Below, piece after piece: positions 1 to 64,000 of a stretch of DNA of 64,000 nucleotides (position 1 is the stretch's first letter; each line of letters opens with the position of its first letter). The position numbers and the translations under genes were made by a program. A model generated the notes under the pieces. That model did not search any database. It had not been told where the DNA came from and saw only the letters and a program-made list of their open reading frames with translations. This DNA is from Colwellia sp. BRX10-3 (GTDB lineage: Bacteria; Pseudomonadota; Gammaproteobacteria; Enterobacterales; Alteromonadaceae), in contig NZ_JACGWA010000002.1 of the NCBI RefSeq assembly GCF_014077505.1, positions 310,001-374,000 on the forward strand, given 5' to 3'.

Positions 1-382
1 CAAGACGACTTTTCTATCATAATACCTGAGACTTAATCAGTAATATTTAGGATCACTTTGTGCGCATTGCGGAAGAAAAATTCTGAAATTTTTTAGGTAG
101 GTCGAAGACTGTACACCTGTTAGTTGACTTAAGCAGGTCGACAGTTAACTTAATAACCTTCGGCTTAGCGGACGTTCCATAAATTATTTTCGAGACTAAT
201 TTCAAGTTAAAAAAGCAAAATACAGTTATAGAACGTGAGCAATATCTATGACTGTAGCAAGCTCATTGGGGGACATTAGCTTTTCCATAAAGTTCTTGTT
301 GTACTTTTACCTGAGTTAAACGCATAAATCTGTCAATATTTAGGAAACTTGTTACAATGCTATTTTTGATTTTAGGTAGACT
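1..382. other. Gene-free left edge
   Basis: No reading frame with a credible start, ribosome binding site and protein-like composition is visible here on either strand. The stretch is AT-rich. A short plausible leader (GTAGACT directly before the ATG at 383) belongs to the next gene. No RNA gene or mobile-element end is recognised. Confidence 0.5.
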
Positions 383-712
383 ATGAATAAAAGTAATGAT
401 CCGCTACACGGCGTGAAACTTGAACAGATTCTAACCGAACTGGAGAAGAAAATTGGTTGGGATAAGATGGGTGAGTTACTTAATATTCGTTGTTTCACCA
501 ATAAACCGCGTCTTAAATCAAGTTTGAAATTTCTGCGTACAACCCCTTGGGCACGCAGTAGAGTTGAAATTTTATACCTAAAAACATTTTGTAGTAAACA
601 TAAAGAAACGGGAAAATTAATCAGGGGGATACTCGCCCAGAATACAGCTGTAGCAGAAATGACTTCCAGCAAGCCCGCTCCCTTTGTTTGGCCAACATCG
701 AAAAACAAATAG
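383..712 (+). CDS. VF530/DUF2132 family putative DNA-binding protein
   Basis: The first 65 or so residues match the small VF530 (DUF2132) family. They carry the family's hallmark stretches DPLHGVKLEQILTEL, NIRCFTN and SSLKFLRTTPWARSRVE. Family members are usually about 70-80 residues and have a compact helical fold with proposed DNA binding. This protein is 109 residues because it has an unrelated tail of about 40 residues after LYLKTF, ending in a Pro/Lys-rich segment. The family assignment is from memory of the signature. The cellular role is not established, and the neighbours give no clue. The start at 383 is the only in-frame ATG before the conserved block. Confidence 0.75.
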   Translation: MNKSNDPLHGVKLEQILTELEKKIGWDKMGELLNIRCFTNKPRLKSSLKFLRTTPWARSRVEILYLKTFCSKHKETGKLIRGILAQNTAVAEMTSSKPAPFVWPTSKNK

Positions 713-1192
713 ACTTAGGCCACACTGAAGACATTTTTATACTGAAAATTTTTGTATGTTTTGATCCACAGCGGACATGACTTAACAATCAAATTTCTCT
801 AGCAGTTTCCCGATAGCTGACGTTCCCAATAGATAAAAACTTTAAGCTTTTGATGGTTTTTTGCCAATAAGTCGTTCAGCCTCTATGTGAACTAAGCCAC
901 CATTACCTTCAGTCGCAAAGTTGCATTGGGATGACTTCAAAGTGCGCAACTTGTTAACCCTAAATTCCGCTTCAAGCTCAAAGCCGTCGGTGGTATTTAG
1001 TACCTGAACGCTAACATTTGCCACACTGCGGTCAAGTATAATCCTAAAAATGATATAAATTACATGTCAGCTTTGAGATTCTAAAAACTGACAACAGTAT
1101 TGATTTCATATTTTGTAGCACATAGAAAGACAAGGTCATAATCATTGATAAATTTAATGCCCCTTAATACAGACCTAACACCAAACCAGTAT

Positions 1193-2086
1193 CTAATTGA
1201 TTTTACTTTTAATCAGTGGATTCTTGAGTTCAAAACTTATTCTGTCAGCTAGATGTAGGCGGCTATATAAATGACCGAAGTGTTGGTCAAACATGGCCTT
1301 TAAGCTGCCATTTTTAATGATCAGTTCTAGCCCTGTATTTAGGTGTTTCGCGAGTTCAGGGTTGTTGGGGTTAACATAAAAAACTACAGGAAAATTATAA
1401 CGGAGCATTAATGTCGGCGCTATAGTTAAATCCAATTTTTCCAAATCAGCTTGTTGATATACTTGTTCAATTTCATTGGCTCCCAGAGCTAAATAGTCAA
1501 AGTCATTATTCACTAAATAATGAAAAATAGTTTCAAAATTACCGATTTCAACAGTGTTATATTGATTTGCTTTAAATAAAGTAACATCTGCCCAGCCAGT
1601 AGGAATTCCTGAACGCATTTTTTTCATCTCATCGGTCTGCTTTATTGCATCAAAACGTGCTGAATCTGTTTTGCGGATGATTAATAATCGCTGACCAAGC
1701 AAGCCCTGCATTATGGGTTTAGCGATTAAAATTTTGTTTTCTGTATTGAGTTTTGGGTTGCCTTGTACAGTGGCAAAAACATCAAATAATTGCTTGCTAA
1801 AAACGCTTGCTTCTTCACTAATTGATAGATTACGTTCATCGATATCAATACTTGTCTTCACCCCTGCAGCGCTGAGGGCAGCTTGCAGTACTTGTTGTTC
1901 GTAAAGTTGTCTTGAGGGCGTTTTATTGCCGTTCCAGAATGATACTTGATGAGCCTGCGCCGTCAGAGGTACCAGGAGTGTAAGACAAAGCAGATAATGA
2001 TGAGTCAAACAAAATAAATTTTTCAAAGGCAAACCTCTTAACAATAGATGGAAAAATGAAGGGCGAGTCAAGGTTGGTTTGAACAA
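1193..2086 (-). CDS. Periplasmic solute-binding-like protein (SBP family 3 fold)
   Basis: This is a 297-residue protein with an N-terminal hydrophobic segment ending in LVPLTAQAHQ, a likely signal peptide cleaved after AQA. The rest resembles the extracellular solute-binding family 3 fold, with a lobe switch around the VEIGNFETIFHYLVNNDFDY segment and a C-terminal block near GLELIIKNGSLKAMFDQHFG that is typical of this superfamily. Many marine bacteria carry orphan proteins of this type without ABC permease genes, and none are seen here. They may act as periplasmic sensors or as remnants of transport systems. The ligand cannot be predicted. The true start could be a later Met/Leu, because the predicted N-terminus before the signal is long (about 25 residues). 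Confidence 0.6.
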   Translation of the reverse strand: MFKPTLTRPSFFHLLLRGLPLKNLFCLTHHYLLCLTLLVPLTAQAHQVSFWNGNKTPSRQLYEQQVLQAALSAAGVKTSIDIDERNLSISEEASVFSKQLFDVFATVQGNPKLNTENKILIAKPIMQGLLGQRLLIIRKTDSARFDAIKQTDEMKKMRSGIPTGWADVTLFKANQYNTVEIGNFETIFHYLVNNDFDYLALGANEIEQVYQQADLEKLDLTIAPTLMLRYNFPVVFYVNPNNPELAKHLNTGLELIIKNGSLKAMFDQHFGHLYSRLHLADRISFELKNPLIKSKIN

Positions 2087-2603
2087 TGCCCAGTGCAGAT
2101 TAATCTCTTATATTATAATAAATTATTTTGCTTTCTAAAGACAATATATAAGCTTTAACTTTTAATATTAGGCGAACCTGACAATTTCCTCTTTTTCTTT
2201 TTCAGACAGGTAGTTTTATCAAAAATACATGTTGAAAAATGACTGTTTTCTTACTAAATTTCAAGCTTTAGTGGGCTATATTTGACAGTGAATTTTTTAG
2301 GCACATTCTATTTTTATTCTTTGTTTGCGCACTTTGAGATCATGCCGTTAAAATATTCTGAACGGCGGAAATGGTGGCCAAGCGGACTATTTATAGTGAT
2401 AAATTCACGACTAAATTAGGTCAGGTTTGTGGCAAAAGTGATTATTAGAAGTCAATCTCATTTAGTGATTGGTACTCAAGCATCATGTGTAGTCATACAA
2501 GCTTTAGATACAAGCTCTTATCACATTGTTAATAGTAATTTTCGCGATTTATTCATTGTTTGAAACAACTGTATTGACGGTAGCTTTTTACGTGGTAAAG
2601 TAA
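2087..2603. other. Long intergenic region upstream of dinB
   Basis: About 520 bp between the divergent solute-binding-like gene and the dinB SOS box. It is AT-rich and should contain the promoter of the minus-strand gene. No ORF with a ribosome binding site, tRNA or terminator hairpin was found on either strand. Confidence 0.4.
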
Positions 2604-2619
2604 CTGTGTTTATATACAG
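2604..2619 (+). promoter_or_regulatory. LexA (SOS) box upstream of dinB
   Basis: The sequence is CTGTGTTTATATACAG. It is an exact match to the gammaproteobacterial LexA consensus CTGT-N8-ACAG with an AT-rich spacer. It lies 51 bp before the dinB start codon, where it would cover the promoter. This agrees with dinB being an SOS gene in E. coli and relatives. Confidence 0.85.
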
Positions 2620-2669
2620 CTCGGTGTGATTGCTGACATCGTAAAGTTTATTATTATATGGAATGATAA

Positions 2670-3743
2670 ATGTTTGAAGCTAGCCATTCGCAAAAAAAAA
2701 TAATTCATATTGATATGGATTGTTTCTACGCTGCTGTTGAAATGCGAGATAACCCCGAGTGGCGAAATGTACCTATTGCTGTTGGTGGCAATGGGCCGCG
2801 TAGTGTCTTGTGTACATGTAATTATAAGGCGAGAGAATTTGGTGTGCGCTCTGCGATGCCAAACGCAAGAGCTAAAGCACTTTGTCCTGAGCTGATTATT
2901 GTTAATAGCCGCATGCCTGTTTATCAGCAAGTGTCACAACAAATTAGAGCGATATTCTTACGTTATACTAATTTGATAGAACCTTTATCGCTCGATGAAG
3001 CGTACCTTGATGTAACAGACTCGCATTTGTTTTTTGGCAGTGCGACCTTAATTGCCGAACAAATTCGAAGTGATATCTATAATGAGCTCAACCTCACCGC
3101 CTCTGCCGGTATTGCGCCGAATAAGTTTTTGGCTAAAATTGCGAGCGATGAAAACAAGCCAAATGGCCAGTGTGTAGTGGCTCCTGACAATGTCAGTGCT
3201 TTTGTCGCAGATTTACCGTTGAAAAAAATTCCAGGTATTGGTCCGAAAACTAGTGAAAAGTTAAAAGCCTTTGGCTTTGAAAACTGTGCCGATGTGAGGG
3301 CGAGTTCAGTCGCTAAACTACACACTATTGTCGGCAAGTTTGCTAATTCGTTATATCAGCGTAGCTTTGGTATCGACGATCGAGCACTAGAAACAAAACG
3401 ACTTAGAAAATCTTTGGCGATTGAAACCACCATGGCAGAGGACATTGACTCCTTTGAACAATGTCAGGCGATATTAATCAGTTTATTCAGCAAACTTAAA
3501 CTACGTTTAGCTAAGCATGACGATCGCGAAATTAGTAAACAAACAGTAAAAATCAAGTTTGCTGACTTCCAGCAAACAACGGTTGATATACAGTCAACCG
3601 CTTGTCTTGAAAATGTATTTATCGAATTACTACAAAAAGCGATGACTCGATCTAATAATCGAAAAGTTCGTTTGATAGGGTTGTCATTAGGTTTTTCTGA
3701 GAAAAAAAATAATGATAAGCAAAGTCAGCTAGTCTTGTTTTAG
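2670..3743 (+). CDS. dinB: DNA polymerase IV
   Basis: This Y-family translesion polymerase extends DNA past lesions and from misaligned primers during the SOS response. The 357-residue length is normal. The N-terminal metal-binding block IIHIDMDCFYAAVE and the catalytic SLDEAYLD motif (about residue 107) are both intact. The FLAKIASDENKPNGQ block, the helix-hairpin-helix KKIPGIGPKTSEKL and a little-finger domain follow. The C-terminus ends QSQLVLF, which fits the usual beta-clamp-binding peptide position (Q-x-x-L-x-F type). A perfect LexA box lies 51 bp upstream. The gene stands alone, with no operon partner. Confidence 0.97.
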   Translation: MFEASHSQKKIIHIDMDCFYAAVEMRDNPEWRNVPIAVGGNGPRSVLCTCNYKAREFGVRSAMPNARAKALCPELIIVNSRMPVYQQVSQQIRAIFLRYTNLIEPLSLDEAYLDVTDSHLFFGSATLIAEQIRSDIYNELNLTASAGIAPNKFLAKIASDENKPNGQCVVAPDNVSAFVADLPLKKIPGIGPKTSEKLKAFGFENCADVRASSVAKLHTIVGKFANSLYQRSFGIDDRALETKRLRKSLAIETTMAEDIDSFEQCQAILISLFSKLKLRLAKHDDREISKQTVKIKFADFQQTTVDIQSTACLENVFIELLQKAMTRSNNRKVRLIGLSLGFSEKKNNDKQSQLVLF

Positions 3744-3881
3744 CTTTTTTAAGTTAGCCTTAATCTAGTATTACTTTGCTTTGATATAAATATTGAAACG
3801 CTCTTTCAAATTGTTAAGCTAGTTATTATTGATGTTTGTGTAACTTAGTGGCATTCACTTAGATTGTAAGAGTAAGATTTT

Positions 3882-3905
3882 GATAACAGATAACAGATAA
3901 CAGAT
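3882..3905. repeat. GATAACA heptamer tandem repeat (about 3.4 copies)
   Basis: Three perfect tandem copies of GATAACA plus GAT lie between dinB and the next gene. The spacing is too short and too far from a start codon to suggest a known operator. It is listed as a simple sequence repeat only. Confidence 0.8.
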
Positions 3906-4048
3906 TGCTTTTGAGTCTGATTCATCTCTATTTCTCAAACTCTTATAACAATACCAAGTGGATCGATTAACAGCTGACTTTTTCTCATGAAAAAGTAGTA
4001 CACTTAATTAATCAATTTGGACTTATTTCAAAATACAGCCGGGTAATT

Positions 4049-4909
4049 ATGTTTAAAAAATCTTTAGTGGCAATAACAATGCTTTGCAGTGTTGCATTAA
4101 GCCTTACAGCAAATGCACAAGGCATGGCTGATGCAGAGATAACGGTGCAATCGGCAGCCGGCGACGTTTATATGTTGCAAGGCCCTGGTGGTAATATTGG
4201 TGTATTAGCAACAGACAAAGGTTTATTACTGGTTGATGACAAGTTTGCCCCGCTAGCTGAAAAAATTGAAACAGCAATGAAGGGCATTGAAGATAAAGAA
4301 CTTAAATATGTTATCAACACTCATTATCATGGCGACCATACCGGCGGTAATCAGTTTTTTTCCCATAAAGCACCAATATTTGCTCACGAAAATGTGCGTA
4401 GCCGCTTGAGTAGTGCTGAAGACCATCATGCTGAAAGCTTACCAGTAGTAACCTACAAAGATGGCATTACTATTTATTTAGCCAATGAAGAAATTCAATT
4501 AACGCATTTACCGAAAGGCCATACTGACGGTGACACTTATGTTTACTTTAAAAAAGCCAATGTACTACATACCGGTGATTTGTTTTTCGAAGTCGGCTTT
4601 CCTTATGTTGATTTAAAAAGTGGTGGCAGCGTAAAAGGTTATTTAGCGAGTGTTAAGCACATGCTAAAACACACACCTGATGATGTGGTGATTATTCCAG
4701 GTCACGGTAATTTGACTGATAAAAAGAGTTTATTAGCCTTTGCAGAAATGATGGAGTTTAGTATCAACAAAGTTTCTAGCGCACTTGCTGCAGGTAAATC
4801 TGAACAGCAAATACTCAGCGAAGGTATCGGTGAAAAATATCAGCACTTGTCTTGGGCATTTATTACTGAAAAAAAGTGGCTTAAAACCTTAATTACTGAT
4901 TTAAAATAA
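4049..4909 (+). CDS. Secreted metallo-beta-lactamase-fold hydrolase
   Basis: This is a 286-residue protein with a clear signal peptide (MFKKSLVAITMLCSVALSLTANAQG). The metallo-beta-lactamase fold is shown by HYHGDHTGGN (the HxHxDH zinc motif, near residue 92), a later zinc-binding His/Asp in KGHTDGDTYVYF and HTGDLFFE, and IPGHGNL. The spacing is like that of the broad QuiP/cyclase-like MBL subgroup that is common in marine bacteria, not classical class B carbapenemases. The protein should be periplasmic. The substrate is unknown; lactamase activity cannot be claimed from sequence alone. It appears to be a single-gene unit with its own leader. Confidence 0.8.
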   Translation: MFKKSLVAITMLCSVALSLTANAQGMADAEITVQSAAGDVYMLQGPGGNIGVLATDKGLLLVDDKFAPLAEKIETAMKGIEDKELKYVINTHYHGDHTGGNQFFSHKAPIFAHENVRSRLSSAEDHHAESLPVVTYKDGITIYLANEEIQLTHLPKGHTDGDTYVYFKKANVLHTGDLFFEVGFPYVDLKSGGSVKGYLASVKHMLKHTPDDVVIIPGHGNLTDKKSLLAFAEMMEFSINKVSSALAAGKSEQQILSEGIGEKYQHLSWAFITEKKWLKTLITDLK

Positions 4910-5140
4910 TCACTTTTGGTTGAATAACTCTAACAAGTTCGATTTGGTAGTTAAATTCAGCGCATTACTTTATTTGATCACTTAGTTCATTATGTTGTGC
5001 TAAGTGATTGAAAATATATCGACTATAAATGAAGTGCCATTAAGCAAAATATAATATCTTCGCATAGCTATTTCTGATCTATTCTCACTCAATACTTCTA
5101 ACTACAATGGCTTAATTATTACTTTAAGTAAGGTGAATCT

Positions 5141-6019
5141 ATGAAGTTAACTTATATGTTAAGTTTATTCGTTATTGTAACAATAATGAATTTATCAAAT
5201 ATCGCTTACGCAAAATCTATCGCAGATTACCCTGCACGTACTATAGAGCTAACTTTTAACGCTGACGGTAAACGTATGTCAGGCTTTATTTATCAAGCAG
5301 CAGGTATTGGGCCTCATCCTACCGTTTTGTTATTACATGGTTATCCTGGAAATGAAAAAAGCCTAGATGTTGCTCAGGCATTGCGTCGCGAAGGTTGGAA
5401 TGTGATTTTTTTTCATTATCGAGGCGCATGGGGAAGTGAAGGCGAATTTTCCTTTGTAAATGCCGAGCAAGATGTACAAACGGTTTTGCAATACATTAGC
5501 CGTGAAGACAACGCCACCAAGCTGCATATTGATCGCAATTTAATTTCCCTTGTGGGTCATAGTATGGGAGGGCATATGGCTATTGCAGGGATATTAGATA
5601 ATCAATCGGTAAACTGTGCGGTAGCTTATGACGGCGCTAACCTTGGTGTTAGTGATGTAGGTATAATAGCTGATCCTGAAACCACACTGCCTTGGAAGGA
5701 ATACAGTGATAGTTTGTTTATGTTAAATGGTTGGTCAGGCGACAAAGCTCAACAAGAATTGAAAGAACATAGTAAAGCGCTTAATTTGGTAAGAAGAGTT
5801 AAGACCTTAAACGGGCGACCAGTGTTACTTGTTGCGGCAGATACAGACGTTATCCCGTTGAAATCTCATATCGAGCCATTATTAGCAGCCTTACGTAATA
5901 CACAAGATAGTCATATTACTTATAAACTGATTGATGATGACCATAGTTTTAATTCATCTCGAACTGAATTAATTAATACTACACTTAGTTTTTTAAATAC
6001 AAAGTGTAAGACTAGATAG
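5141..6019 (+). CDS. Exported alpha/beta hydrolase (dienelactone hydrolase-like)
   Basis: This is a 292-residue protein with a signal peptide ending near NIAYAKS. The fold motifs are complete: an oxyanion-hole segment LLLHGYPGNEKS, the nucleophile elbow GHSMGGH, an acid in LVAADTDVIP and a catalytic His in DDDHSF. The family covers esterases, peptidases and dienelactone hydrolases, so the substrate is open. The AAGTAAGGTGAATCT leader gives a good ribosome binding site for the ATG at 5141. A strong terminator follows 30 bp after the stop, so the gene is monocistronic. Confidence 0.8.
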   Translation: MKLTYMLSLFVIVTIMNLSNIAYAKSIADYPARTIELTFNADGKRMSGFIYQAAGIGPHPTVLLLHGYPGNEKSLDVAQALRREGWNVIFFHYRGAWGSEGEFSFVNAEQDVQTVLQYISREDNATKLHIDRNLISLVGHSMGGHMAIAGILDNQSVNCAVAYDGANLGVSDVGIIADPETTLPWKEYSDSLFMLNGWSGDKAQQELKEHSKALNLVRRVKTLNGRPVLLVAADTDVIPLKSHIEPLLAALRNTQDSHITYKLIDDDHSFNSSRTELINTTLSFLNTKCKTR

Positions 6020-6048
6020 TTAATTAATCGCTTTCGATTAAAAAGAGT

Positions 6049-6084
6049 AAAGAGCTATCCAAAACACTTGGATAGCTCTTTAAG
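6049..6084 (+). terminator. Rho-independent terminator after the alpha/beta hydrolase
   Basis: A 12-bp perfect stem AAAGAGCTATCC/GGATAGCTCTTT has a short loop and sits just past the stop codon at 6019. A short U tract closes the stem. It may also work on the minus strand for the convergent mscS. Confidence 0.8.
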
Positions 6085-6215
6085 TTTATAGTACATAGGT
6101 GTACTAAGAATAACCGCTATATTATTTAACGGCATGGCGTAAGTCATTGAATTACATTTGATTCACAGGTAATGTCAATACACATAACCCTTTTACTTAA
6201 TGTATTGTTCAGATA

Positions 6216-7031
6216 TTAGCCGTCTTTATGAATGTGAACATCCATTTGTGGGAAAGGAATGTTTAGTCCTTCTTTTGCAAAGGTTTTATATACTTTCTCA
6301 TTCATTTGAAAGTATACGCCCCAATAGTCAGGTGCATTCACCCATGCTCTAACGGCAAAATTAACTGAACTGTCTGCCAACGCTGAAACGGCTATAAACA
6401 CATCTGGATCTTTTAAAATACGCTCATCTTCGTCGCATAATCGTTTAATAACTTCTTTGGCTTTGTCCAAGTCATCACCGTAACCAACACCAATTGTCCA
6501 ATCAACTCGTCTTTTCGGCTCAGTAGAATAATTAATCATTGATGATGTCGATAATCCACCATTAGGAATAATGATCGTTTTATTATCTGGGGTCTTCATA
6601 ATAGTATTGAATATCTGTATTTGAGAGACGGTACCGGTATAACCCTGCGCCTCTAATACATCACCCACTTTGAACGGTTTAAAAATAAGAATCATCACAC
6701 CACCAGCAAAATTCTGTAACGTCCCCGACATTGCTAAACCTACCGCTAAACCTAGTGCACCGATGATAGCGATAAATGAGGTCATTTCGATGCCTAACAT
6801 ACCAAGCACAGTAATAACTAACATTACCTTCAATAAGCCGTTAATAATGCCGGTTAGAAAAGGCTTTAATGATGGATCTGTACCGCTCTTATCTAAAGCA
6901 CCCTTTACCAAACGACCGATGACTTTTATAACCCAGCCACCAATGATCCATACCAAGATCGCACCAATCAATTTCGGACCGTAGAGAACAGCCATACTCG
7001 TGATTTGATTACCAATTTCTTCTGTATTCAT
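6216..7031 (-). CDS. mscS: Small-conductance mechanosensitive channel (MscS family)
   Basis: This 271-residue inner-membrane channel opens under membrane tension to release solutes on hypo-osmotic shock, which suits a marine organism. Three N-terminal membrane segments are visible. The pore helix is the Gly/Ala-rich stretch GALGLAVGLAMSGTLQNFAGG (starting near residue 91), followed by the conserved beta domain (FKPFKVGDVLEAQGYTG, IIIPNGGLS) and the alpha/beta C-terminal domain ending FPQMDVHIHKDG. The length is close to E. coli MscS (286). It is convergent with the alpha/beta hydrolase. Confidence 0.95.
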   Translation of the reverse strand: MNTEEIGNQITSMAVLYGPKLIGAILVWIIGGWVIKVIGRLVKGALDKSGTDPSLKPFLTGIINGLLKVMLVITVLGMLGIEMTSFIAIIGALGLAVGLAMSGTLQNFAGGVMILIFKPFKVGDVLEAQGYTGTVSQIQIFNTIMKTPDNKTIIIPNGGLSTSSMINYSTEPKRRVDWTIGVGYGDDLDKAKEVIKRLCDEDERILKDPDVFIAVSALADSSVNFAVRAWVNAPDYWGVYFQMNEKVYKTFAKEGLNIPFPQMDVHIHKDG

Positions 7032-7412
7032 ATTAAATCCCTAATTTAATTTTAGTGTTTAAAAATGGTTTTAAAGGCATGTTTGTTTTGCCTGATTTGA
7101 TTTCTTTTTATGTATTATGGTGAAAACTTTACTTGAGCAGTTACACAAGTTGAAAGTTACCATATGAATATAGGATAAAAATCATGATTATTCCTAAAAG
7201 GTTTTTCTGACAGCTTGATATATGAGGTATTTTAAAAAACATTTATCAGACTGAATGAAAATTTATGATCATGTTGCTATGATTTTTCATACGGAATATA
7301 AATGCTAGCGACTTTAAATTTTCCTAAAAAACTATGTTTGGATTAAATGTAGAGCTAATGAAATTTTAAATGCTTTATTTATGGCGATTACTATTTATAT
7401 GTTTCTGATTTT
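7032..7412. other. Intergenic region upstream of mscS
   Basis: AT-rich sequence that should hold the mscS promoter (minus strand). No coding, RNA or clear operator sequence is seen. Confidence 0.4.
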
Positions 7413-7438
7413 CAACCAACCAACCAACCAACCAACCA
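7413..7438. repeat. (CAAC)6.5 tetranucleotide microsatellite
   Basis: Twenty-six uninterrupted bases of CAAC repeats lie in the intergenic region between mscS (whose start is 382 bp away) and the end of the large lipoprotein gene. Tetranucleotide runs of this length are prone to slippage. This one is not inside a reading frame and is far from both start codons, so no phase-variable gene can be named. Confidence 0.9.
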
Positions 7439-7620
7439 TGTAATTTAAAGTATTGAAACTTGCTGATGCTACATATTTGTCATACTCATATGTTGAACTG
7501 GATAAAACCAAAGCCGTTTATGTCGGTATAATTAGACAATAAAAAAGTCGTATATGTAATTAATATATTAAAGGTGCTTTGAAATAAGTATTTGTTCTTA
7601 TAGCGTTTACTAAGCTATGC

Positions 7621-7653
7621 CATAAAAAAAACCGCATTATGCGGTTTTTTTTA
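7621..7653 (-). terminator. Bidirectional terminator below the large lipoprotein gene
   Basis: The stem AAACCGCAT/ATGCGGTTT is flanked by an A tract on one side and a T tract on the other. It therefore reads as a terminator on both strands. It lies 47 bp past the stop of the minus-strand lipoprotein gene. Confidence 0.85.
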
Positions 7654-7699
7654 TTTGCTCATCGGTCAGTAACAGTGACTAATAAGTTTTAGCTTGTCA

Positions 7700-10600
7700 C
7701 TATTGATGCGAGCGTAACTTTAAGGTTGATGTCGCCGCATCATATATAATAACGCGCTGAAGATCAGGCATAAAATAGTGCTGCTTAGGACCCTCAGCTA
7801 TTATCAACTCTGACCAAAGTTCAACCTGAGCTGCATTATATTTACTGTAAGTCATGCCCTGTGTTGGATCAAAGCGATAGAAGTAACTATTGTCACGGGT
7901 ATCTGTGGTGGTATTGATGGCTTGAACATTGGCATTGCCTTGCAGTAGGCCGTTGTCAGTGTAAATAGTGCCGTCAAAACTTGCCCACTCGCTGGTGCTG
8001 TTAGCGCTATAAACCGTATTTCCAGAATGACTCATAGCAAAGCTAGATAAGCCAGTGAAAGCTGCATTGATGTAGGCAGGTTCGTTCATTACTGAAATCA
8101 TTTCACTGGCATAAGCGTTATAACTTAGCGCATAGCGTTCCAGTGAGGTTGTTGATTGCTTGTAGGCCATAAATATATCAGCACTGTTCGCTTGGGCTGT
8201 AGTTGAAACAAAGTAGGCGTTCTCTTGATCCCAGTATTGTCGAACTAAGTTTAGGTCGGCATATTCAAGTGTTTGTGTAATAACAACCGGCGCGCCAGCG
8301 ATCATTTTTATCATGATAGGACGATATTCTACAGTGATATTGTCACTAGCTATTTGGCTAAACTCATAGCTGTTTAAATCAAATCGGTAATGATTTACAC
8401 GCGTCTGTTCAAGCTCATCTTCATCGATATAGGTTTCGCTATTTGATGCTAACAGCATTGAACCGTCAGGGTGAATCACTAAGTTTGTTAAATCTATATC
8501 AGCCAATGGAGATGTTGAAGTGTTAATTAACACACCAGAAATAACATGGTAGGTACTAAGTTCATCGCCTTTAGCAATATAAAAATAAGGCCGCATAGGG
8601 TCCAGCACAATGCCTGAGGTATTAAAGCTAATACTTGCAATATCTACGTCAGCACCATCACTTGCACCTTTATTAAAGGTGACATTAATGTTGCCCGATA
8701 ACGCAGATCCTTCGATAGTAGGTGTTAAAGTAATTACCGCACTATGCACGCCGTCGGTGGCAATATTAGCCGGTAATCCGGTAATAGTAAGCGTGTTGTT
8801 CGTGCTATTTGATGATAACGACAACCAGTTAACATCGGTTGTTGCTTGCCAAGAAATATTAGTTTCACTGTTATTTACAATATCCACAGTATGCACGAGC
8901 GTTTGCTCAGTTTCTAAGCTGTTAAAAGCCACTGACGAATAGTTACTGCTTAATCTTATGGCGTCAATTGCGAGTTCAACTGTGATCACTTTTGTCGTGC
9001 CACTCGCTGGGTCGTAAATCGAAATACTTGCAGACATTAAACCCCAACCGGTAATTAAACTACGATCGATATCGATTAAGAGAGTATCGCCATTTTCATC
9101 ACTTTGCTGCGTTAATAGCAACCAAGGTGCGCTGGCCGTTGCTTGCCAATCGGCGCCAACATTCGACAGTGTTAAAGTTTGCTGTGCTATGGCGCTGTCG
9201 CCAAAGTTAGTACTAAATGCTAATGATTCGTCTGAACTTGCAAATTGACTTAAATTAATAACATTTATGGTGTCAGTATTTGGTGATGGTAAAACAGCTC
9301 TGCTATCACCATTGGCTATTAACATTTTTGTTGGTTGACTTGAACCTAACTCAATACTATTAGCAATGACTTGTTGCTCGTTATACACATCAACTTTAAA
9401 ACCAGCCTCAGGGTCAAATATAACATAGTGAGGGCGGTCATTAGCCGTATGAGCAAGCGCTAAATTAATAATAGCTTCGTCGCTATTTAATACGCCATTG
9501 TCAGTGAATGTTGTGCCGTCAAAGCTGATCCACTGACTTGTTGGACTAATGGCGTAAATATTTTGTTCATCAGCAGTTACATAGAAATCGCTAATTTGCT
9601 CATTTTCACCTAATAGCTCAGGGCGATAGCTGTGGCTTATTTCCGTGCTGAGAGGGGTGCGACCAAAATCATTTACTTTAACTTCTATGCGCTTTATCGA
9701 CATTAAATCATCGCTAGAGCTTACATCTAAAGCGAATAGTGTTTGATTTTGTTCGGCAACATTAAACGCTCTAGCAAAAAAAGCGTTAGGACCATCAAAG
9801 CCAACACGCATTAGGTTTTCATCGGCAAACTCTAAAATTGCTGTCGCCACGAAGTAACGGCCATCAAGGCGAATAAATTTAACTGGCTCGTTGGTTATGT
9901 CTAGGTCCGCTAATTCAACAAAGCTCATATCACTTAAGTTGATTTTATATCTATGTGTTGTAGTTTCGCTGGTGTTTTCATCAATAACCGTAGTTTCAAT
10001 AGCCTTGGCAAACATCATGCTGGCGTCAGGGTGAATAATTAGCTGTTCTAGTAAGGTGTCTACTGGCGAAATCACAGTGGTTGATAATAATTCGTTGGTA
10101 TATAAATGGTAGCTGCGTAGCTCGTTGCTGGTTGCAACATAATACTGTGGTAATAAAGGGTTAGTGGCTATACCATCAGTATTCGCGATAATGTCTAGCG
10201 TGTTATTTTCAGTGTTCAAATCAGATTTATAAAAGCTTACTTGAATAGATTCTGCCATAGCGGCGGTTTGCTCATTGCCACTTAGGATTATTTCAGCCGT
10301 TGTTGTCGCGTTATTTGTTAAGGCGCTGCTATCGGCTGTAATGGTTAATTGATTGTTTTCTGCGTTAGGTGTCAGTGTTAACCACGCCGCTTCAGTGGTT
10401 GCTTGCCAGCCCCAAGGTAAAATACTATTTGAGTTGATATTAAGCACAGTTTGGCTGTTGTTGATATTACCTGTTTTCGCAAGTGCAACGTTTGCTCTAT
10501 CAGCAAATAAATGTATGTTGTCTAAGCTTAATTCAACTGGATATTCTGTTGTACCTAGCGGGCTGGTAATATCTATAGTTGCTGGAAAAAAACCTGATGC

Positions 10601-11197
10601 GGTAAAGTCGCTTAAATTAGGTGTTGCCGTGATTGTTGTTACGCCATCCAGAAAGGTTTTTTCAACATTTAGCCAAGGTACTGAGCTTGCTATTGTTAAA
10701 TTATCTGCGCTTGAACTTATGTCAATTGTTTTTGCTACTATTGAGTCAACGCCATAAGTATCATCAAAGGTAAGGGCCTGCCAAACCAATAATGAAACAT
10801 TAATATCAGCATGAGCAAGATTTGTTGTCGTCGTATCGCCACTAGATAATCTTAATGTTGTACCGTAAAGGTCTGCATTTATTCTATTAGCGTTAACAAC
10901 ATCAATATGAATGGTGGCAGACGTTGCTGTTAGGTTTTCAATACGATAATTCAACCAGGCCACTGGTGTAGAATTGGGGGCAAAGCCAAGTAAGAGTCCT
11001 GAGCCATCAAACGTAACATCTACCGCAATAGTATGTGTTTCTTCTTGTAAAAACTCATTGGTAAATGCTACCGATGAAAGCGAAGAACTCACGTTGAATG
11101 TTGGTGCTTTTTCGTCTGAGCCGCCACATGCTTGTAAAAATAGTGAGCTAAATAAAATAACCAATATTAAACGCATGTTTTTAATTTGTCCCTTCAT
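7700..11197 (-). CDS. Large lipoprotein with duplicated BACON-like and propeller-like modules
   Basis: This is a 1165-residue protein. The N-terminus has a lipobox (FSSLFLQACGG, Cys about residue 24), so it should be lipid-anchored in the envelope. The sequence alternates short beta-sandwich repeats of BACON type (for example WQATTEAAWLTLTP, WQATASAPWLLL and WQATTDVNWLSLSS) with two long homologous modules at roughly residues 335-640 and 885-1165. Each long module carries IHPDxSM, a WxSFDGTxxTDNG motif and a FDPxxG motif, which fits repeated beta strands such as a propeller. BACON domains often bind carbohydrate or mucin. Function here is unknown. The start at 11197 has a good AGGGA ribosome binding site. 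A later Met (residue 8) is possible. Confidence 0.7.
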   Translation of the reverse strand: MKGQIKNMRLILVILFSSLFLQACGGSDEKAPTFNVSSSLSSVAFTNEFLQEETHTIAVDVTFDGSGLLLGFAPNSTPVAWLNYRIENLTATSATIHIDVVNANRINADLYGTTLRLSSGDTTTTNLAHADINVSLLVWQALTFDDTYGVDSIVAKTIDISSSADNLTIASSVPWLNVEKTFLDGVTTITATPNLSDFTASGFFPATIDITSPLGTTEYPVELSLDNIHLFADRANVALAKTGNINNSQTVLNINSNSILPWGWQATTEAAWLTLTPNAENNQLTITADSSALTNNATTTAEIILSGNEQTAAMAESIQVSFYKSDLNTENNTLDIIANTDGIATNPLLPQYYVATSNELRSYHLYTNELLSTTVISPVDTLLEQLIIHPDASMMFAKAIETTVIDENTSETTTHRYKINLSDMSFVELADLDITNEPVKFIRLDGRYFVATAILEFADENLMRVGFDGPNAFFARAFNVAEQNQTLFALDVSSSDDLMSIKRIEVKVNDFGRTPLSTEISHSYRPELLGENEQISDFYVTADEQNIYAISPTSQWISFDGTTFTDNGVLNSDEAIINLALAHTANDRPHYVIFDPEAGFKVDVYNEQQVIANSIELGSSQPTKMLIANGDSRAVLPSPNTDTINVINLSQFASSDESLAFSTNFGDSAIAQQTLTLSNVGADWQATASAPWLLLTQQSDENGDTLLIDIDRSLITGWGLMSASISIYDPASGTTKVITVELAIDAIRLSSNYSSVAFNSLETEQTLVHTVDIVNNSETNISWQATTDVNWLSLSSNSTNNTLTITGLPANIATDGVHSAVITLTPTIEGSALSGNINVTFNKGASDGADVDIASISFNTSGIVLDPMRPYFYIAKGDELSTYHVISGVLINTSTSPLADIDLTNLVIHPDGSMLLASNSETYIDEDELEQTRVNHYRFDLNSYEFSQIASDNITVEYRPIMIKMIAGAPVVITQTLEYADLNLVRQYWDQENAYFVSTTAQANSADIFMAYKQSTTSLERYALSYNAYASEMISVMNEPAYINAAFTGLSSFAMSHSGNTVYSANSTSEWASFDGTIYTDNGLLQGNANVQAINTTTDTRDNSYFYRFDPTQGMTYSKYNAAQVELWSELIIAEGPKQHYFMPDLQRVIIYDAATSTLKLRSHQ

Positions 11198-11391
11198 ACA
11201 GGTCCCTGTTTTTATTAATCGCTAGAAATAGCTTTTATTGATCACTGAATGTCGCACTAAATTCGCTAATTCATTATTTCAATTGGTATAAGTTTATTTT
11301 GCGCGATTATTCTCATAATGTAAAACTTATCATGATTTATACAATGTTTTTACTTTTTGCTAGGCTCTTTCAGCACAAGTTTTATTGTTTA

Positions 11392-11432
11392 TCAGCTTAT
11401 TATCGCTAAAATATTTATCGATAATAAGCTGA
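11392..11432. repeat. Perfect 14-bp inverted repeat
   Basis: The arms TCAGCTTATTATCG and CGATAATAAGCTGA are separated by 13 bp. They lie between the lipoprotein gene and the recX remnant. There is no strong U tract, so it is not a convincing terminator. It may be a structural remnant or a regulator site. Confidence 0.7.
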
Positions 11433-11527
11433 ATTTATATTGTATTTAAATAAAGCTACTTTACACACCACCATTACTTTGATCTTTTACAGAAGATATT
11501 CATGATAAAAGTGACATCAAAAACTGA

Positions 11528-11872
11528 ATTTATGAAGCAATAAAAGAGAGAAATAAAATCTACTTTAGCTTATGTCTTAAAAGAGTATACCTAATAGCAG
11601 ATCGTTTTGCCGATTATGTATTTAGAAACCAAGTAGATAATGACTATGATTGGCGCTATAGAAAAAATGAATTGGCTGAAAAGGGGATTAGCGAAGAATT
11701 TGTACAAAAACTACCAATAAGTTAGCAAATATATTGGTATCTTCAAGCAGAGCTTGCGTATAATAAGCGCCATGGTGCGTCCCTAATAAAAGATTAAAAA
11801 AATAAAGCAAAAAGAGTGCGCTTTATGCAATAAGGTGGTTTCTCGATAGATGAAATCATGACACTATTAAAC
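11528..11872 (+). pseudogene. recX: Decayed recX (recombination regulator), in-frame stops
   Basis: Frame 2 of this stretch reads as a RecX C-terminal half broken by at least three stop codons (TAG at 11723, TAA near 11806, TAA near 11831). Recognisable RecX pieces in the right order are YLIADRFADYVFRNQV, then YRKNELAEKGISEEFVQKL, then a segment like LAYNKRHG, then KNKAKRVRFMQ-stop-GGFSIDEI. They correspond to the E. coli RecX segments DDSRFVARF, RIRQELNQKGIS, ATRKYGE and QRFLLYRGYLMEDI. RecX normally inhibits RecA filaments and sits between recA and alaS. Here the remnant lies directly upstream of alaS, the expected position, but no recA precedes it. All fragments stay in one frame, so decay was by point nonsense changes. 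Confidence 0.8.
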
Positions 11873-11912
11873 GCTTACACAGATATAATTTTTCGAAAAG
11901 TTGGAAATTCAA

Positions 11913-14537
11913 ATGATTGAAACTAGTGCCCAATTGCGTCAGGCATTTTTAGATTTTTATGCCTCTAAGCAGCACCAAATTGTTGCCAGTAGCTCGCTTG
12001 TACCTGGTAACGATGCGACATTATTATTCACCAATGCCGGTATGGTGCCATTTAAAGATGTGTTTCTTGGCGATGATGTTCGCAGCTATACTCGAGCCAC
12101 CTCTGCACAACGTTGTGTGCGCGCTGGTGGTAAGCATAATGATTTAGAAAATGTCGGTTACACAGCTCGTCATCATACCTTTTTCGAAATGCTGGGTAAC
12201 TTTAGTTTTGGTGATTATTTTAAAGAAGAAGCGATAACTTATTCTTGGGATTTTTTAACCAGCGTATTGGCATTACCAAAAGAAAAATTGCTCGTTACCG
12301 TTTATGAAAACGATGACGAAGCCTATAACTATTGGCTAAATGAAATTGGTATACCTGCTGAAAAAATTATTCGTATTGGCGATAAGTCAGCCGATAAAAA
12401 GTATGAGTCAGACAACTTTTGGTCTATGGGTGATACTGGCCCTTGTGGACCTTGTTCTGAAATTTTCTATGATCACGGTGAAGATATTTTTGGTGGTCCT
12501 CCAGGTTCACCAGATGAAGATGGCGATCGCTTTATCGAAATTTGGAATATAGTTTTCATGCAATACAACCGTCACGCTGACGGCACAATGGAAAATTTAC
12601 CTAAACCGTCAGTTGATACGGGTATGGGTTTAGAGCGCATTGCCGCAATAACGCAAGGCGTGCACAGCAATTACGAAATTGATATTTTCCAAGGTTTAAT
12701 TCGTGATACCGCTAAATTACTTGAATGTGACGATTTAGAGCACAAATCATTACGTGTAATTGCCGATCATATTCGTTCATGTAGCTTTTTAATCACCGAC
12801 GGTGTTATGCCATCGAATGAGGGGCGTGGCTATGTACTACGTCGTATTATTCGCCGTGCTATTCGTCATGGTCATAAACTTGAAGCTAAATCATTTTTCT
12901 TCCATAAAATAGTGGCCTCACTTGCAGAGCAAATGGGTGATGCTTACCCTGAGCTTGTTCAGCAACAAGCGGTTATTGAGAAAATTTTACGTATTGAAGA
13001 AGAGCAATTCGGTCGCACGTTAGATCGAGGCATGGCGCTATTAGAAGATATTTTATCTGAACTTAAAGGCGATACTATTGCAGGCGATGACGTATTTAAG
13101 TTATATGACACTTACGGTTTTCCAGCAGATTTAACCGCTGACATTGCTCGTGAGCGTCAATTGCATATTGATATCGAAGGCTTTGATGCAGCAATGGCTC
13201 AACAACGTATTCGCGCTCAAAAAGCTAGCCAGTTTGGTACAGATTATAATGAAACACTTAAGTCAGAACACCGTACTGACTTTAAAGGTTACACTCGTAA
13301 TGAAATGTCTTCTACCGTTGTTGAGCTATTTAATAATGAATCATCCGTTAAAGAGCTGAACGCAGGCGAAGCGGGTATTGTGGTGCTTGATCAAACGCCA
13401 TTTTATGCTGAATCAGGTGGGCAAGTAGGTGATAGCGGTACGTTACTGCTTGAAGATGGCATATTTGAAGTAACTGATACATTTAAACTTGGTCATGCAT
13501 TCGCACACAAAGGTATTGCTCGTAACACTATAAGTGTAAACAGTCGTGTTAAAGCGCAAATTAATAGTGAACGCCGCGCAGCTATCGTTAAAAACCATAC
13601 GTCTACGCATATATTACACGCCAGTCTTCGTAAAGTATTAGGCGAGCATGTTACGCAAAAAGGCTCATTGTGTGATGCAGAAAAACTACGTTTTGATTTT
13701 TCTAACTTTGAACCCGTAACACGTGAAGAGTTAACTACGATTGAACGTATGGTGAATGAACAAATTCGCAGTAATTTAGGTCGTGAAACCAATTTAATGC
13801 AAATTGATGAAGCAAAAGAAAAAGGTGCAATGGCCTTATTTGGTGAAAAGTACGACGATGAAGTGCGAGTGGTCACCTTAGGTGATTTCTCAACAGAGCT
13901 TTGTGGTGGTGTACACGTTGACCGAACTGGTGATATTGGCTTATTCAAAATCATCTCTGAATCAGGTATTGCTGCTGGTGTTCGCCGAATAGAAGCCGTA
14001 ACAGGTGAAGCCGCATTAAATTACTTTGCCGCACAAGAACAAACACTAAATACGATTGCAGCGATAGTTAAAACTGACCCGGTTAATGTAGCGAGTAAAG
14101 TTGAGCAAGTAATTTTACGCAATAAAGAGTTAGAAAAAGAACTCGCACAATTTAAGCAAAAACTCGCTAGTGAGGCTGGTTCTGACCTAGTTAGTCAAGC
14201 TATCGACTTTAATGGTGTTAAAGCACTTATTGCTAATTTAGAGGGCGTAGAAGCTAAATCGCTACGTGGCATGGTCGATGACCTGAAAAATAAAATGGGC
14301 TCAGGTATTATTTTATTAGCAACTGCTAGCGACGATAAGGTGAGTTTAATTGCCGGTGTAACCAAAGATCTTATCGGCAAGGTTAAATCTGGCGAATTAG
14401 TAAATGTCGCGGCTCAAGAAGTGGGTGGTAAAGGAGGAGGTCGTCCTGACATGGCACAAGCCGGTGGCAGCCAGCCAGAAAACATTGAAGCCGCTTTAAA
14501 AGCAGCACAAAGCTGGTTAAAAGATAAGTTGAGCTAA
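11913..14537 (+). CDS. alaS: Alanyl-tRNA synthetase
   Basis: This enzyme charges tRNA-Ala in the cytoplasm and edits mischarged Ser/Gly. All parts are present in 874 residues. The class II catalytic core has [15 protein letters not shown] and the [16 protein letters not shown] block. The editing domain has [12 protein letters not shown] (HxxxH zinc/editing motif) and [10 protein letters not shown]-terminal coiled-coil and Gly-rich C-Ala domain ([16 protein letters not shown]) follow. A TTG at 11901 is in frame. I prefer the ATG at 11913 because [16 protein letters not shown] aligns with the usual N-terminus. A strong terminator follows. The csrA-alaS order is conserved in gammaproteobacteria. 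Confidence 0.97.
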
Positions 14538-14563
14538 TAGGTTCAAAAGTTAAAAAATTGATT

Positions 14564-14588
14564 TAAGGGGGCGTTTAGCCCCTTTTTT
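14564..14588 (+). terminator. alaS terminator
   Basis: A G-rich/C-rich stem (AAGGGGG...CCCCTT) with a 7-nt loop is followed by a run of six Ts, 27 bp after the alaS stop. Confidence 0.85.
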
Positions 14589-15047
14589 ATGCCTTCTTTT
14601 AGTGCAGAGAAATAGTGCAGAGAAAAATGTAGCTAAATTTCTAGTGACTATTGCCATAATGATGAGCTTAAAAAATAATAAACAGCATTATGCTTTCGAT
14701 AATATCCATTCGAGTTGTTAACGAAATGTAAAATTAAATGAGAATAAGCAAAATTTCGATAAAAAATTAACAAAATGTACAGAAATTTACTTATAAGGTG
14801 TTTATTGTTTCATTAAGGTTGTTAAAATGACCAGTAATTGCTGCAATTGCATTCTACTCTTGATTTACAAGTTTTCTGTTAAATACTAAAAACCCAATAT
14901 TGATGAAGGAATCGTCAATGTTTGATAAGTATTTTAGATACTTATTGTAATCTTTAGTGCACTTTTGCAAAAATTAGACTAAATTTAATTTGTTACTAGC
15001 TTATATATATTTAGTGGATCTCGTTTTTAAACATAAAGGAAATTAAG
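14589..15047. other. csrA upstream region
   Basis: About 460 bp of AT-rich sequence separates alaS from csrA. It should contain csrA promoters, which are multiple in E. coli. In some relatives lysC lies here; no such gene is present. A short tandem duplication AGTGCAGAGAAA lies near 14601. No ORF or RNA gene is evident. Confidence 0.4.
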
Positions 15048-15245
15048 ATGTTAATATTAACTCGCCGAGTTGGTGAAACGTTGATGATCGGAGACGACGT
15101 CACAGTGACAGTGTTAGGGGTGAAAGGCAATCAGGTGCGTATTGGTGTTAACGCTCCAAAAGAAGTGTCGGTTCATCGTGAAGAAATATATATGAGAATT
15201 CAATCTGAAAAAGGTGAGGCCGAAGCCTCAGGGAATGAAAGTTAA
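15048..15245 (+). CDS. csrA: Carbon storage regulator CsrA
   Basis: This is the core-genome global RNA-binding regulator (65 residues). It binds GGA motifs in mRNA leaders as a dimer and controls translation and stability of mRNAs for carbon storage, motility and biofilm. The sequence [17 protein letters not shown] is the invariant N-terminus, with RNA-contact Arg6, and VHREEIY holds the C-terminal contact Arg44. The start has an AAAGGAAATTAAG ribosome binding site. It lies upstream of tRNA-Ser and tRNA-Arg as in E. coli. A second, very divergent CsrA-like gene lies in the island at 53283. Confidence 0.98.
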
Positions 15246-15262
15246 TTATTTTCTCATAATTA

Positions 15263-15286
15263 AAGCCGACAATTGTCGGCTTTTTT
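15263..15286 (+). terminator. csrA terminator
   Basis: A near-perfect palindromic stem AGCCGACAATTGTCGGCT is followed by six Ts, about 18 bp after the csrA stop. Confidence 0.9.
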
Positions 15287-15451
15287 GATCCAGCAATAAA
15301 ATTTATCGATGCTATTTCAAGGTCTTTTTGGTTAGTTAATGTTGGAAAAATGACCGTGTTGTTTGAATTCTCAACAAACAGTCAAAAAATAGGAATAAAA
15401 GCCGAAAAAAGTTTGACTTATTTTTATAATCCCTTATTATTCGCACCCATT

Positions 15452-15546
<95 letters not shown>

Positions 15547-15688
15547 TTTTAGATTGGCATCGTAGGAACAACGATATTGAAATAGTTCATTATGAATGTA
15601 TATAATATTAACTAGGTCGTTTACCTAAGTAGATGTTGTCTAGTTCGTTATCTCTTAAACTAGAGATATAAATAACAGGTTTGAATGA

Positions 15689-15765
15689 GGACGCGTAGCT
15701 CAGCTGGATAGAGTACCTGGCTACGAACCAGGCGGTCGCAGGTTCGACTCCTGCCGCGTCCGCCA
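15689..15765 (+). tRNA. tRNA-Arg (ACG anticodon), copy 1
   Basis: This is a 77-nt tRNA with acceptor GGACGCG/CGCGTCC and an encoded CCA. The anticodon ACG (15723-15725) would be deaminated to ICG by TadA to read CGU/CGC/CGA. It shares its upstream leader (GTTCGTTATCTC...) with the later relic and with copy 3, so these are products of local duplication. Confidence 0.96.
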
Positions 15766-15898
15766 CTTTTCTTTAAGTGGCTAAATAAAAAAGAGTAGCT
15801 AATATTAAAGCTAATCAAAAATAAATATGTGATTTATGTTAATTAGCAATTTGATATGAATTTATCTTGAATCAAGATATAAAATAACGATTGACCGC

Positions 15899-15975
15899 GG
15901 ACGCGTAGCTCAGCTGGATAGAGTACCTGGCTACGAACCAGGCGGTCGCAGGTTCGACTCCTGCCGCGTCCGCCA
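15899..15975 (+). tRNA. tRNA-Arg (ACG anticodon), copy 2
   Basis: The sequence is identical to copy 1 over its 77 nt, including the CCA end. The upstream sequence differs from copies 1 and 3. A hairpin terminator follows directly. Confidence 0.96.
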
Positions 15976-15982
15976 CATTAAG

Positions 15983-16010
15983 AAAACCAGTCTAACGACT
16001 GGTTTTTTTT
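15983..16010 (+). terminator. Terminator after tRNA-Arg copy 2
   Basis: The stem AAACCAGTC/GACTGGTTT with a short loop is followed by a T run, 7 bp after the CCA. Confidence 0.88.
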
Positions 16011-16067
16011 CGCTTTGAGATTTTGTTTAAGATTGAAGCATGATGATAGAATGCTATTATCAAATTA

Positions 16068-16223
16068 GTTCGCTATCTCCTAAATATGAGATATTAAAAA
16101 ACAGTTTATTGCGGATGTGTAGTTTAGTTGGATAGATTATCTAACGTTAATGGCTACGAATGCTCTTTATGAGTAAGTTCGTTATCTCCTAAACATGAGA
16201 TATTAAAAAACAGTTTATTGCGG
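16068..16223. repeat. Duplicated tRNA leader (two copies of about 47 bp)
   Basis: The block beginning GTTCGCTATCTCCTAAA and ending CAGTTTATTGCGG at 16068-16114 recurs almost unchanged at 16177-16223. The first copy precedes the tRNA relic and the second precedes intact tRNA-Arg copy 3. A diverged third leader starts near 15643 before copy 1. This shows tandem duplication of leader plus tRNA. Confidence 0.8.
16113..16160 (+). pseudogene. Relic of a fourth tRNA-Arg gene
   Basis: GGATGTGTAGTTTAGTTGG followed by ATAGA aligns with the intact GGACGCGTAGCTCAGCTGG plus ATAGA, with mainly C-to-T changes. The anticodon-stem piece TGGCTACGAA follows after an altered segment, and then the match stops: the T arm and acceptor 3' strand are gone. 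It is preceded by the same leader as copy 3. It is a dead tRNA, not a functional gene. Confidence 0.75.
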
Positions 16224-16298
16224 ACGCGTAGCTCAGCTGGATAGAGTACCTGGCTACGAACCAGGCGGTCGCAGGTTCGACTCCTGCCGCGTCCGCCA
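16222..16298 (+). tRNA. tRNA-Arg (ACG anticodon), copy 3
   Basis: This 77-nt copy is identical to the other two, with an intact CCA end and ACG anticodon. It is followed within 8 bp by a strong terminator. Confidence 0.96.
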
Positions 16299-16305
16299 CA
16301 TTGAG

Positions 16306-16333
16306 AAAACCAGCCTTATGGCTGGTTTTTTTT
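16306..16333 (+). terminator. Terminator after tRNA-Arg copy 3
   Basis: The stem AAAACCAGCC/GGCTGGTTTT with a 4-nt loop is followed by a T run. Confidence 0.9.
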
Positions 16334-16635
16334 CGCCTAAATTACCTTGTAGATAACTTTTCTCTCTACTAATTACTAGCGCATAGTAAGTTTTCGTTCT
16401 GATATCACTTTGATTGTTATATCAGTATGACTAATATATTTTTCAACTTTAATATCAGTTGAAAATAAGAGTTCTAAAGCTTTTAATCCTTGCTAAGTGA
16501 GTCATAATTCAACCTAATGGTATAAGCAACGATTTAAGTTTTCATAATTTTCGTTCAGAATAAAATTGTAAATATTTTGTCACTAATAATTTTATTTAAC
16601 TCACCTCATTTTGCCCCACCTAAACTCAACTTAAT

Positions 16636-16649
16636 TGACCAAGTGGTCA
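16636..16649. promoter_or_regulatory. Palindrome TGACCA-AG-TGGTCA upstream of oadG
   Basis: Perfect 6-bp arms with a 2-bp centre lie about 260 bp before oadG. The form resembles operators of TetR- or GntR-type repressors. The regulator is not identified. Confidence 0.4.
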
Positions 16650-16722
16650 CACTGTTTGGTATTGCATATTGTATATTATGTTCGATTTTCTTTTTCTAAT
16701 AACCGCTATTCATGGATTTGAT

Positions 16723-16734
16723 ATTGTATACAAT
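16723..16734. promoter_or_regulatory. Perfect palindrome ATTGTATACAAT upstream of oadGAB
   Basis: This 12-bp perfect palindrome resembles operators of GntR/FCD-type regulators of organic-acid metabolism (TTGTATACAA core). A weaker half-similar copy (ATTGTATATTAT) lies near 16668. A plausible promoter (TTGACA near 16812) lies downstream. Regulation of oadGAB by an organic acid is inference. Confidence 0.45.
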
Positions 16735-16909
16735 CTAGTTGATATACTATTTTCGATGAAGTAAAGATTAAATAGTATTAAATTTAGCTGTTTTTTTAAG
16801 CGATTTCAGCTTGACATCGTTTTTTTTCACTAAATTGTAAAAATGTGTTTGCTTTTTATACATTGGAGTGATTATTCTAATTATATAGAAATTGCTTGAG
16901 AGTAAAAAA

Positions 16910-17182
16910 ATGGAAAATCTTCAACAGTTATTTATTGAAGCAGGTACTTTAATGCTAACCGGAATGGTCTTTGTTTTTACCTTTTTAGGTTTGTTGATTG
17001 TTTTTATCAACGTTGTGCTGGTTAAGTTGGCAAAAAAATATCCTGATGCCATTGTCGAAAGTAGAGCTTCAAGTAAAAGAAATAATAATAAACAAGACGG
17101 TAAAAGTGTTTCACCTGCAGTTGTCGCAGCAATATCTTCAGCTGTTAAACAATATCGTCAACAACATTCTGCCCAGAAATAG
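16910..17182 (+). CDS. oadG: Oxaloacetate decarboxylase, gamma subunit
   Basis: This small membrane subunit (90 residues from the ATG at 16910) has one membrane helix (LMLTGMVFVFTFLGLLIVFI) and a charged, low-complexity tail. In this family the gamma subunit anchors the alpha subunit to the beta subunit and binds zinc. It is the first gene of oadGAB, with 9 bp to oadA. An in-frame TTG at 16892 gives a longer form. The ATG is preferred because of the family N-terminus and the GAG-rich leader. Confidence 0.88.
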   Translation: MENLQQLFIEAGTLMLTGMVFVFTFLGLLIVFINVVLVKLAKKYPDAIVESRASSKRNNNKQDGKSVSPAVVAAISSAVKQYRQQHSAQK

Positions 17183-17191
17183 GAAAAGACC

Positions 17192-18964
17192 ATGACCAAG
17201 CCCCTAGGAATAACTGAAGTCGTATTACGTGACGGCCATCAATCATTGCTCGCCACGCGTTTACGCTTGGAAGATATGTTACCCATTGCTGCGAAAATGG
17301 ATGAAATTGGTTATTGGTCAATTGAATCATGGGGCGGGGCAACTTTTGATTCTTGTATTCGTTATTTAGGAGAAGATCCTTGGGAGCGTATTCGAGCGCT
17401 GAAAAAAGCTATGCCAAAAACGAAACAGCAAATGTTATTCCGTGGTCAAAATATTTTAGGTTACCGCCATTATGCGGATGATGTGGTAGAAAAATTTGTT
17501 GAACGCGCACATATTAACGGTATTGATGTTTTTAGAATCTTTGATGCGATGAACGATGTGCGTAATTTAGAAACGTCGATTAAAGCAGCGGTTAAGGTTG
17601 GCGCACATGCACAAGGTACATTAAGTTATACCGAAAGCCCAGTGCATACTCTTGAAGGCTGGTTAACCATGGCTAAGCAGCTTGAAGACATGGGCGCACA
17701 CTCTTTGTGTATAAAAGATATGGCTGGCTTATTAAAGCCTTACGATGCTGCTAAATTGATTGGCCGTTTAAAAGAAACGGTATCTTTACCTATTGCACTG
17801 CATTGCCATGCCACAACAGGTTTGAGTGTTGCTACACACATGAAAGCCATTGATGCCGATATCGACGTTATTGATACTGCTATTTCATCAATGAGTATGA
17901 CTTACGGCCATTCACCAACAGAAACTATTGTTTCTATTGTTGAAGGTACACAACGTGATACCGGTTTAGATATGGTGAAGTTAGCCGAAGTTGCTACTTA
18001 CTTTCGTGATGTTCGTGAAAAATATGCTCAGTTTGAAGGTAGTTTGCGCGGTATCGATGCGCGTATCTTAATAGCACAAGTACCTGGCGGCATGTTAACC
18101 AACATGGAAAGCCAATTAAAAGAGCAAGGTGCGGCAGACAAGCTTGATGAAGTACTAACAGAAATTCCAAAAGTACGTAAAGATCTGGGTTATATTCCTC
18201 TAGTGACACCTACCTCGCAAATTGTTGGCACGCAAGCGGTATTAAATGTCCTTACCGGTGAGCGTTACAAATCAATTACTAAAGAAACAGCAGGGGTGCT
18301 AAAAGGTGAGTATGGCAAAACTGCAGCACCAGTTGATGCTGAATTACAAGCACGTGTGCTCGATGGCAAAGAAGCGATAACTTGTCGCCCAGCAGACTTG
18401 CTCGATCCAGAAATGGATAAGTTATCGGTTGAGTTACAACAAATTGCCGAAGAGAAAAATATTACACTAGCTGAAGATACTATCGATGATGTATTAACCT
18501 ATGCATTATTCCCGCAAATAGGTTTGAAATTTTTAGAAAATCGTAACAACCCAGATGCTTTTGAACCTGCACCGACTAAACCGTTGGCTAAAAGTGCGGC
18601 TAAACCTGCAGCAAGTTCAGCAAATACCGGCCCTGAAAGTTACGCGGTAAGTGTCGACGGTAAAGTTTATGACGTGGTTGTAGCGCCTGGTGGCTCTATT
18701 GATAATATTCAGACAGCAAGTAAAACACCTGTCGCTGAAAGCTCAACCAGTGGTGAACCTTTAAAAGCACCTTTAGCGGGTAATATTTTCAAAGTGCTTG
18801 TCAATGAAGGTGACGAAGTCGAAGCAGGCGAAGTTGTTATCATTATGGAAGCGATGAAAATGGAAACTGAAATTCGGGCAACAAAGGCCGGTGAAATTTC
18901 GGCTATTCATACCAAAGAAGGTGACTCAGTTGCCGTTGGTGATATCTTGTTAAGCTTGGTGTAG
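17192..18964 (+). CDS. oadA: Oxaloacetate decarboxylase, alpha subunit (biotin carboxyltransferase)
   Basis: This 590-residue protein transfers the carboxyl group of oxaloacetate to biotin, releasing pyruvate. The N-terminal carboxyltransferase TIM barrel opens with [17 protein letters not shown], has the metal-ligand region LHCHATTG and the CIKDMAGLL block. A Pro/Ala-rich linker (around residues 470-490) leads to a biotinyl domain with the biotin-Lys motif EAMKMET. Together with gamma and beta it forms the sodium-pumping complex at the inner membrane. Confidence 0.95.
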
Positions 18965-18972
18965 GAACAACC

Positions 18973-20100
18973 ATGGAATCTTTAAAATTATTGTGGATGT
19001 CCACAGGCCTAGCAAACTTTGAGTTAGGCCAAGTGATCATGATGTTGGTTGGTTGTGGTTTACTTTATTTAGCCATTGCCCGTAACTTTGAACCGTTATT
19101 GTTAGTGCCAATGGGCTTTGGTGCTATTTTAACGAATATTCCTGTCGCTGGCTTTTCTGAAGCTGGAGGCTTATTACATTTCATTTACTACGCAGGAATC
19201 GATACCGGCATATTCCCATTGCTGATCTTTATGGGTGTTGGCGCCATGACCGATTTTGGCGCGCTAATCGCCAATCCTAAAACATTACTATTAGGTGCTG
19301 CCGCGCAATTTGGCATATTTGCTACTTTGTTTGGTGCTATAGCATTGAACTTTGTTGGTTTAGATTTTTCTATGAAAGATGCGTCTGCTATCGCCATTAT
19401 TGGTGGGGCAGATGGTCCAACCGCGATATTCTTGGCATCAAAACTTGCTCCTGATTTACTTGGCGCAATTGCCGTTGCAGCATACTCTTATATGGCGTTA
19501 GTACCCATTATTCAGCCGCCAATAATGCGCGCACTAACTACAGAAGATGAACGTAAAATTGAGATGGCACAATTACGTCATGTCACTAAAGTTGAGAAAA
19601 TTATTTTCCCGCTGGGTGTGTTAATGATGACGATATTCTTTTTACCTGCGGCAACGCCATTAGTGGGCATGTTTTGTCTTGGTAACTTAATGCGCGAATG
19701 TGGTGTGGTAGACCGACTTAGTTCAACAGCACAAAATGAGTTAATCAATATTGTTACTATATTCTTAGGTTTAGGCGTAGGTTCTAAGCTAAGTGCAGAT
19801 CAATTTTTAAATGCGAAAACCCTAGGCATACTCGCCTTAGGCGCGGTAGCTTTTTCTATTGGTACTGCTGCGGGCGTATTAATGGCAAAGTTAATGAATA
19901 AAGTAGCCAAAGAAAAAGTTAATCCGCTCATTGGTGCGGCTGGTGTATCTGCGGTGCCAATGGCAGCTCGTGTCGCCAACAAGGTTGGCTTAGAGGCTAA
20001 TCCGCATAATTTCTTACTTATGCATGCAATGGGTCCAAACGTTGCTGGTGTTTTAGGCTCAGCAGTTGCTGCCGGTATTTTGCTAGCGTTAGTGGGCTAA
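18973..20100 (+). CDS. oadB: Oxaloacetate decarboxylase, beta subunit (Na+ pump)
   Basis: This 375-residue integral membrane protein decarboxylates carboxybiotin and couples this to sodium export. It is very hydrophobic along its length, with the conserved [10 protein letters not shown] motif (around residue 144) that carries the key Asp of the family, and a C-terminal block [16 protein letters not shown]. It starts 8 bp after oadA and ends the operon at a terminator. A sodium-pumping decarboxylase suits a marine host. Confidence 0.95.
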
Positions 20101-20130
20101 TAAGCTTATCTAAGTCAATTGCAGACAATA

Positions 20131-20165
20131 AATAAAGAAGCAAGCTCGCTTCTTTATTTATTTTT
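20131..20165 (+). terminator. oadGAB terminator
   Basis: The stem AATAAAGAAGC/GCTTCTTTATT with a 6-nt loop is followed by a T tract, 30 bp after oadB. It may also end the convergent minus-strand gene. Confidence 0.88.
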
Positions 20166-20183
20166 TAAGCTGAATAAAACTTA

Positions 20184-20933
20184 CTAATTGATTACCTGAC
20201 CTGAATTTTCCATTGAAGTGTAATGAATAAATTCACTGAAAAATTGTTCATTGTCTAAGTTGAGTAATAACAAATCTAATTGTGCTTTTAGCTTTAAACC
20301 CATTGGCGTATTAGGTACAGCTAAACTAGCCGGCACAATGCCCATGTTTTTATAATATATATCTTTAATCCCTGAGGCTTTTATTGCCGTCATTGTTGAA
20401 GCTCGTTCGAATAAAATTACTTTCAAACGCCCTAGTGCTAACATTTTAACTAATTGCTCTAAGCTGCTTACCTCAACAAATTTATCCACTGAAACATCTA
20501 TTATTTCTGCAAAAAATTCAGCATTACCGAGCAGTGTACCAATACTGGCTTCAGGCAACTCCTCAACGTTAAAATAACTCTTATTCAAAGAAAAAAAGTC
20601 AACACAGGTGTCTATGTGCCAATCAAGTTCTACGCCAAACTCATAGAAATTTTGTGTTTCTAATTGAAAAGGAGTTAAGCCAATAAGTTGTAGTCGTTCA
20701 CTTTGTAAATCTTTTTTAGCTCTGGCATACGTCATTAACTGAAAATTAAAGTTAAGATCAGTAGTGTCCGATAATCCACTGAGAAAATTGATGACTAAAC
20801 CGCTGCCATCATCATTAATTAACGGTGGAAATGGTTCAATGCCAACGGTAATTTCTTGTGAGTAACTCAAGTGATTATATGAAATAAAGAAATAAATAAT
20901 TGAAATAGAAAATAAACGGATTAAATTCCTCAC
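20184..20933 (-). CDS. Periplasmic solute-binding-like protein (SBP family 3)
   Basis: From a GTG at 20933 with a good GGAG ribosome binding site, this is 249 residues. A longer frame upstream would run into pdxH and has no site of its own. The N-terminus is a signal peptide (MRNLIRLFSISIIYFFIS) cleaved near YSQ. The mature part starts ITVGIEPFPPLINDDGSGL and carries ASIGTLLGNAEFFAE, the lobe pattern of family 3 solute-binding proteins. No transporter genes are adjacent. The ligand is unknown. It resembles the other orphan binding protein at 1193 in type but not closely in sequence. Confidence 0.7.
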   Translation of the reverse strand: MRNLIRLFSISIIYFFISYNHLSYSQEITVGIEPFPPLINDDGSGLVINFLSGLSDTTDLNFNFQLMTYARAKKDLQSERLQLIGLTPFQLETQNFYEFGVELDWHIDTCVDFFSLNKSYFNVEELPEASIGTLLGNAEFFAEIIDVSVDKFVEVSSLEQLVKMLALGRLKVILFERASTMTAIKASGIKDIYYKNMGIVPASLAVPNTPMGLKLKAQLDLLLLNLDNEQFFSEFIHYTSMENSGQVIN

Positions 20934-21033
20934 AAAAACTCCAAAATTGTTTATTAAATAACAATATATCACAGGGTAAACACACAAGTGCTTTATTGTA
21001 TTTTTATTTGCAGGGTTAAATATTGGTGAATGT

Positions 21034-21687
21034 CTAAGGCTGTAGTTTGAAGTTTTTCCACTGAGTATCTTGCTTTTCAAAACAAACCCGATCATGTAAG
21101 CGGCTAGCTCTACCTTGCCAAAACTCAATGTAGTTTGGTTTTATACGCCAACCGCCCCAAAATTCAGGTAAGGGAACGTCTTTACCGGCAAATTTTTTCG
21201 TATAGTAATCAACGTTATCTGCAAGTTCAGTATCGGTTAGAATTTTAGCACTTTGTTTAGACGCCCAAGCGCCAATTTGGCTGCCACGACCACGGCTATG
21301 AAAGTATTTTGCTGACTGCTCAGCACTGACTTTTTCAACATAGCCTTCAATACGAATTTGACGTTGTAATACATTCCAGTGAAATAACAACGCTATTTTG
21401 TCATTTTCATTCAGTTCTTGGCTCTTTCGACTGTTGTAATTGGTATAGAATATAAAACCGTCTTGATTAAACTCTTTTAATAACACCATACGGCAGCTTG
21501 GCTGGCCGTCTTGACTTACGCTGCTAACTGACATTGCTTCAGGTAATAAAATGCCTGATTTATGTGCCTCGTCAAACCATAGTTTAAATAGCGCAAAAGG
21601 ATCGGCGTTATTGTCAATTGCGGGCAAAGGCAAGGCAACGCCCTGACCAAAGGTGAATAAGCAGCGCAATTTTTCGAATAAAGTCAT
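21034..21687 (-). CDS. pdxH: Pyridoxamine 5'-phosphate oxidase
   Basis: This FMN enzyme makes pyridoxal 5'-phosphate, the last step of vitamin B6 synthesis and salvage. The 217-residue length is standard. Recognised blocks are PEAMSVSSVSQDGQPSCRMV, GFIFYTNYNSRKSQEL (FMN/phosphate contacts), ALLFHWNVLQRQIRIEG, and the C-terminal FWGGWRIKPNYIEFWQGR with RLHDR. It precedes the SBP-like gene on the same strand with a 100-bp gap. Confidence 0.96.
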   Translation of the reverse strand: MTLFEKLRCLFTFGQGVALPLPAIDNNADPFALFKLWFDEAHKSGILLPEAMSVSSVSQDGQPSCRMVLLKEFNQDGFIFYTNYNSRKSQELNENDKIALLFHWNVLQRQIRIEGYVEKVSAEQSAKYFHSRGRGSQIGAWASKQSAKILTDTELADNVDYYTKKFAGKDVPLPEFWGGWRIKPNYIEFWQGRASRLHDRVCFEKQDTQWKNFKLQP

Positions 21688-21830
21688 AGTGTCGGTAATT
21701 AAGTCGTGTAAATATCAGCCTTATGATAGCATTTTTGGATCATAAGCAAAGAGTTAGCGGTAAATTACTACTGATAATCGTAGTAATATTTTATAAATGA
21801 AAAGCTGTTGTTAAGCGCTATCAATGTCAC

Positions 21831-22013
21831 TTATTCGATATCCCAATCATCAGCGTCGTCTAGTAAATATTTCAGACGTTTTTGTTCTAATAAATTTTCA
21901 ATGCGCTTTCTTACTTCGTTGTTATGAGCGGCCTGCTCACTTTTAGATAAGTCTTGGTCATAACTTTCTTGCTCAACGTCAGGGATAGGGTCATCGGTTA
22001 AATCATCGTTCAT
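21831..22013 (-). CDS. Small acidic protein, possibly PA3496-family
   Basis: This is a 60-residue, strongly acidic protein with a charged helix (EVRKRIENLLEQKRLKYLLDD) and a DDADDWDIE tail. The pattern recalls a small conserved gammaproteobacterial family (PA3496 type) near pdx/envelope genes. That comparison is from memory and unsure. It lies upstream of pdxH on the same strand, 143 bp away, and may be co-transcribed. No catalytic motif is seen. Confidence 0.5.
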   Translation of the reverse strand: MNDDLTDDPIPDVEQESYDQDLSKSEQAAHNNEVRKRIENLLEQKRLKYLLDDADDWDIE

Positions 22014-22439
22014 TTTTTATACCTACGGCTTTTACAGTATCTGCTGCAATGACAATAAATAGTGGCCTAAGCATCTTAATTCTAGCCAAGTGTTAATTTA
22101 ATAATTTGTATTCATTGCCATCATGCATAGTATTTTAGATTCGCGATATATTAAAATGACTAATTTATAATCACACTGCATATAGCGAAGTTTTATACCC
22201 GTTCTACTGAAAAATCTACGCTGTATCTTGCAGTTAAACTGTATGTAATTTGAACATAGGCAACTAATGCCGGATTTTCAACTAATTATTTTTTCATTTC
22301 AACAAAAATATTATACTAAAAGTACTTGTTGCTGATCTTCTATGCTGATTTACTGTCGCGCAGTTATTTAGCTATGGTTAGCGCTCTGATAGACTATAGA
22401 AATTGGTGTTAGCCAAGGTGTTTCTTAAGGTTGAATTGA
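22014..22439. other. Intergenic region between the small acidic gene and tmcA
   Basis: About 425 bp of AT-rich sequence between divergent genes. It must hold promoters for both. No operator, ORF or RNA gene stands out. Confidence 0.4.
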
Positions 22440-24740
22440 ATGTTGAAAAATAAATTTTCTCGCTGGTGTTGGCAGTTACAGCAAATAACGCAGGCTAAAC
22501 GCTGGCGTAGTTTACTTGTATTAGTGGGTGATGAACTTTGGACGGGACAAAAACTTGAAGCAAGTTTATCTGCTTTTTTATCAGCCGAAAACTCTAGCGC
22601 CACATCTGAAAAACAAGGTCTTGTTTATGGTGATATTACCAATATTAGTTATGCTAAACAGCTCATTTCAGTCAATCGAAAAAACTTTGCCCAATATTTA
22701 GGTACTGAGCAAAACGTTATTGTATTTTCGGCAGAAAATAATGCAGAGAATAATACTATCAGTTCTACAAGTAATTTTGATGTAGATGCTTTTGCCGCAC
22801 TTTCAGGTACCTTAGTTGCCGGTGGCGTTTTTGTACTTTTACTCAAGCCTTCGCAAGTCGACCAACTTAACCATGTTCAATCAAAAGACTACTTTCTCCA
22901 GCGCTTTATAAGGCAATTAGCCAGTGAATACTGCTATTTAATTAGACAAGAAGCGACTGAACTTCCAACGTTATTGTCTTTGAATATAATCGAAAAAACA
23001 CCATCATATACTACTGATATTGCACTACTAACAAGCACTAATTATGTGAAAATTCTGCCCTATGGCTGTATTACACAAGAACAAGTTTTAGCCGTTGAGG
23101 CTATGCTTAAAGTATTATCGGGTCATAGAGATAGGCCGTTAGTGCTAACCGCTGATCGCGGTCGAGGCAAGTCTTCAGCATTAGCACTTGCGGCGTGTCA
23201 GATGCTAGCTAACGCTAAACAGCCGCAAAAAATTATAATTACAGCAGCAAGTAAACAAGCACTTAAGGTGTTTTTTCAGCAAGTAGAGCAACATTTACCT
23301 GATGCTAAGGTGCGGGCAACTCATGTTGAGCATTCTAATGGCAGCATTGTTTTCTGTCCTATTGACCTTTTATTAAAAGAGCAACCCGAAGCGAGTATTG
23401 TGATGGTTGACGAAGCCGCTGCAATTCCAGTTTATCTTCTGCAACAATTACTCAGTTATTATCATCGCTTAATATTTGCCAGCACTATTCACGGTTATGA
23501 AGGCGCAGGACGCGGTTTTAGTATTAAGTTTCAACAGGTTTTACAGCGATTGATGCCCAATTGGCGCAACATGCACATTCATGAGCCTATTCGTTGGGCC
23601 ATTGATGATCCGCTTGAGCAATTTGTTTTCGATAGTTGTTTGCTAAACGCTACATTGCCAAGTTATGAACATAGCTTACTGGCTTTGAATAAAACTGTTG
23701 TCGCGGTTAATAAAACCGAAGAGCAAGGTGCTTCGCTTCCGCAAGATATTTCACACAATTTTTCTCACACTATTTCTAACAAAAATTTAGAAATCGAGCT
23801 TGTTAGTGCTGCACAATTACTGCAACACGAAGCACTTTTACAGCAAGTTTTCGCGGTGTTAGTAACAGCTCACTATCAAACATCACCCAGTGACCTGAAG
23901 TTACTGTTGAATAATAGCGCTATTTCATTGTTTGTACTTAAACATGAAAGCGATATTTTAGGTGTAGCTATGCTCATGCGAGAAGGGCAAGCAGACGATA
24001 AACTAGTTGTACAGGTTCTTGAAAATCAGCGTCGTTTACGCGATCAGTTTTTACCGCAGTCATTACTTATGCATTGTGGTATTAAAGAAAGCTTTAACTA
24101 TAGTTATCAGCGAGTCATGCGTATTGCTATTCACCCTCAGTTGCAAGGACAAGGTTTAGGTACGCAGTTTTTAAACGGCATTGAACAGCAAGTTTCTGCA
24201 CAAGGTGTTGATTTTATAGGCGCTAGTTTTGCGAGTAATGCGACTTTAGTTAAGTTTTGGCAGCAAGCTGGTTTTAGCGTGGCTCGAGTTGGCTTTAGTA
24301 AGGATAAAGCCAGTGGCGAACATTCTTGTTTAGTTACTAAAGCGTTATTACCAAATGCGAGGCCTTTACAGCAAGTTATTGCTCAGCAGTTTTATCAACA
24401 ATTTGATTATTGGTTAACTGATGAGTTTAAGTATATGCCGGTTAAATTAGTTTGGCAGTTACTTAATGGTAACGCCGAGCTGAAAAGTTTGATGCTGTCG
24501 AATGATGTTATGCAAAGTGTTAACGACTTTACTTCTGGTCAACGTCAATTTAGCAGTTGTGTTTATGCCTTACACCTTTGGCTATTAAAACACTGTACTG
24601 AGCAGTATGACCCTGAAGTTTTACCCTTACTTGCGCGTATTTTACAAAAGCATAATATTGAACAAGTTTGTCAGCAGTATGGCTTTACCGGTAAAAAAGC
24701 ATTAAACCAGCAGCTGATTAACTATATTAGCGCGCATTAA
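22440..24740 (+). CDS. tmcA: tRNA(Met) cytidine acetyltransferase TmcA
   Basis: This enzyme acetylates the wobble cytidine (C34) of elongator tRNA-Met with acetyl-CoA and ATP, which protects reading of AUG. The 766 residues are longer than E. coli TmcA (671) because of a looser N-terminal part. The helicase-like domain has Walker A TADRGRGKSSALALA and Walker B VMVDEAAAIP. The GNAT acetyl-CoA site is IAIHPQLQGQGLGTQFLNG. A C-terminal tRNA-binding domain completes the protein. It is monocistronic. Confidence 0.93.
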   Translation: MLKNKFSRWCWQLQQITQAKRWRSLLVLVGDELWTGQKLEASLSAFLSAENSSATSEKQGLVYGDITNISYAKQLISVNRKNFAQYLGTEQNVIVFSAENNAENNTISSTSNFDVDAFAALSGTLVAGGVFVLLLKPSQVDQLNHVQSKDYFLQRFIRQLASEYCYLIRQEATELPTLLSLNIIEKTPSYTTDIALLTSTNYVKILPYGCITQEQVLAVEAMLKVLSGHRDRPLVLTADRGRGKSSALALAACQMLANAKQPQKIIITAASKQALKVFFQQVEQHLPDAKVRATHVEHSNGSIVFCPIDLLLKEQPEASIVMVDEAAAIPVYLLQQLLSYYHRLIFASTIHGYEGAGRGFSIKFQQVLQRLMPNWRNMHIHEPIRWAIDDPLEQFVFDSCLLNATLPSYEHSLLALNKTVVAVNKTEEQGASLPQDISHNFSHTISNKNLEIELVSAAQLLQHEALLQQVFAVLVTAHYQTSPSDLKLLLNNSAISLFVLKHESDILGVAMLMREGQADDKLVVQVLENQRRLRDQFLPQSLLMHCGIKESFNYSYQRVMRIAIHPQLQGQGLGTQFLNGIEQQVSAQGVDFIGASFASNATLVKFWQQAGFSVARVGFSKDKASGEHSCLVTKALLPNARPLQQVIAQQFYQQFDYWLTDEFKYMPVKLVWQLLNGNAELKSLMLSNDVMQSVNDFTSGQRQFSSCVYALHLWLLKHCTEQYDPEVLPLLARILQKHNIEQVCQQYGFTGKKALNQQLINYISAH

Positions 24741-24931
24741 ACCGCAACAGAATAAGTGGTCGCTATTTGATGAAAGTATTCGTGCTGAACAACAGCATTG
24801 ATACCTAGACATGTTTTTGCCAGTAACTGTTTGTTAGCTGACGGGTGGTAGTTAGACATAAAATTTTTTAACCATTCTGCTAACCAAGCCTATAAATAAT
24901 AAATATCATCGCTAAATAATTTTGTAGTCAT
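24737..24931 (-). pseudogene. Small ORF with one internal amber codon
   Basis: From the ATG at 24931 the frame reads MTTKLFSDDIYYL, then a TAG (24890-24892), then 50 further sense codons (AWLAEWLKNF, CLGINAVVQHEY) to a TAA at 24737. It lies 14 bp below the small ORF on the same strand and overlaps the tmcA end. It could be a recently broken small gene, a readthrough product or chance. The protein-like composition after the stop favours a broken gene. No family is recognised. Confidence 0.35.
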
Positions 24932-24945
24932 ATTATAACTCCGCT

Positions 24946-25128
24946 TTATTTAAAACTGGCGCTTAAATTCAACAAAGACTGCCATAATGTTTTACGGGCA
25001 TTGTTGTCTAGGCATCTGCAGTTTTTGCCCGTTAACGCTCCCGAGCTAATTAATTGTGCTAACAATACGGTTGATATTTCAACTTGGGCTTTACCCTTGC
25101 TTATCCCATCTACTTGTCTAAATCCCAT
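24946..25128 (-). CDS. Small Fur-box-associated protein, unknown
   Basis: This is a 60-residue protein with an excellent AAGGAATAATC ribosome binding site before the ATG. It contains a Cys pair in KNCRCLDNNARKTLW and a mainly helical remainder. A near-perfect Fur box lies about 80 bp upstream, so iron control is likely. I do not recognise the family. The Cys-x-Cys pair and the iron box make a metal-related role possible, but this is inference. Confidence 0.5.
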   Translation of the reverse strand: MGFRQVDGISKGKAQVEISTVLLAQLISSGALTGKNCRCLDNNARKTLWQSLLNLSASFK

Positions 25129-25206
25129 GATTATTCCTTATTGTTTTTTATTAGTTATGACTAAAACTCACTTGATAAAAACAATAATTGAAAATAACCA
25201 TTAATG

Positions 25207-25229
25207 CAAATGATAATTATTATCATTTG
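25207..25229. promoter_or_regulatory. Fur box between the divergent small ORF and the ABC exporter
   Basis: A 23-bp palindrome with a single central base contains TGATAATTATTATCA, an exact match to the 7-1-7 Fur motif (TGATAAT-N-ATTATCA). It lies about 80 bp from the minus-strand small ORF and about 75 bp from the plus-strand ABC gene, so it could repress both when iron is plentiful. Confidence 0.85.
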
Positions 25230-25303
25230 TGAATTGAGCTATTCTGGTATTAATATTTTTAATCAGCCGCTAGAATGTGACTGAGGTTTTATTGAGGTGT
25301 GCC

Positions 25304-26185
25304 ATGCAAGAAGTTATTCGGGTTGAGAACTTAACCAAAAGTTATAAAGATGTTGTTGCAGTAAATAATATCAACTTCACCATTCAAAAGGGTCATTGTT
25401 TTGGTCTACTTGGGCCCAATGGTGCTGGAAAAACTACCACGATTGAAATCATGGAAGGCATCATCAAAGCGACAACAGGCCAAGTGTTTTATTATGGTAA
25501 GCCTATTGATGAGTCGATGTCGCAACAAATTGGCATTCAATTTCAGCATACCGCTTTACAAGATTTTCTCACCGTTAAAGAAACCTTAAATCTATTTACC
25601 GCGTTTTATCAACATACCGTGCCACATGAAGAATTAATTGAATTATGTGATTTAAGTGAGTTTTTAAACCGAGATAATCGCCTGCTATCGGGCGGGCAGC
25701 GTCAGCGATTACTACTGGCGCTAGCATTAATTAATGACCCCGATATTGTTTTTCTGGATGAACCCACTACAGGGTTAGACCCCCAAGCGAGGCGCAACTT
25801 TTGGCAATTAATAAAAAATATCAAAGCGCGAAATAAAACTGTGGTGCTAACCACGCATTATATGGACGAAGCACAGCAATTGTGTGATGACGTGTTAATT
25901 ATGGACCATGGTCAAGTGATTGCTCGCGGCACGCCAAGGCAATTACTTAATCAACATTTTGATGAAGTATTCATTTATTTGCCAGCGGAGCAAGTGCCTG
26001 ATGAGCTTTGTCAGCAATTAAATTGGCAGGTGCATGAACAGCAGGTAGAAATTACCACCGCTGATGTCGAAGCCACTATTGCATTATTACTAGCTCAAAA
26101 AGTTTCGCTCGCAGGGTTACATGTTAAATCACCTAATTTGGATGATTTGTTTTTAAAACTTACTGGCCATTCATTGAGGGATTAA
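25304..26185 (+). CDS. ABC transporter ATP-binding protein (ABC-2 exporter type)
   Basis: This 293-residue protein hydrolyses ATP to power the partner permease. It has Walker A GLLGPNGAGKTTTIE, the Q-loop region, signature LLSGGQRQRLLLAL, Walker B PDIVFLDEPTTGLD and the switch His TTHYMD. The C-terminal extension (DEVFIYLPAEQV...) is usual for ABC-2 exporters of drug or antibiotic type. The ATG at 25304 has a TTGAGG ribosome binding site, better than the in-frame earlier start. It overlaps functionally with the next gene (1-bp gap) and lies behind a Fur box, so iron-linked export is possible. The cargo is unknown. Confidence 0.93.
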   Translation: MQEVIRVENLTKSYKDVVAVNNINFTIQKGHCFGLLGPNGAGKTTTIEIMEGIIKATTGQVFYYGKPIDESMSQQIGIQFQHTALQDFLTVKETLNLFTAFYQHTVPHEELIELCDLSEFLNRDNRLLSGGQRQRLLLALALINDPDIVFLDEPTTGLDPQARRNFWQLIKNIKARNKTVVLTTHYMDEAQQLCDDVLIMDHGQVIARGTPRQLLNQHFDEVFIYLPAEQVPDELCQQLNWQVHEQQVEITTADVEATIALLLAQKVSLAGLHVKSPNLDDLFLKLTGHSLRD

Positions 26186-26186
26186 A

Positions 26187-27194
26187 ATGATTAACTTTTC
26201 ACGATTTTTTGCCGTGTTTAAAGCACGAAATATTGAGTTTTTTCGTGATCGTTCATCACTGGGCTGGAATTTACTTTTTCCGATATTAATGCTGGTAGGT
26301 TTGTCGTTTGTTTTCTCAGGTGATGGTCGTGCAGTTTATAAAGTCGGGGTGTTAAATTTAGCGCAAAGCCAATCAAAATTTCTAGATACCAAGTTTATTA
26401 GTTTTATTGATTACCAAGACACAGCGATAGCGAAAGTTAAACTAGAGCAACACAGCATTGACTTGTTGGTTGATTTTAATGCTCAACAGTATTGGGTTAA
26501 CCAAGGCGCTCCTAATAGTTACTTGGTGGAAAAAATATTTTTAAATGATCATAAAAATTACCTGCGTATTGAAACTCAAGGTAAAAAAATTCGTTATGTT
26601 GACTGGGTATTACCCGGTATTTTAGGCATGAATATGATGTTTAGCTGCTTATTTGGTGTTGGATATGTCATCGTTCGTTATCGTAAAAATGCCGTGTTAA
26701 AGCGATTAAAAGCTACACCACTATCGGCATTGGAATTTGTTTCAGCGCAATTAGTTTCACGGTTATTTATTGTGATGTTTTTATCGACAGTGGTTTATAT
26801 CGGTTGTAACCTATTTTTTGATTTCTACATGCTAGGTAGTTACTTTGATTTATTTCTTATTGCTACCTTAGGGGCATTTAGTTTGATTACTTTAGGATTA
26901 TTAGTTGCTAGTCGTAGCAAAAGTGAAGAATTAATTGGCGGCTTATTAAACTTAAGTTCATGGCCGATGATGTTGTTATCAGGCGTTTGGTTTAGCTTAG
27001 AGGGCGCGCCTAATTCGGTGAAAGTATTTGCCGATTTTTTACCTTTAACGCATTTAGTTGCCGGCGCTCGGAAAATTATTACTGAAGGGGCTACTTTATC
27101 GGATATTAGCTATCACGTGACTATTTTAATGATAATGATCGCAGTGTTTTTAACGTTAGGCGCCTATTTCTTTAGCTGGAACACTGAGCGTTAA
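26187..27194 (+). CDS. ABC-2 type transporter permease
   Basis: This 335-residue membrane partner of the preceding ATPase has an N-terminal membrane anchor, a soluble loop of about 120 residues and a C-terminal bundle of about five helices with the conserved VLKRLKATPLSALEF segment and SSWPMMLLSGVWF. This is the ABC-2 exporter layout. It starts 1 bp after the ATPase stop, so the two are translated together. Confidence 0.92.
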   Translation: MINFSRFFAVFKARNIEFFRDRSSLGWNLLFPILMLVGLSFVFSGDGRAVYKVGVLNLAQSQSKFLDTKFISFIDYQDTAIAKVKLEQHSIDLLVDFNAQQYWVNQGAPNSYLVEKIFLNDHKNYLRIETQGKKIRYVDWVLPGILGMNMMFSCLFGVGYVIVRYRKNAVLKRLKATPLSALEFVSAQLVSRLFIVMFLSTVVYIGCNLFFDFYMLGSYFDLFLIATLGAFSLITLGLLVASRSKSEELIGGLLNLSSWPMMLLSGVWFSLEGAPNSVKVFADFLPLTHLVAGARKIITEGATLSDISYHVTILMIMIAVFLTLGAYFFSWNTER

Positions 27195-27341
27195 ACGATT
27201 ACATTATATATTAATTATGATAATTGGCAGTTATAGCTAAGCTTTTATTAAGTAATGCTCTCATCAGTCAATACCTCACCAACAACTAGTTTAATCAGTC
27301 AGTAGTTTTCATCAGTAAAAGGTTAGCATCGTGGTTTTGAT

Positions 27342-27728
27342 ATGCTTTTAAAAGTAGCGGGAATATTTTGTGTTGTCTTGGCCTTTATTGGCGCCTTTTT
27401 GCCTCTGTTGCCAACCACTCCTTTTTTATTGGTTGCGGCCGCATGCTTTGCTAAGTCGTCGCCACGAATGCATAAAATGTTAACAGAGAATAAGGTTTTT
27501 GGCCCGATGATTTATCATTGGCAGCAATCACGTAGTATTCCAAAAAGAGCAAAAGTGATGGCATTAAGCGCTATTTTTATTGCTGTAGTATGGTCGTGTT
27601 ATGTTTTGCCAACAGTTTGGTTGAAAGTGTTAGTTGTTGCTTTGGTTGTTTGGCCATTCGTTTTTCTCTGGCGCTTACCCGTTACTGAAAATAATGCGGC
27701 AACGAGGACAAGGCCAGGAAAATATTAG
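27342..27728 (+). CDS. YbaN/DUF454 family inner-membrane protein
   Basis: This 128-residue protein has the DUF454 hallmarks: an N-terminal GAFLPLLPTTPFLLVAAACFAKSS block and a second hydrophobic region with two helices. The family is widespread in proteobacteria and of unknown function. It lies alone between the ABC exporter and a convergent gene. Confidence 0.88.
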   Translation: MLLKVAGIFCVVLAFIGAFLPLLPTTPFLLVAAACFAKSSPRMHKMLTENKVFGPMIYHWQQSRSIPKRAKVMALSAIFIAVVWSCYVLPTVWLKVLVVALVVWPFVFLWRLPVTENNAATRTRPGKY

Positions 27729-27787
27729 CTCTAAAAACTCAGCTTTAAAAACCATCGAAAGTTAGGGATAAATATAGCGGCTAAATT

Positions 27788-28366
27788 TTAAGCTAACGCC
27801 TTGCCAACCAGTTGTGCTAAGTGTGGTGGTAGCGTTAAGCTTAAGGCAATCTCTTGACCTTGTGTTGACATTTTTCGCCAGGTCAGTTGCACAATACGTA
27901 TAATTTTTTCTTCTTTATGTTTCGCGGCAAAGGCATCAAAGTAATATTGTAAAAACACTAAACAAGCCACGTCTTCTAATGTTTGGCTTTCACTGTTCGA
28001 TTTTAAATTTTCTTTACGAATAATAGCAGCAGTAATTTCTGCTGCGTCTTCACTATAACCATACTCAAGCATCAAGGCTTTAGCGGTTGCTGCATGAAAA
28101 ATACCTAATTCCTTGCGCCAGGTTAAATAACCTTTTTTGCCCATGGCGAAGTCAGCACGTTGTAAATGCCAACGTTTTACATGTTGCGCCCGAACTGCTA
28201 TCTGTAAGTTTTCGTGCGCATCAGGCCAATACTTATCAAGGAAAGTTGACATATGTTGGCCGTATAATAACTCTTTTGGGTGGCTGATGCCGTCAACAAT
28301 CGTGGTATTGATATCTGCTTCATTGATTTTGTCTATGGCACTTAAAACGCTTTGCAATTGAGTCAT
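27788..28366 (-). CDS. DUF4202 domain protein
   Basis: This 192-residue protein matches DUF4202. The block starting YGQHMSTFLDKYWPDA, then QHVKRWHLQRADF, YLTWRKELGIFHA and DVACLVFLQYYFDAF, is characteristic. The His and acidic residues (HxxRW, HA) suggest a metal-dependent HD-like fold, but no reaction is established. It is convergent with the YbaN gene and divergent from pyrG. Confidence 0.85.
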   Translation of the reverse strand: MTQLQSVLSAIDKINEADINTTIVDGISHPKELLYGQHMSTFLDKYWPDAHENLQIAVRAQHVKRWHLQRADFAMGKKGYLTWRKELGIFHAATAKALMLEYGYSEDAAEITAAIIRKENLKSNSESQTLEDVACLVFLQYYFDAFAAKHKEEKIIRIVQLTWRKMSTQGQEIALSLTLPPHLAQLVGKALA

Positions 28367-28578
28367 AGTGATTGGCTTAATATATTTTAGGAAAAAGTAA
28401 AAACTCAGTTTACTCCGTTTTTAAGATATAAACACTTGTTGATCATCAATAACGTCACAATCTATTAAATTTTGTGCAACTAGATGCAATGATCATATTG
28501 TTGTGAAGGCGGCTTTTAAGTATAATGCTTTCCCGTCCTACTAAATTCATTTGTTTGCAAAATATCAAATCAATTTAG

Positions 28579-30252
<1,674 letters not shown>

Positions 30253-30263
30253 ACCTAACTAAT

Positions 30264-30296
30264 GAAAACCGTAGCTTATTGTTGCGGTTTTTTTTA
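30264..30296 (+). terminator. pyrG terminator
   Basis: The stem AAACCGTAGC/GTTGCGGTTT with a loop of about 5 nt, containing a small internal mismatch, is followed by a long T run. It lies just past the pyrG stop, so eno has its own promoter. Confidence 0.8.
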
Positions 30297-30367
30297 AGCT
30301 GTTTTTTTAAGCTAAAATCTAAACCAATTTAATTTATCGTTTATAACCTGCCATGTGCAGCTAGTAA

Positions 30368-31681
<1,314 letters not shown>

Positions 31682-32287
31682 TCACAAGTTTTTTGCTAAG
31701 TTAACCTCAGCATATCAAACTAAAGGGCCTAGGTTATTCTCACTGATACTTGTCAGATGCGTGAAACCTCCTTTTTTTTATCACCATGCTGCTAATTAAG
31801 CGTTATTCAAATATTATAAAAGCCACTCTATGAGTGGCTTTTTCGTGTAAAGTTAAAAAAACCTAATGCTGATAGGAAAGCTATTTTCACTCTTTATTTA
31901 CAAACATAAACGTTTTTAGGTTAAAGTCTATGTAGTCGTAGATCGGCAAGCATTAACAACCCAGTATGCAAAGCTATTCATTGAACTATCAAACTAACTT
32001 GCGCGACTGGTTGCCAATATAGAACGCAGTTGTTAGCCCTAACTAGCTTAATTTTTAATAAGAAGGTTTTGACCATAAGCATAAATATCCGTTTATTTTG
32101 CAATTGGCATGAAGCTTCGTCGTTAGGTATATGTGCTAAACTCAATGTAGTCATTTAACAAATAACACATAACAAATTTTCACGTTATTAATAAATGCAT
32201 TTAGCGATGGCTCTCTCAAGTCAACAGCCCTTCCTTCAAAGGTTACACAATAAGTGACAACACTGAATCTGTAAAGTGAGATTATAA
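31682..32287. other. Intergenic region after eno
   Basis: About 600 bp without a supported gene. A terminator lies at 31818-31843. The rest is AT-rich leader to the GGDEF/EAL gene and shows no RNA gene or operator that I can name. Confidence 0.45.
31818..31843 (+). terminator. eno-region terminator
   Basis: The stem AAAGCCACTC/GAGTGGCTTT with a loop TAT is followed by a T-rich tract, 137 bp after eno. Confidence 0.85.
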
Positions 32288-35194
32288 ATGCTCGATGTAA
32301 AAACTAATCAAGATATGTTGGAGTACTTCGAGGGTATCATTCACACGATGCGGGAACCCTCGATTATGTTGGATCAGGATTTAAGGGTGGTCACTGTAAG
32401 CAATTCCTTTTATAAACTTTTTAAGCTTAAGCCTGCAAATACTATCGGGCACTATATTTTTGAGCTAGCCAATAAGCAATTCAATATTTCCTTACTTCGA
32501 GATCTACTGGAAACCATCTTGCCACAAAAGCCCCATTGTGATGATTATTTAATTGAGCACGATTTTGCCATCATTGGTCGACGAATATTGCTGTTGAATG
32601 CTCGACAAATTGAACTAGCTGAAGCTAGAGAACATATTATTTTATTGGCCATCGAAGACATGACCGAGCACACAGACGAGTTAGATATTGTAAATGAAAA
32701 AAAAGATAAGCGGGCAGATGAATTAGTCATTGCGAACGAAGAAATAGCCTTTCAAAATGAAGAGAAAGATAAACGCGCAGATGAGTTAGATATCGCGAAC
32801 GAAGAAATAGCCTTTCAAAAAAAAGAAATAGATAAGCGCGCAGACGAGTTAGTCATTGCGAAAGAAGAAAAAGGTAAGCGCGCAGACGAGTTAGTCATTG
32901 CGAAAGAAGAAAAAGGTAAGCGCGCAGACGAGTTATTCATTGCGAACGAAGAAAAAGATAAGCGAGCAGATGAATTAATCATTGCGAACAAAGAACTTGC
33001 CTTTCAAAATAAAGAGAAAGATAAGCGCGCAGATGAATTAGATATCGCGAACGAAGAAAAAGATAAGCGCGCAGATGAATTAGACCTCGCGAACGAAAAA
33101 CTCGCCTTTCAAAACAAAGAGAAAGATAAGCGAGCAGATGAATTAATCATTGCGAACCATGAACTTGCCTTTCAAAATGAAGAGAAAGATAAGCGCGCAG
33201 ATGAGTTAGATATTGCTAACGAAGAAAAAGATAAGCGCGCAGATGAATTAGACATCGCGAACGAAAAACTCGCCTTTCAAAACCAAGAGAAAGATAAGCG
33301 AGCAGATGAATTAATCATTGCGAACACAGAGCTTGCCTTTCAAAACCAAGAGAAAGATAAGCGAGCAGATGAGTTGGCCCTTGCGAACACAGAGCTTGCC
33401 TTTCAAAACCAAGAGAAAGACAAGCGAGCAGATGAGTTAGTCATTGCCAATAAAGAGAAAGAGCTTCTTCTACATAAGTTAAAACGCGCTGCAAGTGTTT
33501 TCAGCCATGCCGATGAGGGCATCATGATAACCGATGCCACCGCTACTATTACTGAAGTCAACAGTACTTTCAGCAGCATTACTGGCTACACTTCTGAGGA
33601 AGTGCTGGGGAGAAACCCTAAAATACTTCAATCTGGGCGCCATTCGCCGACATTTTATGCTGAAATGTGGGATACGCTACTAACACAAGACCATTGGCGT
33701 GGTGAAATATGGAACCGCCGTAAAAATGGTGAAGTATTTCCCGTTATGCTCACTATCAGCGCTGTGAAAAATTCTGCTGGTTTCGTGCAGCACTACGTTT
33801 CATTATGTACTGACATTACAGCAATGAAGGCATACCAGGGGCAACTGGAGCATATTGCTCACTACGACGTACTGACCAACTTACCTAACCGTGTATTACT
33901 AGCAGACCGCCTAAACCACGCTATGGTACAGTGCAAACGTCGTAATCAGTCATTAGCGGTTGTCTTTATGGACTTAGATGGTTTCAAGGAAATAAATGAT
34001 AACCACGGGCACAGTGTGGGGGACGAGCTACTTGTTGCTGTGTCACAGCGGATGAAAAAAGCATTGCGTGAAGGTGATACTCTGGCGCGTATTGGTGGTG
34101 ATGAATTTATCGCAGTCATGGTAGATTTAGCGCACTCTGAGGAAACTCAGCCGGCACTTGAACGTCTTCTAAAAGCCGCTTCTACCCCTGTTGACTTGAA
34201 CTGTGGCGTGATGCAAGTATCAGCGAGCATTGGTGTGACACTTTATCCTCAAGACGACTCCGACGCTGACCAACTTATGCGTCATGCCGACCAAGCTATG
34301 TATGTTGCTAAGCAAGAAGGCAAAAACTGTTATCGCCTGTTTGATACCGTACGAGAGAATGCGAGTAAAACCCAATTAGAAAATATAGATGATATTCGTT
34401 TGGCAATGAAGCAATTTGAGTTTGTGCTTTATTATCAACCTAAGGTGAATATAAACACTGGCGAAGTAAAAGGTGTGGAAGCTTTAATCCGCTGGCAGCA
34501 CCCGCTGCGTGGTTTAGTTCAACCTTTAGATTTCTTACCGATAATCGAAGGTCATGCCATTAGTCTGGAGCTAGGGGAATGGGTCATCACTAGTGCATTG
34601 ATACAAATAAGTCAGTGGCAAAATATGGGAGTCAACCTACCTATCAGTGTCAACATTAGTGGTTATCAAATACAACAAGATAACTTCGCCACTCGCCTAG
34701 CAGCATTATTGGCAGCTCACCCTGAAGTGAACCCAAACAGTCTAGAATTAGAAATACTGGAAACCAGTGCATTACATGACATCAGCAAAGTCTCTGCAAC
34801 TATGAATGCATGCCATGAGCTAGGTGTACGATTTGCTTTAGATGACTTTGGTACAGGGTACTCTTCACTAACCCATCTAAGACGCTTACCAGCACAATTG
34901 ATTAAAATCGACCAGAGCTTCGTGCGCGACATGCTAGAAGATGCAGACGATTGCGCGATTGTTGAAAGTGTCATAGGACTCGCTAAAGCATTCCGACGCG
35001 ACGTGATTGCTGAAGGTGTAGAAACCATTACTCATGGAATAGCACTATTGCAAATGGGGTGTCAGTTGGCTCAAGGTTATGGCATTGCTCGTCCCATGCC
35101 AGCGGGTGATATACCTGAATGGATCACTCACTGGAAAACTGATATTCCTTGGCAAGCATTAGGGCTTGTTGAGGCTAATAAACTTGACTGCTGA
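32288..35194 (+). CDS. PAS-GGDEF-EAL cyclic-di-GMP protein with a KRADEL coiled coil
   Basis: This 968-residue protein both makes and degrades cyclic-di-GMP by family. Order: N-terminal PAS-like domain (about 1-125); a coiled coil of 14 tandem KRADEL repeats (about 137-395), with units of exactly 14 or 21 residues, thus whole heptads; a second PAS domain (about 400-510); GGDEF (about 530-690) with an intact GGDEF motif in IGGDEFI; EAL (about 705-950) with EALIRW, the DDFGTGYSSL loop and EGVE. Both catalytic motifs are intact, so dual activity is possible. No membrane segment is seen. The coding repeats make its length likely to vary between strains. Confidence 0.93.
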   Translation: MLDVKTNQDMLEYFEGIIHTMREPSIMLDQDLRVVTVSNSFYKLFKLKPANTIGHYIFELANKQFNISLLRDLLETILPQKPHCDDYLIEHDFAIIGRRILLLNARQIELAEAREHIILLAIEDMTEHTDELDIVNEKKDKRADELVIANEEIAFQNEEKDKRADELDIANEEIAFQKKEIDKRADELVIAKEEKGKRADELVIAKEEKGKRADELFIANEEKDKRADELIIANKELAFQNKEKDKRADELDIANEEKDKRADELDLANEKLAFQNKEKDKRADELIIANHELAFQNEEKDKRADELDIANEEKDKRADELDIANEKLAFQNQEKDKRADELIIANTELAFQNQEKDKRADELALANTELAFQNQEKDKRADELVIANKEKELLLHKLKRAASVFSHADEGIMITDATATITEVNSTFSSITGYTSEEVLGRNPKILQSGRHSPTFYAEMWDTLLTQDHWRGEIWNRRKNGEVFPVMLTISAVKNSAGFVQHYVSLCTDITAMKAYQGQLEHIAHYDVLTNLPNRVLLADRLNHAMVQCKRRNQSLAVVFMDLDGFKEINDNHGHSVGDELLVAVSQRMKKALREGDTLARIGGDEFIAVMVDLAHSEETQPALERLLKAASTPVDLNCGVMQVSASIGVTLYPQDDSDADQLMRHADQAMYVAKQEGKNCYRLFDTVRENASKTQLENIDDIRLAMKQFEFVLYYQPKVNINTGEVKGVEALIRWQHPLRGLVQPLDFLPIIEGHAISLELGEWVITSALIQISQWQNMGVNLPISVNISGYQIQQDNFATRLAALLAAHPEVNPNSLELEILETSALHDISKVSATMNACHELGVRFALDDFGTGYSSLTHLRRLPAQLIKIDQSFVRDMLEDADDCAIVESVIGLAKAFRRDVIAEGVETITHGIALLQMGCQLAQGYGIARPMPAGDIPEWITHWKTDIPWQALGLVEANKLDC
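32702..33455 (+). repeat. In-frame tandem repeat encoding heptad units (42 and 63 bp)
   Basis: At the DNA level, units built around the codons for EKDKRADELDIANE (42 bp) alternate with longer ones carrying an extra ELAFQN-type heptad (63 bp). There are 14 KRADEL copies. Unit lengths are multiples of 21 bp, so changes in number keep both reading frame and coiled-coil phase. Confidence 0.9.
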
Positions 35195-35271
35195 GTATTA
35201 GTGGTTCAGCAGTCAAGTATTACGTTAATTTTTCAGGCTAAAACTCCGCTTTTATTTCCAACTAAAATTAT

Positions 35272-35309
35272 ATTAAAGGCCTGAACACAATAGTGGGCAG
35301 GCCTTTTAA
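35272..35309. terminator. Bidirectional terminator between the GGDEF gene and uraA
   Basis: Arms ATTAAAGGCCTG and CAGGCCTTTTAAT surround a 14-nt loop. The stem is flanked by A/T tracts, so it ends the plus-strand GGDEF gene and the minus-strand uraA. Confidence 0.8.
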
Positions 35310-35328
35310 TTTGCAGCGGCTTTTAGCG

Positions 35329-36594
35329 TTAAGCCTTTGTTTCTTCTTTAGGTAAAAGTAAGTTTAACCCTATAGCGACTAGCGCACATAAGCTAATGCC
35401 TTGAATGCTAAAACCGCCTAAGTTTAATGCCATACCGCCAATCCCAAAAACTAATACCACGGCAAAAATAATGAAGTTTCTTGGCTGGTCAAAATCAACT
35501 TTCGCTTTCACTAAACTACCTAAGCCAACGCTGGCGATTAAACCAAATAAAAGCATCATAATACCGCCCATTACGGCACCGGGTATGGTATGCAGTAAAG
35601 CCCCCAGCTTACCAACAAAGGCCATAATAATCGCTGTACAAGCAGCCCAAGTCATAATTCTTGGATTAAACGCTTTGGTTAGCATTACCGCCCCGGTAAC
35701 TTCTGAGTAAGTGGTATTAGGTGGTCCACCTAACATTGATGCGGCAGTCGTCGCTATACCATCACCCAATAGCGTACGGTGTAAACCAGGCTTTTTAATG
35801 TAGTTTTTACCGGTTGCTGAGCCTATGGCTAAAATATCACCAATGTGTTCAATGGCTGGCGCAATGGCGATCGGCAACATGTATATAATGGCATGCCAAT
35901 TAAATTCAGGTGCGGTAAATTTAGGTACAGCAAACCAAGCGGCATTTTGTACTGGCGTAAAGTCGATAATACCGTGATAAAGCGATAAAAAATAACCGAC
36001 TACAATACCCGATAATATCGGCATTAATCGCATAAAGCCTTTACTGAAGGCTGATACTAACAAGGTAGTTAAAAGGGCAGGTAATGAAATAGTTAGGGCA
36101 AGTGACTGATCAATTAATTGCGCTGAACCATCACCGGTTCTACCTAAAGCCATATGAACGGCAACGGGAGCCAGTGATAAGCCAATCACCATTATAATAG
36201 GGCCAGTTACAATAGGAGGTAGGTACTTGCTAATAAAACCAACGCCACGAGCTTTAATCAAACCACTAAAACAAACATAAACAACGCCCACAACCGCTAG
36301 TGCACCCATTGTAGCCGGTATTCCCCACGTTTGAGTGCTGTACATAATAGGGGCAATAAAAACAAATGAAGAAGCTAAGAATACCGGAACTTGGCGTTTT
36401 GTTACCAGTTGGAATAACAAGGTACCTATACCTGCGGTACACAAAGCTACGTTAGGGTCTAGGCCAGTTAATAATGGCATTAATACTAAAGCGCCAAAAG
36501 CGACAAATAGCATTTGAGTACCGGTTAATACTTCTTTAATGAGTGATTGATTATTATGATCTAGGGTTTTTACTGGGTTATTTTCTGCTTTCAT
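35329..36594 (-). CDS. uraA: Uracil permease (NCS2 family)
   Basis: This 421-residue nucleobase/proton symporter imports uracil. It has about 14 membrane segments, the family signature GGPPNTTYSEVTGAV, and the substrate-site region with a conserved Glu in IAIAPAIEHIGDI. It follows upp on the same strand (93 bp gap), the usual upp-uraA pairing, so uptake is linked to conversion of uracil to UMP. Confidence 0.95.
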   Translation of the reverse strand: MKAENNPVKTLDHNNQSLIKEVLTGTQMLFVAFGALVLMPLLTGLDPNVALCTAGIGTLLFQLVTKRQVPVFLASSFVFIAPIMYSTQTWGIPATMGALAVVGVVYVCFSGLIKARGVGFISKYLPPIVTGPIIMVIGLSLAPVAVHMALGRTGDGSAQLIDQSLALTISLPALLTTLLVSAFSKGFMRLMPILSGIVVGYFLSLYHGIIDFTPVQNAAWFAVPKFTAPEFNWHAIIYMLPIAIAPAIEHIGDILAIGSATGKNYIKKPGLHRTLLGDGIATTAASMLGGPPNTTYSEVTGAVMLTKAFNPRIMTWAACTAIIMAFVGKLGALLHTIPGAVMGGIMMLLFGLIASVGLGSLVKAKVDFDQPRNFIIFAVVLVFGIGGMALNLGGFSIQGISLCALVAIGLNLLLPKEETKA

Positions 36595-36686
36595 ACTTTA
36601 CTCAATAAAACTGCCAGCAAGCCGGCAGTATAGTCAGGTTAAAACATTGAATTTTTTAGCTGTGTTAAAAGTAACAAGTACCAGAA

Positions 36687-37313
36687 TTACTTAGTGCCGA
36701 AAATTTTATCTCCAGCATCACCCAAGCCTGGCAATATATAGCCAGCGTCATCTAAGCGCTCATCGACAGAGGCGGTATAAAGCTCAACATCTGGGTGTGC
36801 TTTTTCTAATGCGGCAATACCTTCTGGCGCTGCAACTAAAACGAGTGCTTTAATATTTGTTGAGCCACGTTCTTTTAATAAGTCTATGGTTGCAACCATA
36901 GAGCCGCCAGTGGCAAGCATAGGGTCAATCACTAGTGCTAGTCGTTCTTCTATTTGACCCGCTAGTTTTTCAAAATAAAACACAGGCTCGAGTGTTTCTT
37001 CGTTACGGTACATGCCTACAACCGAGATACGAGCGCTAGGAATAAGTTCTAAAACGCCGTCCATCATGCCCAAACCCGCACGTAAAATAGGCACAACAGT
37101 AACTTTTTTACCTTTGATTTGTTCTACTTGAATTTCACCACTCCAACTATTGATAGTTTTAGTTTCTACTTCAAGGTTTTTAGTGGCTTCATAAGTTAAA
37201 AGGCAGCCAACTTCAGAGGCAAGTTCGCGAAAACGCTTAGTACTTATGTCGGCTTCTCGCATTATGCCGAGTTTGTGTTTAATTAGGGGATGCTTTACTT
37301 CAATTACGCTCAT
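36687..37313 (-). CDS. upp: Uracil phosphoribosyltransferase
   Basis: This 208-residue pyrimidine salvage enzyme makes UMP from uracil and PRPP. The PRPP-binding loop is [16 protein letters not shown], the N-terminal [17 protein letters not shown] is typical, and the C-terminal end [16 protein letters not shown] carries the uracil site. It is the first gene of upp-uraA. Confidence 0.97.
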
Positions 37314-37434
37314 TGCTTTGCTCCAAAACTTGCTGAAAAACTATTTTTTATATTATACCCAAACCACTTTCAAATGCTCGTTTGAGTGATAAATAATGAT
37401 GATTTAAGTACAGTTTTTATTCGTCAGAGAGATC

Positions 37435-37477
37435 ATAGCTCACACGACTTTGTAAACAAGATAGTTGCGTGAGCTAT
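37435..37477. repeat. Inverted repeat upstream of upp
   Basis: Arms ATAGCTCAC and GTGAGCTAT are separated by about 25 bp, lying about 120 bp before the upp start. There is no U tract. It may be an RNA structure in the leader or a protein site. The role is unknown. Confidence 0.5.
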
Positions 37478-37711
37478 CGCCACTTCCTATCAATAATATT
37501 AACCTTGTTTATATTGCTTTCAAGCATTTTTATTTAAGTAAGAGTGTTCATATTGGTTTTACCGATTAAAGGTGATTGATGGATTCAATGAGAGAACCCA
37601 TGGGTATTAATAACCAAAATCCTTTTGCTTAGGATAATATCGTTTGGCTGATACAGCTTATTGATAAACAAAATATTGTTGTGCTGTTTTATCTTTACAC
37701 AACAATCAAGT

Positions 37712-38488
37712 ATGCTTAAATTATCGGCGTTAATTAAAGCAGTTGTTAAATTCATGGTCACTCAATCATTATTATGGCAATCGGAGCAGCAGTCATCAGA
37801 CTTTGCTGAACTTTGTAATGCCCTTTATGAACGAGAGTTAATGACCCTAGCCCGCAATGAATATTCAGCGTTAGCAGGCTTGCAAAGCCGTATTAAAAGC
37901 TTACCTCATTATGTTAAACGCACAGCTTTTGCGTTATTAAATGCCCAAACGCCGCTTGAGTTAGATATTCAAAATGCCAGTTGGTCAGCAAAGCAAGTCA
38001 GTACTCTCCCATCAATAAGCCAATTGTCGGCTTACGATGAAAATGTTATTGCTTGGTATAAAAGCCATCCTTTAGTTCATGGCTTAGTAGTACCTATCGG
38101 GTTAAATAGTCATATTGTGCTTGATAGTATCGACCGAATTGATTTAGAAAAACAACGCTTTCGCACCAACGTTTATGGCTGGTTTTCTTTAGCAGATAAT
38201 GTAACGCCAAGCGGCGCAAGTAATGCTGCTAAGAGTGAAGATAAGTGTGGAATACAGAGTGAAATAAAGAATGGAATAAAGAGTGAGGCAGAAAGCGAAG
38301 TAAATCACCGCACAGCTAATTTACTCAAGCCAACAAAACAAATAATGACAGCAGCATGTGCAGGCCATTGCTGGCAAAATAGCAGAAAATTACAACCGAT
38401 ACTGCCATCGTTACGCGAGTTGCTTCTATCATGTACAATTAACTGGCGTAATTTCAAACAACCAAGGGTAAATTTGCCTGACAATTGA
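37712..38488 (+). CDS. Conserved hypothetical protein upstream of ftsB
   Basis: I do not recognise this family. The protein (258 residues from the ATG at 37712; a TTG at 37661 would add 17, and an ATG at 37754 would drop 14) has an N-terminal helical region and a compact core ending in a motif HPLVHGLVVPIGLN with IDRIDLEKQRFRTNVYGWF. A low-complexity Lys/Glu/Ser/Ala segment (about 185-215) follows, then a basic C-terminus. No signal peptide or membrane helix is certain. It is directly before ftsB (90 bp) and may be co-transcribed. It looks restricted to this group of bacteria. Confidence 0.55.
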   Translation: MLKLSALIKAVVKFMVTQSLLWQSEQQSSDFAELCNALYERELMTLARNEYSALAGLQSRIKSLPHYVKRTAFALLNAQTPLELDIQNASWSAKQVSTLPSISQLSAYDENVIAWYKSHPLVHGLVVPIGLNSHIVLDSIDRIDLEKQRFRTNVYGWFSLADNVTPSGASNAAKSEDKCGIQSEIKNGIKSEAESEVNHRTANLLKPTKQIMTAACAGHCWQNSRKLQPILPSLRELLLSCTINWRNFKQPRVNLPDN

Positions 38489-38577
38489 TTTTAAATCTTG
38501 TTGGGTGTTTACAGCAGGCGGTACGCATTTATAATAGCGTATCAATAACCATCTTCGATATCGACTTTAGATACTTT

Positions 38578-38883
38578 ATGCGGCTGATCACGGCACTTTT
38601 ACTACTTTTTCTTGTACTTTTGCAATACCGACTTTGGTTTGGTAAAAACAGTGTGCCTGATTATCTAGCATTAGAAGAAGAAGTTACTAGGCAATTAGCT
38701 AATAATAATAAGCTAAAGCAACGTAATAAATTACTTTATGCCGATACTGACGATTTGAAATCTGGCACTGAAGCTATTGAAGAACGTGCGCGCCATGAAT
38801 TAGGTATGATCAAAGAGGGTGAAACATTTTTCCGCGTTATCCCTAATGATAAAGATGCCGAAAAGAAGGAACGATTGCGATAA
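38578..38883 (+). CDS. ftsB: Cell division protein FtsB
   Basis: This 101-residue bitopic protein of the divisome links FtsL and FtsQ. It has one N-terminal membrane helix (MRLITALLLLFLVLLQYRLW), a coiled coil (LEEEVTRQLANNNKLKQRN) and a C-terminal domain with EERARHELGMIKEGETFFRV. The start at 38578 is preferred over a longer in-frame ATG at 38485 because it places the membrane helix at the N-terminus. Its stop overlaps the ispD start (TAATG). Confidence 0.93.
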   Translation: MRLITALLLLFLVLLQYRLWFGKNSVPDYLALEEEVTRQLANNNKLKQRNKLLYADTDDLKSGTEAIEERARHELGMIKEGETFFRVIPNDKDAEKKERLR

Positions 38884-39611
38884 TGAACAACTCAACAGGG
38901 CATTTTACCGTAGTAGTGCCTGCAGCCGGTGTTGGAAAACGCATGCGTTCGTCTTGTCCAAAACAATATTTAACTATTGATAATATAACCATTTTAGAAC
39001 ATACGGTTCAGCGTTTACTCAGCCATGATGCAATTTCTCATGTCATTATTGCCTTAGGTGAAAATGATGAATACTTTCCCAGTACCTCGCTAGCGAATAA
39101 TCCCAATATTAGCTGTGTTGTTGGCGGAAAAGAACGTGTTGATTCGGTGCTTTCAGGTTTGAAACAGTTAAATGCGCTGCAGCATCAATGGGTTTTGGTT
39201 CACGATTCAGCAAGGCCTTGTGTTCGTCACCAAGATTTAACGCGGTTAATAAACTACTGTCTTGAAAATGATCATGGCGGCCTATTAGCAACCCCCGTTC
39301 GCGATACTATGAAGCAAGCAAATACTGCTCAACTAGTAACAGTCACTTTAGAGCGCAGCCAAATGTGGCATGCACTTACACCACAAATGTATAAAACGAA
39401 TGAACTAACCTCAGCTATTACATCAGCTTTAGCAAGCGGTATAAGCATTACGGATGAATCATCAGCGATGGAAGCTTTGGGTTATGCAAGTGGCTTGGTA
39501 AGTGGCAGCAGTGACAATATAAAAATTACTCAACCAGAAGATTTGTTTTTAGCTGAGTTTATTCTTAATCAACAAATAAATAATTTACCATCAGAGGCAG
39601 TATGCGAATAG
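38883..39611 (+). CDS. ispD: 2-C-methyl-D-erythritol 4-phosphate cytidylyltransferase
   Basis: This enzyme is the third step of the MEP pathway to isoprenoids, adding CMP to methylerythritol phosphate. In 242 residues it has the nucleotide-binding loop [20 protein letters not shown], the [14 protein letters not shown] block, VHDSARPCV and the C-terminal [12 protein letters not shown]. It overlaps ftsB (TAATG) and the next gene by 10 bp, so the ftsB-ispD-ispF/truD genes are translationally coupled. Confidence 0.96.
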
Positions 39612-41290
39612 GTCACGGGTTTGACGTTCATAAGTTTGGCGGCGTGGGGCCAGTATTTTTAGCTGGTGTTGCTATTCCTCACGAATTTGGTTTTATTGCT
39701 CATTCTGACGGTGATGTTGCTATTCATGCTCTATGTGACGCAATTTTAGGGGCATTATGTTTAGCCGATATTGGTAACCACTTTCCCGATACTGACGGCC
39801 AATACGAAAATATTTCTAGTCGAATTTTATTACGCCATGTGGTTGGCTTAATGCAAGACAAAGGTTACTGCTTAGGTAATGCGGATATTACTGTTTGCGC
39901 GCAAGCGCCTAAAATATCACCTCACCTGCTAGCTATGCGTGAATGTTTAGCACAAGACTTACAAGCAGATATTGAACAAGTTAATGTTAAAGCAACCACT
40001 ACTGAAAAATTAGGTTATGTTGGCCGAAAAGAAGGCGTGTCGGTACATGCCGTAGTGTTATTAATGAAAGCTGAAAATAACAGCAAGTTTACAACAACTG
40101 CCGAACCGATTAATCAAAGCAAAGAAAAAGACAAAGAAATAGTCCAAGCCAAAGTTGAAGAGGCTGAGCAAAACCAATCACCATTACCTAAATTTTCTTA
40201 TTTATATGGCAAACCAAAGTCGACTGGTTTGTTGCGTCGCCATCGTTCAGACTTTAAAGTTTTTGAACAAATCCCCTTTGAACCTTGTGGTGAAGGTGAA
40301 CATCTTTTTATTCATATTCGAAAAACTGGCGCCAATACCGCTTTTGTTGCCAAGCAATTAGCGCAATATTTTTCCGTAAAAGAATCGTTAGTTTCCTATG
40401 CAGGTTTAAAAGATCGATTTGCTGTAACTGAACAATGGTTTGGTGTGCATGTGCCCGGCAAGCAAAGTTACGACTTAAGTGACTTAAACATCGAAGGTGT
40501 TGAAGTACTAGCGTCGAAACGCCATAACAAAAAATTGCGTATTGGTGGTTTAGACGGTAATCGTTTTGAAATTACTTTACGTGATGTGACAGATATTGAC
40601 GAGCTGGTAAGACGTTGGCACGTGGTGAGTAATTTTGGCGTACCGAACTACTTTGGTGAGCAACGCTTTGGTATTAATGGCGGTAACATTGAAAAAGCCT
40701 TGGGTTTATTCTCCGGCCAAAAAGTTAAAGATAAGAAAAAGCGTGGCATGTATTTATCAGCAGCTCGCTCATTAATTTTCAACCAAATGATTAGCGAACG
40801 TATTGAGCAACAAACATTTGATAGCTTAGTGAATGGCGATGTATTGATGTTAGCGGGTACGCAGTCAGTATTTCTCGCCGATGTTATGGATGAAAGTTTA
40901 ACATCTCGACTGGTAGAGCATGATCTAGATATAACTGCGCCAATGTGGGGCGCAGGTGAGTTAATGACAACCGGCGATGCGCGTGCTTTTGAGCAAAGTA
41001 TTGCTGAAGGGCAACAAGCATTTTGTGAGGGCTTACCGCGTTTTGGCTTAAAACAAGAACGCCGTCGTATCCGCTTAAATATTAAAAACACTGACATTAC
41101 AGTAGATAACGACGTGGTAACCTTATCATTTTTCTTACCCTCAGGCGCTTATGCCACCACTATTATGCGTGAATTAATAGATTACAAAGACATGACAGAA
41201 CGTGTTGATATTGGGGCAACTAGGCACTCAGCAGATACAAATAAAACGGTTATTAACACAGTCGACAATAATACGGAGCTAAAAAGCTAA
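39602..41290 (+). CDS. ispF-truD: IspF-TruD fusion: ME-cPP synthase and tRNA pseudouridine(13) synthase
   Basis: A single frame of 562 residues contains two complete enzymes. Residues 1-160 are IspF (fifth MEP-pathway step), with zinc-site [26 protein letters not shown], and [16 protein letters not shown] charged linker (about 160-190, [18 protein letters not shown]) leads to TruD (about 190-545), with [13 protein letters not shown], catalytic [28 protein letters not shown] and GELMTTGDA. In most relatives these are adjacent separate genes. No stop or frameshift separates them here, so the product should be bifunctional. It starts within the ispD end and is followed directly by surE. Confidence 0.9.
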
Positions 41291-41292
41291 GC

Positions 41293-42045
41293 ATGAGAAT
41301 ATTACTGAGTAATGATGACGGTGTTAATGCTGATGGCATTAAAGTACTTTTTGACGAGCTAGTAAAAGTGTTTGACGTAACCGTAATAGCCCCAGATAGA
41401 AATTGTAGCGGCGCAAGTAACTCGTTAACGCTATTAAATCCATTACGCGCGCACACATTAGAAAATGGTTTTATTTCTGTCAATGGCACGCCAACTGATG
41501 CGGTGCACTTAGGCGCAGCCCAGTTGATGGATCCAAAACCTGATTTAGTGGTGGCTGGTATAAATCACGGCGCTAATTTAGGTGATGATACTATATACTC
41601 TGGCACGGTAGCGGCCGCAACAGAAGGTCGCCATTTAGGTATGCCCGCCATAGCAGTGTCGTTAGTATCTTCTGACCCAAAACACTTCCAAACAGCAGCC
41701 GTGGTTACCGCCAAGTTTATTGAACGCTTGTTGTTGCACCCGTTGCCGAGTGATCAAATTATTAATATTAATGTGCCTGATGTGCCACTAGATGAATTAA
41801 AAGGTATTCAGGTAACTCGATTAGGTAATCGCCATAAAGCAGAAACGATGAAAAAGGTGAAAGATCCTTGGCAACGTGATATTTATTGGTATGGCCCATT
41901 AGGACAAGAACTTGATGCTGGCGTTGGCACTGATTTTCACGCTGTAGCTAATGGCTATGCATCAATTACCCCGTTAACAATAGACATGACCGCTTATAAA
42001 AGCATGTCTCAAATGACAGAATGGATTAATGAACTTTCAATATGA
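41293..42045 (+). CDS. surE: 5'/3'-nucleotidase SurE
   Basis: This metal-dependent phosphatase is linked to stationary-phase survival and acts on nucleoside monophosphates. The N-terminus [16 protein letters not shown] has the conserved DD and [22 protein letters not shown]-type ([18 protein letters not shown]) and the C-terminal block follow. The 250-residue length is standard. It starts 2 bp after the fusion gene stop and overlaps pcm. Confidence 0.97.
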
Positions 42046-42719
42046 AACTAAGTAATATCAATGCCAGAGTAGGCAGTAATATCGGCGGGAAGTCGAGTCG
42101 AAGTGGAGAATTACTGGCGCAAAAATTACTGGTTGAAGGCATCAAAAATCAACAAGTATTAGGCGCTATTGCACGCTCTCCTCGCCATATATTTGTGCCT
42201 GAAATTTTAGCGCATAAAGCTTATGACAATACGGCGCTGCCGATTGGCCAAGGGCAAACTATTTCACAACCCTATATTGTGGCAAAAATGTCAGAGTTGT
42301 TACTTGCTGATGGTGTGCCTGACAGTATTCTAGAAATAGGTACGGGTTCAGGTTATCAAACCTCTATTTTGGCGCAGTTAACGCCTAAAGTGTTTTCTGT
42401 TGAGCGTATAAAATCACTGCAATGGCAAGCAAAACGAAGATTGCGCAGCATGGACTTACATAATATTTCAATGAAGCATGGCGATGGCTGGCAAGGCTGG
42501 CAGAGCAAAGCTCCGTTTCAAGCCATTATAGTAACTGCTGCACCTACTGAGGTACCTGCAGCATTATTAGAGCAGCTTGCAGACGGTGGCCGCTTGATTA
42601 TTCCGGTTGGTGAGCAAAGCCAAATTTTGAAATTAATTACCCGCCATGGTGATGAATTTAAAGAACAGCAAATTGAAGCTGTTCGTTTCGTTCCACTTGT
42701 TCCAGGCGCTTTAGGATAA
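42042..42719 (+). CDS. pcm: Protein-L-isoaspartate O-methyltransferase
   Basis: This enzyme repairs isoaspartyl damage in aged proteins with S-adenosylmethionine. In 225 residues it has [30 protein letters not shown], and the SAM motif [15 protein letters not shown]. The start ATGA overlaps the surE stop, so the two are coupled. surE-pcm-nlpD-rpoS is a conserved stationary-phase group. Confidence 0.97.
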
Positions 42720-42722
42720 TTT

Positions 42723-43301
42723 GTGAAAATATTTTCTGCATTATATGAATGGACACTTAAATGGGCTGAACATAAGTTTGCGCCTAGAATTTTAGCTATT
42801 TTAACCTTTGCTGAATCGGTTTTTTTTCCTATTCCTCCTGACGTTTTATTAGCACCTATGGTGATGGCGCAGCGCGATAAAGCATGGCGTTTTGCGACTA
42901 TAACAACGATAGCTTCAGTGCTTGGCGGTATTGTCGGTTATGGCTTAGGTTATCTGATGTTCGAACCTTGGATACAGCCACTCATTACTGAGTTTGGTTA
43001 TCAAGCGCGTTTCGATAAAGCCATGTTATGGTTTAGCGAATGGGGTGTTTGGGTGGTATTTATTGCTGGCTTTTCTCCCATACCTTATAAGCTATTTACC
43101 GTTAGTGCTGGTTTTCTAAGTATGGCTTTTTTACCATTTTTATTAGCGTCAGCAATTGGCCGTGGAATGCGTTTTTTCTTAGTGGCAGGTATTATTCGTT
43201 GGGGCGGAGCGCCAATGGAGAAAAAGCTTAAACAGTGGATCGATGTTTTAGGTTGGCTTGTTGTTAGCGCCATTATTATTGCTTATATTGCGACACGATA
43301 A
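42723..43301 (+). CDS. yqaA: YqaA/DedA family membrane protein
   Basis: This 192-residue inner-membrane protein of the VTT/DedA superfamily (YqaA type) has several membrane helices and the conserved FAESVFFPIPPDVLLAPM and GFSPIPYKLFTVSAGF blocks. DedA-like proteins affect lipid carrier and membrane homeostasis. Here the start is a GTG at 42723 just after pcm (3 bp gap). It lies between pcm and nlpD, as in several marine gammaproteobacteria. Confidence 0.88.
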   Translation: MKIFSALYEWTLKWAEHKFAPRILAILTFAESVFFPIPPDVLLAPMVMAQRDKAWRFATITTIASVLGGIVGYGLGYLMFEPWIQPLITEFGYQARFDKAMLWFSEWGVWVVFIAGFSPIPYKLFTVSAGFLSMAFLPFLLASAIGRGMRFFLVAGIIRWGGAPMEKKLKQWIDVLGWLVVSAIIIAYIATR

Positions 43302-43318
43302 AGGGTGTTTTGTTAGTT

Positions 43319-44167
43319 ATGACGAAATGGATGCAAGGTCACTTATTTAGCGCTAACAATTTATTGATGTTACTGATAATAGTCGCTATTAATGGCTGCT
43401 CGAGTCGAAGCAAACCTGCCCCTGTTGTTGATGTGCAAGGTTCACTTCCTCTTAGTCAAAGACTCAAAAACAGTGTTACTGGAAGTGAATATATAGTTAA
43501 AAAAGGTGAAACTTTATATTCAATAGCTTGGCGTGCAGATGTCGATGTACGTACCTTAGCTACGATCAATAATATAAAAGCGCCTTACAATATTTTTCCA
43601 CAACAAAAATTATTTTTAACCAAAAACCCGAGCAAGCCTAGTCCTAATAGCACTAAGCGTAAAAGCTATAACTCGTCAAAACAAAAAGTTATAACAAAAC
43701 CTATTGCACAGAAGAAAAAGCAGGAGTATGGTGGAAATGTAGCTGAACAAAAAACAAGCAAAAAGGTTCAACAACAAGCCACTGCTTTTTCACAGAAAAT
43801 TAGAAAATGGCGATGGCCTGCGAAGGGAAAAGTAATTCATAAGTTTTCCTCCGCAAAGCAAGGAAATAAAGGAATCGACATTGCCGGGCGACGCGGTGAT
43901 TCGGTAAAAGCAACTGCAGACGGTAAAGTGGTTTATGCCGGTGATGCGTTACAGGGATACGGCCAGTTAGTCATAGTTAAACATAACGAAGATTACCTCA
44001 GTGCATACGCCCATAACGATCGCATTCTAGTCAAAGAACAGCAAGTTGTAAAAGCCGGTCAAGTAATTGCCAAAATGGGCGATACTGACGCTGAAAGAGT
44101 CATGCTTCATTTTGAAGTTCGCTTTCGCGGAAAATCAGTTAACCCTATGAAGTATTTGCCGAAATAA
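43319..44167 (+). CDS. nlpD: Lipoprotein NlpD (LysM and degenerate LytM)
   Basis: This outer-membrane lipoprotein activates cell-wall amidases at division. The N-terminus carries a lipobox (IVAINGCSS). A LysM domain (YIVKKGETLYSIAWRADV, about 55-100) binds peptidoglycan. A Lys/Gln-rich linker leads to the LytM/M23 domain (about 160-282) with KGIDIAGRRGDSV and MLHFEVRFRG. One of the usual metal His residues is not at its expected place, which agrees with a non-catalytic activator. The start ATG at 43319 is preferred over an in-frame TTG at 43310. The rpoS promoter in E. coli lies within nlpD. Confidence 0.93.
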   Translation: MTKWMQGHLFSANNLLMLLIIVAINGCSSRSKPAPVVDVQGSLPLSQRLKNSVTGSEYIVKKGETLYSIAWRADVDVRTLATINNIKAPYNIFPQQKLFLTKNPSKPSPNSTKRKSYNSSKQKVITKPIAQKKKQEYGGNVAEQKTSKKVQQQATAFSQKIRKWRWPAKGKVIHKFSSAKQGNKGIDIAGRRGDSVKATADGKVVYAGDALQGYGQLVIVKHNEDYLSAYAHNDRILVKEQQVVKAGQVIAKMGDTDAERVMLHFEVRFRGKSVNPMKYLPK

Positions 44168-44252
44168 TAATAAAAATTTATCAAAAATAGATTGAGGACA
44201 ATGTGAATAATTAGTCAATAGATTTAGCGGATGCTAGAGCGGGAGATATAAT

Positions 44253-45188
44253 ATGGGCATAGAAAAAGAAATTACATGTTCTGATGTTGCGGAGAAGGAA
44301 AAGCCAAAAAGCGTCAAGCTCAAGATAGAAATGCCTGATGAAGTGGCACCTTCAAGTTTAGATGCAACACAAATATATTTAAGTGAAATCGGATTTTCGC
44401 CACTGTTAACCGCAGAAGAAGAAGTCTACTTTTCTCGCCTTTCTCTAAAAGGTGACGAACGTTCTCGTAAACGAATGATAGAAAGTAATCTTCGTTTAGT
44501 CGTGAAAATTGCTCGCCGTTACAATAATCGTGGTTTACCTCTGTTAGATCTCATTGAAGAAGGCAATTTAGGCCTGATACGTGCCGTTGAAAAATTTGAT
44601 CCTGAACGCGGTTTTAGATTTTCTACCTATGCCACTTGGTGGATTCGACAAACAATTGAACGTGCCATCATGAATCAAACGCGCACTATTCGATTACCTA
44701 TCCATGTTGTTAAAGAACTCAATATTTATCTACGCACAGCCCGTGAGTTAGTGCAAAAGTTGGATCATGAACCAACCGCAGAAGATATCGCTTTAGAACT
44801 TGATGTACCGGTAGAAAATGTCAGCAAAATGCTACGTTTAAATGAGCGTATTGCTTCAGTTGACTCGCCATTTGGTGGTGAAGGTGAAAAAGTTTTATTA
44901 GACGTTATCCCTGATGAAAAAGGCGGAGGACCAGAAACTAAATTGCAAACCACCGACATTAAGCACAGTATTGTAGATTGGCTGAATGAACTCAATTCCA
45001 AACAACGTGAAGTATTAGCAAGACGTTTTGGTTTACTAGGTTATGAAGCTGCAACATTAGAAGATGTTGGTGTCGAAATAGGCTTAACACGCGAACGCGT
45101 TCGTCAAATTCAAGTGGAAGCATTGAAGCGGTTACGCGATATTTTAAGCCAACAAAACTTGTCTATCGAGGCATTGTTTCAAGTATAG
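44253..45188 (+). CDS. rpoS: RNA polymerase sigma factor RpoS
   Basis: This sigma-38 of the general stress and stationary-phase response has 311 residues. Region 1.2 [17 protein letters not shown], region 2 [13 protein letters not shown] and [17 protein letters not shown], region 3 and region 4 [20 protein letters not shown] are intact. It follows nlpD by 85 bp with a GGGAG ribosome binding site, and has a terminator. The operon order nlpD-rpoS is universal in the group. Confidence 0.97.
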
Positions 45189-45222
45189 TGTTATAAGTTT
45201 ATCTTTATAATTACATGAATTA

Positions 45223-45250
45223 AAAAAACCAGCGATTGCTGGTTTTTTTA
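45223..45250. terminator. rpoS/mutS convergent terminator
   Basis: The stem AAAACCAGC/GCTGGTTTT with a 4-nt loop is flanked by A and T runs. It serves rpoS on the plus strand and, read from the other side, mutS. Confidence 0.85.
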
Positions 45251-45290
45251 GGTCTACTTTTTTGCTTCATGCAGTGGAACTGCTAGATTT

Positions 45291-47846
45291 TTACAGTAAT
45301 TCTTTCAATTTATAGAGTAAATCTAAAGCCATTTTAGGGCTCAAGTCATTCACATCTACTGTGCTTAATTCTTCAATAACCGGGTGGCGCTTATCCATTA
45401 ATGACAATTGCTCAAATACTTGGGGCTCATGAGTTATAACAGAAGGTGCTTGCATGTTTTCAAGCTCAGCTAAGCGTTGTTTTGCTCGCTGAATAACACT
45501 TCTTGGTACACCAGCAAGTTGAGCTACTTGTAAACCAAAACTTTTACTCGCCGCACCTTCCTGAACCGTATGCATAAAGACAATGCTGTCACCATGTTCG
45601 ACCGCGTCAAGATGGACATTCGCTAAGGTATCTATTTGTTCAGCCAGTAAGGTTAATTCAAAATAATGGCTAGCAAAAAGGGTGAAGGCTTTAGTTTTTA
45701 TCGCGAGCATTTCAGCACAGGCCCAAGCCAATGATAAACCGTCATAAGTACTCGTACCACGACCAATTTCATCTAATAGTACTAAACTTTTATTGGTAGC
45801 ATTATGCAAAATATTGGCGGTTTCTGTCATTTCTACCATAAAGGTTGAACGACCACTGGCTAAATCATCTGAAGCACCAATACGGGTGAATATTCTATCT
45901 ACCATACCTATTTTTGCTGCACTTGCTGGCACATAGCAACCAATATGCGCCAGTAATACAATTAACGCAGTTTGACGCATATAAGTCGATTTACCGCCCA
46001 TATTAGGGCCCGTAATAATCAACATTTCTCGAGAGTCGTTCAGTACAACCGGATTGGCAATAAAAGGTTCAGTTGTCATTTGTTCAACCACTGCATGTCG
46101 ACCGGCTTCTATATTAATACCGCTGTCTTCTTGTAGTACTGGTTTAACATAATTTAACGTTTCGGCGCGTTCAGCAAAGGTAGTTAAGACATCAATTTCA
46201 GATAACGATTGTGCGAGTAATTGCAGTTTTTCTAACTCAGGTAATATTTGGTCAAATAAGGCTTCATATAAGCGTTTTTCAAGGGCAAGAAACTTACTTT
46301 GAGCTGAGAGCACTTTTTCTTCATGTTGCTTTAATTCGTTAGTAATAAAACGTTCGTTATTCTTTAAGGTTTGTCGGCGAATATAATCATCGGGTACATC
46401 TATAGCTGAGCTGCGGCTCATTTCAATATAGAAACCATGCACTCGGTTGTAGCCAACTTTTAGTGATTGAATACCCGTACGTTCTTTTTCGCGCGCTTCT
46501 AGTTGTGCTAAAAACTCTGTTGCACCGTCGCTTAAATCGCGCAGTACATCTAATTCGTCATTATACCCTGGCGCGATAACGCCACCGTCACGAATTAACA
46601 CTGGCGGGTTTTCAACAATCGCACTTTCTAATAGTGCTTGTGTTGCCGGTATTGGCTGACATTGCTTAATCAATGCGGCTAAGTGTATTTGTGAACAGCT
46701 AGCGGTTAGTGCTTGTAAGTCAGGTAAGTGCATTAAAGCATTACGTAACCGTGCAAAATCACGAGGACGGGCAGAGCGCAAAGCAATACGCGCTACAATG
46801 CGTTCAATGTCACCAAATTGTTTTAAGTTAGCATTAAGTTCAAAAGACAAATCTTGCTGTAGTATTTCTTCAATAGCGTTTTGACGGTTATTTAAGACCG
46901 TAAGATCGCGCAGTGGAAAATGTATCCAACGTTTGAGTAATCTTGAACCCATAGGTGTGGCTGCTTTATCAATAATTGCCGCTAGGGTATTTTCATTGCC
47001 ACCTTGTAGGTTTTGCGTTAATTCTAAATTACGACGAGTGGCCGCATCGAGAATAACTGCACTCGATGCGCTTTCACCAATAAGGGCCCTAATGTGCGGC
47101 ATTGCGGTACGCTGACTATCTTTTACATATTGAAATAAACAGCCTGCCGCCGCGATACCTAATGGTTTGTCTTCAACACCGAAACCTGACAATGACTGAG
47201 TACCAAACTGCTTATTGAGTAAGCTTTTACTGGTTTCTAAATCAAACTCCCAATCGGGACGTCGGCGCAAACCTTTACGGCCGGCAATAATATTACTAGC
47301 GATTAATGATTCAGGATATAACAATTCAGCTGGAGATAAACGTTGTAGTTCAGCTTGAACTTGCTCTTCAGTTCTAGGTTCCACTAAAACAAAACGGCCA
47401 CTGGTCATATCTAAATACGCTAGACCAAAACCTTCTGATGTTTGATGAACCGCAACAATTAAATTATCTTGTCGATCGCTCAATAGGGCTTCATCACTGA
47501 TGGTACCAGGTGTAACAACACGAACTACTTTACGCTCAACCGGACCTTTACTTGTCGCGGGATCGCCAATTTGTTCGCAAATAGCGACTGACTCTCCTAA
47601 TTTTACTAACTTAGCTAAATAACCGTCGACGGCATGATAAGGCACGCCAGCCATAGGAATGGCATTACCACCCGTTTTGCCACGTGCAGTTAATGAAATG
47701 TCGAGTAAATCAGATGCTTTTTTTGCATCATCAAAAAACAGCTCATAAAAATCACCCATACGATAAAAAATTAAAATATTAGGAAATTCTGCTTTAATGG
47801 TTAGGTACTGACGCATCATAGGGGTATGTGAGGATAAATCTTGCAT
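45291..47846 (-). CDS. mutS: DNA mismatch repair protein MutS
   Basis: This mismatch-recognition ATPase has 851 residues, close to E. coli (853). The N-terminal mismatch-reading motif is in [14 protein letters not shown] (Phe-x-Glu), and the C-terminal ATPase has Walker [15 protein letters not shown] and the [14 protein letters not shown] and [17 protein letters not shown] blocks. The gene appears intact. The accessory island begins immediately upstream of its start, so its promoter may be affected by the insertion. Confidence 0.97.
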
Positions 47847-47972
47847 GTTTTTATTACACTTTTTAGTTCTGTATAGCCTACTACGTGGCTGTTTGTGTGT
47901 TTGTTGTAATCTAGTGAAATAAGCTGAAATTTCAATTTATTCCATGTAATCCCACCAATAAGTGTAGGTTTT

Positions 47973-48020
47973 GGTGTAGGTTTTTTTAGTGTATAATCGA
48001 ACCATTAAAAAACCTACACC
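47973..48020. repeat. 14-bp inverted repeat flanking a TATAAT, before the island integrase
   Basis: Perfect arms GGTGTAGGTTTTTT and AAAAAACCTACACC surround a 20-bp loop that contains TATAAT (47992-47997). A further half copy GTGTAGGTTTT lies just left. The integrase start is 97 bp downstream. The arms could be integrase arm-type binding sites, an operator for self-repression, or part of the attachment site. This is inference. Confidence 0.65.
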
Positions 48021-48116
48021 AGATCGGCTAGTTTACTAACATTCTAAGTTATAAATGCAATCATACTGATATTAAAAAGTTAGTGCTATACCTGCCATGA
48101 ATAAGGACGCAATTAA

Positions 48117-49391
48117 ATGCTAAAAGAACGAAAATCTTTAAACGCAGCGACAATTAAAGCAATGAAGCACAAAGATAAAGATCTGTCGGATATAGAGGAA
48201 AATGAAGGTTTGCGCGTATCTTGTGCTAAAGCGGGCACTAAAACATTTTGTTATCGATATAAAAGTCCTATCACTAATAAATTATGCCAAATTAAAATTG
48301 GCCGATTTCCTTCTATATCACTAGCTGATGCTAGGGTGAAATTGCAAGAATTAAAAGTAATTCGTAATGATGGTCGTTGTCCCGCTAGTGAACAAAAAAT
48401 AGCTAAAAAAGATAAAGCTATAATTGAAAAAAAACTATCATCAAGAATGACTGTCGCGGATGTTATAGAACTTTATTTATCTCAGTACATCGAAGATCGT
48501 ACAGTTGATGGCAAGGTCATCGCTGGAGCAAGGAAGCAAAAAGGCCAAGATGAAACTAGAAGAACACTTTACTGTGATGCAGTAAAAGAGTTGGGTGACC
48601 GATATGCAGAGGACGTTACGCGAAAAAATATCGTTAATATGATCATGGGAATAGTTGAACGAGGCTCAAATGTCCAAGCTGGTAACGTGCTGAGAGAATT
48701 TAATGCCGCATACGAATACTCTATAGGACTTGAAAAGTTTCCTGATGAATTTGCCAATCCTGCCTTGTTAGCAAAAAACAGCCTCCGTCAGGCAAAAGTT
48801 CGTCTGACTTCAAAGAGAGCAACTCGAGTTTTTTCTGACAGGGAGTTATCCAAATTTTTGAATTGGCTACCTAGCTCTGCCTTTACTCAAACGCAAAAAA
48901 GAATTCTAAGGTTTACACTTTGGACAGGTTGCCGTACAGGGGAGGTCTGTGAAGCAGAGTGGAATGACATTGATTTAAATAAGGCAACATGGCACCTCAA
49001 AGCGACAAAAACGGATGTTGAAAGATATGTTCAATTATCAAAACAGGCGATTGACTTTTTGAGACAACTTCGTTTAGAAACAGGTAAGTATCTTTTCCCC
49101 TCGTTTAAAACCAAATTGCCTATTCAGCAAAAAGCTATCACTGAGCAAGCATGGCTAATGCGTAGGGATGAAAAAATGCTTGATATAGAGCATTGGGTCC
49201 CTCACGATCTTCGCCGTACAGTTAGAACAGGTTTATCTCGATTAAAGTGTAGAAATGAGGTTGCTGAAGCTGTACTGGGGCACGCTCGTTCAGGTATCGA
49301 AGGCACTTATGACTTACATAAATATGAAGAAGATTGTAAAGAATGGCTTCAAAAATGGGCTGATCACATGGATGAATTAATAACTTACTAA
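48117..49391 (+). CDS. Tyrosine integrase (P4-like, first integrase of the island)
   Basis: This site-specific recombinase moves the island into and out of the chromosome. In 424 residues it has an N-terminal arm-DNA-binding (DUF4102-like) domain (IKIGRFPSISLADARVKL), a core-binding SAM-like domain (about 95-200), and the catalytic domain with Arg in TGCRTGEVCEAEW, the HDLRRT box and the C-terminal LGHARSGIEGTYDLHKY with the Tyr nucleophile. It looks intact. It marks the left border of the island next to mutS. Confidence 0.93.
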   Translation: MLKERKSLNAATIKAMKHKDKDLSDIEENEGLRVSCAKAGTKTFCYRYKSPITNKLCQIKIGRFPSISLADARVKLQELKVIRNDGRCPASEQKIAKKDKAIIEKKLSSRMTVADVIELYLSQYIEDRTVDGKVIAGARKQKGQDETRRTLYCDAVKELGDRYAEDVTRKNIVNMIMGIVERGSNVQAGNVLREFNAAYEYSIGLEKFPDEFANPALLAKNSLRQAKVRLTSKRATRVFSDRELSKFLNWLPSSAFTQTQKRILRFTLWTGCRTGEVCEAEWNDIDLNKATWHLKATKTDVERYVQLSKQAIDFLRQLRLETGKYLFPSFKTKLPIQQKAITEQAWLMRRDEKMLDIEHWVPHDLRRTVRTGLSRLKCRNEVAEAVLGHARSGIEGTYDLHKYEEDCKEWLQKWADHMDELITY

Positions 49392-49853
49392 GATTTATGA
49401 TGTGGGTACAAATATGAGAGTCGAAAGTACAGGTTAAATTGCATTTTTAATCGTAAAGCTGGGTTAAGTTATCTCATTATGGAGCATAAATCTATTTATG
49501 GAGTACACTCTCTTAGGTTATGATTTAACTGAACTATTCAGGAGACTATACAAGAAATCAACAAGGACACGGATCTGCTCTCTATAAACTGACACCAAAA
49601 TCGGGCTAAAGATGAGGTGTCTGTCAAAGTATAATAATCCTAGAAGAACTTGGAAGTATTCAAACGACTTGAAAACAACCACAATTCAATTAAGTTATGT
49701 TGCTGGTATCATAATCATAATCATATTTATATTGGAACTTGTGTTTTTTATATTAATAAATCGTAAATATATACGATTACCTACTTGTATTCCCAAATAA
49801 ATAAGATTATTGTTATTCAGGTAACTATATTCGTACAAATCTAGGGATCTATA
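49392..49853. other. Spacer between integrase and hipB
   Basis: About 460 bp. A possible 62-residue frame at 49612-49800 with one strongly hydrophobic Ile-rich helix is present but has no convincing ribosome binding site. An AGGG site 9 bp before the hipB ATG is visible at the right end. No operator palindrome of the E. coli HipB type (TATCC-N8-GGATA) was found. Confidence 0.4.
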
Positions 49854-50162
49854 ATGAAGCGTGAACTAAATGAAGCCTTGAGAGCAGTCAAGGAAGCAGA
49901 GCTTGCTCTTATGAAAGCATCAAAAGAAGCCGCTGCATCTAAAGACTTATTCAAATTGACTGAATTAAATGACTGTGTTGATGACTTTTGTAAGAAAACT
50001 CCTTCAACTAAAGGCGAGATTTGCCTCCTTGCTGATATTTCATCGTCAACACTCACAGCAGCACTGAAAAACCCAGAAAAAGCCACTATGACTACCATTT
50101 CTTCTATTGCATCGGTGATTGGCTTAGAAATCTTAATAGGGCGCCACAATGGATCAGTTTAG
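49854..50162 (+). CDS. hipB: HipB-type antitoxin with XRE helix-turn-helix (HipBST system)
   Basis: This 102-residue protein begins with a helical, charged segment (about 1-35, ELNEALRAVKEAELAL) and ends with a helix-turn-helix (about 50-100: KGEICLLADISSSTLTAALKNPEKATMTTISSIASVIGLEI). It should be the DNA-binding autorepressor. It overlaps the next gene by 14 bp, which suits translational coupling. The three-gene order with a short HipA-N protein and a kinase identifies HipBST and not the two-gene hipBA. Confidence 0.8.
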   Translation: MKRELNEALRAVKEAELALMKASKEAAASKDLFKLTELNDCVDDFCKKTPSTKGEICLLADISSSTLTAALKNPEKATMTTISSIASVIGLEILIGRHNGSV

Positions 50163-50508
50163 ACCCCCTATGCCTAATCGTATTGGTTATGTCTATTGCA
50201 ACAATCATTTTGCTGGTGTACTTACCGAATTTAGCGACTTAAAACAACAAAGCTATACGTTTGAATATGATGCTGATTACTTAGATTTTGGTGCTCCGAT
50301 TGGGTACCGTTTTGCATTAACTCCTAACAAGTTTGAGTTTGATACTTTTCCTACCTTTTTTGCTAATCTCATTTCTGAAGGTTGGTTACGTACCCACCAA
50401 GCAAACAAAGCACGGCTTGATAAAGCAGACTCTTTTGGTTTGCTGTTAGAGAACGGAAAAGAGTTAATTGGTGCGATTAGTGTTTTAAAAAACAAAATTA
50501 AGGAATAA
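50149..50508 (+). CDS. hipS: HipS-type antitoxin (HipA N-terminal domain protein)
   Basis: This 119-residue protein matches only the N-subdomain 1 of HipA kinases (Couple_hipA type), with GYVYCNNHFAGVLTE, FEYDADYLDF and a tail ending LENGKELIGAISVL. In HipBST systems this separate domain is the actual antitoxin of the kinase. It overlaps hipB and lies 2 bp before hipT. Confidence 0.85.
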   Translation: MDQFRPPMPNRIGYVYCNNHFAGVLTEFSDLKQQSYTFEYDADYLDFGAPIGYRFALTPNKFEFDTFPTFFANLISEGWLRTHQANKARLDKADSFGLLLENGKELIGAISVLKNKIKE

Positions 50509-50510
50509 CC

Positions 50511-51506
50511 ATGTTTTGTAAAGGCGATTTACGCAATACGAAAGAAAAAGAACTACATCATGGCTTTTCTACGTCTCACCTCAAAGCAATGTACCAACAA
50601 TCAGAGCCCGTTTCAGTCAAGGGAACTTCGGATTCGTTTGATGAAATGGTGGTGGATCATACAACTGGTACCTCTATTTCAGGCGTTCAACGTAAAATGT
50701 TTATGACCCTAGAAAATAATGTTTTAGTGCCCAGTAACCAAGGCGAATACATCGTAAAACCCACACCAAAACATTTTCCTCAGTTAGCAGAAAATGAACA
50801 CGCCATCATGAAGATAGCGGAGCGGTTAAAAATAAAGGTCGCAAAGTGCTCAGTGGCGCCTTTTGAAGATGGTGAGTTGGCGTATGTGACAAAACGATTT
50901 GATTTAACATCAACAGCAGGTATTAATTTCTTCATTGAAGATGGCGCTAGTATTTGTGATGTTCACCCCTTGAATAAGGGTAGCGATGCGCTGTCTTATG
51001 AAACGTGTATAAAAACCATGGTAAAGGCGTGTGGTGGTGCTACTGCCATTGCAGCTCAAGCCGTAAAACTTGTGTTGTTTTCTTATATTGTGGGAAACAA
51101 TGATTTACATTTAAAAAACTTTTCACTGCAACGCAAGCCCTCAAGCAAAACGCATATCATGGACGGATTCACCCCCCTATACGATGTACTTAGCGTAGCG
51201 CCATATCCTGAGTATGATACGGTGTATTTATCATTATCTTTATTGGAAATTGAAACGGAAGGTGACTTTAGCTCAAGCCATGACGTTTATGGGTATTACA
51301 CGCAATATGACTTTATTTTGTTGTTAGGGGCGTTAGGGATTAAACAGCGAGTAGCTGAAAAAGTGATCATGAACTTTACTGATGATCTTCAAAAAGCAGC
51401 AACTGAAGTCATCGCTTATTCATCCCTTGATGATAAGCTTAAAACGATCATCATGAAGCGTATTAATGATCGCTGTATATCTATCAAACAACCGATCTTA
51501 TATTGA
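50511..51506 (+). CDS. hipT: HipT-type serine/threonine toxin kinase
   Basis: This 331-residue kinase lacks the N-terminal subdomain found in full HipA. It has the Gly-rich loop with the two autophosphorylation serines (SIS at residues 55-57, then GVQRKM), a catalytic-loop-like GNNDLHLKNFSL with Asp and Asn, and the metal-binding Asp in LYDVLS. In E. coli O127 the homologous HipT phosphorylates tryptophanyl-tRNA synthetase, halting translation. The same target here is inference. The gene appears intact with an AAGGAATAACC ribosome binding site. Confidence 0.85.
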   Translation: MFCKGDLRNTKEKELHHGFSTSHLKAMYQQSEPVSVKGTSDSFDEMVVDHTTGTSISGVQRKMFMTLENNVLVPSNQGEYIVKPTPKHFPQLAENEHAIMKIAERLKIKVAKCSVAPFEDGELAYVTKRFDLTSTAGINFFIEDGASICDVHPLNKGSDALSYETCIKTMVKACGGATAIAAQAVKLVLFSYIVGNNDLHLKNFSLQRKPSSKTHIMDGFTPLYDVLSVAPYPEYDTVYLSLSLLEIETEGDFSSSHDVYGYYTQYDFILLLGALGIKQRVAEKVIMNFTDDLQKAATEVIAYSSLDDKLKTIIMKRINDRCISIKQPILY

Positions 51507-51917
51507 TAGAGGCATCACATGATTATTACTCGACCAACAAGCACCACAGAGGTTGTCTGACAGCGCGGTAATGAAAGCCTCTTTATTGTTACTTACTTTA
51601 GCTTGGTATGCCTTGTTAGGTGGACTCGAACAGTGGATAGTTAGCCCTGAGTTTAAACCTTACAATGTGTTTTTTATTAAGTGTAAACCTCGTTTACAAT
51701 CCTCAGGTTTTTGCCGAACCACCCCACCAAATCATCTAAGGATTGCTGTTAAGAGTGTCCTAATGGGGAGGAATTTAGTTAGATCTTTTTAAAACTAAAA
51801 TGGCAATATTGTAAAGGCTTCCAGAGCACAAGTAGTATGTTCTAAGCCGCGATGATACTTAATATTTTCTTTGCTATAAACGTATCAATCTAGGTCACTA
51901 ATTATATAGCATACTAA
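51507..51917. other. Spacer between hipT and the tandem array
   Basis: About 410 bp. A 79-residue frame at 51553-51792 has an unlikely composition and no supported start, so it is not called. No RNA gene or terminator is evident. Confidence 0.4.
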
Positions 51918-52506
51918 ATAGGGTCGTCCACCTTAATAAAGTTCCCCTAAGTGGAATCGCTGTTTTGAAGAATAGGGTAGTTCAACTTGGCAAAAGTTTC
52001 CTAAGTGGAATCGGTGTTTTTGAAGAATAGGGTCGTCCACCTTAGTAAAGTTCCCCTAAGTGGAATCGCTGTTTTTGAAGAATAGGGTAGTTCAATTTGG
52101 CAAAAGTCTCCTAAGTGGAATCGGTGCTTTTGAAGAATAGGGTCGTCCACCTTAGTAAAGTTCCCCTAAGTGGAATCGCTGTTTTTGAATAATAGGGTAG
52201 TTCAATTTGGCAAAAGTCTCCTAAGTGGAATCGCTGTTTTTGAAGAATAGGGTAGTTCAATTTGGCAAAAGTCTCCTAAGTGGAATCGCTGTTTTTGAAG
52301 AATAGGGTAGTTCAATTTGGCAAAAGTCTCCTAAGTGGAATCGGTGTTTTTGAAGAATAGGGTAGTTCAACTTGGCAAAAGTCTCCTAAGTGGAATCGGT
52401 ATTTTTGAAGAATAGGGTAGTTCAACTTGGCAAAAGTTTCCTAAGTGGAATCGCTGTTTTTGAAGAATAGGGTAGTTCAACTTGGCAAAAGTCTCCTTAG
52501 TCGACT
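51918..52506. repeat. 55-bp tandem repeat array, about 11 units of two types
   Basis: Units beginning ATAGGGT recur at 51918, 51972, 52027, 52082, 52137, 52192, 52247, 52302, 52357, 52412 and 52467, a 55-bp period (first interval 54). The last unit is cut short. Type A starts ATAGGGTCGTCCACCTTAG and type B starts ATAGGGTAGTTCAA; the order is A-B-A-B-A-B-B-B-B-B-B. Each unit contains an imperfect stem: TCCACCTTAG (or TTCAACTTGG) can pair with CTAAGTGGA. There are no unique spacers, so it is not a CRISPR array. No ORF runs through it. Confidence 0.95.
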
Positions 52507-52592
52507 TTTGAGGTATTTGTGATCTCAAAAAAAGTGATTACTTCAATTCAATCACTCTGTTTTGAAAATAGGGCTGAATAGCTAGCGGTTGT

Positions 52593-53099
52593 TTATTTTA
52601 TCTTAGTTAGTAGTCTTTTTATATCAGCCTTATTTTTTAGTACATCTAGTTGTCGGTGACAATTAGGGCAGAGTGCCGCAAAGTTACACGCTTGATACTT
52701 ATCAGCACTGGCGCCTTGTTCAATATATGCCAATTCCGTATACGGAGATCCATCAGGCAAGCAAAAAGGCATAAAATTTTCACATAGCTCACAAATACCT
52801 CCTGAACGCTCAAGTAAAGCAGCTCTGAGCTCTTTAATTTGTGGTTCAAGTCTTTCTTTGCTCTTTTCATTTCTAATAGGCATAAACATCTTATGAACAT
52901 AATCATTGATATCTAAACCCAGTAGTGTAAATAGCTTTTCAGCGGTTTCAATTGACAGATTTTTATCTCCGACTCGTACTGCTGATATATGGCTTCTTGT
53001 TTTACCAAGCAATTTGGCAAGAGCAGCATCACTTTTAATATTATGAACAGCTTTTGTTTGATCTAATAGCTCATTCCATGGACTATTTTTGGTATTCAT
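52593..53099 (-). CDS. XRE helix-turn-helix protein with HNH-like zinc domain
   Basis: In 168 residues, residues about 18-75 form an XRE-type HTH (DAALAKLLGKTRSHISAVRVG with NLSIETAEKLFTLLGL). Residues about 100-160 form an HNH-like domain with zinc pairs CELC and CPNCHRQLD. The usual first catalytic His of the HNH core (normally within an HHxxP-type stretch) is missing: the sequence there reads TELAYIEQG. So it may bind but not cut DNA. It is divergent from the CsrA-like gene, and three operator copies lie between them, which suggests autoregulation. Confidence 0.7.
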   Translation of the reverse strand: MNTKNSPWNELLDQTKAVHNIKSDAALAKLLGKTRSHISAVRVGDKNLSIETAEKLFTLLGLDINDYVHKMFMPIRNEKSKERLEPQIKELRAALLERSGGICELCENFMPFCLPDGSPYTELAYIEQGASADKYQACNFAALCPNCHRQLDVLKNKADIKRLLTKIK

Positions 53100-53143
53100 T
53101 TTGTGTGCCTAAGAATTGATGATTTAACGGGATAAAGAACTAT

Positions 53144-53252
53144 TGTACACCTTTTGGTAATCACTTATAAGGGGCAATACAATAGAGTGTACACCAAATG
53201 GTTGACATTTGATGCGCTATGTAATAAATTAAGTGTACATCAATTGGTGTAC
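53144..53252. promoter_or_regulatory. Three operator copies in the divergent promoter
   Basis: Related sites lie at 53144-53158 (TGTACACCTTTTGGT), 53188-53202 (TGTACACCAAATGGT) and 53234-53252 (TGTACATCAATTGGTGTAC, an almost perfect palindrome). A -35 TTGACA (53202-53207) and a -10 TAAATT (53225-53230, 17-bp spacing) for the plus strand lie between the second and third sites. The sites would block the promoter. The likely binder is the divergent XRE protein. Confidence 0.75.
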
Positions 53253-53282
53253 GTTTGTTTTAAATATCATGGAGTATTATTT

Positions 53283-53738
53283 ATGTTGTCATTGTCACGA
53301 AAAAGTTCACAGTCAATTCTTATTGGAGCTGATTTATTAAAAGTCATACACATTATGAAATCTGGAGTACATGTTGATATCCACCTAGAAGAAGGCGTAA
53401 CGAAAACAGTAAGGTTAATAGAGGGAGACTCATTTAGCCTAAGGGAGGGAGAGGTATATATTCATGCCATTGGTAAAAACTTGGTTCGTTTTGGGTTTGA
53501 TTATCCAGAGCATATATCAATTATGCGCACTGAAATATTACGTAAAACACCTGAACAAAAATTAGTTCAACCTCAAAATATTGTTGAGCTTCCACTGTTA
53601 ATAAAAACCGAGGATACCAATACAGTTTTTAATAAAAAAAGGAAGATTGAAGTTCTTGAACTGTTGTCAAAGTTCTCCCCTAAAAAGCTATCATATACCA
53701 TAGATAGTATTGCTGATGACATTAGAAATATAGCGTAG
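53283..53738 (+). CDS. Divergent CsrA-like RNA-binding protein with a 39-residue insertion
   Basis: From the ATG at 53283 (GGAG site 8 bp upstream) this is 151 residues. MLSLSRKSSQSILIGAD aligns with the CsrA start [17 protein letters not shown], and residues 57-86 (EVYIHAIGKNLVRFGF, then DYPEHISIMRTEI) align with Csr[17 protein letters not shown] and [16 protein letters not shown]-contact Arg6 and the Arg44 equivalent (Arg82) are conserved. Residues 18-56 are an insertion and 87-151 a C-terminal extension, neither found in CsrA. It is 43 bp upstream of the second integrase, in the same apparent operon. CsrA family membership is inferred from this alignment. Confidence 0.7.
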   Translation: MLSLSRKSSQSILIGADLLKVIHIMKSGVHVDIHLEEGVTKTVRLIEGDSFSLREGEVYIHAIGKNLVRFGFDYPEHISIMRTEILRKTPEQKLVQPQNIVELPLLIKTEDTNTVFNKKRKIEVLELLSKFSPKKLSYTIDSIADDIRNIA

Positions 53739-53781
53739 AAATCACGTTTATAAATTTTTTCATGGTAAGTCTGAGGTGATT

Positions 53782-55089
53782 ATGCGAATAGATAAAAAGC
53801 AAGATATTGAAAGTTTAATTAGACAAAACAAAGGGACATTGGCTAAAAAATGTCAATATGATGTGCTAGTTTGTGTTGAGGATATACCACGCAGAACTGG
53901 CTCTCTATACCTCAATATTAACCCTACTGGTGCCATGAGTTTTAGACTACTTCAGCGCTATAAAGGGAAGCGAGAATTTACTGTGTTAGGCCAATATTCA
54001 CCTGATAACTCAATAGGGCTAACCTTAGCTAAGGCACGTGAAAAAATGCGTGAGTTGGCTAAGATTATTCATAGTTTGAATGGTGAAAAGAGCCTTAAAC
54101 AGCATCAAAAAGAACAAAGATTATTAAAAGAAATAGAACAGCAGAGCATGCAGAGAAAAGGCACTGTTGAAGAACTCATTGATGATTATACAAATCATAT
54201 GAAACTCGAAGGTAAGCGTTCATTCAATCAAGTAAAGCATGAATTATTAGCTAATATGAAATCATTTTTATCAGTAGAAGCTGCAAAAATCACTTCTAAT
54301 GATGTCTGTAAAGTATTAGGTTGGTTGATTCAAAGGGGAGCAGAAGTTCAGTCTAATCGAGTACGATCATATATCATGAGTGCCATGAATTTTGGTATAA
54401 AATATGATCATGACCCTCGCTATTTACATCGAGGTAAAAAGTATAATATAGACCGTAATCCAGTAGCTTCAATACCACGTCAATCGTCAGCTGAACAGGC
54501 TCGTGATAGAGTGCTTTCAACGGAAGAAGTCGCGACTCTCCTGCATAACCTAAGTGACAATCACTTCTCTAATCAAGTCGAACATTTTATTAAAATACTA
54601 TTACTCACTGGAGGTCAGCGACCATATGAGTTATCAGTAGCTAAGTGGTCAGACATTGACTTCGATAATAGAGTTTGGACGATACAAAGCAGTGTGTCAA
54701 AGAACAAAAAAATTCACCTTGTTCCACTTGTTGAATCAGCAATCATACAGCTAAAAGAGCTGTTAGTACTAAATGGTGAAGGTAAGCTTTTGTTTCCTCA
54801 AAGGTATAATTTAGACGAACCAATGCCAACATCAACACTGGCGCAAGCTATTAGGAATTACTGTAAACAAAAAAGTGTAAATCAATTCCAGCCTAAAGAT
54901 TTCCGTCGAACTATTAAGACAAAAATGGGAGAGTTAGGAGTTGAAAAATCTGTGAGAGATAGACTTCAGAACCATGCTTTACAGGATGTCTCCTCTCGTC
55001 ATTATGACCGGTATGATTACCAAAAAGAGAAGTTAAGTGCACTTATTACGTGGGAAAAATGGTTATTAAATCTTAATAAAATTGATTAA
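53782..55089 (+). CDS. Tyrosine integrase (second integrase of the island)
   Basis: This 435-residue recombinase starts at the ATG 53782 with an AGGTG site. It has an arm-DNA-binding N-terminal domain (REFTVLGQYSPDNSIGLTLA), a core-binding domain (about 130-225) and the catalytic domain with TGGQRPYELSVAKW (Arg), the FRRTIKTKM box and the HYDRYDYQ end with the Tyr nucleophile. It seems intact. It is distinct from the integrase at 48117, so the island may be a composite of two elements. Confidence 0.92.
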   Translation: MRIDKKQDIESLIRQNKGTLAKKCQYDVLVCVEDIPRRTGSLYLNINPTGAMSFRLLQRYKGKREFTVLGQYSPDNSIGLTLAKAREKMRELAKIIHSLNGEKSLKQHQKEQRLLKEIEQQSMQRKGTVEELIDDYTNHMKLEGKRSFNQVKHELLANMKSFLSVEAAKITSNDVCKVLGWLIQRGAEVQSNRVRSYIMSAMNFGIKYDHDPRYLHRGKKYNIDRNPVASIPRQSSAEQARDRVLSTEEVATLLHNLSDNHFSNQVEHFIKILLLTGGQRPYELSVAKWSDIDFDNRVWTIQSSVSKNKKIHLVPLVESAIIQLKELLVLNGEGKLLFPQRYNLDEPMPTSTLAQAIRNYCKQKSVNQFQPKDFRRTIKTKMGELGVEKSVRDRLQNHALQDVSSRHYDRYDYQKEKLSALITWEKWLLNLNKID

Positions 55090-55470
55090 AAAACTTACCA
55101 TTAAGGAGTATGGAAATTCATTTTATTAAGCTAAAAAGGCTAACTCCCAGTAATAAAATCACTACAAAAGAGTGTAATATTAATGCAGATGTTTAATTGA
55201 TTTTAAGCCTATTCAGTAATTGATTGGCCTGATATCTTAGTTAATAGCTATCCTAAATCCAATTGATTGAGTAGGAGTTTTCTTGGTCTAACATGCAATG
55301 CCCTGATGTTGCATTAGAAGGCTATTTAATATCAAACTGCTGTTCTTCATCACAGTGAAGTTTTGTCCTGGCTCATCGATAAATTGAGTTGAAAAAAAAC
55401 GTATTTTTACACATCTAAAGTTACTCAACTTCGAGTTTAAGTTTTTTTGTCTTTTTTGTGTCACTCCCCC
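55090..55470. other. Non-coding stretch after the second integrase
   Basis: About 380 bp of AT-rich sequence with no supported ORF. It should contain an attachment core for the second integrase, but no repeat within this window identifies it. Confidence 0.4.
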
Positions 55471-55598
55471 CGTTACTTAGACAAATATTCTGTCCGAGTA
55501 ACGCTTCATTAATTGGTCCGAGTAACGCCCATTAATTCTGTCCTAGTAACGGTTTAGAAATTCGTGAAGTAACGGATCTTGATTTTGTCCGAGTAACG
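55471..55598. repeat. 24-bp-period iteron-like direct repeats with one inverted copy
   Basis: The core GTCCGAGTAACG or a close variant ends at 55503, 55527, 55551, 55574 and 55598, a steady 24-bp period (one interval 23). The fourth copy is the most degenerate. An inverted copy, CGTTACTTAGACA at 55471-55483, faces the first and can form a hairpin with it. The spacing and pattern resemble iterons of replication or transfer origins, or a multi-site operator. No replication protein gene is next to it. Confidence 0.8.
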
Positions 55599-55849
55599 GT
55601 TTTCGTCTTGTTAACTTTTAAGGCGTTCTGTTGTAATATTTGATTAGTTATGCAGGTAACTTAGTTAATAAAATTAAGAAGCATGAAACTTTTTATTAGC
55701 ACTGAAAAGTCACTTAAAAAGACACTTAAAATATTTTTTATTTGCCTAGTTCAATATTACCTTAGCTACAGCGTAGTAAAATCGGTCGTAGAATAAAATA
55801 TTACCTGCTACATCCACCGACTATGAATCGATGGATATAGAAGGGTAAT
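55599..55849. other. Non-coding stretch below the unknown gene pair
   Basis: About 250 bp of AT-rich sequence after the iteron-like repeats. No ORF, RNA gene or clear terminator is seen. Confidence 0.35.
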
Positions 55850-56617
55850 TTAACGCTCTATGATTGTTTCTTCACCTTCAAAGTTAATTGGTAACAAGCC
55901 AAGTAATTTAATCGCTTTTTTATTTAATAAATAACTTCTAGTAAAACCATTAAAGTTTGTAATTTTCATTTCACTTTTATCAATGATAATTTTTTGTGGG
56001 TAGGATAAAGCCTCTTTGTCTCTTACAAGAAAAAATAGTACTGTTTCTCTACCGTATAATGCCGAACCATATCTTGCGATAGCTAATACATCCTCAATGG
56101 TTACTTGTCCAAAATTTTTATAAGGATCGAATCTTGTTGTTGAAACAAGAGATGAGGTTATCTCAATGATTTGTTCTGCAAAATTTTCAGCTAGAATTCT
56201 TCCGTTTTCAATGTCAGAAAAACTATGTTCTCGCCATTTAGTATTAGTTCTAGCTGCCCTAATTCTTATCAGTAATTTTCTGCTATTAAAATCGAGTGCA
56301 CTCACATCGAAATAATCACAGATTTTTAGTCTTTTCTTCACGGAATAAACGCTATGGTCTTGCTCAAAATAACCGACAGATAAAATAACTTTTATTTGCC
56401 TATAGGGCTCAATCAAAATCACTTCGCCCCAATGGCTAATGTTGATATCGAATTCATTTAATTTAAACTGCTTGAAGAGTAACATAATTGTTTTCAAAAC
56501 CTGAGGAAGTTCTTTATCACTGACATTAACTCCGCTAATTTCTTGTTGATGATAGGGAAGGGCTCTGCGAATTTTCTTTGCTCGATTTATTGATTGAATT
56601 AACTTATTTATATTCAT
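55850..56617 (-). CDS. Unknown island protein, second gene of a pair
   Basis: I do not recognise this family. From the ATG at 56617 (AAGG site upstream) it is 255 residues; a longer frame from 56668 would overlap the preceding gene more. It has no signal peptide or membrane helix. The N-terminus is basic and helical (NRAKKIRRALPYHQQ). The middle has mixed alpha/beta character with an Arg-rich stretch (RKLLIRIRAART). It overlaps the upstream gene by 14 bp, so the two are coupled and may form a complex. Confidence 0.6.
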   Translation of the reverse strand: MNINKLIQSINRAKKIRRALPYHQQEISGVNVSDKELPQVLKTIMLLFKQFKLNEFDINISHWGEVILIEPYRQIKVILSVGYFEQDHSVYSVKKRLKICDYFDVSALDFNSRKLLIRIRAARTNTKWREHSFSDIENGRILAENFAEQIIEITSSLVSTTRFDPYKNFGQVTIEDVLAIARYGSALYGRETVLFFLVRDKEALSYPQKIIIDKSEMKITNFNGFTRSYLLNKKAIKLLGLLPINFEGEETIIER

Positions 56618-57461
56618 CTTCAGAGCCTTTACATAGATTAATTCGAATAGACTCTTCTCGTTTACCAATTTCCCCTTTCTGAGTGATAATAAGACCTGAT
56701 AAAGTTAAAGTACTTGAATAGTAATCTACTCGGTCGATCTTTAACTGAACTTTCCTGCCTTCATGCCAAGATGAGTCGGTACAAATCCAGTCACCAATTG
56801 TTAGGCCAAAAGTTCGGTAGAGTAATTTTTTACTTAGCTCTTCCATCGTTAACTCAATGGCTTCATTTTTATTATTGAGATGAGACATTTCCTGTGCAAG
56901 CTCAGTTAAACATTCAGATGAACTTGAGTTCAATTGCTCTACTGTATCTTCGTTTAAATTTGCCAGTGCATTTCTTACTTCATCTAGTGCGAAATAACGA
57001 TCATTTATTTTTTCAAATTCAGTTTGTTGAGCCTCAAGCTCTGAAGCTATTGCTTTAGCAAAAGGCAGCTGCAGATTTGCTAAGTTTATCGCTTTAAATT
57101 CACGGCCATTTTCAAGTATTTCATCAAGAGGAACTTCAGATGTTCTGAAGTACTTTTGCTTATAGGGCGGTAAGTAACCTGTGAAGTAAGCTGTTGATTC
57201 CGTCACATGAATATAGGTAGGTATGTCGATATGATATCGATTGGTAAGCTCGAAAAACCAAGTGATGCCGGTAATCTTTTTACTCACTTCAGTTAATTGA
57301 TGCTGATTTAAAACATCTATCAATGAGTTAATACAGCTTATTAATGAAGCGTTAAAATCGCTTAAGCAATACAAAGGCATTGGGTATAACGGTGCCTGAA
57401 TAGCTTTATTCTCAACCAATATTGGCTTTATGCTTAAACAGTACAGCTTACTTTTTGCCAT
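56604..57461 (-). CDS. Unknown island protein, first gene of a pair
   Basis: I do not recognise this family. The 285 residues start with a beta-rich N-terminal part (MAKSKLYCLSIKPILVEN). A long, acidic and helical middle (about 130-200, ELEAQQTEFEKINDRYF, LAQEMSHLNNKNEAIEL) suggests a coiled coil, and the C-terminus is a beta-rich domain (GDWICTDSSWHEGRKVQLKI). The pair lies between the iteron-like repeats and the Dpd genes. A defence or maintenance role is possible by location only. Confidence 0.6.
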   Translation of the reverse strand: MAKSKLYCLSIKPILVENKAIQAPLYPMPLYCLSDFNASLISCINSLIDVLNQHQLTEVSKKITGITWFFELTNRYHIDIPTYIHVTESTAYFTGYLPPYKQKYFRTSEVPLDEILENGREFKAINLANLQLPFAKAIASELEAQQTEFEKINDRYFALDEVRNALANLNEDTVEQLNSSSSECLTELAQEMSHLNNKNEAIELTMEELSKKLLYRTFGLTIGDWICTDSSWHEGRKVQLKIDRVDYYSSTLTLSGLIITQKGEIGKREESIRINLCKGSEDEYK

Positions 57462-57761
57462 TTGCTAACTCTCAATTAACTTGCAATTGAAAGCGTAGTT
57501 GAAAAGTTGGCTAGGTGCTAAGTAGGGGGCTTTAGAAATCTGATAGGTTTGCACATACCATAATGCTGGTTATCTTGATGTTTAATATAAAAGAGTGTGT
57601 CTAGTCCTTACGTAATATGTAAAACAACAGCTGATTTATAAGTTCAAAACAGTAAAATAGTCGAATGTTATAACTGTTTGTATTAATGTACTCATTTGTT
57701 TCATCAACTCTTCTATCTGCAGTCCATACTACTCAGATTTACTTTCATCAAAAGGAACTTT
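57462..57761. other. Divergent intergenic region
   Basis: About 300 bp between the unknown pair (minus) and the next gene (plus). Promoters for both must lie here. The AAAGGAACTTT site serves the plus gene. No repeat or operator is recognised. Confidence 0.4.
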
Positions 57762-58172
57762 ATGACGGTACAACTATCAGAGACAATCATGTATGAAGGA
57801 AAAAGTAGATCTCTTTTATCATGCCCTCTAAGTGACTATTTTTCACTGACCAATACACCATCCCCTTTTCAAATGAACTGTACGGCTCTCTGGCGAGGGT
57901 ATCTAGGGAGATGGGAAATAAAAAAAGAACGGTTGTATTTAATGCAACTTGACGCAGAATTTGATGATGATAACGAAATAACTCTTCAAGATATATTTCC
58001 AGGGTTTTCAGAACGAGTTTTTGCTCATTGGTATACTGGTGAGCTAAGAATTCCAGATGGTGAGCAGATGAAATATGAGCATATCGGCTTTGGTAGTCAA
58101 TATGAGAGGGATATATTGATTCAAGTTAAGCAAGGTGTTGTAGAAAAGGTTTTAGTTAAAAATAACGTTTAG
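57762..58172 (+). CDS. Conserved hypothetical protein
   Basis: From the ATG at 57762 (clear AAAGGAAC site) it is 136 residues. A longer frame from 57696 lacks a site. The sequence (YEGKSRSLLSCPLSDYF, CTALWRGYLGRWEIKKERLYL, DIFPGFSERVFAHWYTGELRIPDGE) is compact and looks like a conserved small single-domain protein of unknown function. I cannot name the family. It is followed by the membrane protein at 58184. Confidence 0.7.
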   Translation: MTVQLSETIMYEGKSRSLLSCPLSDYFSLTNTPSPFQMNCTALWRGYLGRWEIKKERLYLMQLDAEFDDDNEITLQDIFPGFSERVFAHWYTGELRIPDGEQMKYEHIGFGSQYERDILIQVKQGVVEKVLVKNNV

Positions 58173-58183
58173 GAGAGCTCAGA

Positions 58184-58687
58184 ATGATTTACCTTATTAG
58201 CTATTTATCAATAGGCTTTATCTATAGCCTAGGTGCATCACTGTATAATAATTTTTTTAAAAAAAAAGTTACTTCGGTTGATCAAATATCTACAGGCTAT
58301 TTAATTCTAGGTTTTATCGTTGGTTCATTCATTTGGCCATTTATGGCTTATTTCCATGTAAACTCATATTTAAATCCATCATTCCAACCTGAAGTCTTTA
58401 GTATAAAGCAAAAGGACTTAATTGAAGCAATGTCAGTTTTAGACGTAGAAGTAAAAGAAATTGTATATGACCCATTAAACGCTGTTCAGCAAGTGCCATT
58501 TGGCCACCTAAATAGTACATGGGAAGAGTTTAAAGCCAATTATAGTCCATCAACACTATGGTCTTTTAAGTCTGAGTATAAAGACTACTCAGGAGTGGTG
58601 ATTAAAGAAGGGTATGCGAAGTTAGAAGATGATGGGACTATAAATACATATTTTATACATCAAAACTATTCCAAGCCAATAAAGTAA
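58184..58687 (+). CDS. Small membrane protein of unknown function
   Basis: This is a 167-residue protein with two N-terminal membrane helices (LISYLSIGFIYSLGAS and GYLILGFIVGSFIWPFMAYF) and a soluble C-terminal part of about 100 residues. The ATG has a GGAG site and lies 11 bp after the previous stop, so the two are probably co-transcribed. No family is recognised. Confidence 0.65.
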   Translation: MIYLISYLSIGFIYSLGASLYNNFFKKKVTSVDQISTGYLILGFIVGSFIWPFMAYFHVNSYLNPSFQPEVFSIKQKDLIEAMSVLDVEVKEIVYDPLNAVQQVPFGHLNSTWEEFKANYSPSTLWSFKSEYKDYSGVVIKEGYAKLEDDGTINTYFIHQNYSKPIK

Positions 58688-58752
58688 CGTGTACTACCTT
58701 TTAATAAATTTTAAGAACTAAATTAGCGATATTTCACCAACCAGAAGAACTT

Positions 58753-59433
58753 ATGAATATAGAAACCACTTATAAAATAAACGAAATTTTTGAAACTCTC
58801 CAAGGGGAAGGTTCTTTTACCGGTCAACCATCGATCTTTATAAGGTTACAAGGTTGCCCTGTGGGGTGTTCTTGGTGTGATACTAAACACACATGGGAAG
58901 TATCTCTAGAGCAAGAAGTAGAGCGAAATAATATTATTTCCAAACAATCAGAAAATGATAATTGGGGAAATTTTACGATTGAGCAATTAAAGGAACTATT
59001 TATCTCTGAAGGTTATCAAGCTAAACACATAGTGATAACCGGTGGTGAACCGTGTATGTACGATTTGAAACCACTTTGTAATGATTTTGAAGCTATAGGT
59101 TATAGTTGCCAGGTTGAAACCTCAGGTACTTTTGAAGTCCAAGTTTCAGATCTATGTTGGGTAACTGTGTCTCCTAAAGTTAATATGAAAGGGGGCTATA
59201 AAGTACTATATTCAGCTCTTTCAAGAGCAAATGAAATAAAACATCCTGTTGCAACGGAGCAACATATAGATGACTTAAAAGCTTTGCTAATTGAGCATGC
59301 AATTGTGAATAAGCAGATTTATATCCAACCAATAAGCCAGAAGAAGAGAGCGACAGAACTAGCTATACAATCATGTATTGAAAACAACTGGAGATTGTCA
59401 GTACAAGTACATAAATATATTGGAATTGAATAG
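58753..59433 (+). CDS. queE: 7-carboxy-7-deazaguanine synthase QueE
   Basis: This radical SAM enzyme converts 6-carboxytetrahydropterin to 7-carboxy-7-deazaguanine on the route to preQ0. In 226 residues it is of the E. coli type: NEIFETLQGEGSFTGQPSIF, the cluster motif GCPVGCSWCDTKHTWE (Cys-x3-Cys-x2-Cys), the SAM-binding ITGGEPC and QPISQKKRATELA near the end. In this island it most likely supplies preQ0 for DNA modification (Dpd) as well as, or instead of, tRNA queuosine. It lies 230 bp before the dpdE-like gene on the same strand. Confidence 0.92.
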   Translation: MNIETTYKINEIFETLQGEGSFTGQPSIFIRLQGCPVGCSWCDTKHTWEVSLEQEVERNNIISKQSENDNWGNFTIEQLKELFISEGYQAKHIVITGGEPCMYDLKPLCNDFEAIGYSCQVETSGTFEVQVSDLCWVTVSPKVNMKGGYKVLYSALSRANEIKHPVATEQHIDDLKALLIEHAIVNKQIYIQPISQKKRATELAIQSCIENNWRLSVQVHKYIGIE

Positions 59434-59663
59434 TTGCAATTGATTGATATAAAACAATTTCTTGATTAAATATATATAATATAGTCTAATTGTACAAATA
59501 AAGTGTAGCCGTTTCGTTATGGAATATTTTACTAAGAGCATGGATGTGTCGACAGTACATTAATTTACATTATCCTTACTTAGTTTTAATTAAAATAATT
59601 TCATATAGGGCATTAAAGCCCAGTTTATTTTTAATTATCACATTAACAAAAAGGTATGTGGAA

Positions 59664-62600
59664 GTGGAAGTTAGTCAGTTCGTCCGGGCATCTAATGGCT
59701 TGGGTTTAGGCAAAGTTATCGAAGTTAATACTGAATCAGTAACTGTGAGTTATTTTGATTCTCCTATGCGTATGGCTGTGCAAGATAAAGTTATCCCTAT
59801 CGATAAGGTTAAAGTAGAAAACTTGCTAATCGAAACTGTCGTTTATTATTATGATCTTGAGGTGCAGAAGTGGTCTGTCGGTCGTGTTGTTGGTCCTACA
59901 CCACCACCGGCTGATTATCGAGTTCAGTTTCCTAACGATAAATATCGTGATTTAGCTCAAGCCGACATTTATGTTCGTTGGGACCAACCTTTATCTTCAC
60001 CAGTAGAATGGCTTGCGAGTCAACAAACCTATACCCCACTATTTCAAGAAGCACGTGTCGACTTTCAAAATTGCATGTTAGACCAGCGTGAGGCTTGTGC
60101 GGGTATTACTGCTGCATTGTCATCATCGATAGCCCTTGAGTCGCATCAACTAGCTGTGGTGCGCCGAGTACTTTCTGATCCTATCCAGCGATACCTTCTT
60201 GCCGATGAAGTAGGATTAGGAAAGACAATCGAAGCCGGTTTGATTCTCAGGCAGCATATACTTGATAATCCACTAGACCATAAAGTATTGGTGCTTGTAC
60301 CTGAGTCTCTTCAGACGCAGTGGAATACTGAGCTTTCTGAAAGTTTTCATCTTTATGATTTGCTCGGAGACAGCGTTATTGTGCAGAGCTACGAGCAGTA
60401 CTATGCTGGTGGTGAAATTCTCGATGTTAATCTTGTTGTTATTGATGAAGCACACCATATTGCGGAAAAGGCATGGTCACCAGAACATCAAGGGGCATAC
60501 CAGGCTATCGCAAAAATTGCGCATCTTAGCGAAAAACTATTGCTTCTTTCTGCAACGCCATTGGTTGGAAATGAACGCAACTTTTTAGCCATGCTACATT
60601 TACTTGATGCAAAAAATTACCATCTTACCGAACAAGGTGTCGTAGAGTTCCGTGACCGGATTGTGATCCGTGAACAGTTGGGGGGGCTAATCCAGTCATT
60701 CACGACCACCAACACCAACTTGGCACTGCGTAATAGTCTACAAACGCTGTTGCAATTGCTAAATACCGAGTCTGAATTACAGACATTGAGTGAAGAGTTA
60801 CTACCATCACTACAAAGTGCCTTATTTAGTCGTGAGCGTAGCGGCGAAGCAAATCTGTTAGTGCGCAAAATTCGAAGCCATATTGCAAATCGCCATGGTG
60901 TTCACCATCGCCTATTGCGTAACCGTCGTTCATCTGCGGAGATTGGTCAATTGTTGCCAGGCTTAGATAACAATGGATTAGAGCGGTTAACCTATGATAA
61001 CGCAGAGATGAATGAAGCATTGGAAGCGTGGCACCAACATATGCTGGTAGATAATTCTCAAAGTACCTGCTTTGCTTCAATCTATCAGTTGTTCGTAGAA
61101 GCAAGTTTGGGTTCTCCACAAGTATTGACTGAGTTTGCAAGTGTACGTTTGGCGCAGCACTTCCTGTCTGCCCAAGATTTCTTCCTAAGTACTGAGCAGC
61201 AGAGAGACCTCTGTTCTGATTTGACACCAGGTGAATCAGAACTGTTGGAGCAATTAATTGCCCAAGGTGAAATTGCGCAAGGTAACTACCTACAAGTGCT
61301 GGAACAACAACTTAAGCCGTTAATTAATAATACAACAGCAGGAGTTGTTATCTTTTGTGATCACCCCTGGTCTGCTAATCAACTGTACATAGAGATCGGT
61401 TTTAATTTTCCTGGTCAGATCCAACGCCATAATCCAAAACAACCATTGCGATTTGGAAAAGATTCTAATTGCCGTTTATTGATTTGTGATCGTCGTGCAG
61501 AAGAGGGTATAAATCTCCATGGTGGACGACGTGTTGCTATTCATTATGATATTCCTCTTTCTCCCAACCGTATTGAACAGCGAAATGGACGCATGAATCG
61601 TTATGCTGCCAACCAATTTGCAACCCCTGTTCGCAGTGTTGTAATTGAACCAAGTGATAAACAATCATTTGCAACTCACTGGTTAAATATTATTGATTGC
61701 ACGTTCGAGATGTTCAAGCAGTCTATCGCTGGTTTGCAGTTCATTATTGAAGAGCAAATGAACCAGGTGACAGACACATTGTTCCTTGAAGGGATAGAAG
61801 CTTTTCTAAATCTTGATGATCGCCTTGTTGGCGCCGGGAAAATTCTTGAAACAGAATGGACGAAAATCCGTAACCTTGAGGCCTTGATGTCGGTTAATTC
61901 GGAAGTGATCGAAGCGCGAGAATTTGCTGATAAACTTCAAATGGTAGACGATCGAGAAGAAGAGTTTAAACGAGCATCTAAAGCCTGGATCAATAGAGTA
62001 TTAGGTTTTCAAGCTAAAGAGGATAGATATGTTTATCTTACCCCTGAAAATGGGGGGAGAGCAACAATGGTAAATGTTCGTACTTTGAAAGAGCACTGCT
62101 TGTTAGGCTTTGATTCTAATAGTATGCAGCGGCAGGGACCGGTGAGTTACGAGATGGAATATTTTCGAGATGTTGCTCAGAAAACAGGTAAACGAGTTGC
62201 TCGTTTAGGTGAACCCTTCCACGACGCCATGCTATCGATTCTACCTTATGAAGAACGTGGGCTAGCGAGTGCGATGATTAGGATAAATAGTAGATTACCT
62301 AAAGACTATAAGAAAGCTTTCTTTTGTTTTGAGTACATAGCAACGACTAAGTTTGAACTAAGCAATAAGAACGCCTCCACGCTAGAGAGAATCAGTGACC
62401 AACTGATGCCCCCGAAGCGATACACTCTGTGGTTAGATAATGAGGGACTACTAGTTGATCCTGCTGTTATTCCATTCTTAGAGAAAAAATATAGCAAATA
62501 TGACAAAGGTGGTAGTGACATCAATCTAGCAAAACATTGGTCACAGATTGATGATTTGTATTCGAAAGAGTTATGGCAAGATCTTTGTTTCTCTATTGAG

Positions 62601-62798
62601 AAGAGTGCTTTGCAATCTATCACTGCTCAATATCAGGAAGTCCACGGCCGCGGGAAAGAAAACCTAGAGAACTATCTTACCTCTGATCCTAACTTACCTG
62701 AAAATTATGTGTTGCAATTGCGTCAAGCATTTGAAAGACCAAGTTATAAGTGCTTAGCAGCACGAACTGTGTTCTTGATTTCAGATAAGCAGTCTTAA
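59664..62798 (+). CDS. dpdE: SNF2-family helicase, DpdE-like (Dpd DNA-modification system)
   Basis: From a GTG at 59664 it is 1044 residues; a much longer frame from 59544 lacks a site. The N-terminus MEVSQFVRASNGLGLGKV leads to a tandem SH3-like region, then SF2/SNF2 motifs: Walker A LLADEVGLGKTIEAGLIL, DEAH box VVIDEAHHI, LLLSATP, and the C-terminal EEGINLHGGRRVAIHYD with IEQRNGRMNRY. A long C-terminal part follows. In Dpd islands a SNF2-like protein of this size (DpdE) belongs to the restriction half of the system. The assignment is from memory of the family and the queE/dpdF neighbours. Confidence 0.65.
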   Translation: MEVSQFVRASNGLGLGKVIEVNTESVTVSYFDSPMRMAVQDKVIPIDKVKVENLLIETVVYYYDLEVQKWSVGRVVGPTPPPADYRVQFPNDKYRDLAQADIYVRWDQPLSSPVEWLASQQTYTPLFQEARVDFQNCMLDQREACAGITAALSSSIALESHQLAVVRRVLSDPIQRYLLADEVGLGKTIEAGLILRQHILDNPLDHKVLVLVPESLQTQWNTELSESFHLYDLLGDSVIVQSYEQYYAGGEILDVNLVVIDEAHHIAEKAWSPEHQGAYQAIAKIAHLSEKLLLLSATPLVGNERNFLAMLHLLDAKNYHLTEQGVVEFRDRIVIREQLGGLIQSFTTTNTNLALRNSLQTLLQLLNTESELQTLSEELLPSLQSALFSRERSGEANLLVRKIRSHIANRHGVHHRLLRNRRSSAEIGQLLPGLDNNGLERLTYDNAEMNEALEAWHQHMLVDNSQSTCFASIYQLFVEASLGSPQVLTEFASVRLAQHFLSAQDFFLSTEQQRDLCSDLTPGESELLEQLIAQGEIAQGNYLQVLEQQLKPLINNTTAGVVIFCDHPWSANQLYIEIGFNFPGQIQRHNPKQPLRFGKDSNCRLLICDRRAEEGINLHGGRRVAIHYDIPLSPNRIEQRNGRMNRYAANQFATPVRSVVIEPSDKQSFATHWLNIIDCTFEMFKQSIAGLQFIIEEQMNQVTDTLFLEGIEAFLNLDDRLVGAGKILETEWTKIRNLEALMSVNSEVIEAREFADKLQMVDDREEEFKRASKAWINRVLGFQAKEDRYVYLTPENGGRATMVNVRTLKEHCLLGFDSNSMQRQGPVSYEMEYFRDVAQKTGKRVARLGEPFHDAMLSILPYEERGLASAMIRINSRLPKDYKKAFFCFEYIATTKFELSNKNASTLERISDQLMPPKRYTLWLDNEGLLVDPAVIPFLEKKYSKYDKGGSDINLAKHWSQIDDLYSKELWQDLCFSIEKSALQSITAQYQEVHGRGKENLENYLTSDPNLPENYVLQLRQAFERPSYKCLAARTVFLISDKQS

Positions 62799-62823
62799 AG
62801 ATTTAATAAGGTAAAAGAAAACG

Positions 62824-64000
62824 ATGCTACAAATCTTGATCGAAGCGCTAGCGCAAGGCAGTAATCTAGGTCTAAAAAAACCAGATAACATGACAACGGT
62901 TGAACAACGCGTATGGCAGTGTTTGGCTGAAAACAGTAAGCCATTGGATCGCCGTGGTGCAATTGTTCATTGGTTGCAGCATCAAGCGTTACACGACCCA
63001 AACCTTGAGGTTCGTGTACCTCAAGATACCACGTGGCCGACGAGAACACATTGGAAGCAAAGTAGTATAGATTGCAAATCATTAGGTCAAAGTTACCTGC
63101 TGAAAGTCGATGTTCCATGGCAACCGAACTGGTTGGAAAATGGTCAACATCCGGTATTTAAAGACACATGGGCAGAGGTAAATCGACGTAAAGATACCGC
63201 AGTGCCGATTGATCCGGGTGTCGGTGCAATTATGGGGGATGCATATACTCATTATCAAGCCCCTGGACAGCGTGAAGCTGTGAGAGCAGCTGTAATGAGT
63301 GAGCCGGGTAGTACACTACTGGTTAATTTACCTACCGGCACAGGTAAAACGCTAGTTGGCCAAGTAGTGACGATGCTGGCTCCTAGAGAGAATGCGCTTA
63401 GTATTGTTATTGTACCAACCGTTGCGCTTGCTTTGGAACAAGCAGATCGCTATCGACAGGAAATCCTGTGTAAAGGTGGTCGCTCAGAAGATGTATTAGC
63501 CTGGCATTCTGGGTTAGGCCCAGATGAGCGGAGTGAGGCAAGAAAGCGTATTCGAAAAGGACAACAACGCTTGATCGTGACGTCTCCAGAGGCTGCATGT
63601 AGCTCACTGACTCCTGTGCTCTTTTACGCAGCCGAAAATGGTGGCCTACGCAATATCATCATTGATGAAGCACACCTAGTTATTCAATGGGGGACGGGGT
63701 TCCGGCCTGAGTTCCAACAACTCGGAGGCTTAGTACGAGGCTTACGTACAGCAAGTAGGACAAATGGGGTGATGCCTTGTTCAACTATCTTAATGACTGC
63801 AACGGTAACGGAAGACACTCGTCAGGGACTACGTGATATTTTTGATTCTAACATGACAGAGGTTCACGCTTGTCACCTACGACCTGAACCATCCTATTGG
63901 AGCGCTAAAGCATCTGATAGCAGTACCAAAGTGCAGTGGGTGATGGATGCATTAGCGAATGCACCTCGACCACTTATTCTCTATTTCACTGAGCCATGCC
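62824..64000 (+). CDS. dpdF: RecQ-like DEAH helicase, DpdF-like (cut at right edge)
   Basis: The frame opens at the ATG 62824, 25 bp after the dpdE-like stop, and stays open to the end of the window (392 codons). It reads MLQILIEALAQGSNLGLK at the start, then has Walker A NLPTGTGKTLVGQVV (near residue 177) and DEAH box NIIIDEAHLVIQWG with a Gln/Trp pair typical of RecQ-like SF2 helicases, then MTATVTED. A helicase next to the SNF2 protein matches DpdF in known Dpd clusters. The 3' end and C-terminal domains lie outside the window. Confidence 0.6.
   Translation, partial: MLQILIEALAQGSNLGLKKPDNMTTVEQRVWQCLAENSKPLDRRGAIVHWLQHQALHDPNLEVRVPQDTTWPTRTHWKQSSIDCKSLGQSYLLKVDVPWQPNWLENGQHPVFKDTWAEVNRRKDTAVPIDPGVGAIMGDAYTHYQAPGQREAVRAAVMSEPGSTLLVNLPTGTGKTLVGQVVTMLAPRENALSIVIVPTVALALEQADRYRQEILCKGGRSEDVLAWHSGLGPDERSEARKRIRKGQQRLIVTSPEAACSSLTPVLFYAAENGGLRNIIIDEAHLVIQWGTGFRPEFQQLGGLVRGLRTASRTNGVMPCSTILMTATVTEDTRQGLRDIFDSNMTEVHACHLRPEPSYWSAKASDSSTKVQWVMDALANAPRPLILYFTEPC

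Follow-up and report, generated by a model that had tools for sequence, protein, structure and literature searches.

Much of what CsrA does is accounted for by its being a dimer whose two RNA sites can bridge two GGA elements, and work on RsmE has shown that an RNA site is formed by strand 1 (b1) of one unit and strand 5 (b5) of the other. Homologs of the RsmQ and CsrT type are of ordinary one-unit size and form homodimers. CsrA homologs on mobile elements are already known from two earlier papers (PMC7366521; PMC9928087). In RsmN, a homodimer, a 16-residue helix lies between strands 2 and 3, according to the paper on that protein (PMC3791407), which also gives the sheet order of the RsmA dimer as b5A-b2B-b3B-b4B-b1A.

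The window analyzed here, a 64,000-nucleotide stretch of the Colwellia sp. BRX10-3 genome, encodes a 151-aa protein that resembles RsmQ and the other plasmid and ICE homologs (CsrT of Legionella) in being a CsrA-family regulator on a putative mobile element. It differs from them in its surroundings, as no operon of the HTH, CsrA-like, and integrase kind was found for the RsmQ/CsrT type in the literature consulted. With CsrA, RsmA, and RsmE (PF02599) the protein shares the strand pattern, L4, R6, an equivalent of R44, and the loop before strand 5; it differs in its length of 151 aa with a tail, in the two units that its chain appears to hold, in the loss of one strand 5, and in the single RNA site expected of it. 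Weighing the evidence below, we think it probable that this protein consists of two fused CsrA units, acts as a monomer with one RNA site, is made together with the integrase, and binds GGA-type RNAs. No paper on a one-chain CsrA pair was among the matches listed from the open-licence PMC literature. The features of the locus are collected in Table 1.

Table 1. Features of the CsrA-like locus in window coordinates; labels of repeats, strands, and regulatory sites are predictions
Feature	Position	Strand	Details
Divergent HTH_3 protein with C-terminal HNH-like zinc domain	52593..53099	-	HTH_3 27.5 bits, cut-off 23
Operator-like repeats, TGTACACC..TGGT	53144..53253		At 53144, 53188, and 53234; last one palindromic
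Best promoter-like site, TTGACA-17-TAAATT	53202..53230	+	Among the operator-like repeats
AUGGA (ANGGA motif) over the ribosome-binding site of the CsrA-like gene	53269..53273	+	Three of three loci
Putative tandem CsrA-like gene, 151 aa	53283..53738	+	Pfam CsrA match; orthologs L003 and L004; dN/dS
Repeat 1, residues 1-36 (b1-b4 without b5; L4, R6, K7)	53283..53390	+	AlphaFold2 strands 2-6, 11-14, 17-24, 29-34
Repeat 2, residues 39-95 (b1'-b5'; R82)	53397..53567	+	AlphaFold2 strands 40-45, 50-53, 56-63, 68-73, 80-83
C-terminal tail, residues 96-151 (56 residues)	53568..53735	+	Two helices in a low-confidence model
Gap and integrase leader	53739..53781	+	No GGA, no terminator-like site
Tyrosine integrase	53782..55089	+	ATG 53782; GTG 53776, chosen by the ORF caller, also possible
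Repeats of (G)TCCGAGTAACG type, candidate arm-type sites	55486..55600		Downstream of the integrase; 94-99% identity among the three loci

The first-pass annotation had described a 151-residue open reading frame at 53283 with two CsrA-matching halves, a 39-residue spacer, and a tail, and all of these parts are present. Pfam CsrA (PF02599) matches the product in two stretches with 39.9 bits (E 4e-10), above the gathering threshold of 27. The NCBIfam csrA model (TIGR00202) gives 39.8 bits, under its equivalog cut-off of 70.1, which makes the protein a member of the CsrA family and not a CsrA equivalog. The gene named earlier as the normal csrA of the host, at 15048, is indeed ordinary (91.4 bits), and these two genes are the only PF02599 matches in the host genome at E≤0.001. 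Both RNA-contact arginines are retained, as had been claimed, in the form of R6 and R82 (aligned with R44 of CsrA), and none of the RNA-contact residues L4, R6, and R82 varies among the three orthologs. Taken whole, the CsrA-like gene is under purifying selection, with dN/dS values of 0.147 and 0.193 against the two orthologs; dS is saturated over residues 1 to 92, for which no ratio is given, and in the linker (residues 93 to 111) only amino-acid-changing differences were counted (dN 0.33 and 0.44, dS 0).

Full-length relatives were found only in Colwellia, namely in L003 (Colwellia sp. 12G3, 77%) and L004 (an uncultured Colwellia MAG, 75%), and both loci have the order of a divergent HTH/HNH gene, the CsrA-like gene, and an integrase. 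Genome draws from the family (196), order (394), class (369), and phylum (299), with the host's own genome included, returned that genome as the only whole-query match among the matches listed; the others were partial, and those whose frame could be read are ordinary CsrAs. A tblastn search with the whole window protein gave no plasmid or phage match at E≤0.01. With residues 1 to 95 at E≤10 it gave 1 phage and 84 plasmid records, of which those listed had E values of 3 or worse and were taken as chance.

Homology to L003 extends from 52481 to 58687 with short gaps and homology to L004 from 52593 (as protein) to about 55843, and the sequences past these limits do not align. Stretches were taken from four of 17 same-genus genomes searched with mutS, and in each of them homology ends at 47829, next to that gene. 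The homology limits and this mutS-side break together point to a horizontally exchanged block in a variable region. The block ends have no common 9-mer. From the integrase and the differing flanks we infer that the block is mobile. The repeats after the integrase (Table 1) are candidate arm-type integrase sites, and an sRNA in this region was set aside, as such sites in our judgement fit the repeats better.

The block and its surroundings show several further features. The three elements are mosaic over 52590 to 55890, where identity in 150-bp steps ranges from 0.63 to 0.99 and different pairs are closest in different parts. The DNA for residues 1 to 92 is 98.9% identical between L003 and L004 and 71 to 72% identical to the window, and that for residues 112 to 151 is 92 to 98% identical in all pairs. 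The non-coding stretch from 55090 to 55740, which holds GTCCGAGTAACG-type repeats, is 98 to 99% identical to L004 (86% for the integrase gene) and 73 to 94% to L003. A 55-bp unit is repeated 10.3 times (51938 to 52501, 89% matches) immediately to the left of the HTH gene, and a two-unit probe matched the host genome only at this array (7/7); the left end of L003 has a single AAAAGTCTCCTTAGT. A hairpin-like inverted repeat, CATCCACCGACTATGAATCGATGGATAT, lies at 55810 to 55845, and its letters are changed in L004 yet still pair when judged by eye. Toward mutS, the stretches 48117 to 49391 and 50149 to 51506 hold a second tyrosine integrase beside mutS and then HipA-type ORFs (Couple_hipA and HipA_C in two ORFs). 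From 55850 to 58687 there are ORFs without a Pfam match above cut-off, which are common to L003 (8543 to 10742) and shorter there.

The pairing of a CsrA-like gene with an integrase appears to be particular to this type of element, since a CsrA match is found at none of 29 other integrase loci of the family (roughly 3.3 to 4.3 kb each, the window's own locus being the sole one of 30) and an integrase at 5 of the 80 ordinary-CsrA viral loci kept from 310 (flanks up to 3 kb). That integrases seldom stand beside mobile CsrAs also favors another account of the protein's role, namely that it mainly rewires host translation, like the plasmid protein RsmQ, and that the integrase link is one of shared timing only. 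RsmQ provides a precedent (PMC9928087), and CsrA genes on many plasmids and phages have been described (PMC7366521). The linkage of the CsrA-like gene to the HTH gene and the integrase at all three loci argues against this account, which we regard as possible, if on the doubtful side.

The spacer between the CsrA-matching halves had been read as a 39-residue insertion between strands 2 and 3. This is probably wrong, as the relatives and the structure model point to a tandem duplication, with the spacer probably belonging to a second CsrA repeat. The 92-aa protein of Pseudomonas phage vsMR aligns with residues 1 to 95 of the window protein at a score of 69 (shuffle mean 26, reached in 0 of 1000 shuffles). 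A search with the vsMR protein matched 85 of 72,556 plasmid records, 14 of which cover at least 80% of it, and three of these 14 were opened (Xanthomonas euvesicatoria pXCV183, Stenotrophomonas maltophilia pACYCa.6E, and Xanthomonas citri plB). In the three plasmid proteins and in vsMR, the CsrA profile matches twice over overlapping positions (7-26, 7-33, or 9-25). The score of the second match was reached by 0, 2, 2, and 7 of 500 extra-segment shuffles for pXCV183, Stenotrophomonas, X. citri, and vsMR, respectively; the position test is weaker, as the start of the second match was reached by 32, 23, 41, and 42 of 500. At the level of sequence comparison, these results demonstrate a duplication in the plasmid and vsMR relatives. 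Among the 4745 ORFs of at least 70 aa in the collected loci, two CsrA matches per ORF occur only in the three plasmid proteins, the vsMR protein, and the Colwellia-type proteins.

The "Carbon storage regulator" proteins of the Xanthomonas and Stenotrophomonas plasmids (113 to 116 aa) and the vsMR protein have the doubled layout proposed for the window protein, from which they differ in their tails and to which they are 24 to 28% identical. Unlike the window locus, the vsMR and plasmid stretches fetched have no match to a home-made integrase profile; the annotation of two of the plasmids places a tyrosine recombinase about 4 kb from the doubled CsrA. In X. citri plB (L202, 4001 to 4634), the doubled gene is directly followed by an ordinary 62-aa CsrA gene, and this pair is possibly a hint of the origin or use of the doubled form.

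The proteins of Vibrio phages V-YDF132 (158 aa) and PG28 (157 aa) differ from the doubled CsrAs in having one real profile match each, with repeat 2 matching CsrA at 31.4 and 27.9 bits, so that the profile does not show doubling; their first half reads by eye as b1-b4. Unlike the window gene, their genes sit between dikinase and phosphatase genes. In each of three Vibrio phage records opened (L205, L249, and L250), a protein of 157 to 160 aa lies between the genes for a dikinase (PEP-utilizing enzyme) and a tyrosine phosphatase, and the V-YDF132 protein matches 17 Vibrio phage records at E≤1, four of them over at least 80%. In a paper on a Vibrio phage (PMC12038007), ORF99 is named CsrA and adjoins ORF100, a tyrosine phosphatase, a neighbor that also flanks the V-YDF132 and PG28 proteins. 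Relatives of the window, vsMR, and V-YDF132 proteins were absent from the viral contigs searched. Several other candidates were rejected: the 160-aa protein of Vibrio phage 1.215.A has no CsrA match by sequence (0.6 bits), gp210 of Pseudomonas phage Phabio has a layout that is not CsrA-like, the proteins of Burkholderia phage BcepIL02 and Escherichia phage Bas95 are ordinary short CsrAs, and 13 viral loci found via the plasmid protein encode one-unit CsrAs (12 whole and 1 cut by the contig end).

For the window protein itself, an AlphaFold2 model of residues 1 to 92 (pLDDT 89.8, pTM 0.79) has nine strands in the order b1-b4 and then b1'-b5', with both halves within one chain. It was computed as a single chain from an alignment of the two orthologs with 35 ordinary CsrAs as padding. 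The extra segment scores 92 to 96 in ten-residue blocks and is covered by 3 of the 38 alignment rows; the ordinary CsrA rows span only residues 1 to 18 and 57 to 92, so the segment was placed from three sequences. When AlphaFold2 was run for the 151-aa protein on the three orthologs alone, no usable model was obtained (pLDDT 33.5), which means that the nine-strand result leans on the ordinary CsrA rows. Within repeat 1, b1 is the best-conserved strand, and within repeat 2 the CsrA profile matches residues 59 to 93. The last 55 residues have no Pfam match at E≤1, and a PDB chain that matches them at E 0.47 was taken as chance; residues 112 to 151 are 95% identical to both orthologs.

In Foldseek searches against viral models, 11 of 1032 matches (E≤10) reach E≤0.001, these being among the best 50. 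The best match is a 114-aa "Carbon storage regulator" of an uncultured phage (TM 0.89 on the query and 0.72 on the target, rmsd 1.7). Against the PDB, none of 744 matches reaches E≤0.001. The unswapped RsmN and RsmF stand at ranks 8, 9, and 23 with weak E values (target TM 0.64, 0.61, and 0.60), below unrelated beta proteins; they are the only CsrA-type chains among the best 50 of the 744 matches, where no swapped CsrA occurs.

Sequence tests of the window's extra segment gave results at shuffle level. Its placements against CsrA by PSSM were reached in 649 and 233 of 1000 shuffles, and hhalign found no meaningful match to CsrA. For the window protein and the two orthologs, an equally early start of the second hmmsearch match was reached in 458, 60, and 59 of 500 shuffles, and an equally high score in 490, 254, and 220 of 500. 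Profile positions matched twice are limited to 21-25 in the window protein; L003 and L004 also have positions matched twice, but within shuffle level. Aligned alone with the extra segments of the relatives, the segment of the window protein also stays within chance (vsMR 92, pXCV183 533, Stenotrophomonas 327, and V-YDF132 41 of 1000), which indicates that the full-length scores partly reflect the CsrA ends. Duplication in the window protein therefore rests on the model and on the layout common to the relatives.

The competing view holds that the protein is an ordinary CsrA unit whose strands 2 and 3 are separated by 39 inserted residues, in the manner of RsmN/RsmF of Pseudomonas aeruginosa, and that it forms a homodimer with two RNA sites. 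The lack of a significant CsrA sequence match in the Colwellia-type extra segment is in its favor, as is the presence of the RsmN insertion at the same place (PMC3791407). The RsmN insertion is, however, a helix of 16 residues, whereas the approximately 39 extra residues here are modelled as strands, so that comparison with the RsmN/RsmF type (a helical insertion and no C-terminal helix), suggested in the first-pass annotation, speaks against an insertion of that kind. In addition, the sequences of the relatives with this layout reveal duplications, and the same fold appears in phage models made by others. Overall, we consider an insertion unlikely. An internal tandem duplication, by comparison, would yield a single-chain pseudo-dimer and not a strand-swapped homodimer with the insert outside, and the protein most likely folds as a monomer whose sandwich has one strand fewer than the ten of CsrA.

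The number of RNA sites expected of such a duplicated protein was considered from strand scores, obtained by placing each canonical strand, without gaps, where it scores highest within each half. Repeat 1 has a strong strand 1 (12.5 in the window protein, 24.6 in vsMR, and 21.7 in the plasmid proteins), and repeat 2 has a strong strand 5 (8.5, 14.1, and 19.4 to 19.9, respectively). Across the window protein, vsMR, and the three plasmid proteins, repeat 1 lacks strand 5 (-4.6 to 0.1), and repeat 2 has a degenerate strand 1 (-3.1 to 1.8). Given the order of strands in the RsmA sheet, losing the b5 of one unit should remove one of the two sites. The protein is thus probably a one-site monomer, whose single composite RNA site would be formed by strand 1 of repeat 1 (L4 and R6) and strand 5 of repeat 2 (R82). 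One GGA element would be bound per molecule, and bridging of two GGA elements is predicted to be impossible. The orthologs in L003 and L004 have a weak b1' (6.2 versus 12.5 for b1), which makes a weak second RNA site possible there. In the V-YDF132 protein, b5' is kept (12.2) and b1 is not (-1.5).

The gene downstream is a genuine tyrosine integrase by Pfam (Phage_integrase, 70.8 bits; Arm-DNA-bind_3, 27.1 bits, cut-off 27), and the reported distance of 43 bp from the CsrA-like gene holds when counted from ATG 53782. The 43-bp gap has neither a terminator-like nor a plus-strand promoter-like site and is near-identical in all three loci, which suggests that the two genes are probably co-transcribed; the promoter sharing asserted earlier stands as this probable co-transcription. 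The divergent HTH/HNH protein matches PHROG HTH and HNH families, with Pfam HNH under its cut-off. Its gene is present in all three loci, and the protein is likely a repressor. The operator-like repeats are kept with few changes in the three loci. The region has 13 promoter-like sites against 13.8 in shuffles and is therefore not significant by count; one of its two terminator-like sites, at 53230 to 53257, coincides with the palindromic leader repeat. We propose that transcription would start from the promoter amid the operator-like repeats, beside the divergent HTH gene, and would include the integrase, and that once repression is lifted the CsrA-like protein would most likely bind GGA-type RNAs. 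By binding AUGGA at its own ribosome site it would hold back expression of the operon, and further proposed targets are host mRNAs or Csr sRNAs.

The own-leader AUGGA, found in all three loci, is weak evidence for such feedback because GGA is expected anyway for a Shine-Dalgarno sequence. Leader folding gave no common hairpin presenting AUGGA, and the operon has about as many ANGGA motifs as shuffled sequence (10 versus 9.3). Rfam has no match at E≤1 over 51000 to 59000, and hence no known sRNA decoy lies there. The earlier proposal of translational control, in which the protein would bind the integrase leader, fits the adjacency and probable co-transcription of the two genes in all three loci. 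A search of the integrase leader, however, found no GGA in any of the three loci, and the lack of CsrA matches at the 29 other integrase loci indicates that such integrases do not need a CsrA-like protein. We find this proposal, which is the weakest part of the earlier interpretation, quite improbable. A probable one-site, single-chain CsrA is more interesting than the insertion first described. Excisionase genes often occupy the position beside an integrase, and the gene here lies between the operator-like region and the integrase with no other small gene there and has a conserved tail, yet the RNA-contact residues L4, R6, and R82 do not vary among the three orthologs and we know of no CsrA that binds DNA specifically, so a CsrA fold turned into a DNA-binding recombination directionality factor is very improbable.

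With the plasmid and phage relatives taken into account, it is in our estimation marginally probable that plasmids, phages, and islands carry a scattered family of one-site, single-chain CsrA pseudo-dimers that would bind GGA RNA with no bridging of two sites and could compete with or block the two-site CsrA of the host. An engineered one-site CsrA heterodimer was reportedly made by Mercante et al. in 2009. A one-chain, one-site CsrA would, if true, be a natural variant that tests the purpose of the second site. The finding also suggests that a duplication can go unnoticed in proteins labelled as CsrA with an insertion. If this reading is correct, mobile elements would gain a monovalent protein that competes with the central translation regulator of the host, and at the Colwellia locus this one-site CsrA would be wired to a repressor and an integrase.
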